Positions 1 through 64,000 of a stretch of DNA of 64,000 nt are shown one piece after another (within the stretch, counting starts at the first letter, position 1; every line of letters starts with the position of its first letter). Source of the DNA: Aphrocallistes beatrix (Eukaryota > Porifera > Hexactinellida > Sceptrulophora > Aphrocallistidae). The position numbers and the translations under genes were made by a program. The DNA is taken from positions 2,232,001-2,296,000 of the forward strand of contig OY725497.1 in NCBI GenBank assembly GCA_963281255.1. The letters run 5' to 3'. The notes under the pieces are model-generated. The model saw only the letters and a program-made list of their open reading frames with translations, ran no database searches and was not told where the DNA came from.

Positions 1-2527
1 GATCAACTTCTACTTTCAAAAAGTTATATAATATATTCATCATTTGGGGACGCTCATCTTTTGAATCCAGAACGTAGTGTGTATGTTCTAGTAACTCTCC
101 GATTGCCCATAAGGTTAAGAGAGTTTTATCGGTAGAAATAGAAGAGGCATCGTGTATACTATCACGTAGGATCAGTATAATATTCGCTGAATAAGATTTC
201 ATATCTGATTGTGATACTTTTGCTTGCATAGCAATTGCTTGTAGAACGCTCATTAATACACCGATTGGAATAGTGGGCTGGGTTAATTTTGGAATTAGTG
301 AATCAAGAATAGGTTCAAAATAAGGTTTAACAAGAACTGGAGTATGTGTTATCAAACAAGCAAGTAACTGCGCACTCTGCTCTTGTAAATGAGATATATT
401 AGTTAAACGAAGATCGTCAAGTAATTGAACAAGGGTTTTCCGTAAGGAGGGTAATAAGTATGCTGGATTATATACGTTCAACCTCCCTAAGATACACAAT
501 ACCTGTAACTTGATTTTAAAGAATTCGTCTTGAAAAGCAGCAAAAAGTTTTTCAAGATTCTCTGCTTGTGCAAGGTGTCCATCAAATTTCGTTGAGAGAG
601 CACAAAATACACATAAGCGTACTGACTTATCTTGGTCGGTAACCCCAACTTTTAACAATAAATTTAAAATTTCAGAAACATTTTGGGTTGCAGCTTGTTG
701 ATTAGGGGCTGGTATCAGCATTGAAGATGCCAAGATAGGTGAAGGAATTGTTTGTTCTAACAAATTGCAACATGTTTCAATTGTTTGAATACGAATTTTC
801 TTTTCACTATGTTTTAGAAATGTGGTAGCGATAATTTTTAAATAAAATGCAATTCCCATTAAATCATTAAACTCGAAGTCAGACAGGGTTTTTAAAGACA
901 GAACTATTTCGCTAATATTGTTTGCAGTTTGACCTGGAGTGTAGTGAAGCTCTAAAGAGGATGTGCCTCTTTGAATTCCTGGGTGATGTATAGGTTTATG
1001 AACTAGAATTAGGAATAAATACTGTAATAGATGCTGCTGAATAGATTTTTTTAGTTTTAAATCAGTCTCAGTAATATCTTTTAGAACCTGTATCAAACCA
1101 GAACTAAGCCGAATACTCATATTTTCTAGTTGTTCAATGAGAAGTTTTTTATATGAATCTAGTCCAGTGATTTTCGAGCGAAGGAGATATGAAATACAGT
1201 TATAAACTGCAGGGTCAATTTCTCGATACTTTTTAGTTGTTTCTGGTGATATTTTTGACCAAACAGCATCTATAGTACTTTTAAGAAAAGTTTTAGGCAG
1301 CTTTATACTATCTCTGAGTGCAAGAATTAAAAGCCCCAACGCATTGAAAGATTCTGAAGCACGATCCTTATCATTTGTTAGTAAAATTAAGTAATCTGTT
1401 GCTTGCTGAATATGATTTAGAGCAAAAGTTTGTGGATCGAAAAGAGCCAACCAAGGTAAAATATTGATTATTGCTGCAGAAAGAATCAGTGATTTATTTG
1501 AAAATGTTTTAAAAACAACAGAACAAATGCTGGAATATGATTTGGAAATGAAACTTTTGCACCTCTCAGAATATGGGTGAGCGTGCATAATATTACTCCT
1601 ATAGGAAACATGAAGACTCTCAAGCAAAGTGGTATAACTATAAGTAGGAGACTGGACATAATCGTTTCCAAGGAAGTCCAAATTAATATCAGATGAATAA
1701 AAAGGTGCAAACGTGTCCATTTGGGATGGTAGAGCTGAAATACGAAGCAATTCAGTAACCACCAAAATATAACAATGAGTCCTGTCATCTCGAAGAAACC
1801 TATCCTTGGGGTTTACATTATCAAGTGAGTCCTGTGCATTTTTATATAGAGATTTCCAAGGTGGGGAAGTAGAGGAATCTACTTCTTTTGTAGCAGTATG
1901 GCGGAGACACGCTTTAAGAGCAGAAATGGCAATTTCTCTAATAATTGGTTTATTATCAATTATGCAGGAGAATGAAATATCATAAAAGTCTTCTAATTTA
2001 TAATGATAATAGCTGGGCGCATTAATTGCAAGCTCTTTTATTATTAACAGAGAAGCAATTCTCTTAACATCGATTTGACCTTTGGTACTTAACCAGTCGA
2101 TTGCTATGTGCCAAAATTGGTATCCGATAGTACTTGCACTTCTACTTTCAGATCGTGAAATATACCCAATGGCTCTAGATATGAGGATTTGCAAAGGTTC
2201 TTCTTGGACAAGTAAACTTTGGAACGCGTTTTTTATCCGAGCATGTATATGTAGTTTTTGACTCGGACTAACCTCCAATCGTAGCAACACAACTGCAGCA
2301 TATATGCCTCCTCTCTTCTCCTCATATTTTGGGCTGTTTAAAAGATTATCAAGTTCACGAAGTAAAGATACTACAGTATCTTGTGTACAATCTTGAAATC
2401 GATTTGAAACAAAAGCAAGCAATTGCCTCGCAGCTGACTTTTGCTTATCTTCATTCCCGCAAAGAAACTCCTTCATTAACGGGGATAAGATTAAAGAGCG
2501 GCAGACAATAGAATCTTCAGTTTCCAT
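1..2527 (-). CDS. MTOR: mTOR serine/threonine kinase, N-terminal HEAT-repeat part (partial)
   Basis: The minus strand is open without a stop from an ATG at 2527 to the window edge, about 842 codons. The product is the N-terminal third of the target-of-rapamycin kinase, the scaffold and catalytic subunit of TORC1/TORC2 that controls growth at lysosomal and other membranes. Recognition rests on conserved mTOR HEAT-repeat stretches: HLAQAENL near residue 640, followed by a segment matching the family's NPAF..PFLRK block (here NPAYLLPSLRKT), and an earlier HPG motif near 500. The FRB, kinase and FATC regions lie outside the window. No intron is needed over 2.5 kb, although this gene has many introns in most animals. 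An upstream stop and AT-rich DNA precede the chosen ATG. Identity is confident; only the exact start is inferred. Confidence 0.93.
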   Translation of the reverse strand, partial: METEDSIVCRSLILSPLMKEFLCGNEDKQKSAARQLLAFVSNRFQDCTQDTVVSLLRELDNLLNSPKYEEKRGGIYAAVVLLRLEVSPSQKLHIHARIKNAFQSLLVQEEPLQILISRAIGYISRSESRSASTIGYQFWHIAIDWLSTKGQIDVKRIASLLIIKELAINAPSYYHYKLEDFYDISFSCIIDNKPIIREIAISALKACLRHTATKEVDSSTSPPWKSLYKNAQDSLDNVNPKDRFLRDDRTHCYILVVTELLRISALPSQMDTFAPFYSSDINLDFLGNDYVQSPTYSYTTLLESLHVSYRSNIMHAHPYSERCKSFISKSYSSICSVVFKTFSNKSLILSAAIINILPWLALFDPQTFALNHIQQATDYLILLTNDKDRASESFNALGLLILALRDSIKLPKTFLKSTIDAVWSKISPETTKKYREIDPAVYNCISYLLRSKITGLDSYKKLLIEQLENMSIRLSSGLIQVLKDITETDLKLKKSIQQHLLQYLFLILVHKPIHHPGIQRGTSSLELHYTPGQTANNISEIVLSLKTLSDFEFNDLMGIAFYLKIIATTFLKHSEKKIRIQTIETCCNLLEQTIPSPILASSMLIPAPNQQAATQNVSEILNLLLKVGVTDQDKSVRLCVFCALSTKFDGHLAQAENLEKLFAAFQDEFFKIKLQVLCILGRLNVYNPAYLLPSLRKTLVQLLDDLRLTNISHLQEQSAQLLACLITHTPVLVKPYFEPILDSLIPKLTQPTIPIGVLMSVLQAIAMQAKVSQSDMKSYSANIILILRDSIHDASSISTDKTLLTLWAIGELLEHTHYVLDSKDERPQMMNILYNFLKVEVD

Positions 2528-3490
2528 TAAAAAAGAACACTATATATGGTAAGATAAATCTAATTTATTATCGTTAAAATAGAATAGATTAGGGACACAT
2601 TAAATAACTCCTGTATCCTTTGCAGTATATCTAAAAAATAATATGCATTTGAAGTGTGTGGACGGATCATAAAATATTTTGCAGGACATTTTATAAAATA
2701 ATGATAAATTCGCAACCGTTTTTAGCATCATTTCATTAAGTTAAGCTTACGGTATCCCTGAACTAAATTAGGTTTCGAAAAATATGGTTGTTACTGTATT
2801 GATAGTTTTCATACATTTCAAGCCTCAACATTGAAAATATAACTAAACTTAATAAGTAGTTTTATTTGGTAAAATTTAAATTTCGATATTGGTGAGTGTT
2901 TAATGAAATATTAATACAATTTCCATCGTTTTGCACAAATTATTGATGGATATTTTACCATTATTTAACGAGAAACATCAAAGTTCAAAATTGCCGAGAT
3001 CGATTAAAAAGTTAGACCAGGATTGCTAATTAGCTTCTAAACAATTCAAATGTTTGTAAGGTCTAGGCAAGAGTTTAGATCAAAAGGCTCAAATATATTC
3101 GTTTTGCTAGTCTGTGATTGAATGAGAACACCTTTGCCTCACTCTACCAGCGCATCAGGATCCATCATAACTGAAAAGGTTTTCAAAGTATCATGGAATA
3201 ATTTCTGGAATAATTCCTGGTTTCATGGAATAATTGAATATAATAAGTTTTCATAGTGGAATGTTTCATGGAATAATTCAAAAGGTTTTAATCATTTTCG
3301 TCGGAAATTTTTCGTGAACTGTTCTCGAGGAGTTAAATTATAAAATAAACTTTTTGAAGCCCATGAAGCAAAAGAACAGATGCTTCTAAAATTGCATCAT
3401 GGATAATTTACTAAATTTACTACCCTATAGGATCAAAAGAAAGTTAAAAGGACAAAATATAAATTTATAGGGGTCTGATTTTTTTGTGAA
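2528..3490. other. AT-rich intergenic stretch upstream of mTOR
   Basis: No coding signal is seen on either strand. It presumably holds the mTOR promoter, but no core motif stands out. Around 3190-3280 there is a short irregular direct repeat built on catggaataatt. Confidence 0.5.
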
Positions 3491-4023
3491 TCCTTACTAT
3501 TAAAACTCGATTAATGTGTATATATATATATCTGTAACGAATTGATTGAAGAAACTGCCAGGCACAGAAAGCTGATTTTTGGCATGTGGGAGTCTTTTGG
3601 CTATGGCTCCACTAAGTTCTGAGCTCAGAGCAAAATGTCGACTCATCATGGAATTATGACGTCATTGTCACATTTTTAAAAGTTATGCAATACAGTTATT
3701 CGAGCATAACTCAGCTATTAAAGGAGATAGAAGGCTCAAATTTTAATAAAATCTATATACTAACATACCTCACATATGATGCAACTATCATCAAAAAGTG
3801 ATGACTCATCGCTTTGTTGACGTCATCATTATTCATCAAAATTTTTAAAATTGACAAATTTGGTGATTTTTCGAGTGATATCGATTATATCAGTAGGCCA
3901 GACATATTTAGAGATGATATCTTCCTTATAATTAACCAATGTGACTCCAGGCGACCGAAGGGAGCCTCCGGCGGACACAAAGTTTCCGCTGGCCGCGCAG
4001 CGCAAGCAAGCGAAGCGCGCTTG
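3491..4023 (+). mobile_element. Non-autonomous Helitron-like element (Hel-1), full length
   Basis: The 5' end starts with TC (tccttactattaaaactcg) preceded by A. The 3' end is a GC-rich block of consecutive palindromes, including a ggcggacac/gtgtccgcc stem with a 3-nt loop, closing in CTTG followed by T. An A|T target, a TC start and a hairpin close to the 3' end are Helitron hallmarks; CTTG instead of the usual CTAG is a family variant. It encodes no protein. Further copies, intact or broken, lie near 22.4, 25.0, 31.8, 36.1, 38.9, 59.4 and 60.1 kb. Confidence 0.75.
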
Positions 4024-4319
4024 TAAACAATAAAATCACGCAAGTTGTAAGATATCGAAAATCGAGTGTGCCTACGTTTCTCGCATATTAATAAAGAACA
4101 GCTATTCAAATTTTTAGCATTCCATCAAAAAAAAAATTTTTTAATTGTTTTTTATTTTCAAGACAGACAATATTGAAAATTTCAAGTCCCGAGATATACG
4201 AATCATCAAACATACAAAAAAGCATTTATAGGCATATATTCACATTTACACAAATCATTTAACACCTTCCAACCATGTTTTGGGAAAAATTTCAAAAGTA
4301 GGTTGAAAAATTCACTATT

Positions 4320-5546
4320 TCTACATAATGAGATATTTTGCCAACCTAATGATTATTTATGTACTTATAGCCGGTCAAATCTAGTATTATCATTCATAAT
4401 CTATTAATTTAAATTTTTTAAATTATCAATTGCGCACATCCGTAAAATCACCCTAATTCAGAAAATTATCATATTTTAAGCACAAAAATAATGTGGAAAA
4501 CAAGCAAAATACTCTGATTAAGCTAGCAGCGAATCCCGATTTTCAAATAAAAGGAAACTTTTAAAACTGAATATTATTTTGCCTCAAAAATTCCAAATTG
4601 AATGGCTTGACAAAATATTTTTCATCATTAAAAAAAGTTAAAATTAAACAAAATCGCTTCGCTACTAGCTCTATCAATCACTAATACTTATAGTTGAATA
4701 TTTAAATCAGCTTGACCCTAGTCAATAGAGTTAGTTTTGCCGAACGGCACAACCACGGATATTGTATAGGATTTACTTTGAGTGACTATAACTTCATGTT
4801 TATTCCTAGTTCGACACTCATATTATGAAATAATTCTTATACTAACAAGTACTATCCATAAACAGTATAACAATGGTTGAATTAAGGAGACAGGCCCTCA
4901 AATTTTGAAAAAAATTGAAAAATCCAAATATATTCTAATTTAGTTTTTATATCAATCTAGGAAGTCTAAATCATCCGATAATGAGATATTTTGTTAATCC
5001 AATGGTTATTTATGTACTTATATCCGGTCAAATCTGGCCTTTCTCAATCAAAATCTATTAATTTAAATTTTTAAAATTATCAATTAATTGGTGTACATCC
5101 ATATGATCACCCTAACTCAAAAAATATTCACATTTTAAGCACCAACATATTGTAAAAACACGCAAAATACTCTGATTAAGCTAGTAGCGAAGCCCGATTT
5201 TCAAATAAAAGGAAAGTTTTAAAGCTGAAAATAATTTTTAATTCCTAATTAAATGGCTTGACAAAATATTTTTCAGCATAAAAAAATATTAAAGTTAAAA
5301 TTGAAAAAAATAGCTTCGCTACTAGCTCAATCAATCGCTAATAATGATATTTGAACAGTTAAATCAACTTGATCCTAGTCAATAGTGTAGTTATGAGGAA
5401 CGGCCCAACCACGGATATTGTATAGGATTCAGACTTTGAGTGACTATAACTTTATATTTATTCCTGGTTCGAAACTCATATTATGAATTAATTCTTATAC
5501 TAACTAGTACTATCCATAAACAGTATAACAATGGTTGAATTAAGAC
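4320..5546. repeat. Tandem duplication of a ~650-bp non-coding unit
   Basis: The stretch beginning aatgagatattttg at 4326 recurs at about 4978, and both units end with caatggttgaattaag, giving an offset of about 652 bp. The units differ at scattered sites, so the duplication is not recent. Neither unit has a credible reading frame. A ttaaggaga(c/t) motif at 4883 and its inverse near 5575 may mark a further TTAA-flanked element end. Confidence 0.75.
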
Positions 5547-5827
5547 TTTGATTTTTTGGGGTTCCATCTCCTTAAGAAGGATTTTTTAGGTTCCGTCACC
5601 TTAATATTACTGCTACTACAAAGCAAAACCTATCAATTTCTACTGAATAAGGAGCTTCTAAAATTATGTTAGGAAATTAGAACAAGATTCTATGACTTTA
5701 GTTTCCAAGTTAGAAATTTTGAACAAAGCTACGTTATCACATGACTATGGATTTAAGGATACAGCCCTCGAAAAAAAATATGATTTGGCTAACAGCAAGA
5801 TGAAAGTAGAGCTATAAGAGATGTTAA

Positions 5828-6578
5828 GGCTACTGCCCTGATGCATTTTGTGGAAAATATTTTTCCCCCCACTTTTATTTTTATTCCATTTTTGGATTCT
5901 ATAGACTCTAGGTTATCAATATCATCCCATTTTGTGGCTTAATTGTATTTTTATTCGCTGAAATGGGTCATTTATCATTTTTTTTTCTATATGGTTGATG
6001 TCCACTTCAAGAAACTTTAAATTGGACTATCTCAGAATAATTTTTTCAATAAGTGTATTTATTCAATCGAGTCTAACATGAAATGAAGTCATGCTTTACC
6101 ATTGAAAATTGACATAACAGTATAATATCAACCATATTTGAGATCTATCGAAGCATAATTCAACATTTGCCTCTTTAAGATTTCAATATTGGGGTCGAAA
6201 GTTCAAAATAACCCGAAATAATCGAAAATTCGGCGGTCACTTGATTGATTCAACAATAAAATTAAAGTAAATCAAATAAGAGCTAAAAATCGACGATAGA
6301 GCAATAAACTATGCTTGTTAGAAGTAGTATGAATACTGAAAGTAAATGATTTAACGTAGATTTTCTTGAGTTGCTGGATTTCGATTGTATTAATTTCAAT
6401 AGGAGCCAAAAATAGAAATTCAAAATAATCACGAGTTTGGAAATATGTACAAGTAAGCTGATATACTTAGAATACACTATTCATCCATCAACTGTGGATA
6501 CTAAAACTAGCTAAGCGCTATCTTGTACTGATTCAACGCTGTGCATACTGTCTAATACTAGCTATCAGTGCAGTAGCG
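5828..6578. mobile_element. TTAA-flanked element, family D
   Basis: It interrupts family A at a TTAA (5824-5827 and 6579-6582); intact A copies read straight through this site. The terminal inverted repeats are GGCTACTGCCCTGAT and its near match, 13 of 15 bases. It is 751 bp and non-coding. It is the only copy recognised in the window. Confidence 0.75.
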
Positions 6579-6707
6579 TTAAGCGTAGGCAGGTATCTCC
6601 GTCAAGAAATAATTGCACATTCCAAACCGTTTTTGACTCTCATTTCTAGTTTTTGAGATGCAGTGTCTCAAAGTCAGTTTTTTTCGTTTTTCGCTAGCAC
6701 ATCTTAA

Positions 6708-7924
6708 GGTTGGTGTTTCCCATGCGAAACTTGTTTTTTATTAAAAATGTGCCCGAATTGCTTTTTTATCATTTTTAGATCCTTATAGGGGTTCTAAACA
6801 ATAATCCCGATTTTTATAACTCCAGCCCCAATATTTCGCCACTTTGAGCCACTTGTATCACCTGGTGTCGCTCTAAAAACGACACATTTTAAATGCGAAA
6901 TGTCCCACAGCTCTAACTTCTTTAAACAGTGCCAGATCATCTTTTTAATGCTGAATTCATGCTCAGCACTGGATTTCCAGCAATTTGATATATATATTGA
7001 CCATATTTGGAAACATTTTTGTTTGACCGTGCCTAGCAACGGCCAGGAATTTTTTAACATTCCTGACCGTTGCTAGGAAAAGGCAACCAAAAATATTTCC
7101 AAATATGGTCAATATATATATCAAATTGCTGGAAATTTAGTGCTGAGTACGAACTCAGTATTAAAATAACGACCTGGCATAGTCAAATAAAGTTATAGGT
7201 ATGGGATTTCGGCGGAAACTATCGGACATGGTCATTTTTGGGCCCCCAGTGATAACTGTCAACTTTTTCACACTTTTGAAGGTGTCATGATGTGAAAATA
7301 TTTGATATGCCATATTTTGAAGTTAAGTACTACAATAAGTTGTTGATTGAGGATGTTTTGATGTTATATATTATCAGAATTCCGTAAAAACAAATGGAAA
7401 TCAAGCCTTTCCGAAGAAAATTGCTTTGTAGCATGTTTTTAACACTCAAAAAAATCAATTTTACAACGGAGGAATCTCTAGTTACAAAAGTCATAGAGTA
7501 AAAACTCGATTGTTTTGGAAAGATCTCGTCACGTAGAACAAAATGATAGAGATAGATTTTCGATATTCTACTTTAGAAAAAAGTTAAAATATTTTTCCTT
7601 TCGAAAATCTGCCTCTAAATTTTGTATAAACGAAATTTGAAAGAAAAAATTATTTAGGTTAAAATTGAAAATTCTATTCCTATTATTTTCTTTATTCAAC
7701 CATTTTGTGTAAGAATAATTGAGTAAAAGAGGCATAAGGCATTGAAGTTTCCTTGAATGTCCTCTATAAATTAGGTCATTTGGGAAAAAATAATTTTTCT
7801 CTTACTTCTTGGGCTCCCGAAAAGTGTATTTTTGCAGATAACTCAACGAGAATAGTTTCCACAAAAAATTTCAGAAGAAAATAATGAAAACTTTAAAAGT
7901 TAGTTCTGGAAGGAAACACCAACC
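6708..7924. mobile_element. TTAA-flanked fold-back element, family C (copy 1)
   Basis: The terminal inverted repeats are GGTTGGTGTTTCC and GGAAACACCAACC, flanked by TTAA on both sides and inserted in family A. The middle is a long imperfect palindrome centred near 7060 (cctagcaacggccagg facing cctgaccgttgctagg) with arms of roughly 100 bp or more. An 88-codon open frame (7060..6794, minus) is kept almost unchanged in copy 2, but I recognise no domain in it, and the conservation may only reflect recent common origin. Confidence 0.8.
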
Positions 7925-8896
7925 TTAATGGTAGAAATCCGGCCACTTAAGGAATTGTTTAGGACATACCAAGGAATCAAATGCTTCCAAAATCGAATCA
8001 TAGATAGTCTACCAGATTTGCAACTTCATAGGACCAGAAGAAAGTTAAAATAACAAAAATTGTAAATTTTATCGGTGTCCGAAAAAAAAGGGCCAAAAAA
8101 CGACGAAAATGTCTGTTTTCTTTGGGAAATCAGGAAAAAAATCACCAAGTTGGAAGATATCGACAAAATGGTGGTCCTACGTTCATCGCCAAATAATATG
8201 GAACAACTCTTGAAATTTTCAAACCTCTATCTCAAACCAATTTTGAGTTAAAATTCTGTAAAGACGGTCAATTTTAAAATTTTCCCGAGATATAGAGATT
8301 TTAAGTTTAGATGTTAATAAGAATTTAAAATGATTTATTAATAATGAACAAAAGCATTCACAGACATTTATTCGCATTTATACTGCTGATTTAGGTATAT
8401 TGGAAACGAATATTTACAAAAAATAGCAAGAGTACCCTGAAAATCCACAAATTTTCTTGAGATCCCTAACCCCGAATATTTTGAGATAATTGTAAATAAT
8501 AATTCATATTCCTGGTACTACGAAGTATAATCTATCAGTTTAGAATGAATAAAGATCTTCCAAAAAGTATATTAGGAAGTTAGAGCGAAAGTCTACGACT
8601 TTTAGTTTCCAAGTACGGATTTTCGAAAAATGCTACGTCATCATATGACAAAAATCTGAAACTTACATTCCATTGGATGTAGTGTAATTATTATCAATGA
8701 GTCATATATGTATCCTCATAAAAATTATATTAGGAAGTGAGAACTAAGAATTTGGGCTTATATTTACAGAGATAGAGAAATATCTCTTTTTGAACCCTAA
8801 AAGGGGGTTTTTGACCGAATCTGCGAGGTCTAAGGCCAGAACATTCAAAATAATTCTCAAAAGTTCTCCAATTTTTCTGTACACATTATTAATTAA

Positions 8897-9014
8897 CCCC
8901 TGAATGCACTTGGGATTTTTCTATTTATAGTAGTAACCCCAAACTTATATGGCTTCCCCATTGAAAATAGCTTAAACCGGAAATGACGCAACACATTCCT
9001 GTGGCAAGCGTGGG
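8897..9014 (+). mobile_element. 118-bp TTAA-flanked MITE, family E (piggyBac-like ends)
   Basis: It begins CCC, ends GGG and is bounded by TTAA at 8893-8896 and 9015-9018, the arrangement of piggyBac MITEs. It interrupts the family A body at a site that is continuous in other copies. A second copy of nearly equal length lies at 58511-58627. Confidence 0.72.
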
Positions 9015-9716
9015 TTAACGACAATTGTATTCATTATTAAGCATAATAGCCACATTTGGCTACATAATTAATGATTAGATTCGCCATTTTCCAATATATT
9101 CAAAGTTCTCCATAGAATTTGTATTACAATTTAATCAATGATAAATCGAGAAATATTTATTTTTTGACAAAGGAATGTTTGAGGAACCTATATATTTTCG
9201 CATATATCCTTTTATTTAAGAATATAATAGATTATACATCTTCAATATTTTTTAAGATATGACATCGGACTCTTTCGGGACCATAGAGAGATATTATGCC
9301 CGAACTATACCTATAATAAGCGATATCTCAAAAACAAATGATCGGATCCGAACAAATTCTTTTTTGAAATGATCAGAATTTTATTTCTGATCCAGTGATC
9401 GCTAAATATCTGATATCAAACAGGCGATTTCCAGAACATTATATAAATGAACTCCCTTATAGAGCAATTTTGTTTGGATTTTATTTTCAATTCTTCTAAA
9501 TCTTTGTGTTAAATAATCTCCAAGGTGCCAAAACAATGTTAAGGTCCATATCATTAAAAAATTATCGAATAAGTTAAAAACTAATTGGTAAATGAGTCAA
9601 AAACCTCTAATAATTTTTCAATTTTTAGTAACTCTAAACTTTAGGGGGTTAACTCATAAAAATCAAAATAAATACCGTCCAACTAGTGCTATCAGATGGT
9701 AGACCGCTCAATAATA

Positions 9717-10215
9717 CAGTAGAAACCGGGTTTTTTTGACACTGGTTTTTTTTGACAATCGTATTTTTTGACATATTTTGCTGCAGATTGTTTTTTTCAT
9801 TTTTCTACTATAGAATTTCCATCGGGTTTTTTTGACACTGGGTTTATTTGACAATCGGTATTTTTTGACAATTGTTGGTATAAAAATCTGAGTTTTATGT
9901 ACAGTTGACACCGTGTTTTTTTGATACCCAATTTTCAGCAATTAGTTCATGACATCCATAACAAAACAGAAACGTCTGACACTGACGGAAAGGCACGAGA
10001 TAGTCCTGCGTCTCGACAAGGGTCACCCTCTGACGGCAATTGCCAAGGACTACGGAGTCAAGAAATTAACCTTTACATACTTAATAATTCTTACTATGAC
10101 TTCTAAAATATATTTTCTTCGTTGTGGAATGCGCAACACTGGGGTTTTTTTACAATCGGGGTTTTTTGACATTTTTTCGTGCAAATGGGGTGTCAAAAAA
10201 ACCCGGTTTCAACTG
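9717..10215 (+). mobile_element. pogo-type element with TA target duplication
   Basis: It starts CAGTAGAAACCGGGTTTTTT and ends with the inverse ...CCCGGTTTCAACTG, flanked by TA. Repeats of ttttttgacaatcgg fill the ends. It is inserted in family A, whose sequence resumes on both sides of the TA. A piece of pogo transposase lies inside (9949-10088). Confidence 0.82.
9949..10088 (+). pseudogene. pogo/Tigger transposase fragment, CENP-B N-terminal helix-turn-helix
   Basis: The frame starting at the ATG reads KRLTLTERHEIVLRLDKG and then IAKDYGVKK, the CENP-B N-terminal DNA-binding helix-turn-helix shared by pogo/Tigger transposases. The second DNA-binding domain and the DDE catalytic domain are missing, so this is an internally deleted derivative whose product could at most bind the element ends. 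The open frame continues to 10275 into the terminal repeat, but that tail is not family-like. Confidence 0.75.
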
Positions 10216-10290
10216 TACAATGAAATTAGCAATAAAAAAGTTGCTGTTATTTTTTTCGCCAGGCAAGGTTTTTGAGTGCGGTATCCTTAA

Positions 10291-10681
10291 AACTTAATAT
10301 TGTATTGAAAGTACAGCAATTATTATTATTGAATAATAAAAATATCGTTAGAAATTGTATATTCAGGAATTAAACTAAGACTACCGAAATGTACACACCT
10401 TTATGGCTTCTTTCTCATTGAAAATGGCTGAAGACATCCGCGATATCGAGTTTTCGATAATCTAGGATTTTGGGCTTATACTTACAGAGATAGATAGATA
10501 TCTCTTTCTGGACCCTAAATGTTTTTTTACCGATTCTGGAACGCCCAAGGCCTGAACTCCCAAATAATTATCTAAAGTGATTTTTCAATACACATTATTA
10601 GTAACAATAATTGTAAAGATTGTTTAGCTTAATATAATCTCTTGGCTACATATTTCTTGATTAGATTCGCCATTTTCCACT
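10291..10681. repeat. Non-coding DNA with a fragment of family A
   Basis: The first ~150 bp are unrecognised. From about 10455 the sequence matches the internal part of family A (the acagagatagatagatatctc block and gattagattcgccattttcc). It joins directly to the hAT transposase fragment near 10682. Confidence 0.55.
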
Positions 10682-13417
10682 TCGTTTACGTAAGAGAGGG
10701 AGACTCTGTATTAAAGCAACACCTAATGTCCTGTGGTGCAAATACTAAATATTTAAGCCCAAAGATCCAAAACGAAATCATCAATATGAGTGGATCAATG
10801 ATTATAGAAAATATTGATTCTGAAGTACATGAAAGTGTCCCTTTTCTATTTTAGCTGACGAGTCAGCAGATGTTTCAGCACATGAACAGTTGTCAATATC
10901 ATTTCGCTACATGACTACTTGTACTAGTAATATCTCAAATAATAGTGCCATAATCTTAAACGAAAGGTTTCTTGGTTTTGTAACTGTAACTGACTTAACC
11001 GGGAAGGAATTTCATTTTTAATTGAGTCATACTGTACATCTTCTGGTCTTGATTAGAGAAATTTGGTTGCACTTGGTTTGGACGGGGCTAGTGCAATGTC
11101 TGGAAAATTCAAAGGAGTACAGGCCTGCATACGTGAAAAGTAACCAATGGTCCACTATACTCATTGTTCATCACATAGTTTAAATTTGGCCATTGGGAAA
11201 CTAATACTGTTGTGCTTAGCGATACATTTTCTAATCTCACTTCAATAATCTCCTTTTTTCATGGATATCCTTTACGCGAGGAGAGATTACGCAGAGCAAT
11301 TCAAGTTTTATGCCCCGAATCGAAACGCCAGCGATTGAAAACTCTTGCGGCTACTTAGATTTGGTTGCCGTGTGTTCTGTTATAGAGAATTCGGCTGAAA
11401 TATTTAAAAAATACGTACAAGATGATCAATTTATAAGCAATATTCTTATGAGAGCTAGATCAAAAGCTCAAATTTTCGGATCTTCTGTGACACTTCCGAG
11501 AGGTCTAGCAAGAAGTAACTCTAAATTCATTGGTCGAGAAGATATTTTCTATAAAGAAAACATATTCATTCCCTATTATCAGCAGTGCCGTGGAGAGATT
11601 TTTTGGGCCCTCTGGCTAGGTTTAAACCCGGCCCACTAATTATTTTCCCTGAAAATTTTTAGCTATATATTTCATGCGTTGAAATTTCGATCTAAGTTTA
11701 ATGATCCTATAAATAGTATATATTTCTATTACATCATCAAAATATACGTACTGTAGACACTCTCAGATCCGGATCTCCAAGTTACGGGCACCTCCCTCAA
11801 CCGGGCGGACATCCTCTCGGATGAAAGAGGTTCCTGTAGCTAGGAGTTATGGGTTGACTTTGCCCTGATTCCAAATTGATCCTGATACAAAGTCAAAAAA
11901 TATATCTCTTAGAATTGCAATTGTTCAAAAAGCTATATTTGATTCAACTTTAGTTTCAATATATACGTATACTTCTCTATCATAGAACTAGGAATTAATG
12001 TTTTCTCAGAATGAACTTTCCTTATTATTCAATTTACGTATTCATTCTAAACAATATCATTTCTGAGTTACGGGCACCTCTTAGTTCACAACCTCCAAGA
12101 TACGGGCAGTAATAAGCGTTTAAATCACCTACCCATAATTGATATTTCTAATTTTACTATTATAATTTACCATTCTGATTTCAATTCTGAGTTACGGTCA
12201 CCTCTGTGATCCGGCCCTCCGAGGTACGGACACCGAGATCCGGACATCTTTAGATACATCCAGTTACGAGTATTTAACTTAGTAAACTACACCACAACTA
12301 CTGTAAGTTAGTTCTTAGAAAAGAGTTGGACATTTTGTAAAAGAAATATTTTAATATTGCCAAGTGGATAATAGTAATTCTGACATCCGGACAAATTCCA
12401 AGTTATGGGCACCTTCCGGACTATACGCATTACTAACATGTAGAAAATATATTTTGACTTGATATAATTTTATAGTTAATACTTTGAGGTGTAAGTATGA
12501 AATGAATACAGGGATTCAAGTGAGATATATTTATTAATAGTAAGATGTTAATTCATAACAAATTACTAATAGAAGTGCATGTAATCACAGACTAAGTTTT
12601 CTTTGTGATGCAATAAATTTGATATTGCACAGGAAAAATATATTTCTGCGTCATCTCAATTACTGGCCCATCTGCTTCGGGCCCCCACTGCTTCCGGGCC
12701 CCTCGGTTCTAACCCAAGTATCCCTCCCTCTCCATGGACCTGATTATCAGTGGTTGGTGGATCAACTTAATACAAGATTTTTGAAACATAAAGAAAATGT
12801 TTTTACACTGCGAAATCTCCTTCCAAGTAATGATGCAAAAATGCCTTTAGATCAATTACAAAATGTTTTGGAACCTTTAGAGCCGTTGTTGTCATTCTGC
12901 CTTGAGAAATCCAAGCACAATTGAAATTTTGGCAATGTATTTGGGCTGATAAAATGATAAGGGCGAGCCAATGCCTGAAACTGCTGTTGGAGAATTAGCT
13001 GAATGTAACAAAGATTTAATGCCAGCCATGTTCAGGATACTGCAGATTTTTGCTACGCTACCAATCACTACTGCAACCAGTGAAAGGAGTTTCTCAACCT
13101 TGAAGCGTGTGAAGACGTATTTAAGGAATACTATGGCAGAAGAAAGGTTAACAGGATTAGCCCTTATAGCTATTCATCAACGTGTTATGGGTCTGCATCC
13201 AGATGATATTATTAGTAGAATGGCAAATAAGAAAGGAAAAATTGATATTGTTTTGTAGACGTTTGTGATAATAGAAGTAAAATAAAATGTATTAGATTTA
13301 TTTACTACTCATAGGATGTAGAAATAAAAAACTTTATATATTATTGATTGGTAGTCTAATCAAACCCACAATCCAAAAAATTTCGGGGAGGCCATGGCTC
13401 CCTTGGGTACGCCACTG
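10682..13417 (+). pseudogene. Decayed hAT transposase (ZMYM1-like group) with 3' terminal repeat
   Basis: Translated pieces match hAT transposases of the group resembling zinc-finger MYM-type 1 proteins: GDSVLKQHLMSCG then an LADESADVSAHEQLS stretch (first catalytic Asp region), LGFVTVTDLTG, ALGLDGASAMSGKFKGVQ, a CSSH motif, and the C-terminal dimerisation domain PITTATSERSFSTLKRVKTYLRNTM (13051-13130). Stops and frameshifts separate the pieces. The 3' end carries a hAT-type terminal repeat ending ...GGGTACGCCACTG at 13417. No matching 5' end is present, so the copy is 5'-truncated, apparently where it meets family A sequence. A smaller hAT element splits it at 11583-12742. Confidence 0.85.
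11583..12742. mobile_element. Non-autonomous hAT element inside the hAT transposase
   Basis: An exact 8-bp duplication ATTATCAG (11575-11582 and 12743-12750) flanks 1160 bp starting CAGTGCCGTGGAGAG and ending with a near inverse (CTCTCCATGGACCTG). The transposase frame resumes right after the second ATTATCAG. Inside, the motif gttacgggcacctc recurs at about 11783, 12066 and 12190, with related ccggacatc words; these may be subterminal transposase sites. No coding capacity is seen. Confidence 0.88.
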
Positions 13418-13755
13418 TACTACAGTAATTGTAATTTCTAACATCCTCCGATCTCCTCCTGACTTTTAGACTTGACTTCATTGGCATTTGACTTGACTTC
13501 ATAATGGTATCACTCTGAACGTCACTATCTAAAACAACAGTAAACCATAAAGATAGAGGAGTATGAAAAAATCTATGAAAATGTCTTTAATTTATGCCAC
13601 TATTATGTTTCTGCTCCACCGCTAATCAATATTTAGTCTACTGAATATATTGTCACTATTGCGATTAGCATCTCATTGTATACAAGTATTCCAGGTGTGG
13701 GACTTTGTAACTATTGATTGAGTTACACAGTCGATATAACTAACATTTCAGTATG
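13418..13755. other. Unassigned AT-rich DNA
   Basis: No reading frame or repeat family is recognised. Confidence 0.4.
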
Positions 13756-14102
13756 CAGTCGAACCCGTCATAAGTTATAGACATGTTGGGTCCAAAATAT
13801 ATAGTATCAGGTTGTAACAATACGATGCAGTGGTAATCTATAAATATACTTTGAATATCACAGGTGTACATTAAACTAGATAATCATTCGGAATAGGGAT
13901 GGTAATAAACACTTACTGATCATTCTAAACATTAATGGATCGTTATACACAGTTTTAGAGCCCCCAAGGGACCGGAAAAGGGGTGACGCTGCGTTGAGAA
14001 GATAGCCGTTACACACAAGTCAATAGGACTGTTCACATGTTTTAGGTAGCCGCTATGTGCAGATGAAGTTTATATAGAGGTAGACTAAAGCAGGTTGGAC
14101 TG
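13756..14102. mobile_element. pogo-like MITE (CAGTCGAACC family, diverged)
   Basis: The left end CAGTCGAACCCG and right end ...CAGGTTGGACTG are inverted partners. The right side is followed by TA; the left flank has TG in place of TA. The ends resemble those of the younger MITEs at 18820 and 36129. It is non-coding. Confidence 0.6.
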
Positions 14103-14207
14103 TATATTGACTGTTTTTGAGATTTCACTTCATGAATTAAATGTTTGTAGCCAATTATACATCAAATAAGCATATATTAAACGTACAGTATGCATGTCCA
14201 TTAGGTA

Positions 14208-16189
14208 CAGTGCGCATGTCCATTAAGTTTTGTATACATGTACATTATTATGCTCCCTCGGTTGAATTATCTCCGTCCCGCTTTCTAAACATAGGCATAT
14301 TTCGCCCTATTTCTAGACATACCTAATTTAAGGATTTAAGAAAGTAAGTATATTCTTTTCTCTGATACGGTTGGCAATCTCTTCAGGACGGGCACATATG
14401 AATTGTGGTTCGAGGTCTTTACCTGTTCCATCATGGAAGGAAATTGCTCGCGAAGGTAGTAACTGACTTGGTAGTTAGGTTTCTTTTAATATCATTCATA
14501 AACAATGTTTGAAAGAGGTAAAATGATAGTAAGATACAATCCATTGGAGCTTCAATTCACTGTTATCAACTTTTCAGGGTCATGTTGAAACTCTCAGACT
14601 GGTTGTTAACCACACTACTGAAAGGACAGTACACTTACAATATATACCCTCTTGTTTGAGTATCCATCGTCCAATAGATGTGTACACTTCCGGATGTATA
14701 TTCTTCAAGTAATATTGATGAACTCGGTTGCTCCAATTGACAATACGTTGATTGAGCTCTACTTCGTAAGCAGACGTGAAGGTTTATGGAACAAATCTCA
14801 TATCTAAAATAAACCCCTGAATTTCCTTAATCTTGATATTTTGAATTTTGCACCAATAACAAGCACTTCGGAAATGTGATTGCCCTGCTGGAATCACATT
14901 TTCAGAAGGTTGCATTGGGGAGATGTTTCGTAATCGCGTTCACATTTCCTTTTCTTTATCAGTAACTATTGAAAAATATCTTTGGGTCAGTGCTGAAACT
15001 TTGGGGACGGCAATTTCAAATAACATTTCATGGCATATTTAAACTTCTGCTCATGTATTAAAAATAGTGCTGGAACTACTGGTGGCTCATTGAAGAGATT
15101 GTAGCCAAAAAGGAATGGGGACAGAAAGGAATCTCCAAGTTAAGAGTTGTATCGTATGAAAAGACTTATTTTGATTGGGATTCTATGAGTAAATGCCGAC
15201 TATTTGGTCGAAAACATCTTGCATCCCACAAGCACATGCCCTAAATCTGGATCGCCCAAACGAAAATTATATGGTATCTCGTGTACATGTTTGAGCATAA
15301 GTTCTGCCCCCACCATAATTGGGTGAATTTGAAAGTGACTAAAAGATATTGTAGATATAATATTCTGAACAATTTTGTGAGAGTTTATCCAATCTAGAGC
15401 CATGAACTACAGTTTGTAAGACAAAGTTGCGAAGAAAAAATGTGCCGAGGGATGCAGCTAAAATCGAGAATGTGGCCCACTGCTTCCCCCCAAAGTGACA
15501 CTTTTATCAACAAAAAATCAGAACCAAATGGTTGCCAATATCTCTAGATTTGAATCAGATTGACCCAATTTTTCAACTTGCTATTGAAATGCCAGCTTCA
15601 TCTATAGAACTAAGATTGATGGATTTCTTTGATAATTCAATGTTTAGCAATATATTTATGGCACTATGTAATCCTTCTCCAAATATTGATGCTGAAGAGA
15701 TAGTTGGGAAAGCAGTGGCCCCAGATTCAAAATGTAGTTTAAGGTTCAAAAGGTTCAAAAGATTAAAAACAAGCTTAGAAACAGGTGACCATTCTATAGA
15801 TGATCAGGTACTCCTCGAGGGCATGTATTGCGTAGACCTGCCTGAAAGATTCGGGGGCAGTGTTAAACATTCTTTACAACGCTGTGGCGGATATATTATG
15901 ATTATAACACTAACATTCAAGTGTTTATCATATATTGGTTAAGATGTGGCACAATGTGGCACTGATTGGTAATTATAAAAAGTTTGAGGATTAATTAGAA
16001 AAATTCAACTGTGACTAATTCGAAAGTGTAATATTCTAATCTGGTACCGATTAGCTTTATACATCTTTTAGAAGTAATCCTCTCCATGAATAGTTCCATA
16101 TTAATACAATTTGTATGTGAAATAATGAAGTGTTCAAAGTTTTGTCTCTTTGGTGCACATGTATAAAAAATTAATGGACATGCGCACTG
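14208..16189 (-). pseudogene. Decayed MULE (Mutator-like) element
   Basis: Inverted ends CAGTGCGCATGTCCATTAA face each other at 14208 and 16189, with a tandem extra copy at 14187. On the minus strand, broken pieces match animal MULE transposases: GDPDLGHVLVGCK (about 15280-15240), a VTDKEKEM-like block (14970-14940), then NNQSESFN followed by EAPMDCILLSFYLFQTLFMNDIKR (14570-14460). Between them are many stops and frameshifts, so it cannot make transposase. A target duplication was not found. Confidence 0.65.
15532..15942 (+). CDS. Unrecognised 136-codon open frame
   Basis: The frame begins MPISLDLNQIDP and contains a basic stretch (SLRFKRFKRLK). I recognise no domain. It lies inside the MULE span, opposite in strand to the transposase remains. 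It may be accidental or cargo; nothing shows that it is expressed. Confidence 0.2.
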   Translation: MPISLDLNQIDPIFQLAIEMPASSIELRLMDFFDNSMFSNIFMALCNPSPNIDAEEIVGKAVAPDSKCSLRFKRFKRLKTSLETGDHSIDDQVLLEGMYCVDLPERFGGSVKHSLQRCGGYIMIITLTFKCLSYIG

Positions 16190-16197
16190 CACTTTTT

Positions 16198-17060
16198 AAT
16201 ACCTCCAAATAAGCAGGTTTTATTGCAATACCAATTGATGAGATCATGATAATGAAATACCCCCGTCGGCCCCCCCACTAAGAGTGTTTTTGAAGCTGAA
16301 ACAAATTTTCTATTAAGTGGCCTTAAGCTTTTCAATTGTTTGTGAGCTCAATAAAGAATTGAATTCGACATCAGATATCAGATATAAAATTGAGAAATAG
16401 AAATACGTATTGTCCATTCACAAAAGCACATGCGGATAGAAAACAATTAATTTCAAGATTGAAATATTCCTCTATCTTAAAATGGAGAGAATAAACGTGG
16501 TAAGATTATCACAGTACCATACTATCCAATTATTAGGTAAAGAAATGAGAGTCACCTTATCTTTTGGAATCAGCAGCGTCTTGATCTTGCATTTGTCTGT
16601 TCCTCTGCCTCAGAAATCAAGCTCATCCATAGCCCACTATATATAAGGCCTACCATCTAATGTACCAAGGATGCGCTAGAGGACGGGAAATTATTATTCT
16701 AAGAATGTGTATATTAACCAATTAAGCCTTTGAACGTATTTAATGAATGACTAAGAACATGTATCATATTACATAATATAAAGGTTAAAATTGCAATAAA
16801 AATAGGTCTTCACAATACTTTTCTGCTTTCTTTCTTTCTCATACTCGCTCGCTCTGTACACACATGATGTGAATAGTAAAATATGAATACGTCCGTTTCA
16901 ATATTTCAAAATATGAGATATGATAGCTCGAAACAGACATCACACGAAAAGTCCAAATGATGTTCCAAGGGTCTGTTTCTAGAAAAGAGGTCAACAAGTA
17001 ATAATATCTACACAAGATTGAATTGAATGGTTAATAATTTCAAAAGTCGGATAACAATAG
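16198..17060. other. Unassigned AT-rich DNA
   Basis: No reading frame, terminal repeat or known family is recognised in this stretch. Confidence 0.4.
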
Positions 17061-18150
17061 GGTGCGTCGGTTGGGGTCAATTACATTTGTTCAATTACAC
17101 TTACGAATCAATTACAAGGCAAGTAAAATTTTCAATTACAATTACACTTCAATTACTGTGTAATTGTAATTAAGGTTGGTGTTTCCCATGCGAAACTTGT
17201 TTTTTATTAAAAATGTGCCCAAATTGCTTTTTTATCATTTTTAGATCCTTATAGGGGTTCTAAACAAGAATCCCGATTTTTATAAGTCCAGCCCCAATAT
17301 TTCGCCACTTTGAGCCACTTGTATCACCTGGTGTCGCTCTAAAAACGACACATTTTAAATGCGAAATGTCCCACAGCTCTAACTTCTTTAAACAGTGCCA
17401 GATCATCTTTTTAATGCTGAATTCATGCTCAGCACTAGATTTCCAGCAATTTGATATATATATTGACCATATTTGGAAACATTTTTGTTTGACCGTGCCT
17501 AGCAACGGCCAGGAATTTTTTAACATTCCTGACCGTTGCTAGGAAAAGGCAACCACAAATATTTCCAAATATGGTCAATATATATATCAAATTGCTGGAA
17601 ATTTAGTGCTAAGTACGAATTCAGTATTAAAATAACGACCTGGCATAGTCAAATAAAGTTATAGGTATGGGATTTCGGCGGAAACTATCGGACATGGTCA
17701 TTTTTGGGCCCCCAGTGATAACTGTCAACTTTTTCACACTTTTGAAGGTGTCATGATGTGAAAATATTTGATATGTCATATTTTGAAGTTAAGTACTACT
17801 ACAAGTTGTTGATTGAGGGTTATTTGGGTTAAAATTGAAAATTCTATTCCTATTATTTTCTTTATTCAACCATTTTGTGTAAGAATAATTGAGCAAAAGA
17901 GGCATAAGGCATTGAAGTTTCCTTGAATGTCCTCTATAAATTAGGTCATTTGGGAAAAAAACAATTTTTCTCTTACTTCTTGGGCTCCCGAAAAGTGTAT
18001 TTTGCAGATAACTCATCGAGAATAGTTTCCACAAAAAATTTCAGGAGAAAATAATGAAAACTTTCAAAGTTAGTTCTGGAAGGAAACACCAACCTTAATT
18101 ACCAAATACACAATTATAATTGTAATTGACCCCAACCCGAGTGATGCAAC
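17061..18150. mobile_element. MITE with GGTTGGGGTCAATTAC ends, split by a family C element
   Basis: GGTTGGGGTCAATTAC at 17069 faces its inverse ending at 18137, and both sides continue in aattac-rich sequence. Removing the inserted family C copy leaves a MITE of roughly 170 bp. No clean target duplication was found, so the superfamily is uncertain (perhaps hAT). Confidence 0.6.
17174..18094. mobile_element. TTAA-flanked fold-back element, family C (copy 2)
   Basis: It has the same ends as copy 1 (GGTTGGTGTTTCC / GGAAACACCAACC), with TTAA at 17170-17173 and 18095-18098. It lacks about 300 bp of the right-hand interior relative to copy 1. The 88-codon minus frame at 17526..17260 is nearly identical to that of copy 1. 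High similarity suggests recent movement. Confidence 0.85.
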
Positions 18151-18281
18151 TATTTTTGCGCCTGTCTTTTCCGTATTGATACAAATGCATTTATACCGAA
18201 GAAATTCCTTAGATATAATTTTCATGACTCATGAAGAATATTGTTTGGATATTTTATATTCCATTAGGTTACAAAAAATAG

Positions 18282-18521
18282 CAGTGCCGGCGCCATTGAG
18301 GTGTTCTGGGTGTCTGGACACCCACTGCCTGTCCATTTATCTAATTGTACTGCATATAGTCGACTCCGCCTAATTGGGACACTTCGGATCCCGAATTTTG
18401 TCCCGATTAATCGGAGTTCCCAATTAAGCGGAGTCAATGTATCCATCCATACATGGACACCCATTTCCAGACAAATCCCTCTTAGGACACCCACTGTCCA
18501 TACAGCTTAGCGCCGGCCATG
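18282..18521. mobile_element. hAT-like MITE with CAGTGCCGGCGC end
   Basis: CAGTGCCGGCGC at the left faces GCGCCGGC near 18510, with tgtccataca/ggacaccca words mirrored inside. Flanking 8-mers do not match well. A Tc1-type MITE is nested in it at about 18356. Confidence 0.5.
18356..18440. mobile_element. Short Tc1/mariner-type MITE (GACTCCGC ends)
   Basis: The inverted ends CGACTCCGCCTAATTGGGAC and TGACTCCGCTTAATTGGGA enclose a few tens of bases. A second, longer member lies at 34350-34518. Boundaries are approximate. Confidence 0.55.
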
Positions 18522-18817
18522 ATCATAGTAAACTATTACTCGATAATCTTCTGAATTTAAACTGAACTAAAATGTTTCGCATATTTTTTGAAAGCTGTGA
18601 GATACAATTAACTTTTACACTTACTTTGCAGATTAGATCTCTCGTAGAACAATTTTCAATAATAAAAATTATTCCTTGTTGCATTTGACGCACCCTCTAC
18701 ATTTGCAGATAAAAATGAATATTTCAGGATAACAAGAAAACATCATAGACGCCGAAGGTCGGGGAGCTCCCCCCTGTGTTTACTGAAATAAATGCTTCAT
18801 TGAAATTCATATATAAT
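18522..18817. other. Unassigned AT-rich DNA
   Basis: No gene or repeat family is recognised. Confidence 0.4.
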
Positions 18818-18819
18818 TA

Positions 18820-19273
18820 CAGTCGAACCTGCTATAACGGCCACTGTATATAACGGTCACCTGTCTATAGCGGTCACCAATGAACAGTCCCGTCCGAAAT
18901 TCGATAATATTGAACCTGTGTATAGCGGTCACCTGCTCAACGCGGCCAGCGGCCACCCTTTTGTAGTCCCTTACTGACCCTTAAACTGTGTATAACGGCC
19001 ATCACCTGTCTATAACGGCCACTACCTGTCTACAACGGCCACCACCTGTCTATAACGGCCATCACCTTTTTCACCTTTTTATGTGTTTATTACAGGACAT
19101 GTTACGAACGATTAACAAGTTTCATGTAATTACTTCAAGTAATGGAACTACATGTAGTAACTATGTTTCATTCTAGATAGGGTTAAGACAATCACTTGTA
19201 TATAACGGTCACCTGTGTATAACGGCCAATTTTGTCCAGTCCCTTGGGTGGCCGTTATATACAGATTCCACTG
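18820..19273. mobile_element. pogo-like MITE (CAGTCGAACCTGC family, copy 1)
   Basis: TA flanks a 454-bp unit that begins CAGTCGAACCTGCTATAACG and ends ...ATACAGATTCCACTG. The interior is a run of (t)ataacggccac / tatagcggtcac words at roughly 15-25 bp spacing, so the terminal motif has multiplied inward. It is non-coding. Related copies are at 32462 (partial) and 36129. Confidence 0.82.
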
Positions 19274-19425
19274 TATCAGTATTGGTAGTGTTATGGCCAA
19301 GCGACCTACATGTGAAAATATAACCCAGAATTCTTCCCGCAAATTTTAACCAAATATTTCAAAGGATCAGCCCTTTGGCGATAGGACCCGTTCGCTGTCT
19401 ATGACATCCTCCGAGATGTTTTTAA

Positions 19426-21366
19426 GGATACCGCCCTCGAAAAATCTTGCCTGGCGTAAAAAAAAACTGCAAAATGTTTTATTGCTAATTTCATTGTATT
19501 ACTGATCGGTCTACCATCTGATAGCACTATTTGGACGGCATTTATTTTAATTTTTTGCGAAATAACCCCCTAAAGTTTAGCGTTAATAAAAATTGAAAAA
19601 TTATTAGAGGATTTTAACTCATTTACCAATTAGTTTTTAACTTATTTGATATTTTTTTAATGATATGAACCTTAACATTGTATTAGCACCTTTGGAGATT
19701 ATAAAACACAAAGATTTAAAAGAATGGGCAAATAAAATCCAAACAAAATAGCTCTATAAGGGAGTTCATTTATATAATCCTCGGGAAATCGCAAGTTTGA
19801 TCTCAGGTATTTAGCGATCACTGGGTCAGAAATAAAATTCTGATCGTTTCAAAAAAAAATTTGTTCGGATCCGACCATTTGTTCTTGAGATATCGCATAT
19901 TATAGGTAAAGTTCGGCCATAATATCCCTCTAAGGTACCGAAAGAGGCTGATGTCATATCTTAAAAACTATTGTAGATATATAATATATTATATCCTTAA
20001 ATAAAAGGATATATGCGAAAATATATAGGTTCCTCGAACATTCCTTTGTCAAAAAATAAATAATTCTCGACTTATCATTGATTTAAATGTAATACAAATT
20101 CTATGGAGAACTTTGAATCTATTAGAAAATGGCGAATCTAATCATTAAATATGTGTCCAAATTTAGCTATTATGCTAAATAGTGAATACATTTGCCGTTA
20201 ATAATATGTACAGAAAAATTGGAGAACTTTTGATAATTATTTTGAAAGTTCTGGCCTTGGACCTCGCAGATTCGGTCAAAAACCCCCATTTAGGGTCCAA
20301 AAAGAGATATCTCTCTATCTTTGTAAATACAAGTCCAAATTCAAAGTTCTCGCTTCCTAATATACTTTTTACGAGTGTACATATATGATTCTTTGATAAT
20401 AATTGCACTACACCCTATGGAATGTTAAGTTTTAGATTTTTGTCATATGATGACGTAGCATTTTTCGAAAATCCTAACTTCGAAACTAAAAGTCGTAGAC
20501 TTTCGCTCTAACTTCCTAGTATACTTTTTGGAAGCTTTTTATTCATTCTAAACTGATAGATTATACCTCGCAGTGCCAGGAATATGAAATATTATCTACA
20601 ATTATCTCAAAATATTCGGAGTTAGGGGCCTCAAGGAAATTTGTGGATTTTCAGGGTACTTTTGCTATTTTTGGCAAATATTTGGCTCTAATATACCCAA
20701 ATCAGCAGTATGGTTGCGAATAAATGTCTGTGGATGCTTATGTGCATTATTAATAACTCATTTTACATTCTTCTTAACACCTAAACTTAAAATCTCTATA
20801 TCTCGGGACTTTAAAATTTCAAAATTGACCGTCTTCACAGAATTATTTCTCAAATTTGGTTTGAGATAGAAGTTTGAAAATTTCAAGAGTTGTTTCGTAT
20901 CATTAGGCGATGAACGTAGGACCACCATTTTTTGGATATATTCTAACTCGGTGATTTTATTCATGATTTCCCCCAAAAAACAGACATTTTTTGGCCTTTT
21001 TTGGCCCTTTTTTTTCGGACACCGATAAAATTTACAATATTTGTCATTTTAACTTTCTTCTGGTCCTATGAAGTTGCAAATATGGTAGACTATCTATGAT
21101 TCGATTTTGGAAGCGTTTGATTCCTTGGTATGTCCTAAACAATTCATTGAGTGCCTAAATTTCTACCATTAAGATGTGCTAGCGGAAAATTAAAAAAACA
21201 GACTTTGAGACACTGTATCTCAAAATCTAGAAATGAGAATCAAAAACGGTTTGGATTGTGCCAGTATTTCTTGATGGAGATACCTCCCCACGCTTAACAT
21301 CTCTTATAGCTCTACTTTCATCGTATGCTGTAATGCAAATCATATGTTTTTTCGAGGGCGGTATCC
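19426..21366. mobile_element. TTAA-flanked family A element (copy 2, uninterrupted)
   Basis: It is bounded by TTAA at 19422-19425 and 21367-21370, with ends GGATACCGCCCTCGAAAAA and its inverse. At 1941 bp it is the cleanest copy and serves as the reference for the others. Short open frames at 20182-20408 (both strands) and 20758-20976 have no recognisable domain and vary between copies, so I treat it as non-coding. Confidence 0.88.
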
Positions 21367-21370
21367 TTAA

Positions 21371-22358
21371 GATTTGCCAGAATATAATAATTCGGATACA
21401 ATTATCAGGTGGAACAAATACAATTTGCTAGTATTAATTGAAAGCAAATACTATACTTATCTTTTAGATCTTGCAAATTCCTGACAAGGTACTTCTCTTT
21501 CTCCTCAATCTCATATTTCAAGCTAGGAGTCTCTTTTGTTGAGCAATATTCTTCCTTTTAGTCCAGAGAACGGAGTCCATTTATTTTAGATATCGACGAG
21601 CAATTAAGAGGACACCATGAAAGGCAATATGGTTTAGCTTCAGTCCCCACTTTTGGTTTTATATGTATCTCCTTCAGCAGGATCCTTTGGATGGAGAACG
21701 GGAATCGAAACGTCAGTCAAATGTCTCTTCTGAGATCTTCCATCTTCAAATGGAAAGAGATCTGCTGCAGAGAAGGATTACGGAGGCTAGGTTAAATATT
21801 TGTGATAGAGAATATAGGGAAACAACCTCACATAATGTATTCTCATTGATTAAGCTAGTGATAAAATCATTATTAAAAGTTGTGGTTCATTATAATAATC
21901 GTCCTCTAGTGCATCCCTAGTCCAGATTGTCCAAGTAGATGGCAGGCCTTATATAGACTAGGCTATGGCTCATCTGTATGTTTTTATTTAGCAATTCCTT
22001 CTCTTGAGTCATACGACAAGCGACGCCGCTTTATTTTGATGTTGTCGAATAATAATAATAGACATCTAGGAAGCGCACATCGAACAGCATCTTCTTTCAA
22101 ATTAGGTACCTCTGTGAACTTTCCGCTTCCTTTGGGGATTTGTGTGTGACCTCGATGTCACTCGCACTATCTTCATGCCACCAATACATCACTGCTTAGA
22201 GACCGGGTCCATGCTTGTTTTAATTCAGGTAGATGTGTTAGTATTTTAGCTAGGTAATTTTCAAAAGACCTCATTTTAAAATGTGTAGTAACTGTATTGA
22301 CATAATCATAGCTTGGATATCCACCAGTTGGGTATCATTTTTTAAAATTATATAAACA
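21371..22358. other. Unassigned DNA with one 85-codon frame
   Basis: A plus-strand open frame at 21663-21920 contains a short polar segment (MERDLLQRRITEARLNICDREY) but no domain I recognise. The remainder shows no coding signal or repeat end. Confidence 0.3.
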
Positions 22359-22860
22359 TAAGCATGCTTCACTTGCTTACGCTGCGCGGGTGACAGACAC
22401 TTTGTGTCCGTCAGAGGCGCCCTTTGAGCGCCTGGGGTCACATTGATTAATTTTGAGGGAGACAACATCTCTAAATATGTCTGTCTTACTGTTAAAATCG
22501 ATATCACTAGAAAAATCATAAAATTTTTCAATTTTTAAACTTTTGATGAGTAATGATGATGTCATAACAGACCTGAGTCATCATTTTTTGATGATAGTTG
22601 ATCACATGTGGGATATATTAATATACATATTCTACTAAAACTTTAGCCTTCTATCACCTAAAATGGTTGAGTAATAGTCGTAAAACTGGAATTTCTAATC
22701 ATAAAAAAGGTGACAATGACATCATAATTCCATGATGAGTTGCCATTTTCGTCTGAGGTCATAGCTTAGTGGAGCCATTGCCAAAAGACTCCCACATGCT
22801 AAAAATCAGCTTTCTGAGCATGGCGGTTTCTTCAATCATTTCGTTACAGATATATATGAG
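22359..22860 (-). mobile_element. Helitron-like Hel-1 copy, 5' end lost
   Basis: In minus orientation it carries the Hel-1 body and the GC-rich palindromic 3' block (gacagacactttgtgtccgtc), ending in a mutated CTTA instead of CTTG. Toward the 5' side the match fades at the atatatat tract, so the TC end is missing. Confidence 0.68.
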
Positions 22861-23051
22861 ATATATAATAAATCATACTCCCTCCCTCTTCAGATATAAT
22901 ATTTGCTCTACTTCGAATCTAAAGAACATAAAAGAAAAGAAATACTATACAAATTTAGGTCGGGTCAAGAAATGTACAAATGGTCGGATCGACTTCTACC
23001 TAAGGGAAAAGTTGCCTTTACACCTTGCGAGGATTATAAGAAATTTAGATA

Positions 23052-23525
23052 CAGTGGAAACCGGTTATAAGAACATCGTTGGGAGTTGAAAAAAAAGTTC
23101 TTATAACCGAGATGTTCTTATAACAGTATTTCGGTTATAAGAACATGTTCTTATAGCCGACATAAGAGATCAGATACTATGTCGGTTATAAGAACATATG
23201 TTGTTCTTTTTATCGTTTATAAGAACATCTATTGTCGGTTATAAGAACATATTTTGTTCCTTGTATCGTTTATAAGAACATCTCTTGTCGGTTATAAGAA
23301 CATGTCAGAAATGACAAAATTGGTTGTGTATGAATGAAAATGTGAGAACTTGACTACTAATAGTTCTAGAAATTATTGATATAATGTTCTTATAACCGAT
23401 ATTAGATGTTCTTATAACCGGTTCTGTTTAAATAGTAATGAATAGAAAAGAATCAGTTCCCAAATAAATGGTTCTTATAACCGACATGTTCTTATAACCG
23501 GTGTTCTTATAACCGATATCTACTG
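23052..23525. mobile_element. pogo-like MITE built from a ttataagaaca repeat
   Basis: TA flanks a unit starting CAGTGGAAACCGGTTATAAG and ending ...TTATAACCGATATCTACTG. Inside, cggttataagaaca or its inverse occurs more than ten times in both orientations. It is non-coding. Confidence 0.8.
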
Positions 23526-23997
23526 TACGAAAAAAATTGATTTGACCCTTGCGGTTTTATAATTTTGATGTGTCACTTCCACACAGTTGACTTTAAATCG
23601 TCTGAATTGTCAAAATCCTTCGACTTGCCACCTTTAATTATTTTAATTGGTAATAGTAAGTCGCCAATTTGCTGTCGAATGGTACATAAAGCTAGTCTCT
23701 ATCTCTTAGGATACTGAAGTTTTTCATATATTTTTACTATCATACCCTCATTATATCACCCCCCCCCCAAATTTAATAATGCATATTATCACTAGCCATA
23801 TTGTCAAACGTAGTTAATAATTTCAAATATGGCAGAATATACACGTGGTAAAATATTTCATCTTGTGTTTGGTTATCCTAGACCTAAGTTGACTAATTCA
23901 TGAATTATCAATGAATTACTCAAAATTTGAAACTAAAAAAATGAAAAAAACATTTAATATTTCGCTTAGGGACTGAGCAATATTATAGGTATATAAC
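23526..23997. other. Unassigned DNA left of the transposase remnant
   Basis: It contains a C10 run at about 23760 and otherwise AT-rich DNA. It may include the 5' terminal region of the transposon that follows, but no terminal repeat was identified. Confidence 0.35.
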
Positions 23998-24979
23998 ATG
24001 AGCAACCTATTAGCCACTTTTGGGCTTGAAAGTAGAAAGTATAAGGTAAATGCTTTTGCTCTTTTGATAAAAAGATACCACGGTGCGAGTGGCCATTTCT
24101 CCATGATCAGCGAAACGCTCGGGAAATATTTATATCTAGCTTGGATCGGTCGACAACTTCCAAAATCTTGCTCCTCAAAAAGAAAAGAGGCACAATATGA
24201 AAGAGAGGAAAGAGAACTGAAGAGACAAATGCTTGATCATCCTTCGCTGGAATTTATAGAATGTGACTTTGAAGAGTTTGAATATTATGATCCAAGCACA
24301 TCGAATAATCACAAGCATAAACGTTATCATAATCAATTACGGAATTTAGCCATAATGTGTGACAGATATCAGATAAGCGATCGAGCAGGCTCAGCTATAT
24401 CTAACGCAGTATTACAGGATTACGGTATTATCACACCAGACGAAATGAGTGTAATCATTGACAAAAAGAAACTCCATAGATCGAGATTCTCTGTGAGAAG
24501 GGGTGAATATCAGTGATATCAATTTATTTTGATGGCCTTAAAGATCCAACTCGAGTGCTGGTAGAGAGAGAAGATGGAAATCTGCACAAGGATACTACAA
24601 ATGAAGAGCATTACACTATCTTATCTGAACCAAGAAATCAGTATATTGCCCATGTAACACCAAGTTCTGTTAAACCAAAAGATATAACAAGGGAATTAGT
24701 TGATCTTTGCAGGGAGCGTAATTCAGATTTAAAGGCGGTTGGAGCTGATGGAGCTCGTGTTAACACTGGAATCCATAATGGATGTATTAGACTCCTTGAA
24801 CTAGAGTTCAAAAAACACTCCACTGGTTTATTTGCCAATTACATTGTAATGAACTTGCATTGAGGCATCTCTTTGAAAGAATAGATGGAAAAAATAGTGA
24901 GCCCAATTCTTTTAAAGGAGTAATTGGAAAAGACTTCATTCTGATTTTACAAGCAAGTCAATCGCGATTTATGATCCTA

Positions 24980-25472
24980 CAAGCGCGCTTCGCGCTTGCT
25001 TGCGCTGCGCGGCTGGCGGACACTTTGTGTCCGCCGGAGGCTCCCTTCGTCGCCTGGAGTCGCATTGGTTAATTATAAGGGAGATAACATCTCTAAATAT
25101 GTCTGTTCTACTGTGCTAATCGATATCACTCGAAAAATCACCAAATTTGTCAATTTTAAAATTTTTGATGCGTAATGATGACGTCATAACAAAGTGATGA
25201 GTCGTCATTTTTTGATGAAAGTCGCATCATATGTGAGGTATGTTAGTATACAGATTCTATTAAAATTTCAGCCTTCTATCTCCTATAATGGCTGAGTTAT
25301 GCCCGAATAACTGTGTTGCTTAACTTTTAAAAATGTGACAATGACGTCATAATTCCATGATGAGTCGACATTTTGCTCTGAACTCAGAACTTACTGGAGC
25401 CATAGCCAAAAGACTCCCACATGCCAAAAATCAGCCTTCTGCGCCCGGCAGTTTCTTCAATCAATTCGTTAC

Positions 25473-25514
<42 letters not shown>

Positions 25515-25526
25515 GTATATATACTA

Positions 25527-25605
<79 letters not shown>

Positions 25606-25627
25606 CATCGAGTTTTAATAGTAAGGA
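24980..25627 (-). mobile_element. Non-autonomous Helitron-like element Hel-1, full length
   Basis: In minus orientation it has the 5' end TCCTTACTATTAAAACTCG at 25627 with A outside, and the 3' end CTTG at 24980 with T outside. It is inserted in the transposase remnant. It is longer than other copies only because of an expanded TA microsatellite near its 5' end. Confidence 0.82.
25473..25601. repeat. (TA)n microsatellite inside a Helitron
   Basis: About 130 bp of nearly pure TA, broken by tacgta and tactag. Open frames translating as IYIYIY here are artefacts. Other Hel-1 copies have only 4-6 TA units at this place. Confidence 0.95.
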
Positions 25628-26495
25628 TATGCAGCAAAACTCAGTACATCAATTGCGATGTTCTCAACAATTTAAGTTCAGATCAGAAATATCTATATAA
25701 TATATGTCATGCAATTCAGTCTGGTATCTGCTCATCTGAACTTGCATCGATGAAACCTGGTCCTATATGTACATCATGGTAGATGGACAACACTAGCTAA
25801 TAGGTTGCTTCGATCCTACATTTTAATGATCCATCCTACGCCTGAATTGTCCCGAATTGTCTATTTTATAGTCAATTATTATGCACCAGTTTGGTTTAGA
25901 ATTAAGAGCAAACCGATATGCACAGATGGACCTAGAAACATGTTCTATGCAATATCTTTACTGCGAGAGTTACCAGTAATTTGTGATGCTCTACAGAGAA
26001 ATGCATATTTTAGTCATTCAGAAAATATTCTGTTATCGCTGCTTGCAGACAGTGAAGTGCAAATTAGACAAAAGGCAGTAAAAACTATTTTAGATATCCG
26101 CACCAACAATTCATCATTTGGACAGATAGAAATTCACCAATTTAAAACTCATTCATTAAGGTTTACTGCTGAAACATACGTGAATATGATTGATTGGGAA
26201 ACATTTCTTATCACAGAACCACCTTTTACAAAACATTTCTCGAAAGAAATACTACTCAATATTGTGTGTACTCCTATAGAAATTCCAGGATATCCATGCC
26301 ATACACAAGCAGTTAAAAGAACTATTCAACTGATTGCTAAAGCTTCATCTTTAATAACAGGGGAAGAGGCGAGACATGGATTAATTCTTTCAATACTAAC
26401 CTCTTGAGAAAAAATGCCTGCTTTTGAGTCAAAAAAAGATTATACATGTTAAATTAACTGGATATGAAATTAGAGAATCTTGCTCTATTCATCTA

Positions 26496-26790
26496 CAGTA
26501 CACCCTCGATAGTCCGAACCTCGCCAATCCGAACCCTCGCTAATCCGAACACCTCATTCTCAAAATCAGAACACCCAAAATATAAATTTATTCGCCCTAC
26601 GTTTTGATTAGACGTTTATAAACTTAAATATATCAATAAGATTGAGAAACCTCGTTAAATAAGCATTCATAGCGAAATGATATCCTTAATATTCTAACAA
26701 TACAACTTTATAATTAATGCCCTATTGAATTGGTGTTATTTCACTAATCGGAACGAATTCACTAATCCGAACGATTTTTTCGAACATTGG
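26496..26790. mobile_element. Tc1/mariner-like MITE (right end uncertain)
   Basis: TA precedes CAGTACACCCTCGATAGTCC, followed by repeated (g)ctaatccgaac words. Inverse-compatible words (actaatccgaacg) recur at 26755-26785. It is non-coding. Confidence 0.6.
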
Positions 26791-26891
26791 ATTGGCAAAC
26801 AAGTTTAAGATATTGGATACTTTAAGAAGATGCTCTGATTCTAAAATCTGAAGTTAGGAAATGTGATAATTTGCACCTGATATCATACGAT

Positions 26892-27035
26892 CAGAGACTA
26901 GCCAGCCCAATTTTTAGGGTGCGGCAATTCCGTGAGAGGGTTGCGGCACCCAATGCTAATTTGTGAAACTTTAGTGGGCACAGCCTTTGAGGTTGCGGCC
27001 TAGGCCCCATGTGCCGCACCCTGGCTACGCCTCTG
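26892..27035. mobile_element. 144-bp hAT MITE
   Basis: The exact 8-bp duplication CATACGAT (26884-26891 and 27036-27043) flanks inverted ends CAGAGACTAGCCAGCC and GGCTACGCCTCTG. The interior is GC-richer than its surroundings (gtgccgcaccctgg). Confidence 0.88.
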
Positions 27036-27199
27036 CATACGATATAAACCAAAATGATCTTCCAACGGGTCTGTCTGTAAGAAAGATGTTAAGAGATAAG
27101 AATAATCACAATTCTCAGATAGAATATTTGTAATCTATGGCAATGCAAGGCATGCATGTCTGAAGCTTGTAAAGGTTTGCTTGCTCAGTTATCCACCGT

Positions 27200-28252
27200 T
27201 CTCAGTTAGTGATTGCAAAGCTTCCAACCAATACACAATGCAGGTAAGAAAAACAAAGTGTGGCAGTGATAAGCAGGACATACGCTGAAGATATCTATAA
27301 CACGTAGGTGAAATTAAATGTGTTTTGAGTGACAGAATTTGTGTCAATATATTTTAGCGCCGCCTGTTTTTCGGTGTCAAACTGTTTTCAAGTTGGCAGT
27401 TAATAAATTGAAGTTTACAAATTTCTGGATAATTATGCAATTCGTCCTCCGGCACACTAGCCTGGATTTTATCGATAACTTGTTGGATGTGATCTGGTGC
27501 AGATGTAACATGAAAATCATCGGAATTGGAAGAGTTATTTTAGTTTCTATAGTGCTGAGAGGTGAAATATAAATTTCTTCTAATAGAATTTCGAGTTGAC
27601 GAGTGTCAATAAGATGTATTTGAGATATTGGAAAGATTTAACCTTTGCGATATGCTTTTACAGACAAATCAAATTCTACTGATTTGTAAACATCAATGGA
27701 AATTTTGCTAGTATCTAGCTTAGGGCGCATAAATAATAATGTACTTGGATTCGGATACCAGTATGACCATGTTTTTATAAATAGAGAGAAGTGGTAACTT
27801 ATCTTGCAGGTCTTGGAAAGTGTAGATCAGAAACTTCTTATTTTCCTCAGCATTTGTTATTAGGCTGAGACTCATTGCCTGAGAGAAGAGTTCATCATCT
27901 TTAGACTCGAGGGATAGACGAGAGCGTTTAGTTCCTGAGTGTGATGAATAGTAAGGTGAGTATCCTGGTAGAATAAATAGTACTGCACCTTCTTCTAGCT
28001 TTAAGCACCTTCGCGGAATTTCCCGATAGGTACCATCACCATTGGGCATTTTGTGTGTGTATTCAATGTCTCCCTCTTTGAAATGCTTGGAACAAACATA
28101 AACAGCTTTGAGTACATTAAGGCCATCTCTGTGGAGAGATCGAAGCCAAGCGTGTCTAAGTTCATCAGGTTTAAGAGGTACTCTGAATACAGATACTTGC
28201 CATCATTGTCATAATTGCTCTTACACCTTGGACCAGAACAGCGGTTGTGCAT
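27200..28252 (-). pseudogene. THAP-domain P-element-like transposase remnant
   Basis: On the minus strand the frame starts CSGPRCKSNYDNDGK and, after one frame change near 28195, continues VFRVPLKPDELRHAWLRSL ... VCSKHFKEGD: a C2CH THAP zinc finger. It then reads PNGDGTYREIPRRCLKLEEGAV, a serine-rich stretch and a segment DELFSQAMSLSLI..FLIYTFQDLQDKLP (to 27720). Further left, after more frame breaks, come a VPEDELHNYPEICKLQFINCQL block and a YRYLQ..CLSLPH block, the order seen in P-element/THAP9-type transposases. The catalytic part is absent. A domesticated THAP gene is unlikely given the breaks. Confidence 0.65.
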
Positions 28253-28611
28253 AACTGAGCAAAAGTATTGTCTAGCTTGAGAAAAATATTTATACTCACT
28301 ACTGTATTTCTCACTCGATTATCCGAGATAGTCAATCAATTATCCGAGATAGCCAATCAATTATCCGAGATAGCCCATCACTTATCCGAGATAGTCAATC
28401 AATTATCCGAGATAGCCCATCAATTATCCGAGATAGCCAATCAATTATCCGAGATAGTCAATTGATTATCCGAATATTTATGTACCAATCAGTTCGCCTG
28501 ATTCTGCACACAATGAAAGGGTATTGTAATTGTATTTACATATTTGATTAAATATAAAATGCGAAATGAAGAATTATTTTAGAATCAAATCGTTGTTAAC
28601 TTAATTTCATA

Positions 28612-29648
28612 TGGCAAGTAACACTTCAAATATTTCTGAATCTACTGTCAGAAGAGGAGGTAAAGCAATCAGTGATGAAATCCGCTCAAGGTTGATCAAA
28701 GCTCATGAAACAGGACTTAGTTTATGGGCAAATATCCGAACTCTATGATGTTAAAAAGGATACTGTATATCGCATTTGCAGTTTTAGGCAGTATACAACC
28801 AAACCGCGAGGTGGTTCAAAGGGGAGAAAGATAGTAAACCAAGAAACATTAGGTTATCTTATAAATTTAATTGAATCCCGAGCGGATATAACGCTTCATG
28901 AAATGAAAGATGCACTAATACAAGAAAAGGGACTCACTGTATCAGTAGCAACGATTGCACGATGTCTCGAAGGTTCTCAGGCTAGACGCCAGCATGCATC
29001 ATGGTTGCAAACTCAATATGAATTGGGAGCACAATTTTGTTACATTGATGAGTGTGGATTCGGGTTATACACTGCTAGGTCACATGGACGTTCTGTCAGG
29101 GGATTACCAGCCAGAAGAATTGTTGCGAATCAAAGAACTCCGCATATTACCATGCTATGTGCTATTAGCCCTAATGCTGGACTAATCCATAAAATGATGA
29201 TAACTGGAGGAGCGAAGCAGGAGAATTTTGACCAATTTATCAATGAATTATTTCACTTAGAGTTCGGTCAAGCGGTTAATCCAATTGAAGGAGTAAATAA
29301 ATGCTACTTGATATTCGACAATGCACCCTGTCATCGAAGTATTGGAGCGAGGTTAGCCGAAAACATACCGGAAAACTTTGAATTGATCCGTTTACCACCT
29401 ACAGCTGTGAACTTAATCCGATCTAATTTTCGTTCAATATTCTCAAAGCATATTTGAAGCGTGCTATCAGTATACATGGACCAATTATTCCAAACCATAG
29501 TCAATCACTTGCTACAGCAAGAAGACAATTTCTTTTGCAACTGGCTCCTAGTGCACTCAGTCGAATTACTGCCACCTCCACCCTCAATTCGTTTTTTCAT
29601 GTCCTAACGATAACTGCTCCCAAAGCCATTAGGCTTGAAGACCTCTAA
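28612..29648 (+). pseudogene. IS630/Tc1-type DDE transposase, inactivated
   Basis: The ATG at 28612 opens a frame (MASNTSNISESTVRRGG..) that shifts near 28720 into a helix-turn-helix region (GQISELYDVKKDTVYRIC) and then the DDE_3 catalytic domain. YIDECGFGLYTARSHGR gives the first Asp-Glu motif, and YLIFDNAPCHRS the second catalytic Asp. The third acidic site, normally in an LNPIE-type motif after LPP, is lost: the frame shifts around 29410-29430 and the expected Glu codon is a stop. A KAYLKR tail follows at 29445. There also appears to be an in-frame deletion between the helix-turn-helix and catalytic parts (CLEGSQARRQ). It is non-functional; the family is certain. Confidence 0.87.
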
Positions 29649-29693
29649 ATTTGATTTAATAACCAGCCAGAGCTATCAAACTCGATTATTTAA

Positions 29694-31426
29694 GGATACC
29701 GCCCTCGAAAAATCTTGACTGGCGTAAAAAAAAACAGCAAAATGTTCTATTGCTAATTTCATTGTATTACTGATCGGTCTACCATCTGATAGCACTATTT
29801 GGACGGCATTTTCTTTTATTTTTTGCGAAATAACCCCCTAAAGTTTAGCGTTAATAAAAATTGAAAAATTATTAGAGGATTTTAACTCATTTACCAATTA
29901 GTTTTTAACTTATTTGATATTTTTTTAATGATATGAACCTTAACATTGTTTTAGCACCTTTGGAGATTATAAAACACGAAGATTTAAAAGAATGGGCAAA
30001 TAAAATCCAAACAAAATAGCTCTATAAGGGAGTTCATTTATATAATCCTCGGGAAATCGCAAGTTTGATCTCAGATATTTTGCGATCCCTGGGTCAGAAA
30101 TAAAATTCTGATCGTTTCAAAAAAAAATTTGTTCAGATCCGACCATTTGTTCTTGAGATATCGCATATTATAGGTAAAGTTCGGCCATAATATCCCTCTA
30201 AGGTCCCGAAAGAGGCTGATGTCATATCTTAAAAACTATTGTAGATATATAATATATTATATCCTTAAATAAAAGGATATATGCGAAAATATATAGGTTC
30301 CTCGACCATTCCTTTGTCAAAAAATAAATAATTCTCGACTTATCATTGATTTAATTGTAATACAAATTCTATGGACAATTTTGAATCTATTAGAAAATGG
30401 CGAATCTAATCATTAAATATGTATCCAAATTTAGCTATTATGCTAAATAGTGAATACAATTGCCGTTAATAATATGTACAGAAAAATTGGAGAACTTTTG
30501 ATAATTATTTTGAAAGTTCTGGCCTTGGACCTCGCAGATTCGGTCAAAAACCCCTATTTAGGGTCCAAAAAGAGATATCTCTCTATCTTTATAAATACAA
30601 GTCCAAATTCTTAGTTCTCACTTCCTAATATACTTTTTATGAGTGTACATATATGATTCTTTGATAATAATTGCACTACACCCTATGGAATGTTAAGTTT
30701 TAAATTTTTGTCATATGATGACGTAGCATTTTTCGAAAATCCTAACTTCGAAACTAAAAGTCGTAGACTTTCGCTCTAACTTCCTAATATACTTTTTGGA
30801 AGCTTTATGCTTATGTGCATTATTAATAACTCATTTTACATTCTTCTTAACACCTAAACTTAAAATCTCTATATCTCGGGACTTTAAAATTTCAAAATTG
30901 ACCGTCTTTACAGAATTATTTCTCAAATTTGGTTTGAGATAGAAGTTTGAAAATTTCAAGAGTTGTTTCATATCATTAGGCGTTGAACGTAGGACCACCA
31001 TTTTTTGGATATATTCTGACTCGGTGATTTTATTCATGATTTCCCAAAAAAAACAGACATTTTTGGCCCTTTTTTTTCGGACACCGATAAAATTTACAAT
31101 ATTTGTCATTTTAACTTTCTTCTGGTTCTATGAAGTTGCAAATATGGTAGACTATCTAAGATTCGATTTTGGAAGCGTTTGATTCCTTGGTATGTCCTAA
31201 ACAATTCATTGAGTGCCTAAATTTCTACTATTAAGATGTGCTAGCGGAAAATTAAAAAAACAGACTTTGAGACATTGTATCTCAAAATCTAGAAATGAGA
31301 ATCAAAAACGGTTTGGATAGTGCCAGTATTTCTTGATGGAGATACCTCCCCACGCTTAACATCTCTTATAGCTCTACTTTCATCGTATGCTGTAATGCAA
31401 ATCATGTTTTTTCGAGGGTGGTATCC
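29694..31426. mobile_element. TTAA-flanked family A element (copy 3)
   Basis: TTAA lies at 29690-29693 and 31427-31430, with the standard family A ends. It is closely similar to copy 2 but lacks ~200 bp internally (the two joined segments meet near 30805). It is inserted in the non-coding 3' part of the IS630/Tc1 element. Confidence 0.87.
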
Positions 31427-31740
31427 TTAAACCCATTCTTCTTAAATAAATCATTGTTAAAATATTTATCTGAATACATATAATTGTGAAAAATAAAATC
31501 TACACTAAATTAACTGGATCAAATTTTATCGGATAATCAATTGACTATCTCGGATAATTGATTGATTATTTCGGATAATTTATTGGCAATCTCGGATAAT
31601 TGATTGCCTATCTCGGATAATTGATTGACTATCTCGGATAATCGAGTGAGAAATACAGTAGTTGAGCAGGCAAATTGGAAGAAAGAAATTGGGAGCAGAT
31701 ATACAAAAAAGAATTTTTTACATATTACACATAATATTTT

Positions 31741-32022
31741 TAACAGTTAGTTCTGACCTCAGACGAAAATGTCGACTCATCATGGAATTATGACGTCTTT
31801 GTGACCTCTTTTATTTTAGAAATTTCAGTTTTTCGATTATAACAGCCATTTAAGGTGATTGAAGGGTGAAATTTTAATGCAATGTGTACATTAATATATC
31901 TCATATATGATACAGCTATCATCCAAAAATAATTACTCATCACTCTGTCATGATTACGCATTAAAATTGAAAAATTGACAAATTTTGAGATTTTTCGAGT
32001 GATATCTATTTAACAGTAAGAC
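31741..32022 (+). mobile_element. Hel-1 internal fragment
   Basis: It matches the middle of Hel-1 (cgactcatcatggaattatgacgt through tttttcgagtgatatc). Both ends are lost. Confidence 0.65.
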
Positions 32023-32461
32023 CATTTTTATTTACTCAAGCAAATCAATTTTGTGATTTTTCTCAATAGCTTGTTTTCTTAGATAATACTATATATCAAA
32101 CTTTCTGGATGCATATACAATATTTGATACAAAATACGAATGATTGTTAATTCATAATCAATCAATTATAACGTATCATATCCTTATATATGATTTTTTC
32201 AATTAACAGTACTTTAAATCCTTACTGAATTTCAATTTATAAACATTTCAAGTATAATCTCTTCATTAATATTGCATTCGTAAATTCTAAAAATGTCTTT
32301 CATAGGGAGGACAGTGCAAAACTCATCGATAATTTCATTAACATTGATCTCAAAAATTATCCCCTTTCTAACCATTAATTGAAAGTGAATTGAAAGTGAA
32401 AATGAAAGTGGGAATTTTCTATTTATACTTTGTAGCCCAAGTCCAAGTAGGGATAATTATT
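32023..32461. other. Unassigned AT-rich DNA
   Basis: No coding signal or repeat end is recognised. Confidence 0.4.
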
Positions 32462-32656
32462 AATACAGGACCTGTTACGAACGATAAACAAGTTTCATGT
32501 AATTACTTCAAGTAATGGATTTATAAAAACTTATAATTATTGCACTACGTTTATTCCTTTTGGGGATTGAGACAATCACCTGTATATAACGGTCACCTGT
32601 GTATAACGGCCAATTTTGTCCAGTCCCTTGGGTGGCCGTTAATACAGGTTCCACTG
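32462..32656. mobile_element. Right half of a CAGTCGAACCTGC-family MITE
   Basis: The sequence from acaggacctgttacgaacg to ...CAGGTTCCACTG matches the right part of the MITEs at 18820 and 36129 and is followed by TA. The left half is absent. Confidence 0.7.
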
Positions 32657-32747
32657 TATATTTAAATCCCATTAGTATTAATAACTGTATCGTATATTAA
32701 ATAGCTTGCAAACATCCTTATTCCACAACATATAGGAATTCTTAAAT

Positions 32748-33095
32748 CCTATTTTCTAAGATTTTTTTTCAGCAATTATAAAGGTGCTAACTTTTTGTAA
32801 ATTCAGCATAGAATTATGAAAAAATTAGTGTCAAAATTGCTAAAAATATAATTCCTCGGGTGTTTTGGTGTGAATTTTTACCAATTTTCAAAATTTCAAA
32901 AATCTGTCTGTTCATTAGTTGGATCATCGATTTATGAATGAGTTTGAAATTGTTTCTAAAGGATTGTAAGCATATTGTGTCCGATTTTTCCTTTTTTTTT
33001 AAAAAAAATTTATCTGTTGAATTTTCTCATTTATTAATTCAGTTTTGCAGATAACTCTGCGATTCAAATCTGTACTGAAAAAATGAAATAATGTT
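32748..33095. mobile_element. Fragment of the diverged family C element
   Basis: Matches 46650-47090 (agcaattataaaggtg, attcctcgggtgttttggtgtg, gcagataactctgcgattc). It ends about 200 bp before the RhoA start codon, so it forms part of the upstream region of that gene. Confidence 0.7.
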
Positions 33096-33298
33096 TAGAA
33101 CGTAAAGAAGAGCGCACTCTCTTTTCTAAGAGCTGCGCGCTACTTCAAAATTTAGATTGGAGGCTGGAGCGTGCTCCAATTATAGTCAAAGATCCTGAAC
33201 TTCTTCCCATTAACTTTTGCTTGATTTACATATTTAGAGAGGTTTATATATTTTAGATACACAGTTCACAAGATATTCAATAGCCTTTATATTCCCAA

Positions 33299-33880
33299 AT
33301 GTCTACTATTCGTAAAAAGCTCGTAATTGTTGGTGATGGAGCTTGTGGTAAGACTTGTTTACTTATTGTTTTTTCTAAAGATCAATTCCCTGAGATTTAT
33401 GTTCCTACTGTATTTGAAAATTACGTTGCTGATATTGAAATAGACGATCGTGTTGTTGAATTAGCACTATGGGATACCGCAGGACAAGAAGAATATGATC
33501 GATTACGCCCATTATCTTATCCGGATACAGATGTTGTCCTTATGTGTTATTCTATTGATAATCCAGATTCTTTAGAAAATATTGAAGAAAAATGGGTTCC
33601 AGAAGTTAGGCATTTTTGCCCAACTGTACCCATCATTCTTATCGGCAATAAGAAGGATCTTCGAAACAATCAGGAAACAATACGTGAATTGGCAGTTCAA
33701 AAGATGTCTCCAGTTACTAATGAAAATGGAAACCTTGTGGCATCCCGTATTGGTGCTCATGACTTTCTAGAGTGTTCAGCTAAAACAAAAGAGGGGGTTA
33801 AGGAGGTTTTCGAGAGTGCAACTCGCGCTGCTTTGAAATCTCGAAAACCACCCAGAAAAAAGAAATGTATGATCCTATAA
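33299..33880 (+). CDS. RHOA: RhoA-like small GTPase, complete and intronless
   Basis: The product is a 193-residue Rho GTPase, the same length as animal RhoA. It cycles between GTP and GDP forms at the plasma membrane to control actin and actomyosin contraction. All G-box motifs are intact and at RhoA numbering: GDGACGKT (12-19), effector loop YVPTVFENY with Thr37, DTAGQE (59-64), NKKD (117-120) and SAK (about 160-162). The Rho insert helix follows NKKD, and the tail is polybasic (SRKPPRKKK) with a CMIL CAAX box; terminal Leu predicts geranylgeranylation. The residues FENYVADIE fit Rho rather than Rac or Cdc42. Coding sequence is unbroken with no intron; an AATAAA signal follows 40 bp after the stop. 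It could be an old retrocopy, but the intact frame suggests a working gene. Confidence 0.96.
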
Positions 33881-33920
33881 TAAACTGTTATGAATACATT
33901 TTAATTCTGTTTCCATTCTC

Positions 33921-33926
33921 AATAAA
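33921..33926 (+). promoter_or_regulatory. Poly(A) signal of the RhoA gene
   Basis: AATAAA lies 40 bp downstream of the stop codon, giving a very short 3' UTR if used. Confidence 0.65.
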
Positions 33927-36066
33927 CATTTTCTTCAATAACATTGATTAAGTTGTGTATATTAGTATTGTGACTTTGGAATTTGGTTCATTATTTGAAT
34001 GAATGTTATTTAATTGTAGAGCTTTTGGCAATAAATTCTTTGAAAATTTTATTTTATTGGAAATTTACTTTTCTAATTATTTTCTTCGCTCACTCAATTT
34101 TTCCATTACCTAGCTTTGTTCCCACGCCATAGGCGGACACAATCCACATGATGTATCCATTTCTTTTTCTTTTATATAAAATACCGAGCCAATGGTGATG
34201 TTGATAATCACTTTTTGTTAGATGTGATGGGCTAATTTTGAACATTTGCATCAATAGATGCACTGCGTTCCTTACATCTTATACAGCATAAACAATAGCT
34301 ACCTAATATTCAGTATAATTAAAGGGATTTCGTGTAAAAATTTGAATACGACCGACTCCGCTCTATCGAGACAGCTGCTTAATTGACAAGCCTCCAGGAA
34401 CGGAATGGTTCCCATTCATAGAAGCTAATGCTTAATTTCATCGGTTAAAAAACTAGGAATTACGCTTAACCAGGACAAAATATCCTAGACCAAAGTGTCC
34501 CAATTAAGCGGAGTCACCTATATTTTGGATTAAGAGTTCATTTTCATTTTCTAAATACAATCAGATTGAAATATAATGATAAAGTCTGTAAAATAATTCA
34601 CATCGGACAATGTCAGATTAATGTTCCTAAATATGTAAGTTTTGCCCCAAAAAGCCCCTCTCTCCTATTGCACTTGTATCTCTAAGAATATTATAGATTT
34701 TGTTCAGATTCTGCTTTTAATAGTATATAAAAAATTCGTAATAGATGATTGAATTGATTTTATAGTCGAGATATTTAGAGTATACATATATTTCTATTTA
34801 CCTCACACTCAGCGGACAAAATATCTGCACATCCTACATGTAACATTCAACTCAATATAAGTACCTCCTGTATGATTACCTGTAAAATTTAAATTATTTT
34901 ATACAGGTTAAATTTGGACTAAGAATGGAATCACTGCCCTTCATACTTCCCAAATAAATGTTTAAATAATAACGTAATATTTCGAAATCGATGAACTCTA
35001 CATGATTCCAATAACTATTTGGAAACTGCCGTATTTTGCTCGCCACTATTTTAATATTACGTATAAGTATATCGAGTAGTTATCGTAATTGACTTTTTTC
35101 TCTGGGTACATCTGATTTTTTGAATTGTACCAAAACTAAACTTTCTTTAGAATTTATTTATAGTTGGCTGATTCATCAATGTATAATCAGAATTTTATCT
35201 CATATTTTATTTAAAGGTCATGACTATCCTTCTCTTTAAAACTACGTAATAAGTGTCGATTTGAATGGTAAAATGACGAATGTGCTAATATATTTATAAA
35301 TAAGTGCAAGCCTTCCTAATTGAAATCTTTTGGAGGAGAGATAAATGAGAGCCCAACCTAGCGAATTTATATGAATTATATTACCATTTTAGATTACTTA
35401 TAGACTGGCCCTCAACTCTCTTTTTGTCTAAAAATATCCAACTTCTATCAAATATACGATTTGCGGACTCTCTAGGTTTAGAGTTCATATAATTAATTTC
35501 TCTTCAAATGATATTATTTTTCCCGATGGAATCCTGAGAAAATACTCTATTCTCAATATGCCTAACTCCAAACTGGTTGAATTATTTAAAATCTTTTTAA
35601 GAACATCTTCGATACAGAAAAGTCTAAGCATGTGTACACCATTTTCCATAAGGGTGTTTATGGACGATGTTGATTGTGCCCAAATAGCATTACAATTTGT
35701 ACAATTTGAGTAAATGATAGAGGACTTCACTTTGATGGTAATTTTTGAATTGTTAATTTCATCAAATTTCTACGATCATTTCTACCTAACTATGTATATC
35801 AATTTATTTATCAATACTATGGATTACTTAAATTCAAGGGTGTCGATGTTGGGAACCTGGGTTGGGGTTGCCTCCCCCCCTCCAACAGGTTTTAGAGCTA
35901 GGGGGTTCCTGAATAATTTTTTTATTTTAGATTGTAAACACAACATCAATGAAAAATTGACTTTGCTAACTCATTTCCTGCAGAGTCATTTTGGGCGGGG
36001 AAACCAGTGAAATTAACTTGAATGCTATCAATCGAATGGAACTCAGATTAATGGGTTTAATTCAGC
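33927..36066. other. Gene-free AT-rich region downstream of RhoA
   Basis: No coding signal is seen on either strand. The only recognised item is a GACTCCGC-end MITE at 34350-34518. Open frames at 35485-36010 lack any family resemblance. Confidence 0.45.
34350..34518. mobile_element. Tc1/mariner-type MITE (GACTCCGC ends)
   Basis: The left end CCGACTCCGCTCTATCGAGAC faces the right end GTCCCAATTAAGCGGAGTC. Same family as the short copy at 18356. Confidence 0.62.
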
Positions 36067-36128
36067 CTTACTATTAAAACACGATTAATGTTTGTGTATG
36101 TGTGTATAAATATATACGTATATATATA

Positions 36129-36535
36129 CAGTCGAACCTGCTATAACGGCCACTCTACATAACGGTCACCTGTCTATAGCGGTCACTAATGAACAGTCCC
36201 GTCCGAAATTCCATAATATTGAACCTGTGTATAGCGGTCACCTGCTCAACGCGGCCCGCGGCCACCCGTTTGTAGTCCCTTCTGACCCTAAAACTGTCTA
36301 TAACGGCCACTACTTGTCTATAACGGCCATCACCTTTTTCACCTTTTTATGTGTTTAATACAGGACCTGTTACGAACGATAAACAAGTTTCATGTAATTC
36401 CTTTAAGTAAAGGATTTCTAAAAACTTATATTTATTGCACTACGTTGATTCCTTTTGGGGATTGAGACAATCACCTGTATATAACGGCCAATTTTGTTCA
36501 GTCCCTTGGGTGGCCATTATATACAGGTTCCACTG
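36129..36535. mobile_element. pogo-like MITE (CAGTCGAACCTGC family, copy 2)
   Basis: TA-flanked, 407 bp, beginning CAGTCGAACCTGCTATAACG and ending ...ACAGGTTCCACTG. It is inserted in the TA-rich tract of the Helitron and closely similar to the copy at 18820. Confidence 0.83.
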
Positions 36536-36701
36536 TATATATATCTGAAACGAATTGATTGAAGAAACTGTCAGGCCCAGATAGCTGATTTTTGGCATGT
36601 TGGAGTCTTTTGGCTATGGCTCCAGTAAGTTCTGAACTCTGACGAAAAGGTCGACTCATCATGGAATTATGACGTTCAATTAATCACCGATTCTATCTTA
36701 A

Positions 36702-38600
36702 GGATACCGCTCAGGAAAAACCATATGATTTGGCTTACAGCATACGATGAAAGTAGAGCTATAAGAGATGTTAAGCGTGGGCAGGTATCTCCGTCTAGAA
36801 ATCCGTCACATTCCAAACCGTTTTTGAGATACACTGTCTCAAAATCTGTTTTTTTGAGTTTGTCGCTAACACATCTTAATGGTAGAAATCCGGCCACTCC
36901 AAAAATTATTTAGGACATAACATGGAAACAAATGCTTCCAAAATCGAATCATAGATAGTCTATCATATTTGCAACCTCATTGGACCAAAAGAAAGGTAAA
37001 ATGACAAAAACTGTAAATTTTATTGGTGTCTGAAAAAAAGTGCATCGCCTAATGATATGGAACATCATCGTCTAATGATATGGAAAAACTCTTTAAATTT
37101 TCAAACCTCTATCTCAAACCAATTTTGACTTGACGGTCAATTTTGGAATTTTAAAATCCCGAGATATAGAGATTTTAAGTTTAGATGTTATGAACAATGT
37201 AAACTGAGTTATTAAAAATAGACAAAATCATTCACAGACATTTATTCGCATTTATACTGATGATTTAGGTATATTCGAACAAAATATTTATATAAAATAT
37301 CAAAAGCACACTGAAAATCCAGAAATTTCCTTGAGGGCCCTAACTCCAAATATTTTGAGATATTTGTGAATAATAATCAATATTCCTAGCACTACGAAGT
37401 ATAATCCATCAGTTTAGAATGAATAAAGCGCTTCCAAAAAGTATATTAGGACGTTAGAGCGAAAGTCTACGACTTTTAGTTTCCAAGTTAGGATTTTCGA
37501 AAAATGCTACGTCATCATATGACAAAAATCTAAAACTTACATTCCATATGATGTAGTGCAATTATTATTAATGAATCATATATATGCCCTTATAAAAAGT
37601 ATATTAGGAAGTGAGAACTAAGAATTTGGGCATATATTTACAGAGATAGAGAGATATCTCTTTTTGGACCCTAAATGGGGGTTTTTGACCGAATCGGCGA
37701 GGTCCAAGGCCAGAACTTTCAAAATAATCATCAAAAGTTCTGCAATTTTTCTGTACACATTATTAAGGACAATTGTATTCATTATTTAGCATAATAGCCA
37801 CATATTTAATGATTACATTCGCCATTTTCTAATATTTTCAAAGTTCTCCATATAATTTGTATTACAATCAAATCAATAATAAGTCGAGAAATATCCACTT
37901 CATAAGACCAAAAGAAAGTTAAAATGACAAAAATTGAAAAATTTATCGGTGACCGAAAAAAAAAGGCCAAAAATGTCCGTTTTTTTCGGAAATCAGGAAT
38001 AAAATCACCAAGTTATAAGATATCGAAAATAAAGTGGTCCTACGTTCATCGACTAATAATATGGAACAACTCTTGAAATCTTCAAACCTCTATCTCAAAC
38101 CAATTTTGAATTAAAATTCTGTAAAGATGGTCAATTTTGAAATTTTAAAGTTCCGAGATATTGAGATTTTAAGTTCAGTTGTTAAGAAAAATGTAAAATG
38201 AGTTATTAATAATGAACAAAAGCATTCACAGACATCTATTATTATTTATACTCCTGATTAGGTATATTCGAAACAAATATTTACAAAAAATAGCAAGAGT
38301 ACCCTGAAAAAACAAAAATTTCTTTGAGGCCCCTAACCCCGAATATTTTGAGATATTTGTGAATAATAATTAATATTCCTAGCACTACGAAGTATAATCC
38401 ATCAGTTTAGAATGAATAAAGAGCTTCCAAAAGGTATATTAGGAAGTTAGAGCGAAAGTCTACGACTTTTAGTTTCCAAGTTAGGATTTTCGAAAAATGC
38501 TACGTCATCATATGACAAAAATCTAAAACTTACATTCCATATGATGTAGTGCAATTATTATTAATGTATCATATATGTGCCCTCATAAAAATATATTAGG
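36702..38600. mobile_element. Family A copy 4, rearranged and lacking one end
   Basis: TTAA at 36698-36701 precedes the family A end. The interior contains two partial copies in direct orientation: the stretch from 36990 recurs from 37912 (offset about 920 bp). The second inverted end and its TTAA are missing where Hel-1 sequence resumes. Confidence 0.72.
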
Positions 38601-38833
38601 AAAAAGGTCTTGACACCTTACTCTGTTATGACGTCATCATTACGCATCAAAAATTTACAAATTTACAAATTTGATGATTTTCGAGGTGACTCGACTATAA
38701 CAGCATGACAAACGTATTTTGAGATGATATCTACCTTTTAATTAAACAATATGAGCCTCGGCGCCCAAAGTGCGGCTCCAGCGGACGCAAAGTGTTCGCC
38801 AGCTGCGCAGCTCAAACAAGCGAAGCTCGCTTG

Positions 38834-39118
38834 TATATTTTTAAATATAAATATACTTATATCTCTGTAAATGATTGATTGAAAAAACTGCTCTGCACGG
38901 AAAGCTGATTTGTTTTCACTAAGTTCTAACCTCAGACTAAAATATCGACACATAATGGAATTATGACGTCATTATCACCTTTTTTATTAGTAATATCATT
39001 TTTCTACCATAGCAACATTTTAAGTAATTGAAGGCTGATATTTTAATTTTGTATATAAATATATCTCAAATATGAGACTATCATAGAAAAAATGATGATG
39101 AATCAATTTGTTATGACA
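38834..39118 (+). mobile_element. Second Hel-1 fragment, abutting the previous Helitron
   Basis: Directly after the CTTG end at 38833 a TA-rich tract leads into the Hel-1 5' body again (gattgattgaaaaaactgc). It stops at the (ata)n tail of the LINE. Head-to-tail Helitron pairs are a known outcome of rolling-circle movement. Confidence 0.6.
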
Positions 39119-42100
39119 TAATAATAATAATAATAATATACATTTATATAGCGCAGATTCCATATTAATATGTTCAAGTGCGCTGTACAATTCAATAAAA
39201 GTAGGTGTGTGTTATGTATGTATGTGTATGTATGCGTATGTATGTGTATGTATGCTTGTAAGGTATGTATATGCATTGAAATTAATTTAAGTGGATGTGT
39301 CGTGCGCGATACGGAAAAGATGAGTTTTCAAGAGTTTTTTGAAGAGAAGAAGTGAGGGGGCATTCCGAATGCTCGGAGGCAGAAGATTCCACTCAACAGG
39401 CGCAGCTAAAGTGAATGCACGATCACCCAGAGTTTTGGAAGATTTGATAGTAGGATGCTCAAGGAGGATGGCGTTGGATGATCGTAGAGTACGATTGGAT
39501 GACTTAACCTGTATGAGCTGGATGATATAGTCCGGAGCAAGAGAATGGATGGCTTTGTAAGTTATGAGGAGGATTTTAAAGAGGATACGATGTTTAACAG
39601 GCAGCCAGTGGAGGTTAATAAGAAGAGGAGATGACGAAAAGGTACGAGAGACATTGTAGATAAGTCTGGCTGCACTGTTCTGGACTCGCTGGAGTCGAGC
39701 TAAGAGGGATGAGGGGCAACCATACAAGAGACTGTTACAATAATCAAGACGAGATGTGATAAGAGAATTGACAAGAGTTTCACAGACTTCCCTAGAGAGA
39801 TACTTTCTAATACGCCGGATGTTATAGATGTAATAGAAGCAGGAGGAGGCAACTTTGCTGACCTGAGTAGACATTGAGAGGGTATTGTCGAGCCAAGTTC
39901 CAAGATTCCGTACTTCTTTGGAAGAAGAGATTCTCGACTCACCAACAGAGATGCTATCAGTTTGAACCTTAGATAGTTGTTGACGAGTCCCTATTATAAG
40001 GAACTCAGTCTTGGTGTCATTGATGAGCAACTTGTTGGTGAGGAGCCAGGAACGGATCGCGGAGATGCAAGATTGGATGGCGGAAAAAGCAGATTCTTCA
40101 GAAGAGATGGAACCGGGTTTAAAAGAAAGATAGACCTGAGTATCGTCGGCATAGCAGTGCATGTCGGGGAGGTGGGACCTAATGAGGTCGAATAGAGGAC
40201 TAGTATAGAGGCTAAAGAGAAGCGGACCAAGACAAGAACCCTGAGGAACTCCGTGTTGGACCGGGATATTGGAGGAATTAGAACCCTTAATCGAGACGAA
40301 TTGAGTCCTACCAGAGAGGTAAGATTCAAACCAAGACAGAGAAGAGCCGCAAATGCCGAAATGAGACTGGAGACGGTGGAGTAAGATGGTATGGTCGACG
40401 GTGTCGAAGGCTGAACTAAGATCAAGAAGAACCAGAAGAGATACGTGTTGGCGATTCATGCTGAGGAGGATGTCGTTTGTGACCTTCAGGAGTGCAGTCT
40501 CCGTACTGTGGTGTTTACGATAGGCAGACTGCGTCCCGGGGAAGAGATCATGTAATGTAAGATGATTCACGACCTGGATGGAAGCGGCCCTCTCAGTGAT
40601 CTTAGAAATGAAAGAAAGATTGCTAAGTGGACGATAGTTAGAGAAGATGGGATCAAGATTTGGTCTTTTAAGTTTGGGCAAGATGATGGCGCGCTTCCAG
40701 GGAGAAGGAAAATGACCAGTGGAGAGGGAACCATTTACGATTTTCGTAAGGATGGGCGCTAGGATGGGTAGAGATGATTTGACCAGGGATGCTGGGATAG
40801 GATCGAGGATGCAAGATTTATTAGGAGCAGAGGAAACAAGGGAAACAATTTCTTCCTCAGATAATTCTTTGAATTGGTGAAAAGTATGTTGGGATTCGCT
40901 GTTTGAATTATCTGAGAGGGTAACGGAAGACGACGATGCACTTGAATCAATGGTGGAACGGATGTTATCTACCTTAAGAACAAAGAAGTTGGCGAGTTCC
41001 TGAGAAAGAGCAGCCTTATCAGCATGAGGTGGTAGGACCTGTTGCTGGCGTAAGCCGAGAAGTGTGTTGGCCTTACGGAAGAGTGAGCGCTGGTCATGAC
41101 AGGACTGACTGATCCAATCAGAATAGAAACTGCGACGTTCCCTGTTCATCAGGTCAGTCACAAGATTCCTCTGATGCTTGAATTCAGCCAAATGGTCAGA
41201 GTCATTAGACTGGCGCCACTTCCGTTCAGCTTTCCTTCTCGCTCGCTTGGCCTGCTTGATGCTACTGGTGAACCAAGGGACACGGGGACGGGTGACTATG
41301 GTTTTGGATCGCGGAGGAGCATGCTGATCATAGATAGAGGATAGGGTGCTGTTATATGATACAATAAGTTCCTCAAGATGATCAGGTGGGCTAGCACAGA
41401 GATCAGAGGAAGCGAGATCAGCAAGAAAGATTGGGAGGTTGATGGATTTGGAACGATAGGTAACCTCCTGAGAGGAAAGAGAAGGTTTGGAAAGCGAGAG
41501 ACTACAAGAGATGGAGAAATGGTCAGAGAATAGATGGACAGGAGCGGGATCAGAGAGGATGATGTTGTCTGCAGAACGGGATATTATTAGATCGAGAATG
41601 TGACCCTTCTCATGAGTTGGCTGATTCACATGCTGGATCAAAGATAGAGAACGCAGGAGCTCGGAGAACTGTAAAGACTCAGACGGGATGTCAACATGGA
41701 TATTGAAGTCTCCAGTTATTATTAGGGGCTCCTTGCATAAGAGAATGGGCTCGAGGAGAGAAGAAAACTGATCAAGGAAGGTAGAAATAGAAATAGGATG
41801 ATTCCTTGAGTAGGGAGGCCGATATATTAGGATAATACGAAGGGAGATTTCAGAAGAAGAGATAGTCCAATCCGAGAACTCAAAAGATGATACTTCACCA
41901 GATGCATTGCACTTCAGCGTGAAGGAATCACGACAGAGAAGTGCAGTGCCTCCACCCTGACGATGTGCAGACCTAGCACGATCAAGGAGTTGGTAGCCGG
42001 ATGGAGTGCATTCAGCTCTCACTGCCGCATCCCTTGACGTGAACCAGGTCTCAGTAACGGCAACAACGTCAGGATGGTGGTCAGATACATAGTCAAGAAA

Positions 42101-42240
42101 ACGAGAGGATTTAGTCCTAAGATTCCTAGCATTGAGAAGATGGAAGGATATGAGATGAGGATGACCACGCGGGGAAGATTTAATCGGCTTGATAGTAATA
42201 AGATTGGATGGATTTCGAGCCGAAGAAAACGTAATATTGT
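39119..42240 (-). mobile_element. L2/CR1-like LINE, 5'-truncated with an open ORF2
   Basis: The element ends (minus-strand 3' end) in an (att)n tail at 39119-39140, preceded by a gcgctatataaatg-type 3' UTR close to that of L2/CR1 LINEs. The UTR also holds a tatg/tgta microsatellite (39205-39260). GC-rich sequence stops abruptly near 42240, just before the expected start of the endonuclease domain. No ORF1 is present, so the copy is 5'-truncated. Confidence 0.85.
39287..42235 (-). CDS. LINE ORF2: endonuclease plus reverse transcriptase
   Basis: The frame is open for about 980 codons from the element's 5' edge to the stop at 39287. It has an APE-type endonuclease at the N terminus (TETWF, then YRPPY, GDFNIHVD, and a THEKGHILDLIIS stretch with SDHF), then a reverse transcriptase with FDTVDHTILL, QGSCLGPLLFSLY and the catalytic box HCYADD. 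A C-terminal segment ends FKKLLKTHLFRIAH, typical of L2/CR1. Length fits L2 ORF2 minus its first residues. No in-frame ATG is seen before the endonuclease motifs; 5' truncation removed it, so the copy likely cannot move by itself. The coding strand is clearly richer in G and C than neighbouring DNA. Confidence 0.9.
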   Translation of the reverse strand: MTFSSARNPSNLITIKPIKSSPRGHPHLISFHLLNARNLRTKSSRFLDYVSDHHPDVVAVTETWFTSRDAAVRAECTPSGYQLLDRARSAHRQGGGTALLCRDSFTLKCNASGEVSSFEFSDWTISSSEISLRIILIYRPPYSRNHPISISTFLDQFSSLLEPILLCKEPLIITGDFNIHVDIPSESLQFSELLRSLSLIQHVNQPTHEKGHILDLIISRSADNIILSDPAPVHLFSDHFSISCSLSLSKPSLSSQEVTYRSKSINLPIFLADLASSDLCASPPDHLEELIVSYNSTLSSIYDQHAPPRSKTIVTRPRVPWFTSSIKQAKRARRKAERKWRQSNDSDHLAEFKHQRNLVTDLMNRERRSFYSDWISQSCHDQRSLFRKANTLLGLRQQQVLPPHADKAALSQELANFFVLKVDNIRSTIDSSASSSSVTLSDNSNSESQHTFHQFKELSEEEIVSLVSSAPNKSCILDPIPASLVKSSLPILAPILTKIVNGSLSTGHFPSPWKRAIILPKLKRPNLDPIFSNYRPLSNLSFISKITERAASIQVVNHLTLHDLFPGTQSAYRKHHSTETALLKVTNDILLSMNRQHVSLLVLLDLSSAFDTVDHTILLHRLQSHFGICGSSLSWFESYLSGRTQFVSIKGSNSSNIPVQHGVPQGSCLGPLLFSLYTSPLFDLIRSHLPDMHCYADDTQVYLSFKPGSISSEESAFSAIQSCISAIRSWLLTNKLLINDTKTEFLIIGTRQQLSKVQTDSISVGESRISSSKEVRNLGTWLDNTLSMSTQVSKVASSCFYYIYNIRRIRKYLSREVCETLVNSLITSRLDYCNSLLYGCPSSLLARLQRVQNSAARLIYNVSRTFSSSPLLINLHWLPVKHRILFKILLITYKAIHSLAPDYIIQLIQVKSSNRTLRSSNAILLEHPTIKSSKTLGDRAFTLAAPVEWNLLPPSIRNAPSLLLFKKLLKTHLFRIAHDTST

Positions 42241-42689
42241 ATGAGTAAAAATCTAATGTACGTACAGTATATATTTGATATCGTGATAATTTTATTCTGT
42301 TTTAGGTGCCCAAGTCGATAAATTAAATGCTAATTATATTGGATATACACTGCCTGAACAAAAGTATTCGTACACCCCATAATTCCCCATACAAATAGTT
42401 ATAATACTGATTTATTTAGCGAGTCAAGGTATTTATTATTTAACTTCAAATTCGAATTCTCCATATTCGAATTACTCACTTTTTAATCTTTCAACTTGTT
42501 TACACTCTCACAAGGTTAAAGCTTTTCAAACTGTTCCACCGCATACCACCAATGCCATAATATACAATGGTGATCACTCGCGACATGTGGCATAGGAAAG
42601 CAAATGCTTTAGTATACAATCTTTTGTTACTTCTCCTTTTTCCATTTTCAGTTGAATTGTGTTGAGTTCACATGTTTTGCAGCTCTAAA
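42241..42689. other. Non-coding DNA with a lone Tc1-type end
   Basis: TA at 42346 precedes CACTGCCTGAACAAAAGTAT, which resembles a Tc1/mariner terminal repeat. No inverse partner was found in the window. Confidence 0.4.
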
Positions 42690-43130
42690 ATATGATATTC
42701 GAAATCTACAACCCTGAAAACCCCATGTCAACCGTTGAAAGCAATTTTCAGGCATATTTTTGAGATTTGTTTACTTTATGTATCTATTCCAAACAAAAGT
42801 AAACAAATTGATCATCAAATTTACTCGAAAATATGATACTCGAAGTCAACACCCCTGAAAATCCCATGCCAACCATTGAAAGCTAGACTCTCGCATATTT
42901 TGGTTATTTGTTTACTTTATGTATCTATTGTAGACAAAAGTAAACAAGTTAATTGTCAAATTAACTTGAAAATAAGATTTCGAAATCTACAACCCTGAAA
43001 ATCCCATGTCAACCATTGAAAGCTAGTTTCTAGCATATTTTTGATATTTGTTTACTTTATGTATCTATTGTAAACAGAAGTAAATTAATTAATTATCAAA
43101 CTTACTCGAAAATGTATGATAAGTTTGTAT
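42690..43130. repeat. Minisatellite, ~125-bp units, orientation 1
   Basis: At least three units carry cctgaaaa(c/t)cccatg(t/c)caacc, then ttgtttactttatgtatctatt, then aaagtaaac. The same unit appears in the opposite orientation at 43940-44520. Confidence 0.85.
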
Positions 43131-43579
43131 TCAAAGGGTGATCTGCTAGGATACAGAAAATTGTCGTCAAATAAATTCTCTAGTCTTTTGTGAAAAGAAA
43201 TGTTCATCTAATTGTATAATATAATGCTCTCTGATTTCGGTCGATCTGAATCTATCTGGCTATTTGGCTACGAAAAATATATACACTGACGAAATACGTG
43301 TCTCTATATACATTCTCTGTAGAAACAGTGCGAGGGACTCCACCCTGAGAGGTTCAGAATATTACTGTCCGTTTTTGATCGCGTTACTTTATCTATAAAG
43401 GGAAAAATATTCAGATTTTTTATTTAAAATTCGTATTTTAGATATCAAATTGGATATCAATGATCGAAATTATCAATTTGTTGATTCGAATAATTAAAAT
43501 ATTGAGCACTATCACTAATTCATTTACTACAATCTGTAGATTGATCAAAGGAAAATGCAAGTTGCAGAATGTGCCGTAA
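43131..43579. other. Unassigned AT-rich DNA
   Basis: No gene or repeat end is recognised between the two inverted minisatellites. Confidence 0.4.
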
Positions 43580-44611
43580 TCTTATATATTAAAATGCTAG
43601 GATTTTTTTGTTTGTTTTTTTATGTGTTTGTCCGAATTGATTGAAGAATTGGGAAGTCATAGAGGTGTGAAAATTGGCATGTAGGTGTCAAATGATATGA
43701 CTACGATTAAGTTCTAAGATCTAAGCGAAATTTTCACATCTCTGCAAAAAATATGGAAAACAATTTTTCGCACCTTTTCTATACAAAAATGACTACACTG
43801 ACACTACAATAGATCGTCATTGTTATTAATACTTCAAAGCCACAACTTAAGTTTGATATCTTAAATGTATTATAATGTATGGCAATAAAAAAGATTATGT
43901 GCATATTTTCACACCTTTATATACATATTTACACACCATTTGATGAATTTTGAAAATAATGCTAGAGACTAGCTTCCAACGGTTGACATGGGGTTTGTAG
44001 GGGTGTAGATTTCGAAAATGATATTTTCAGATCGATATGATAAATTTTTTGTTTACTTTTGTTTACATTAGATACATAAAGTAAACAAATCTCAAAAACA
44101 GGCTAGAAACTTGCATCTAACGGGTGACATGGGGTTTTCAGGGGTGCAGATTTCGAATATCAAATTTTCAGATCTATATGATGAATTGTTTGTTTACTTT
44201 TGTTTATATTAGATACATAAAGTAAACAACTCTCAAAAATAGGCTATAAACTTGCTCCCAACTGGTGACATGGTGTTTTCAGGGGTGTAGATTTCGAATA
44301 TCATATTTTCGAGTATATTTGATGATCAATGTTTACTTTTGTTTACAATAGATACATAAAGTAAACAAATTACAAAATAGGCTAGAGACTAGCTTCCAAT
44401 GGTTGACATGGGGTTTTCAGGGGTGTAGATTTCGAATATCATATTTTCAGATCCATATGATAAATTATTCGTCGACCTTTGTTTACAATAGTTATATAAA
44501 GGAAAGAATTCCAAAATATGTTAGATTGAGTGACTCCAGGCGCCCGCAGGGCGACTCTGCGGACACGCAGTGTCCGCAAGCCGCGCAGCGCAAGCAAGCG
44601 AAGCGTGCTTG
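43580..44611 (+). mobile_element. Non-autonomous Helitron-like element, second type (Hel-2)
   Basis: It starts TCTTATATATTAAAATGC after A and ends in a GC-rich palindromic block (tgcggacacgcagtgtccgca, ...gcgtgCTTG) before T. The 5' end differs from Hel-1 but the 3' block is of the same design and largely the same sequence. It carries the minisatellite at 43940-44520. It is non-coding. Confidence 0.8.
43940..44520. repeat. Minisatellite inside Hel-2, orientation 2
   Basis: About five units with ggttgacatggggttttcag, then gtgtagatttcgaatatcat, then gtttacttttgtttac and agatacataaagtaaac. These are reverse-complement relatives of the units at 42690-43130. Confidence 0.88.
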
Positions 44612-45288
44612 TGGGTTATTGTAACCTTAGAAATGGGTATTTAATGTAAAATCTTCTGAATCATTTACTTCATAAAATTTGGATGATTTTGCTTCATGAA
44701 TGATCCGATTTGAGTAGCCTATCATATTAATACCAGCATATGACTCTTTATGAACGCTTTCAAATATTCTCTCACGATGCGCACCTGAGGAATTACCAAT
44801 TGTCTTCCCCTGTATAATAGCACATTTACCACCTAGTCCACTTTGATTCCTAAACTGCCTAGATGAAACTATTCCACTACTATTCAATTGTTGAATCACA
44901 CTTGAAATGGCTAAATCCTTATTCTGCTCTTTCGATGCTTCTTTCCTTCAGCTATCATTACACTTAATTACGTAAAGGTGTCTCTCAAAGAATTCATCTT
45001 CATCATTGATAGATATATCCAAGTCAACTGATTATCAACTTAGATTTGTTTGCCTCAACATTGTCCACCCCTTTACGATAACAAATCTCATACTCAATGC
45101 TTTATAATTCTAAAAACCACCGCGAAAATTGTATTCGTGGATCAAGTCTAGACCGCATCAATTGCAAAGGATTATGGTCAGAGAGGAATATTGCATTCGG
45201 AGCAGCTTCTAAACATTTTCTCCACTTTCGGGGAGCTGCTACTATTAGCTAGCTTCCCTTGACGCATTAACTTTCTGTCTGACCTTAA

Positions 45289-48200
45289 GGATACCGCCCT
45301 CGAAAAACCTTGCCTGGCGTAAAAAAAAATTTTTGATTGCTAATTCCATTGTATTACTGATCGGTCTACCATCTGATAGCACTATTTGGGCGGTATTTAT
45401 TTTGATTTTTGTGAGTTAACCCCTAAAGTTTAGCGTTAATAAAAATTAAAAAATTATTGGAGGTTATTGAATCATTTACAAATTAGTTTTTAACTAATTT
45501 GATATTTTTTAATGAAATGGACCTTAACATTGTTTTGACACCTTTGGAGATTATATAACACAAAGATTTAAAAGAATTAGCAAATAAAATCCAAACAAAA
45601 TAGCTCTGTATGGGAGTTCATTTATATAATGCTCGAGAAATCGCAAGTTTGAACTCAGATATTTAGCGATCACTGGGTCAGAAATAAAATTCTGATCGTT
45701 TAAAAAAGAAATTTGTTTAGGTCTGACCATTTGTTCTTGAGATATCGCTTATTATAGGTAAAATTCGGGCATAATATCTCTCTATGGTCCCGAAAGAGGG
45801 CGATGTAATATCTTAAAAACTATTGAAGATAGTATATAATCTATTATAATCTTGACTAAAAGGATATATATGATAATATATAGGTTCCTCGAACATTCCT
45901 TTGTCAAAAAATAAATAATTCTCGACTTATCATTGATTTAAGGTTGGCCTTTCCTATCCGCATTTTGTTTTTTGTCAAAAATTTGCCAAAAGACCTTTTT
46001 AATCATTTTTAGATCCCTAAAGGGGTTCTAAACATTAATTTCGATTTTTAGAATTTCAATGCTATTATTTCGCCACTTACAGCCACTTGTACCACCTGAG
46101 TCGCCCAAAAAGGACACATTTTTAAGCGAAATGTCTCATAGCCATAACTTCTTTGAACCTTGTCAGGTCATCATTTTAATGCCAAATTCGTCCTCAGCAC
46201 TAAATTTCCAGCAATTTGATATATATATTGGACACATTTGGGGAAATTCTTTGGCTGCGGGTTCCTAGCAACGGCCAGGAATGTGAAAAAATTCCTGGCC
46301 GTTGCTATGCACGGACATCAAAAAATTATCCAAATATGGTCAATATATATATCAAATTGTTGGAAATTCAATGCTGGACACAGCAGTCAAATGATGATCT
46401 GTCATGGTTCAATGAAGTTATTGATCTGGGATTCCGGCGGATACTATCGAAAGTGGTTATTTTTGGGTGGCTAGTCATCAATAACCAGTTTTTCACACTT
46501 TTGATTGTGAAAAATTTTGATGTACCATATTTTGAAGTTAAGCACTGCTATAAGTTGTCGAATAAGGATATTTGCATGTTATTTAATATTCCAAAGCAGT
46601 TAAAACTAATGGAAATTGAGGGATTTATATGAATATTTTTTAAATCTTATTTTCTGAGACTTTTTTCCAGCAATTATAAAGGTGATAACTTTTTGTAAAT
46701 TCAACATATGGGCGAAAACTCAACGGTTTTTGATAGATCTCGAAGAGGAGAACATATTGAACAGACAGACTTTTGATATTAGGAATAAAAAGAGAATTAT
46801 GAAAAAAATAGTGTCAAAATTACTAAAAATATAATTCCTCGGGTGTTTTGGTGTGAATTTTTAACAATTTTCAAAATTTCAAAAATCTGTCTGTTCATTA
46901 GTTAGATCAGCCATTGATGAATTAATTTGAAAAGTTTCTAGAGGATTGTAAGCATATTGTGTCTGATCTCTTTCTTGTAAAATGACTAAATTTTTTTAAA
47001 AATTTTTTTATCTGTTGCAATATTTCAATTATTAATGCAGTTTTGCAGATAACTCTGCGATTCAAATCTGCACTGAAAAAATGAAATGAATCGGTTGAAA
47101 AAGTCAAAAGTTAGCTATTCAAGGAAAGTCCAACCTTACTTTGTATTACAAATTCTATGGAGAACTTTGAATATATTAGAAAATGGCGAATCTAATCATT
47201 AAATATGTATCCAAATGTGGCTATTATGCTAAATAACTAGTACAATTGTCGTTAATAATGTGTACAGAAATATTGGAGAACATTTGATGATTATTTTGAA
47301 AGTTCTAGCCTTGGACCTCGCAGATTCAATCAAAAACCCCAATTTAGGGTCCAAAAAGAGATATCTCTCTATCTCTGTAAATATAAGTCAAAATTCTTAG
47401 TTCTCACTTCCTAATATACTTTATATGTGTATATATATGATTCTTTGATAATAATTGCACCACACCCTATAGAATGTTAAGTTTTAGATTTTTGTCATAT
47501 GATAACGTAGCATTTTTCGAAATCCTAACTTCGAAACTAAAAGTCGTAGACTTTTGCTCTAATTCCTATATACTTTTCAGAAGCTCTTTAACCATTCTAA
47601 ACTGATAGATTATACTTCGTAGTGCTAGGAATATGAATTATTATTCACAATTATACCAAAACATTCGGGGTTAGGGGCCTCAAGGAAATTTGAGAATTTT
47701 CAGGATGCTCTTGCTATTTTTTGTAAATATTTGGTTCAAATATGCCTAAATCAGCAGTATAAATGAGAATAAATGTCTGTGAATGCTTTTGTTCATTATT
47801 AATAACTCATTTTACATTCTTCTTAACATCTAAACTTAAAATCTCTATATCTCAGGTCTTTAAATTTCAAAATGGACCGTCTTTACAGAATTTTAACTCA
47901 AAATTTGTTTGAGATAGAGGTTTGAAAATTTCAAGAGTTGTTCCATATTATTTGGCGATGAACGTAGGACCACCATTTTTTCGATATCTTCTAACTTGGT
48001 GATTTTATTAATGATTTCCCAAAACAACAGACATTTTTGTCCCTTTTTGGGCCCTTTTTTTTCGGACACCGATAAAATTTACAATTTTTGTCATTTTACC
48101 TTTCTTTTGGTCCTATGAAGTTGCAAATATGGTAAACTATCTATGATTCGATTTTGGAAGAATTTAATTCTTTGGTATGTCCTAAACAATTCCTTGAGTG

Positions 48201-48411
48201 CCCGAATTTCAACTATTAAGATGTGCTAGCGGAAAACGAAAAAAACAGACTTTGAGACAGTGTATCTCAAAAACTAGAAATGAGAATCAAAAACGTTTAG
48301 AATGTGCCAGTTTTTCTTGATGGAGATACTCCCCACGCTTAACATCTCCTATAGCTCTACTTTCATCGTATGCTGTAAGCCAAATCATATGTTTTTTCGA
48401 GGGCGGTATCC
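45289..48411. mobile_element. TTAA-flanked family A element (copy 5) inside the gypsy fossil
   Basis: TTAA lies at 45285-45288 and 48412-48415, with standard family A ends. A family C relative at 45952-47135 is inserted in it; the rest aligns with copy 2. Confidence 0.87.
45952..47135. mobile_element. Diverged family C element
   Basis: The ends are GGTTGGCCTTTCC and GGAAAGTCCAACC. TTAA is present on the left and mutated to TTAC on the right. The fold-back centre is conserved (tcctagcaacggccagg / cctggccgttgcta near 46265-46310), although most of the remaining sequence has diverged from the copies at 6708 and 17174. Confidence 0.8.
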
Positions 48412-49937
48412 TTAAAGGGTCGATCCCATTTATGCAAAGACAGTATCGTATTGTTATTAATTATGAAATTGCAAAGAGTAGAAAAGCTATTTTTACCCTT
48501 GTTCCAGTTCTACTTCGACTTTTTCGTCATCAAGTTGAACAGTGGAACTGCAACCCTGCTTATATTGGGTATAAAGTCCTTATAGTAATTTACCATGGCC
48601 AGAAAGGATCTTAGTTCCTTAACCCATTTCACTCTCTTGAATTGCTTTAGTTTCTCTATGAAAGATGGAATCGGGCAAATCCCTTCCTTCGAGGCGATAT
48701 GCCCCAGAAATTCCACTGTCGTGAACCCAAAATTATATGTGTCTTTTTTTAGCTGTATTGAAGCATTCCTGTAACAGTTCATTGAGGCTCGAAGATGGTC
48801 AAGATGCTCTTCGAATGTTTGAGAATGAGTTAATGTATTATCGATATAGCCTAAACCAGGGGTTCTTAACCTGGGGTAAATTTAGTCATGCCAAGGGGTT
48901 ATTATAAATATCTCAGAACAAGACCACAGGAAGAAATTTACTATACGTACCAAATATTTTTATTAAATTGTATATTATTGATATAATTTTAAAATAGCAA
49001 CCTAGATTCCCATATTTCTTGCCAACAATCGGGGGTGCTGAATAGAAATCCCCCTATTAATTTAGCTTTAGCCTAAGCAATTTTCTACAAATTGTTCAAA
49101 TATTTCCTTCGCCTCTAGAATTGGATATGATACTTTTTTAGTGACTGAATTAAGCTAGCTATAATCTCCTGCAAATCGTAATGTACCATCTTATTTTTAT
49201 ATCAAGATAATGCGACTACTCCATAGCTTCTTGGAGGTTGAATAATAACTTTCGATAACATTTCTTATACCTGTATATTGATACCTTTTTCCCTCTTTGG
49301 AGAGATCGACCGATGATGCTCCCCCAGTCTCAATAACATGTTTCGTCACTAGATAAATTTGGTTTCTTTGGATCAATTGCAAAAACATCCTCGAATTCCA
49401 TTAAAAGCGCTTTCAAAACCTCTTGATATTCTGTGCATACATAGGTCGTGATATATGTTATACTCTGACTTTCTTCCCAAGTCGAGCTTCTGTGACATTG
49501 CCTGGTTCACCACATTAGCTCGTGATATTTGTTTCCTTCCACTCAACGTTGTAAGTTTCCAATACTTTCTTAACCTGACTCTTCTAATATCCCAGTCAAA
49601 TTTCTTCAAATTCTTTAGAAAATCCCTACCAAGAATTAACGTAGGTTTCGGACTATTTATCACTTCCATTAACTGTCCTACTCACTGAACATAACCTAAA
49701 TCAATTGTAATTGATGCTTTTCCAAACACTGCAACCGGATTGGAGCATAATCCATGAACATAATTTGGACAGCTTGTAAGAGCATTCCAAAGTATTTAAT
49801 ATATCGGAATCGATTGCTGACAGCTGAACATCAGAATCCAGCATCACTAATGCCTTATTCCCTTCTAAACGAACTGAAACTACAAGTATCTTCGACCACG
49901 AACACTTTCCTTGACACATTACTATCGCGACTATCAT

Positions 49938-50565
49938 ACCCCTTCCACCACAGCCTACGTAACTATAGCCTATTCACGGTACAAATTTTACCTTACCATA
50001 GATTACTTCAAGTCTATTTTGTAAACAAACCATAATGTTTGAAATACATTTGATTACGATAAAATGCAGTGTACAATATGGGATAAGTATCGTTGTTGGT
50101 AGTTTATATTGTATTACCTACAATATTTCATACATTTTCTTCCTAATTCCCGATTTATTCATCCACACGTACATTTTTCTTAGCAGTATGCCAAATAGGT
50201 GTAGTGTAGCAAAATTATGCTCCAATTACGACGCACTGATTACGTTCCAGTGTTTGAAATGTTGAATCATTGGTCAAAGGGAATGCAAGATGAATGGCGA
50301 AGGTTTCTCCATAGAGATGATGCTTTGCGAGATATTTCTGTGACGAGGATATGCTACTTCACTTAGATATTCCCCAGGGTGACGGTACAGTGAAGAAAGT
50401 TTGCAGAAAACCTCTAGTCTTCGGAAAATGCCAAGTCCATCAATCTTAATTGTCCTTCATATGTGAGTGTGAATTGGGACTCCCAATTGTCATACATCCT
50501 GAAGAAGCAGCCAAACAAGTCGGCGAGGAAGACGAGGCTATGGGAGAGCATGGAACTGGTGATAT
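49938..50565. other. Decayed DNA left of the hAT insertion, partly fossil interior
   Basis: 49938-50270 shows no recognisable content. From about 50280 to the hAT edge the sequence reads like old retroelement interior continuous in character with DNA beyond 57565. The 8-bp duplication GGTGATAT at 50558-50565 is the left target copy of the hAT element. Confidence 0.45.
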
Positions 50566-50729
50566 CAGGGCCGGATCACCCAATAGGCTAAGTAGGCTGC
50601 AGCCTAGGGGCCCCGAAAAATATAAAAAAATATCATCGTAATTTTTTTATTGTAATTGATTCAATTTAGATCAATCAAAGTGATAATTATTCTTCCTTTC
50701 TTACAATTCCATTAGTTATTTCCTATAAA

Positions 50730-50939
50730 CTAGACTGTCTAGAAAGAATTGATTGTGTAAGGATGACTACTGACAATGACTATCCTGCTTGAAGGTATAG
50801 TTCTAATAATGTTACTTAACATTCACATCAGAAAAATGTGTTGGTAACATTATTGGAACTATATCTTCAAGCAGGAAAGACAGTCCTTGTCCAGTAGTCT
50901 TATCCTTACACAAAATCAATTCTCTCTATACTGTCTAGT
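50730..50939. repeat. Long hairpin (possible MITE) inside the hAT element
   Basis: The arms tagactgtctagaaagaatt... and ...aattctctctatactgtcta pair over about 90 bp each, with a loop near 50830. The high arm similarity and sharp ends suggest a separately inserted fold-back MITE. Confidence 0.7.
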
Positions 50940-52725
50940 GTTGCTGGATTACATTACCTATTGGGAAAGATGCTCAAATTTGGATAGATTAAAAATGAAA
51001 TACCTCCAAAAATCGATTAGCAGCCCTATGTTTTTAATATTACAAATAAAATATATGGTAATTGAGAATACATTGATAGAGTATCAACCCTAAAAGCGGG
51101 ATAAAAATGTTGAAAAAATAGCCAGAAGTCAGTATTCAAAATTTCGGATTTTAGTTAACTTTGATGAGGTAGTCCTGTTTCGTGCGTTTTTAACTCACCG
51201 TTTGATTTTAACTCACTAGTATTACTGAACCAGGGATATCGTGTGATTTTAACTCACTCCGTGTGATTTTAACTCACTAGTATTACTGGACCAAGGATAT
51301 CGTGTGATTTTAACTCACTCCGTGTGATTCTAACTCACTTGTATTACTGGAACAGGGATATCTTCTACTAGTACTGTGTGATTTTAACTCACTAAATAAG
51401 TATAGAGATATCTGATACTGTGTGATTTTAACTCGCTGAATTGTATAATATGACTGAAGATGTTAAATTGTTTCTAAATTGATTAGTATTTTTTATAATT
51501 TTCTCATGTCTCACAAAGTAATTCCTTTATTTAATTAAACCCCATTTTAATAAAGTCCAGTGCGGTTCAATGACAAATTATCCCTCTGATCCATACAAAC
51601 CAACTTGTGATGAATTACTTTCTTAAGGAATATGAACTCATAAACGATCCATTCTTGTGTATATATATGTATGGTATGTTAGAAGATTTATAATAATTCT
51701 TTAATTATAATGTATTTTTTGAAACCCCTTTCACTAATAAACATTATATAACAAAAAGTCAGATTTTATCATTTATTGAGTAAATATAAGCATTCATTGT
51801 AAAGATATATCAAAAAAGTAACACTATTGATAAATCAAGTAATATTATTAAGAATATGCAGACTGTACAAGTATACATATTTGACAATTCAATAAAAATG
51901 AAAATGAAAACAAAGTTGAAATCAAATACGTGATGGCCTCCTCCTCCCCTTAAGCCATCCCTTTCCTCTCCAGATGTTCGTGTACTAAGTGTCTGTTTGT
52001 GTTTGATAATGTATAGATGGAATGTACCATAGCTTGGACGAATTTTATTTGAACAGCGAGTTGGTATATTCCAGCTTTAGAGTAAAGTGTGTAATGTTGT
52101 GTGAGTTTACAGTCAATTCACCAGACAAGCCTCAACTCAGATGGTTCCCCAAGTGAGTAGATGTTTTAAAGCATTCAGGTCAAGGGTAACATCAAGCAAG
52201 GGTTGAGCCATGTAAGTGTGTACTGTCGACAGAGTCTATCTCTTATATACATTCATTAATAAACATAAAACTCCAGATGGTTACTAATTTGTAATTTGTG
52301 CGAATTTGTACCATAGTCGAGTAATTATAAATTCATCAGACAAGCAGACTAACTCCAGATGGTTACTCCAAGTGAAGTGTTAAAGCATTTTAGTCGAGGT
52401 ACCGTCGCGCAAATGTATTCCCTATTTCGCGCCGCGCGAGTTTGTACCATAGTCGAGTAATTATTGATTCATCAGACAAGCAGACAACTGATTAACTCAC
52501 GTGTACTTCATATCCTCATTCTTGTGTTTCGTCTCGGCTTAGACTCGTCAGTTGCGCTGCCTTTCTCGCAATACACTTGAGATGGTTGAGTGATGGAAAA
52601 GTGTTACTTTGGAAGTGATTCAGTCGGTAGAGCACGCGAAGAACAATCGGGTAAAAGGCAGGAGGCATTAAGGTGGTTTAAGTGGTAGATATGTGGTAGA
52701 TATGTGGTAGGTAGGTGGTAGGTGT

Positions 52726-55700
52726 CTAATCGATGTTGATAATTTGGTCGGATTTGTCATCTTTATAGAATGTCGGAGTTAGGCTGTTCATCATTGTAGT
52801 TACAGGTTCATAATGGTCGTGGTAATTGGTGATGTAAATGGCGCAATCTTCACTGTTGTCATTAGACGCACATATGCGTGACCAGCGTACTTCTGGAATT
52901 AGGCTGTCCGGGGTTCTGTATATCCGATTGGCAACATAGATGTCTGTCTTGAGTAGTGCGGAGGCAGCCATCAGTTCAACATCACTCCCCCATGTCCCTG
53001 CGACGTACATTGCACTTTGTCCAAGATATTCGGCGGGAGTGGTCGATAGAACCTGACTAAAATACCAACTGATCTCTTCTTTCCCCTCACCGAGCATATA
53101 ACGGCAGATTTCTCCCCGGAGCTTTGCGTGATCCTCCTCACTCCCCGAAATGACCTTAGACAGACATCTAAAGAGACAGTTGCCATCACCAGTAATAGAG
53201 GCGGACCTCCAAGGCTCAAAATTTCCCAACACTTGCCCCGCTAGGCTAGAGTGCTGTTCAGTTTGCTTTTGGAATTGGATACCTAACAAATCGCACTTTT
53301 CTTTCTGCCACTCGATCGTAATGGGGGATATTATGGGATTGTCGGACTTTAGGTGATGGACGAGTTGTGGAAATCCATTCACATTTAGGGAGAATAACTG
53401 ATTTTCGATGAACTCCAATGCCTAAATTAAATTAATTTTGAAAGCGTGTTATATCAATCAATGTACCTATGTAATACTCGGATGCAACTAACCACTCCAT
53501 ATAGAACTTTATCAACGTAGTCGCAGGTTCGATAAGGTTTTTTTTGCTTTGCGAACTCCACTAGCTTGTAATTAATCTCTCTCCTCTACCAACATAAGTA
53601 TAGAATGTTAAAATTACCACATTCAATTTCTGCTGAGTAGTTTTGTTACGCGTTATTCAAGTTCGTACTAACGAGAGTTACCGTATGGACCGTATGCATA
53701 TCTATACATATTTATCTTTGAAAGGTTGTGCTTACCAAAGATTCGGAGCTGGAATCTTTCAGTACTTGGTAAACGATCACATTTGGGACATAGAATCCCT
53801 TAACATTTCGTGCCTTATCCAATTCCTCGTGAAGTATGGAGAGGTATACTCCACGCTTTTTGTGATCTGTAAACGCTAACTAAAGAACATTTGTAGAGTT
53901 ATAAAATCAAGTCTATAATCTGACTAGAAAGAGAAGAAAACTGACTTTGAAATTGTCCAATTCATTGAGGACTGAGTCCTTTGATTATCGATTATCGCGG
54001 GGCTTTGTCACTTCACTTTCCTATTAAAATTAAATGTAAAGTAGCAAATAATTTGCATATAAAATTCATGTCATAAAGTATATGTACAAGTAATTTCTAC
54101 CTTTAATTTTTTGGTTGCAAAATCTGTAGGGAGATCAGTACACTTGCGTTTAGTCAGTTTGGCTTCTGACCGCGGAAAGTATTGTCTTGAGATGTGAAGT
54201 GGATATTTGCTGCATTTTGAATCACTGCCTTTCTTTAGAACCAATGCATGGCTATCTGTTACTTCAACTGCTGTCATAGGTCCGATATACTTCGCTTCTT
54301 TCTTGGTTCCAGGCATTCTCTTTGCTTTTCGCATGTTACGAACGAGTATCTGATCTCCTGGCTTTATATTCGAGCTGAACAGGATATTCAATAAATATCA
54401 ATCAAAGTTTGCCGCGACTAATAGAGTTTGACATAAAATTAAATGATCACCTGTTCTTCTTAACTTTTTTATCAAATATCAATTTTTGCAATTGCTGCTC
54501 CTTATGAATATTATCGGGAGCTTGTAATTGAGATTGTGCTCGAGTGTCTAGCAGAGGTTGTAGCCATGCATCTTGATTTTCAGGTTCGGGAGAGAATGCA
54601 TCTACTTCAGTTGTTTGATCTAACTCCTCCTCTTTATTTTCATCATCTAACACCAGGTTAGTGTGCGCCAGTAAATGTTTACTATTAGCTTCTCTCCCGA
54701 ACATCAGATAGAATGGTGAGTAGTTTGTTGACCTCTTCCAACAAGTGTTCGCAGCTAGCACAGCAGCTTGCAATTTGCTTGGCCATTCTGCTCCTGTTTG
54801 CTTAACCATTCTTTTTTTGTAGTTTGCTAATGAATGAGGAACTAAATAGAAACGAGATCTATTTTATCTATACTGGTAGTATGTTATACTTACGTTTTGA
54901 TTATTTTGTTATGAGCTTCAACAAGCCCATTGCTCTGTGGATGGTAGGCAGCAGTCCTATGGTCATCGACTGCTAATTTTCGATGAAATTCTTGAAATTC
55001 CTAATTCAGGAAGGACCTTGCTGACAAACTCAGGTCCTTGATCATGCTGGATAATCTGAGGCACTCCGAGAGTAAAATAGATGCTCTCCAGCTGAGACAA
55101 CACCTCACTACTCTTTTTCGTTCTCAAAGGGCGAACTGCACAGAATTTAGAGAGATAGCAAGCTGTGACCAGGAGGTGTTTGTAACCCTGAGAGTTCTCC
55201 TGCAAATCACAGACCAGATCAATACCGATGTGTTTCCAGGGCTGATCTGGGGGAGGAATTGGTTGCAGTTTCCTTTGAGGTTGAGGTGGTAAATTAGCAT
55301 CAGTCTGACAGTGATGACAAGTTTTTTTCTGAAGAGAGAAGATTGGTACGTCATAACACAGGATGTTTACCGCAAGTCAACACAGTATCAGTTTCTATGT
55401 GACAAGTCATTGAACATGACTTGAGTCAAAAGTTCAAACTCTATTCAAGTCATGTTCTATTACGTAATAGCTATGTATTCAATTTTGAATTCTACTTGGT
55501 GGGTCGTCTGAGAAAACAATAATTTATGTTCTCGCACAAACTACGTGATGCGAGTACAACAAATTTTGATCGTTTCGCAACTAAACAAACCCCTAATTCT
55601 CAATACATCAAGCAATCTAATTTAGCTACAGTTATCTCTCGTTAAAATACGAACACCTGGGGACCAATGAAATGCGTTCATATTATCCGAGATCTAATGG

Positions 55701-56880
55701 CGTGATTGGAATGTATATTCATTTGCGAGTGTGTGGGATACATAATTCGTTCGTCTTATCCAGAGTTACGAATTACAAGTCTACTACAAATATATGCGTA
55801 ATGCTCCATAAGTGAAACAAAGGTGTAATAAAAAACAAAGATGGAATAATTAACTCGATACTTACATAGTTTTTGATATCTTCATTCATTCCTGGCCAAA
55901 CATATTTCTGTCTGATAGCTTTGATGGTGGCGTTGATGCCAGGGTGTGCAGGACCGTCATGGTACAGTTTGAGTACCTCTTCAACTTGATCTGAACGCAC
56001 TACTTCGTATGAAGTTACTTTATTTCCACTGATGGTCACCTACTCAAAATTAATATTTTTAAATTAAAATTATTTCAAATGTCATACATACAAACTATAT
56101 CAGTATAACCGCACCTCTAGAAACCAGAGATCCACTCCCATGGAATCACGGAGTTTACAAAGATCTTACAGTAGCATGGTCTCAAACAATTACCCAATCT
56201 AAGAATTTTCTTATTTCAGCCCCAAATTAATCTCATATAAATCGCTAAGGGGGAGGGCGGCATTTATTAGCAATTTTGTGATTATTCAATGAAGCGGCAA
56301 ACAAGTTTCCAATCAATAAAGAGGGATGGGGTTGGTTAACCGATTTTCGGGCTCGGATATTTTGATTTCCTACAGGACGGTTAACTGTTTATTAACCGAT
56401 GTCAATATTAATTAGTAGAAATATGGGTTTTTCGACTAATATTTAACCTGATATTTAATTTTTAGTGGTCTCGGAATATACTTTTTAGTTAGAAAAATAG
56501 AAATAATATTGCAACATCGAAATTTTAGAAGTAATATTCATGAAACTCCATCGATAAACAATGAAATTAGTCTAAATATTTAGAAAATAAATCAGATCGG
56601 CTAACCGATCCAAGATTTCCATAACCGTTAACCGTGATTGACGGCGGATTGCCGGTTAACCGGTTAACTGAATCCAGCCTTGCAATAAGTTTGTTCCGAA
56701 TAAACTATCAATAAAAAAAACAACCTTGAATATCTTGTTATCCTCTCCAATCTGATATTGTGAAGCCTTTACCCGAAAGTTCTTCTTGGCGTGACATGTC
56801 TTCTTCGAATCGAGAACGTACTTTGGATACACATTGCGTGTAAGAAAGTCTGAGATTGCACTGTACTCGTCTGCGTTCAT
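52726..56880 (-). CDS. Ginger1 transposase: integrase-like DDE enzyme fused to OTU protease, multi-exon
   Basis: Exon 1 (56880-56725) encodes MNADEYSAISDFLTRNVYP, the N-terminal YP-type motif. Exon 2 (56039-55866) gives the first half of the HHCC zinc finger (YHDGPAHPGI), and exon 3 (55328-54894) CHHC, the DDE core (IGIDLVCDL first Asp, QIIQHDQGPEF second Asp, HPQSNGLVEAHNK with the Glu). The next exon (to 54451) continues the core (FYLMFGREAN). A 76-bp GT-AG intron (54450-54375) precedes the GPY/F-type domain (KYIGPMTAVEV). Small exons near 53990, 53800 and 53560 lead to the OTU exon (53421-52726), with DGNCLFR and HDHYEPV as Asp/Cys and His sites. Splice sites are my reading; a 16-bp GT...AG stretch at 55016-55001 interrupts the frame in exon 3. 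Confidence 0.82.
56321..56682. mobile_element. hAT-like MITE in the first intron of the Ginger1 gene
   Basis: The ends gagggatggggttggttaac and its rough inverse (gttaactgaatccagcctt) share GGTTAACCG words. It is non-coding. Flanking 8-mers share only caataa, so the target duplication is unconvincing. Confidence 0.5.
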
Positions 56881-57565
56881 CTTCGCGAATTACAATGCTG
56901 TTACTTGATACGTGCTGTGAAAATTCTGCTTTGAAAAATTCTGTTTTGGGTAGTTGATACATTAAAGAATCAACAATTTATATTATCAACAACTAAAAAT
57001 ACCATAATGGAGAATATCCCTGTTCCAGTAATACAAGTGAGTTAGAATCACACGAAGTGAGTTAAAATCACACGGTAGTAGAATATTCCTGGTTCAGTAA
57101 TACTAGTGAGTTAAAATCACACGGTGAGTTAAAAACGCACGAAACAGTCCTAAGGGTAAACGGAAATTTTGTCCCTGGAAATTTCGTCCCCAGAAATTTC
57201 GTCGTCCCTTGTTATTCGGCTTATTTTCATTCATGAGGATAAATAAGGTTTAATTAATAATGAAATAGGTATGTGAGGAAGTAGTCAAAACTTAAGTAGT
57301 AATTAAAAATCAAAATTGTATGTGATTCCCCTAAGATATGTTGTTATATCCCGATTCTCATAATCTCCAACAAGTAACAGTATACGCTCATCTCGTTCAA
57401 TCGACTTCTTACTACGTACTATTCTTTCACCAGACCCCACTTTATCAGTTTGGCCTCTTGTAGCGACTGTTCTCGTTGCTTTTGTTTTTTTTGTTGTTTT
57501 TTTGGCCCCCTAATTTCTACCCAGCCTATAGGTCCATAAACCCATGTTCCGGCCCTGGGTGATAT

Positions 57566-58400
57566 GGAAGAGTTTAGAGAAGATAGGTTAGATGGACCTA
57601 GAACTGCAGATGACCAGGACTGCTTTAGCAAGTTTATTGTGGCGAGAGCGCTTAAAAGAAGTCTGCTGAAGGTATGCGAGCACCTCACATCTTCCAGACA
57701 GATAACGGAGGTGAATTTACTATTAACATGCTGACTACGACACTGCGCAATGGCGGATATAGGTACTTCTTACTCATAGTTGAACTCTATTCACATTACG
57801 CCGAAGCAATCCCGTTGAAAGACCAGACCGCCACGTTCATCGTTAACGCATTCATGGAAGGATGGGTATATCGTGGACATGGCGTACCAATTATTATTCT
57901 CACAGATCAGGGGAAGAATATGGATGGATTAGCGGTGCACGAACTGTGCCTCGACTTAGGGATTACTAAACGTCACACCACACCGTAACACCCGGAGTCC
58001 GATGGGATGACCGAAAAACATCGACTTTGTCAAACAAGTGATACGATGCTCGAACGCCACCTAGAAAAGCGTTCTTGACCGTCGTTGTTGCAAGAGATTA
58101 CTTTCTACTGAAATAATCTGGACAACTCGTCGAGTAAAAGATCTCCATGTTGGCGTTTGGCCGTCAGCGAGATCACCAATCGATATGCTCATTAGCACTG
58201 GTAATACTCCAATAAAAGTTGGCCAGTCAGTGTCTCGAAACAACAGTAAAGAAGAGGCAAGAATTGAGTGAAATTCTCTAGAAAACCAGGAATGCACCGA
58301 ACCGGGGGCTAGGAAGAAGTACGATAAAGGCAAGAAAACATCCAACATAACCCCGGGAGATTGGGTCATGATTAATATAAAGTACTATTCGTATACATTT
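57566..58400 (+). mobile_element. Ty3/gypsy-type integrase fossil
   Basis: Plus-strand remains resembling a gypsy integrase core are visible (clearest at 57670-58000), with decayed sequence beyond. It is broken in several places. It is the DNA into which the hAT element at 50566-57557 inserted. No LTR was recognised; old. Confidence 0.7.
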
Positions 58401-58423
58401 TAGTTTGTAGTAAGGGAGAGAAC

Positions 58424-59100
58424 TGTTGCTTGAGATTTTAACTCCCCTATACTAGTGGACCAGGGATATTAGAGTAGCGTGAGGTTTTAACTCCCTTACA
58501 TTAGATTTAATGCCACTTTCACCTGGGGTCTTTTCTATTTATAGTCTGGACCCCAAATGTATATGACTTCCCCGCCCAAAATGGCTTAAACAGGAAATGA
58601 CGTAACACATTCCTGGTATATGCGGGGTTAAACTCTTAAAATGTACTGGGGATAGTTTTACATAGTGCGGTTCTATCAACTATATTCAAGTATCTAAGTG
58701 TTTGTTTTGATGTTGTACTGTATCGAGCTTTTATGAATACTATATAAGTCAGTGACTAAAATAAAAACTGGCCATTATTGAAAACAATCAACAACAACTG
58801 AAGATTACCCAACAAGAATACAGACCGAATATTTATTCAAAAGAATCCGAATTCTCGAAGATGTTATCAGAGGACTACGACGCAATATCAAACTTCCACG
58901 CACATAACGTGTATCCTACAGATATACTTAAATCAAAGAAAATGGGTCACGCCAAGAATAATTTTCGGGTGAAAGCTTCACAATATGTAATTGGAGAGGA
59001 TAACAAAATTTTCATGGTGAGTAATATTTTACATTATTTCTTTGGTGAAAATGATGCAAAGTTAATTATGAAATTCTGATGTCTCCTTAGTGCAAGGTTT
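58424..59100 (+). mobile_element. Ginger1 fragment, 5' end with first exon
   Basis: It starts TGTTGCTTGAGATTTTAACT and continues with actagtggaccagggatat, matching the end of the full Ginger1 copy but with aactccc-type subterminal motifs. An exon at 58861-59016 encodes a relative of exon 1 (FHAHNVYPTDILKSKKMGHAKNNFRVKASQY) with a good donor ATG|GTGAGT. Nothing further of the transposase follows, so the copy is truncated. A family E MITE is inserted at 58511. Confidence 0.78.
58511..58627 (+). mobile_element. TTAA-flanked MITE, family E (copy 2)
   Basis: A relative of 8897-9014 of nearly the same length (117 bp), with TTAA at 58507-58510 and 58628-58631. Shared words include tctatttatagt, ggaaatgacg and aacacattcctg. 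The left terminus has lost the CCC. Confidence 0.7.
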
Positions 59101-59361
59101 GAATACTACTTAATAATGACAGTCCAATATAATATTCAAGGAATTATTTAGAGCAATTGGGTCATAATTCCATTACTTTTAGAATTTCTTTTTTATAAGA
59201 AGACTAGCTTTTGTTTGATTATAATACAACTTGACGGTGTTGGACGTTCCATGTATGACTGGATCAATTTCTTTCCCTGATTAATTAATATGATGTATGT
59301 GATAAATTAATATAAAAGCAGGTGACTGGCAATAATACACCACGTACGCACGAAGTCGTTA
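59101..59361. other. Unassigned AT-rich DNA
   Basis: Nothing recognised; possibly the remainder of the Ginger1 fragment's first intron. Confidence 0.35.
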
Positions 59362-59774
59362 GCTCAGAAAGTTCTGAGGTCAGAGCAAAATGTCGACTCA
59401 TCATGGAATTATGACGTCATTGTCACATTTTTAAAAGTTAAGCAATACAGTTATTCGAGCAAAACTCAGCCATTGTAGGAGATAGAAGGCGACAGTAGAA
59501 TCTGTATACTAACATATCTCACATATGATGCAAGTATCATCATAAAATGATGACTTATCACTTTGTTATGACGTCATCATTACTCATCAAAATTTTAAAA
59601 ATTGATTAATTTGGTGATCTTTTGTGCGATATCGATTATAACAGTAGGACAGACGTATTTAGAGATGTTATATCCCTTATAATTGATCAATGTGACCCCA
59701 GGCGCCCAAAGGACGCCTCCGGCCGACACAAAGTGTCTGCCAGCCGCGCAGCACAATCAAGCGAAGCCCGCTTG
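59362..59774 (+). mobile_element. Hel-1 copy, 5'-truncated
   Basis: The Hel-1 body begins at agttctgaggtcagagc and runs to the GC-rich palindromic block closing CTTG, followed by T. The TC end and TA tract are missing. Confidence 0.75.
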
Positions 59775-60133
59775 TGACTAACAAGGCGCGCTCAGTAATT
59801 TCTATCAGTGGCTATCCTCTCTAAATATATTTATCTCACGCAGCAAAATGAATTGCAATATCCCTCGATACATAACAAGTATCTTCAGATATGGAGAATT
59901 TCATTTAATTTTGCCAAATGTCAAGTGCGGCTCCAAACTAGGTGAGATTGATAAAGATAACCACTGATCTTTTTAATAAACCTAGTCACTAGCTAGTGTG
60001 GAGAATCTGCTATTTTGTATTTGTTTAAATTTAAACTTTTCCATTCTGCAAGAGAAATATTTGTAGTAGTACATATTTAAATCCTTCATTAAAATATCCC
60101 CCAAATATAGATTGATTGAGCATTTTACACATT
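59775..60133. other. Unassigned DNA between two Helitron copies
   Basis: No coding signal or repeat end is recognised. Confidence 0.4.
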
Positions 60134-60663
60134 CAATCGCGCTTCGCTTGTTTCCGCTGCGCGGCTGGCGGACACTTTGTGTCCGCCGGAGGCTCCCTTC
60201 GGTCGCCTGGGGTCACATTGGTTAATTATAAGGGAGATAACATCTTTAAATATGTCTACTTAGTGTTTGAATCGATATCACTCGAAAAATCACCAAATTT
60301 GTTAATTTCAAAATTTTTTGATGCGTAATGATGACGTCATAACAGAGTGATGAGTCATCATTTTTTGATGGTAGTTACATCATAAGTGAGGTTCATTAAT
60401 ATGCACATTTTATTAAAATTTCAGCCTTCTATTACCTAAAATGGCAGAGCTATGGTCGAATAACTGAAATTTCTAATTATAAAAAAGTGACAATGACGTC
60501 ATAATTCCATGATGAGTCGATATTTTGCACTGAGTTCAGAACTTAGTGGGGCCATAGCCAAAAGACTCCCACATGCCAATAATCAGCTTTCTGCGCATGG
60601 CAGTTTCTTCAATCAATTCGTTACAGATATATATATAGATTAATCGAGTTTTAATAGTAAGGG
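60134..60663 (-). mobile_element. Hel-1 copy, near full length
   Basis: In minus orientation, the 5' end cccttactattaaaactcg lies at 60663. The 3' block (ggcggacactttgtgtccgcc, cgaagggagcc) ends near 60134, with CTTG mutated to ATTG. It is about 530 bp, the same as the copy at 3491. Confidence 0.78.
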
Positions 60664-61004
60664 TGTCTAGTGGCGAATAATCGTCTAAGGATGCCAATTT
60701 TACATGAATTTGAAGGCATGAATGATATTACCATAGCCTACCATATATAAGACCGCACAGTATCTTGCATATTTGGGACTAGGGATGCGGTAGAAGATGG
60801 TTGAGATAATACATGGGCTGCTAAAATCATTAACAAAGCACAATAAACCTTAAGAATGTATTACCAGCATATATAAATATGGTGTCAATGTACCCATATC
60901 CGTTGTTAAAATTTAGATTAGTCACCATATGATTGCGGAATAGGTTATATTTGTGACAAATTTATTGATTTTCAGAGGTCGTTTAAGGGCATTTCTAATT
61001 ATTT
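60664..61004. other. Unassigned AT-rich DNA
   Basis: No gene or repeat end is recognised. Confidence 0.4.
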
Positions 61005-61545
61005 TTATTATACATTTTTTCGCATATAACTGAGATGTGAATGGGTTAATTAATATGATTTGAAATTTCATGGGATGTTGTTGCATTCCAGTGTTGCCAT
61101 GGAAAAGTTTTTGGTCAGTTGGGGTCAAATCTCTAAAACCGCAAGAGCTAGACATTCAGATGTTAGTCCATTTGATAGCGAATAGAATATTTCCTATATT
61201 AAGTGATAGTATAATTTCGACGTCTAAATTCAATGGTTTACGAGTTATTAGACAATTTAACATATTGGTCACATTTGGTGATTTGTCGAATATCTCATAA
61301 ACCATTGAATTTAGACATCGAAATTATATTATCGCTTATAGGAAGTAGTATATTCGCTATCAAATAGAATTACGTACATTTGAATGCCTGGCTCTTGCGG
61401 TTTTCAAGATATGACCTTAACTGACCAAACACGAGTCCATAGCAACACTGGAATGTATCAACATTCCATGAAAAAAATCCAAATTTTTCGTATTAACCTA
61501 TTCACATCTCAGGTCTATGCGAAAAAAATGTGCATTAAACGGGGA
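61005..61545. repeat. Fold-back element with ~220-bp arms
   Basis: The left arm (61005-61240) and right arm (61300-61545) are inverted copies: tttttcgcatataactgaga faces tctcaggtctatgcgaaaa, and taaattcaatggttta faces taaaccattgaattta. The loop is about 60 bp. Arms differ at scattered positions, suggesting moderate age. No protein is encoded, and the arms end without a clear target duplication. Confidence 0.82.
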
Positions 61546-61622
61546 TGCTGCATTTGTCCGAATTTTGAAGTATGCATTTGTCCTAAAAGTGTTTTTTCTG
61601 AAGAAAGGGGTGTGTAGAGGCC

Positions 61623-64000
61623 TGTTTCATCGTAACTTGACCCGCACCATGGATGTGCTACATCTATCGTAACTTGACCCGCATTAGAATGCATTATATC
61701 TATCGTAACTTGACCACATCATAACAATAGTAGAGATATGCCTATCGTAACTTGACCCGCATCGTAATGCTTCACATCTATCGTAACTTGTGGGCTAGAG
61801 TGATTACCTCGGACATTCGAGATTTACAATTATTAATTAAAACAGAATATCAGGTTTGTGCCCCAACCTTTGATTTCTAAATAGACATGTATACAAAATT
61901 TCACACCAATTTTAAATGTATTATTTCTGTTTATAATTTCTGTTAATAATAATATAGTATGCATATACATATAAACATAATAATTTAGTGTTGAGAAACA
62001 CTGGAAAGATAGAAGCTTGAATAGTGCTTGGACAGTTGTTCTAGGTTTCGACCCTCCATAGGTCATCATCAGTGACCCGGCCTAGGGTAAGACCCAGAAC
62101 TGGTCTGAGCCCCTGTTGAAAAACAGGTGTGTTTTCCCCATGACACCCCAACAGTTCCCACGACAGTTCATTCAGTGATTCGTTGAGTTGTTGCTAACAT
62201 CTGGTACCTTAAATGATTCGTATTCCGAATTCATTAGGCGAATAACTGGCTCGTAATGATTGTGATTAATGTTGGATATGTAGATGGAGATAGCATTTGG
62301 ATCTCTGGCATGATCAGAATACCGATGCCAGATTTTTCGCGTCCAGTGTTTGGTAACATCATACAGTTCTGTAGATATAAATACGTCCGAGTCCAACATG
62401 CAAGAAATGGCCATCACCTCGACATCACTAGCCCATACATTATTTTCTGTCATAGCTGACGTTTTTAAGTATGTCACAGGAGATCTATCCTTACTGAAAG
62501 TCTTAAGGTACCGGTTGATTTCCCATCCGTTACCATGTATCTGCACAATTCTGCTCTGAGCTTGGCATGGTGGTTTTCGGTGCCAGATACCATCTTAGAT
62601 ATTCACCTAAAGAAACAATTCCCATCCATTCCAATCTTTTCAGTCTGCCACGGAATGAACTGAGACAGAAGAGAACCGGCTAGTGCTGGTTGTTGTTCGA
62701 GGCTCTCAACATAAGCAATCCCAAGTAGTTGACACTTCTCCTTTTGCCATTGCTCAGTAATAGGATGATAGCACGGTCCTAATTTGGGGCAAGCTGGCAA
62801 TCTGAATGGCATATTTTCTGTCGCGGAGACAAATCTCTTGTTAATCAACTCCGATTCCAGGTGGTCACAAATCTGAAAGAATAAAAGACGAAAATATACT
62901 TAGAATTCCATACCAGACTACGATCGTGATATAATTAGTATGTTTACTCACAACTGGGAATAGAACCTTGTGTGCGTACTCGATACAATGTTGGCTCTGC
63001 ATGGTGGGGTTATAACATTTGTTAGCAAAAGCTTCTTCTGTCCACTGAAGAAGCATGTTCATAACCTCTTCTCTCTAAAACACAATTGAACTGATTATAT
63101 TATATTCACAGAAACATTTTATACATTCTTAGATAATAGCAACAAACCATTTGGAATGGAGTAACATTTTTGAGAACAGAGAATAGGACAGTAATCGTTG
63201 GACACATCTGTCTGTTCGGTGTGTTATGAAGTAATTCATGCAGTTGCGAAATAAACGCCTCGTTTATTAATTTCTTAATTACATCATCCTATAGTTAAAG
63301 AAAATAATTAGATCAAGTCCTGGGGTTCACTCACAAAATTATTATATAAGTTGTACACCTTAAATTGACTTACTTTGAGCAGATTTAATTCTTCCACTAT
63401 TGATTCTCGTGAAATACCGAATAAATACTGTTCGTCGTTCACATTCGTCACCTAACAAGATTGTTAGTTAAATCATACAACGATCTAATTAATTGAATCG
63501 AATTTTGCATCAATCTATAGGACTATACCTTGGGTCTCTTGGAAGCAGAATTAGATGAAACGTGTGTATTTTTTCTCCTCAAAGGTTTTCCTCGAGATGG
63601 AAAAAGTGTATTTGTTGGTGCATCTACTATAGTAGACTGCATATTGAGTGGCTACAAATATGGGTTAATATTATACTTTATAAGGTAAGGTATGCTTAAT
63701 TGATCAAGTGTCATTCACCTGGAATTCGATTTCGCGCTGACGATACTTTTTAGACAAGTGAAGAGGATAGGTAACAATACGTTGTGTTTCATCTTTGATG
63801 GCGACTACATGACTTTTTGTTACCTTTGTTGCCTCGAAAGGACCAGTATATTTAGGTTGTTTCGATGTATTTGGAAGCTTTTTATCTTTCCTGATGTTTC
63901 GCACCAAAAACAGCTCCCCCTCTTGGATATTAGAACTAAAATTCCAAAATTGGTTTCATATTATTAATTATCAACAATGCTAGTTATAAGGAGATTATAT
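61623..64000 (-). mobile_element. Ginger1 element, third copy, running off the right edge
   Basis: The left end TGTTTCATCGTAACTTGACC matches the TGTTTC terminus of copy 1. It is followed by about five copies of tatcgtaacttgacccgcat (61629-61800), a different subterminal motif. On the minus strand are OTU exons (62848 down to about 62172), a 79-bp intron (62951-62873), and upstream exons to a GPY/F domain at 63907-63704 (QPKYTGPFEATKV). The other end lies beyond the window. Confidence 0.85.
62172..63907 (-). pseudogene. Ginger1 transposase C-terminal half with decayed OTU domain
   Basis: From the right: the GPY/F domain (VRNIRKDKKLPN, YTGPFEATKV), small exons with FANKCYNPTMQSQHCIEYAHKVLFPV, a GT-AG intron, then the OTU exon with HPITEQWQKEKCQLLGI and MDGNCFFR. 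The OTU frame has a stop right after DGNCFFR and a frame change around 62550, then ends with NHNHYEPVIRLMNS, the His motif. Amino-acid similarity to copy 1 is only moderate, so the two belong to different Ginger1 families. Confidence 0.8.

Follow-up and report, generated by a model that had tools for sequence, protein, structure and literature searches.

The window, a 64-kb stretch of DNA, contains a 5971-bp element that the initial annotation had described as a complete Ginger1 transposon with an intron-bearing integrase-OTU fusion. Its gene lies on the minus strand, where ten exons (nine introns) were predicted from splice signals (GT-AG), from open frames and by comparing copies, and genome-wide searches were run against the host assembly of 100.5 Mb in 28 contigs. 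The features, with the evidence on which each rests, are as follows.

51172..51175, no strand: target site duplication GTCC, left (single GTCC at unoccupied paralogous sites)
51176..57146, gene on minus strand: Ginger1 element, 5971 bp (ends, duplication, genome matches)
51176..51239, plus strand: outer terminal inverted repeat, left, starting TGTTTCGTGCG (inverted-repeat pair)
51180..51441, plus strand: subterminal repeats, left, unit GTGTGATTTTAACTCACT (three direct-repeat families, D1-D3)
52726..53421, minus strand: exon 10, OTU cysteine protease, GDGNC ... HYEPV (Pfam PF02338, E 4.5e-11)
53493..53582, minus strand: predicted exon 9 (inferred gene structure)
53736..53875, minus strand: predicted exon 8 (inferred gene structure)
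53946..54020, minus strand: predicted exon 7, in-frame TAA (comparison with sister copies)
54101..54374, minus strand: predicted exon 6, GPY/F region, reading GPM (comparison with other copies)
54451..54841, minus strand: predicted exon 5, run of 7 A's (comparison with sister copies)
54894..55000, minus strand: predicted exon 4, catalytic E (comparison with sister copies)
55001..55016, minus strand: intron remnant between D and E, 16 nt, frame-shifting (62-67 nt in 4 sister copies)
55017..55328, minus strand: predicted exon 3, CxxC and first two catalytic D (Pfam PF00665 below cut-off; 24 loci compared)
55866..56039, minus strand: predicted exon 2, histidine half of the H2C2 finger (Pfam PF17921)
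56321..56682, no strand: secondary insertion within intron 1 (alignment break common to several copies)
56725..56880, minus strand: predicted exon 1, N-terminal part (splice signals, open frame)
57036..57143, minus strand: subterminal repeats, right end, 4 units (direct-repeat family D4)
57083..57146, minus strand: outer terminal inverted repeat, right (inverted-repeat pair)
57147..57150, no strand: target site duplication GTCC, right (single GTCC at unoccupied paralogous sites)

The inverted arms (51170-51239 and 57083-57152) are 94% complementary, and a 23-nt terminus pattern, allowing up to 3 mismatches, matched 50 ends genome-wide and none with the reversed control, so that a real unit with both ends is confirmed. 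The terminal inverted repeats lie within the ~40-270 bp of Ginger1, and the subterminal arrays are built of units of ~18-20 bp that we regard as candidate transposase-binding sites. The initial annotation had named copies ending elsewhere as evidence against this unit, a point followed in part: most copies were retrieved via the 23-nt terminus itself, and the terminus-free check is a DNA search with the element (at least 187 matches, 40 of 745 candidates scored), in which many matches stop at position 1 or 5971 and truncated matches also occur. Several copies lack the ~360 bp inserted in intron 1; this piece, whose ends are rich in GTTAACCG, resembles a small non-autonomous transposon.

The element sits in a repeat that has paralogs elsewhere in the genome. 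Joined over one GTCC, its flanks have full-length alignments (155 positions) at C15:2932619 (99%), C1:8932016 (97%) and C3:5068639 (89%, including an insertion), and two sites on C11 match along 139 positions (98 and 97%); all five unoccupied places hold one GTCC, within GTAGTCCTAA. The insertion therefore amounts to 5971 bp plus a 4-bp duplication, in agreement with the GTCC annotated on both sides. Tabulating the 4-bp flanks of copies that share these ends, as the initial annotation had suggested, extended the duplication to 8 of the 11 copies with two ends, each of the 8 having flanks of the form GNNC, and left 3 (L013, L014 and L015) with unequal flanks, the unequal pairs being GACC/GTAC, GCAC/GCGC and GCTC/ACTC, presumably through mutation or recombination; the 4-bp target site duplication of Ginger1 is thus seen in these copies and at the unoccupied sites. 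One could formally assign the outer G and C to the element and shorten the duplication to 2 bp, but both bases are present in the unoccupied sites themselves, which makes such an assignment less likely.

Pfam profiles matched all three annotated parts of the protein within the one unit, namely the zinc finger (Integrase_H2C2, PF17921, E 9.3e-15), the integrase core (rve, PF00665, E 1.5e-6, under Pfam's cut-off) and the OTU protease with its Cys/His motifs (E as listed above). If exon 3 is spliced to exon 4, the D-E spacing is 35 residues, giving a Gypsy-type integrase with an H2C2 finger and a DDE core of the D-35-E form. Upstream of the finger, where the YPYY motif of Ginger1 is expected, exon 1 contains VYPKY...NFRVKASQYQI. 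The GPY/F domain that had been claimed was found as a homologous region in which the motif itself reads GPM; the same region reads GPY in L053 and L140, GPC in L051, GPQ in L056 and GLQ in L055. The motif around the second catalytic D was recovered in 27 of 28 related loci (L122 gave no row), and because a GT follows it at the same point in 26 of these 27, and three bases later in L127, the predicted intron inside the catalytic core is common to these families, with the acceptor side read in eight loci.

Domains of this kind, as well as TGT...ACA ends, also occur in Gypsy elements (Bao 2010, PMC2836005, in the accessible part of that paper), and the unit could in principle be a remnant of a Gypsy LTR retrotransposon, with the integrase end of pol between flanking repeats. 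We consider this highly improbable, since the termini are inverted, no reverse transcriptase (RT) is seen in the unit, and the OTU lies downstream of the integrase, an order that recurs at 66 of the 100 best integrase loci. An RT in the same unit, which the initial annotation had listed as evidence against Ginger1, was absent from six Pfam-scanned pieces of the element, from its 17 frames with at least 60 aa, which we inspected by eye, and from the genome RT matches listed (150 of 713 candidates scored). The LTR retrotransposon was accordingly rejected, with neither an RT in the unit nor direct LTRs. Among the RT matches listed, the sole one in the window is a frame at 39287-42301, outside the element. 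This frame is LINE-like (1004 aa), and other frames of the window encode a DDE_3 transposase (28696-29454) and a THAP-domain protein (27723-28202), the latter pointing to an animal as host. RT matches were also noted near other Ginger1 loci, at C3:4117379 (between the integrase and OTU match), C4:3998833 and C17:2592958; their length and profile range are the same as those of the LINE-like window frame, and the simplest reading is therefore that they are nested LINEs.

The element is a Ginger1 of the OTU type, and the class given by the initial annotation is correct: it shares the H2C2 finger, integrase core, C-terminal OTU, inverted termini and 4-bp duplication with the Hydra OTU-type elements Ginger1-1, -2, -3 and -11_HM (PMC2836005). 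What sets it apart is the target palindrome TAGNNCTA, the nine predicted introns and the TGTTT ends. Set against Ginger1 as described in the accessible text of the same paper, the window element has nine predicted introns versus 0-4 in its Ginger1 table, family termini that begin TGTTT and so depart from TGTNR, and GPM where published Ginger1 has GPY/F. Ginger2/TDD elements resemble it in their integrase-like transposase, 4- or 5-bp duplications and TGT ends, but differ in an AT-rich RTATAY target, which is not the target of the window family, and in lacking GPY/F and YPYY, with no C-terminal protease described there (PMC2836005, same portion). GIN1 and GIN2 (PMC2836005) and Imagin (PMC12863088) are likewise multi-exon genes with a Ginger1-derived integrase, as predicted here, but they are host genes, and Imagin is single-copy and without inverted repeats according to the accessible part of PMC12863088.

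GNNC adjoins 43 of the 50 ends of the window family, against a background of 3.1% in the window, with 7 ends having another flank. Counting outward, position 1 is G at 47 ends, position 4 is C at 45, position 5 is T at 32 and position 6 is A at 30. With one end taken per element and identical flanks removed, GNNC remained in 30 of 37 insertions (binomial P 7e-39 versus 3.1%). Ginger1 has been described as having a highly specific CCGG/CCGT target, and in Hydra 112 elements had duplications of CCGG (75%) or CCGT/ACGG (24%) (Bao, Kapitonov and Jurka 2010, PMC2836005, accessible text). The window family differs in using GNNC within TAGNNCTA, and CCGG, CCGT or ACGG stood next to 0 of its 50 ends; the initial doubt as to whether GTCC fits CCGG/CCGT was thus justified, GTCC falling in the GNNC consensus. 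We treat the Hydra-type duplication as a trait of the Hydra lineages that is not decisive for membership in Ginger1, because protein domains, type of termini and duplication length agree. The window copy does occupy a repeat with unoccupied paralogs, and insertion into one particular repeat, as opposed to sequence-directed targeting, could generate a GNNC signal; we give this very little credence, as flanks beyond the core vary among insertions and 13 central dinucleotides occur in the 37 insertions.

The same target was found outside the window family. Three further integrase-bearing families (L051/L052, L053/L054 and L055/L056), 60-69% identical in their integrase exon 3 (L051, L053, L055), have termini that start TGTTG, fitting TGTNR, and duplications that, read by eye on both sides, are GAGC (L051), GGAC (L052), GTGC (L053), GGCC (L055) and GTCC (L056), all GNNC. 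Their degenerate terminus pattern matched 509 ends in the genome (control 0), and from 100 of these we chose 17 pairs and 6 single ends, 15 of the 17 pairs being 0.5-1.7 kb long and hence assigned by termini alone. Identical flanks were present in 14 of the 17 pairs (13 of 16 unique), all GNNC, with a preceding A in all 14, a following T in 13 and the full TAGNNCTA in 8 of the 13 unique pairs; three pairs were unequal (GACT/GGCC, GGCC/GTAC and GCTC/GTAC), and single ends gave GNNC in 4 of 5 usable cases (the sixth was without a flank). A two-ended element of 2,986 bp (L142) has GGTC, again GNNC, on both sides, and no OTU frame of 100+ aa was found in it. The palindrome TAGNNCTA is common to the window family, the three other integrase-bearing families and the short elements with their termini, and is used in most cases.

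Ginger1-like loci are abundant in these 100 Mb: integrase matches number at least 150, and the 509 ends, which are of a single terminus type, seem in many cases to belong to short elements. Two 6.3-kb copies of a Ginger1-like integrase locus (L140 and L141) are 99.9% identical and showed no OTU frame; on the same strand they have a frame of 429 aa that matches Zn_ribbon_3CxxC weakly, under the cut-off, and is possibly another C-terminal partner. Within the window, TGTTTCATCG at 61623 is preceded by GGCC, a GNNC, and followed at ~62178-62842 by a minus-strand OTU that is interrupted by an in-frame stop and by a change of reading frame; the stretch 61623-64000, in which we found no right end, is a probable second, diverged Ginger1.

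Genome searches gave at least 152 OTU matches (150 of 528 candidates scored) and at least 150 integrase matches (150 of 625 scored). Pairing the 100 best integrase matches with 134 OTU matches placed an OTU downstream, on the same strand and within 8 kb (median 2.2 kb), at the 66 loci mentioned above and upstream at none, with 34 lacking a downstream OTU in the list used and 5 having an opposite-strand OTU nearby. The protease occupies the C-terminal position in which Ginger1 carries OTU or Ulp1. Ulp1 was rejected as the protease at other loci, as none of the 9 Peptidase_C48 matches genome-wide lay closer than 10 kb to any of the integrase matches listed (at least 150). The solved sequences nearest to the OTU profile were OTUD1 (4bop, 5.8e-10), OTUD5 (3tmo, 2.5e-7) and OTUD3 (4bou, 7.6e-7), deubiquitinases that differ from the transposon OTU in being cellular enzymes without an integrase. 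A single-sequence fold of the OTU had a mean pLDDT of 37.8 and was set aside.

We compared the window OTU with 28 loci, selected mainly because their frames were open. L073 and L021 were dropped for stops and L028 for its missing front part, which left 26 copies, some nearly identical. Cys82 and His203 are kept in 26 of 26 copies, a count that the choice of open frames favours. The dN/dS ratios for 20 OTU pairs were 0.09-0.13 in 6 between-family pairs and 0.38-1.17 in 7 within-family pairs, with 5 between-family pairs saturated and 2 having a dS of zero; for integrase exon 3 (24 of 26 loci, L122 and L014 left out for stops), they were 0.08-0.12 among seven loci of two families, with 13 saturated, and 0.13-0.62 among four copies of the window family, all of these being rough values from non-independent pairs (about three family comparisons for OTU, two for the integrase) with dS near saturation. 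Between families, constraint on the protease is thus roughly as strict as on integrase exon 3. The 34 integrase matches without an OTU in the list used, together with the within-family ratios, would suit a protease that is a tolerated passenger, unneeded for transposition, but decaying copies are expected to look near-neutral within a family whatever the part, and a between-family dN/dS of ~0.1 as in the integrase exon and the Cys and His in all 26 copies argue against it, so that we consider a passenger role unlikely. For the same reasons, namely a between-family ratio like that of the integrase and the retained Cys/His, the OTU protease probably helps propagation.

The window copy itself is ordinary. 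Its OTU exon is an open frame, but comparison with sister copies shows damage at three places in the coding region: the intron between D and E has shrunk to a frame-shifting remnant, the A-run of exon 5 has 7 A's versus 3 in 9 of 9 sister copies compared, and exon 7, in addition to its stop, lacks 18 bp present in 8 of the 10 sister copies compared (L026 keeps 10, L019 none). The initial annotation's "complete" and "readable exon structure" therefore overstate its condition, and as a good reference copy it was rejected, the integrase frame being interrupted within the catalytic core and twice downstream. Judged from its sequence, this copy is passive now, with intact ends and a broken predicted protein. 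Six relatives (L009, L010, L011, L013, L016 and L020) are non-autonomous derivatives, nearly identical where compared, and a piece within them resembles a Tc1-type transposase by eye. Five derivatives of 4.6-4.9 kb that are without most of 52780-55240 are 98.5-99.4% identical to each other (the sixth, L020, lies outside the alignment) and have identical flanks in 4 of 5 cases; this points to fairly recent movement, which would have been driven in trans.

Taken together, we put at roughly 0.85 the probability that this is a cut-and-paste transposon of the Ginger1 group with the palindromic target TAGNNCTA and an OTU that probably aids its propagation. To judge by its class, the integrase would recognise both the inverted termini and the subterminal repeats and cut the two strands of TAGNNCTA with a 4-bp stagger; excision is assumed on the same grounds. 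Repair would then leave GNNC on both sides, the duplication and target being observed. The OTU, as the C-terminal domain of the predicted multi-exon protein that also holds the integrase, would probably remove ubiquitin from transposase, chromatin or repair proteins at insertion and in this way help propagation, the constraint on its sequence being the observed part. The role of the OTU in Ginger1 is a stated guess in Bao 2010, from which the repair idea comes (PMC2836005, accessible part), and our literature searches returned no recognisable paper testing it; nor does a GNNC target for Ginger1 appear in the accessible parts of PMC2836005, PMC10045372, PMC12863088, PMC12440569 and PMC5753468, a search with Repbase outside its range.

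Two results are worth keeping from a copy that is itself dead: the palindrome TAGNNCTA, and a constraint on the OTU that is similar to that on the integrase. The target differs from that of Hydra, leaves its central positions free, reaches 8 bp in length and is common to families with ~60% integrase identity; target-setting integrase residues could therefore be sought by comparison with Hydra, and the constraint on the OTU argues that the protease matters for spread. It is conceivable, at slightly less than even odds, that one large Ginger1 radiation in this host has fixed TAGNNCTA, a target unlike the CCGG of Hydra, and needs the OTU deubiquitinase fused to it in order to transpose; if so, target choice and a ubiquitin step would be mappable onto one transposase by lineage comparison.
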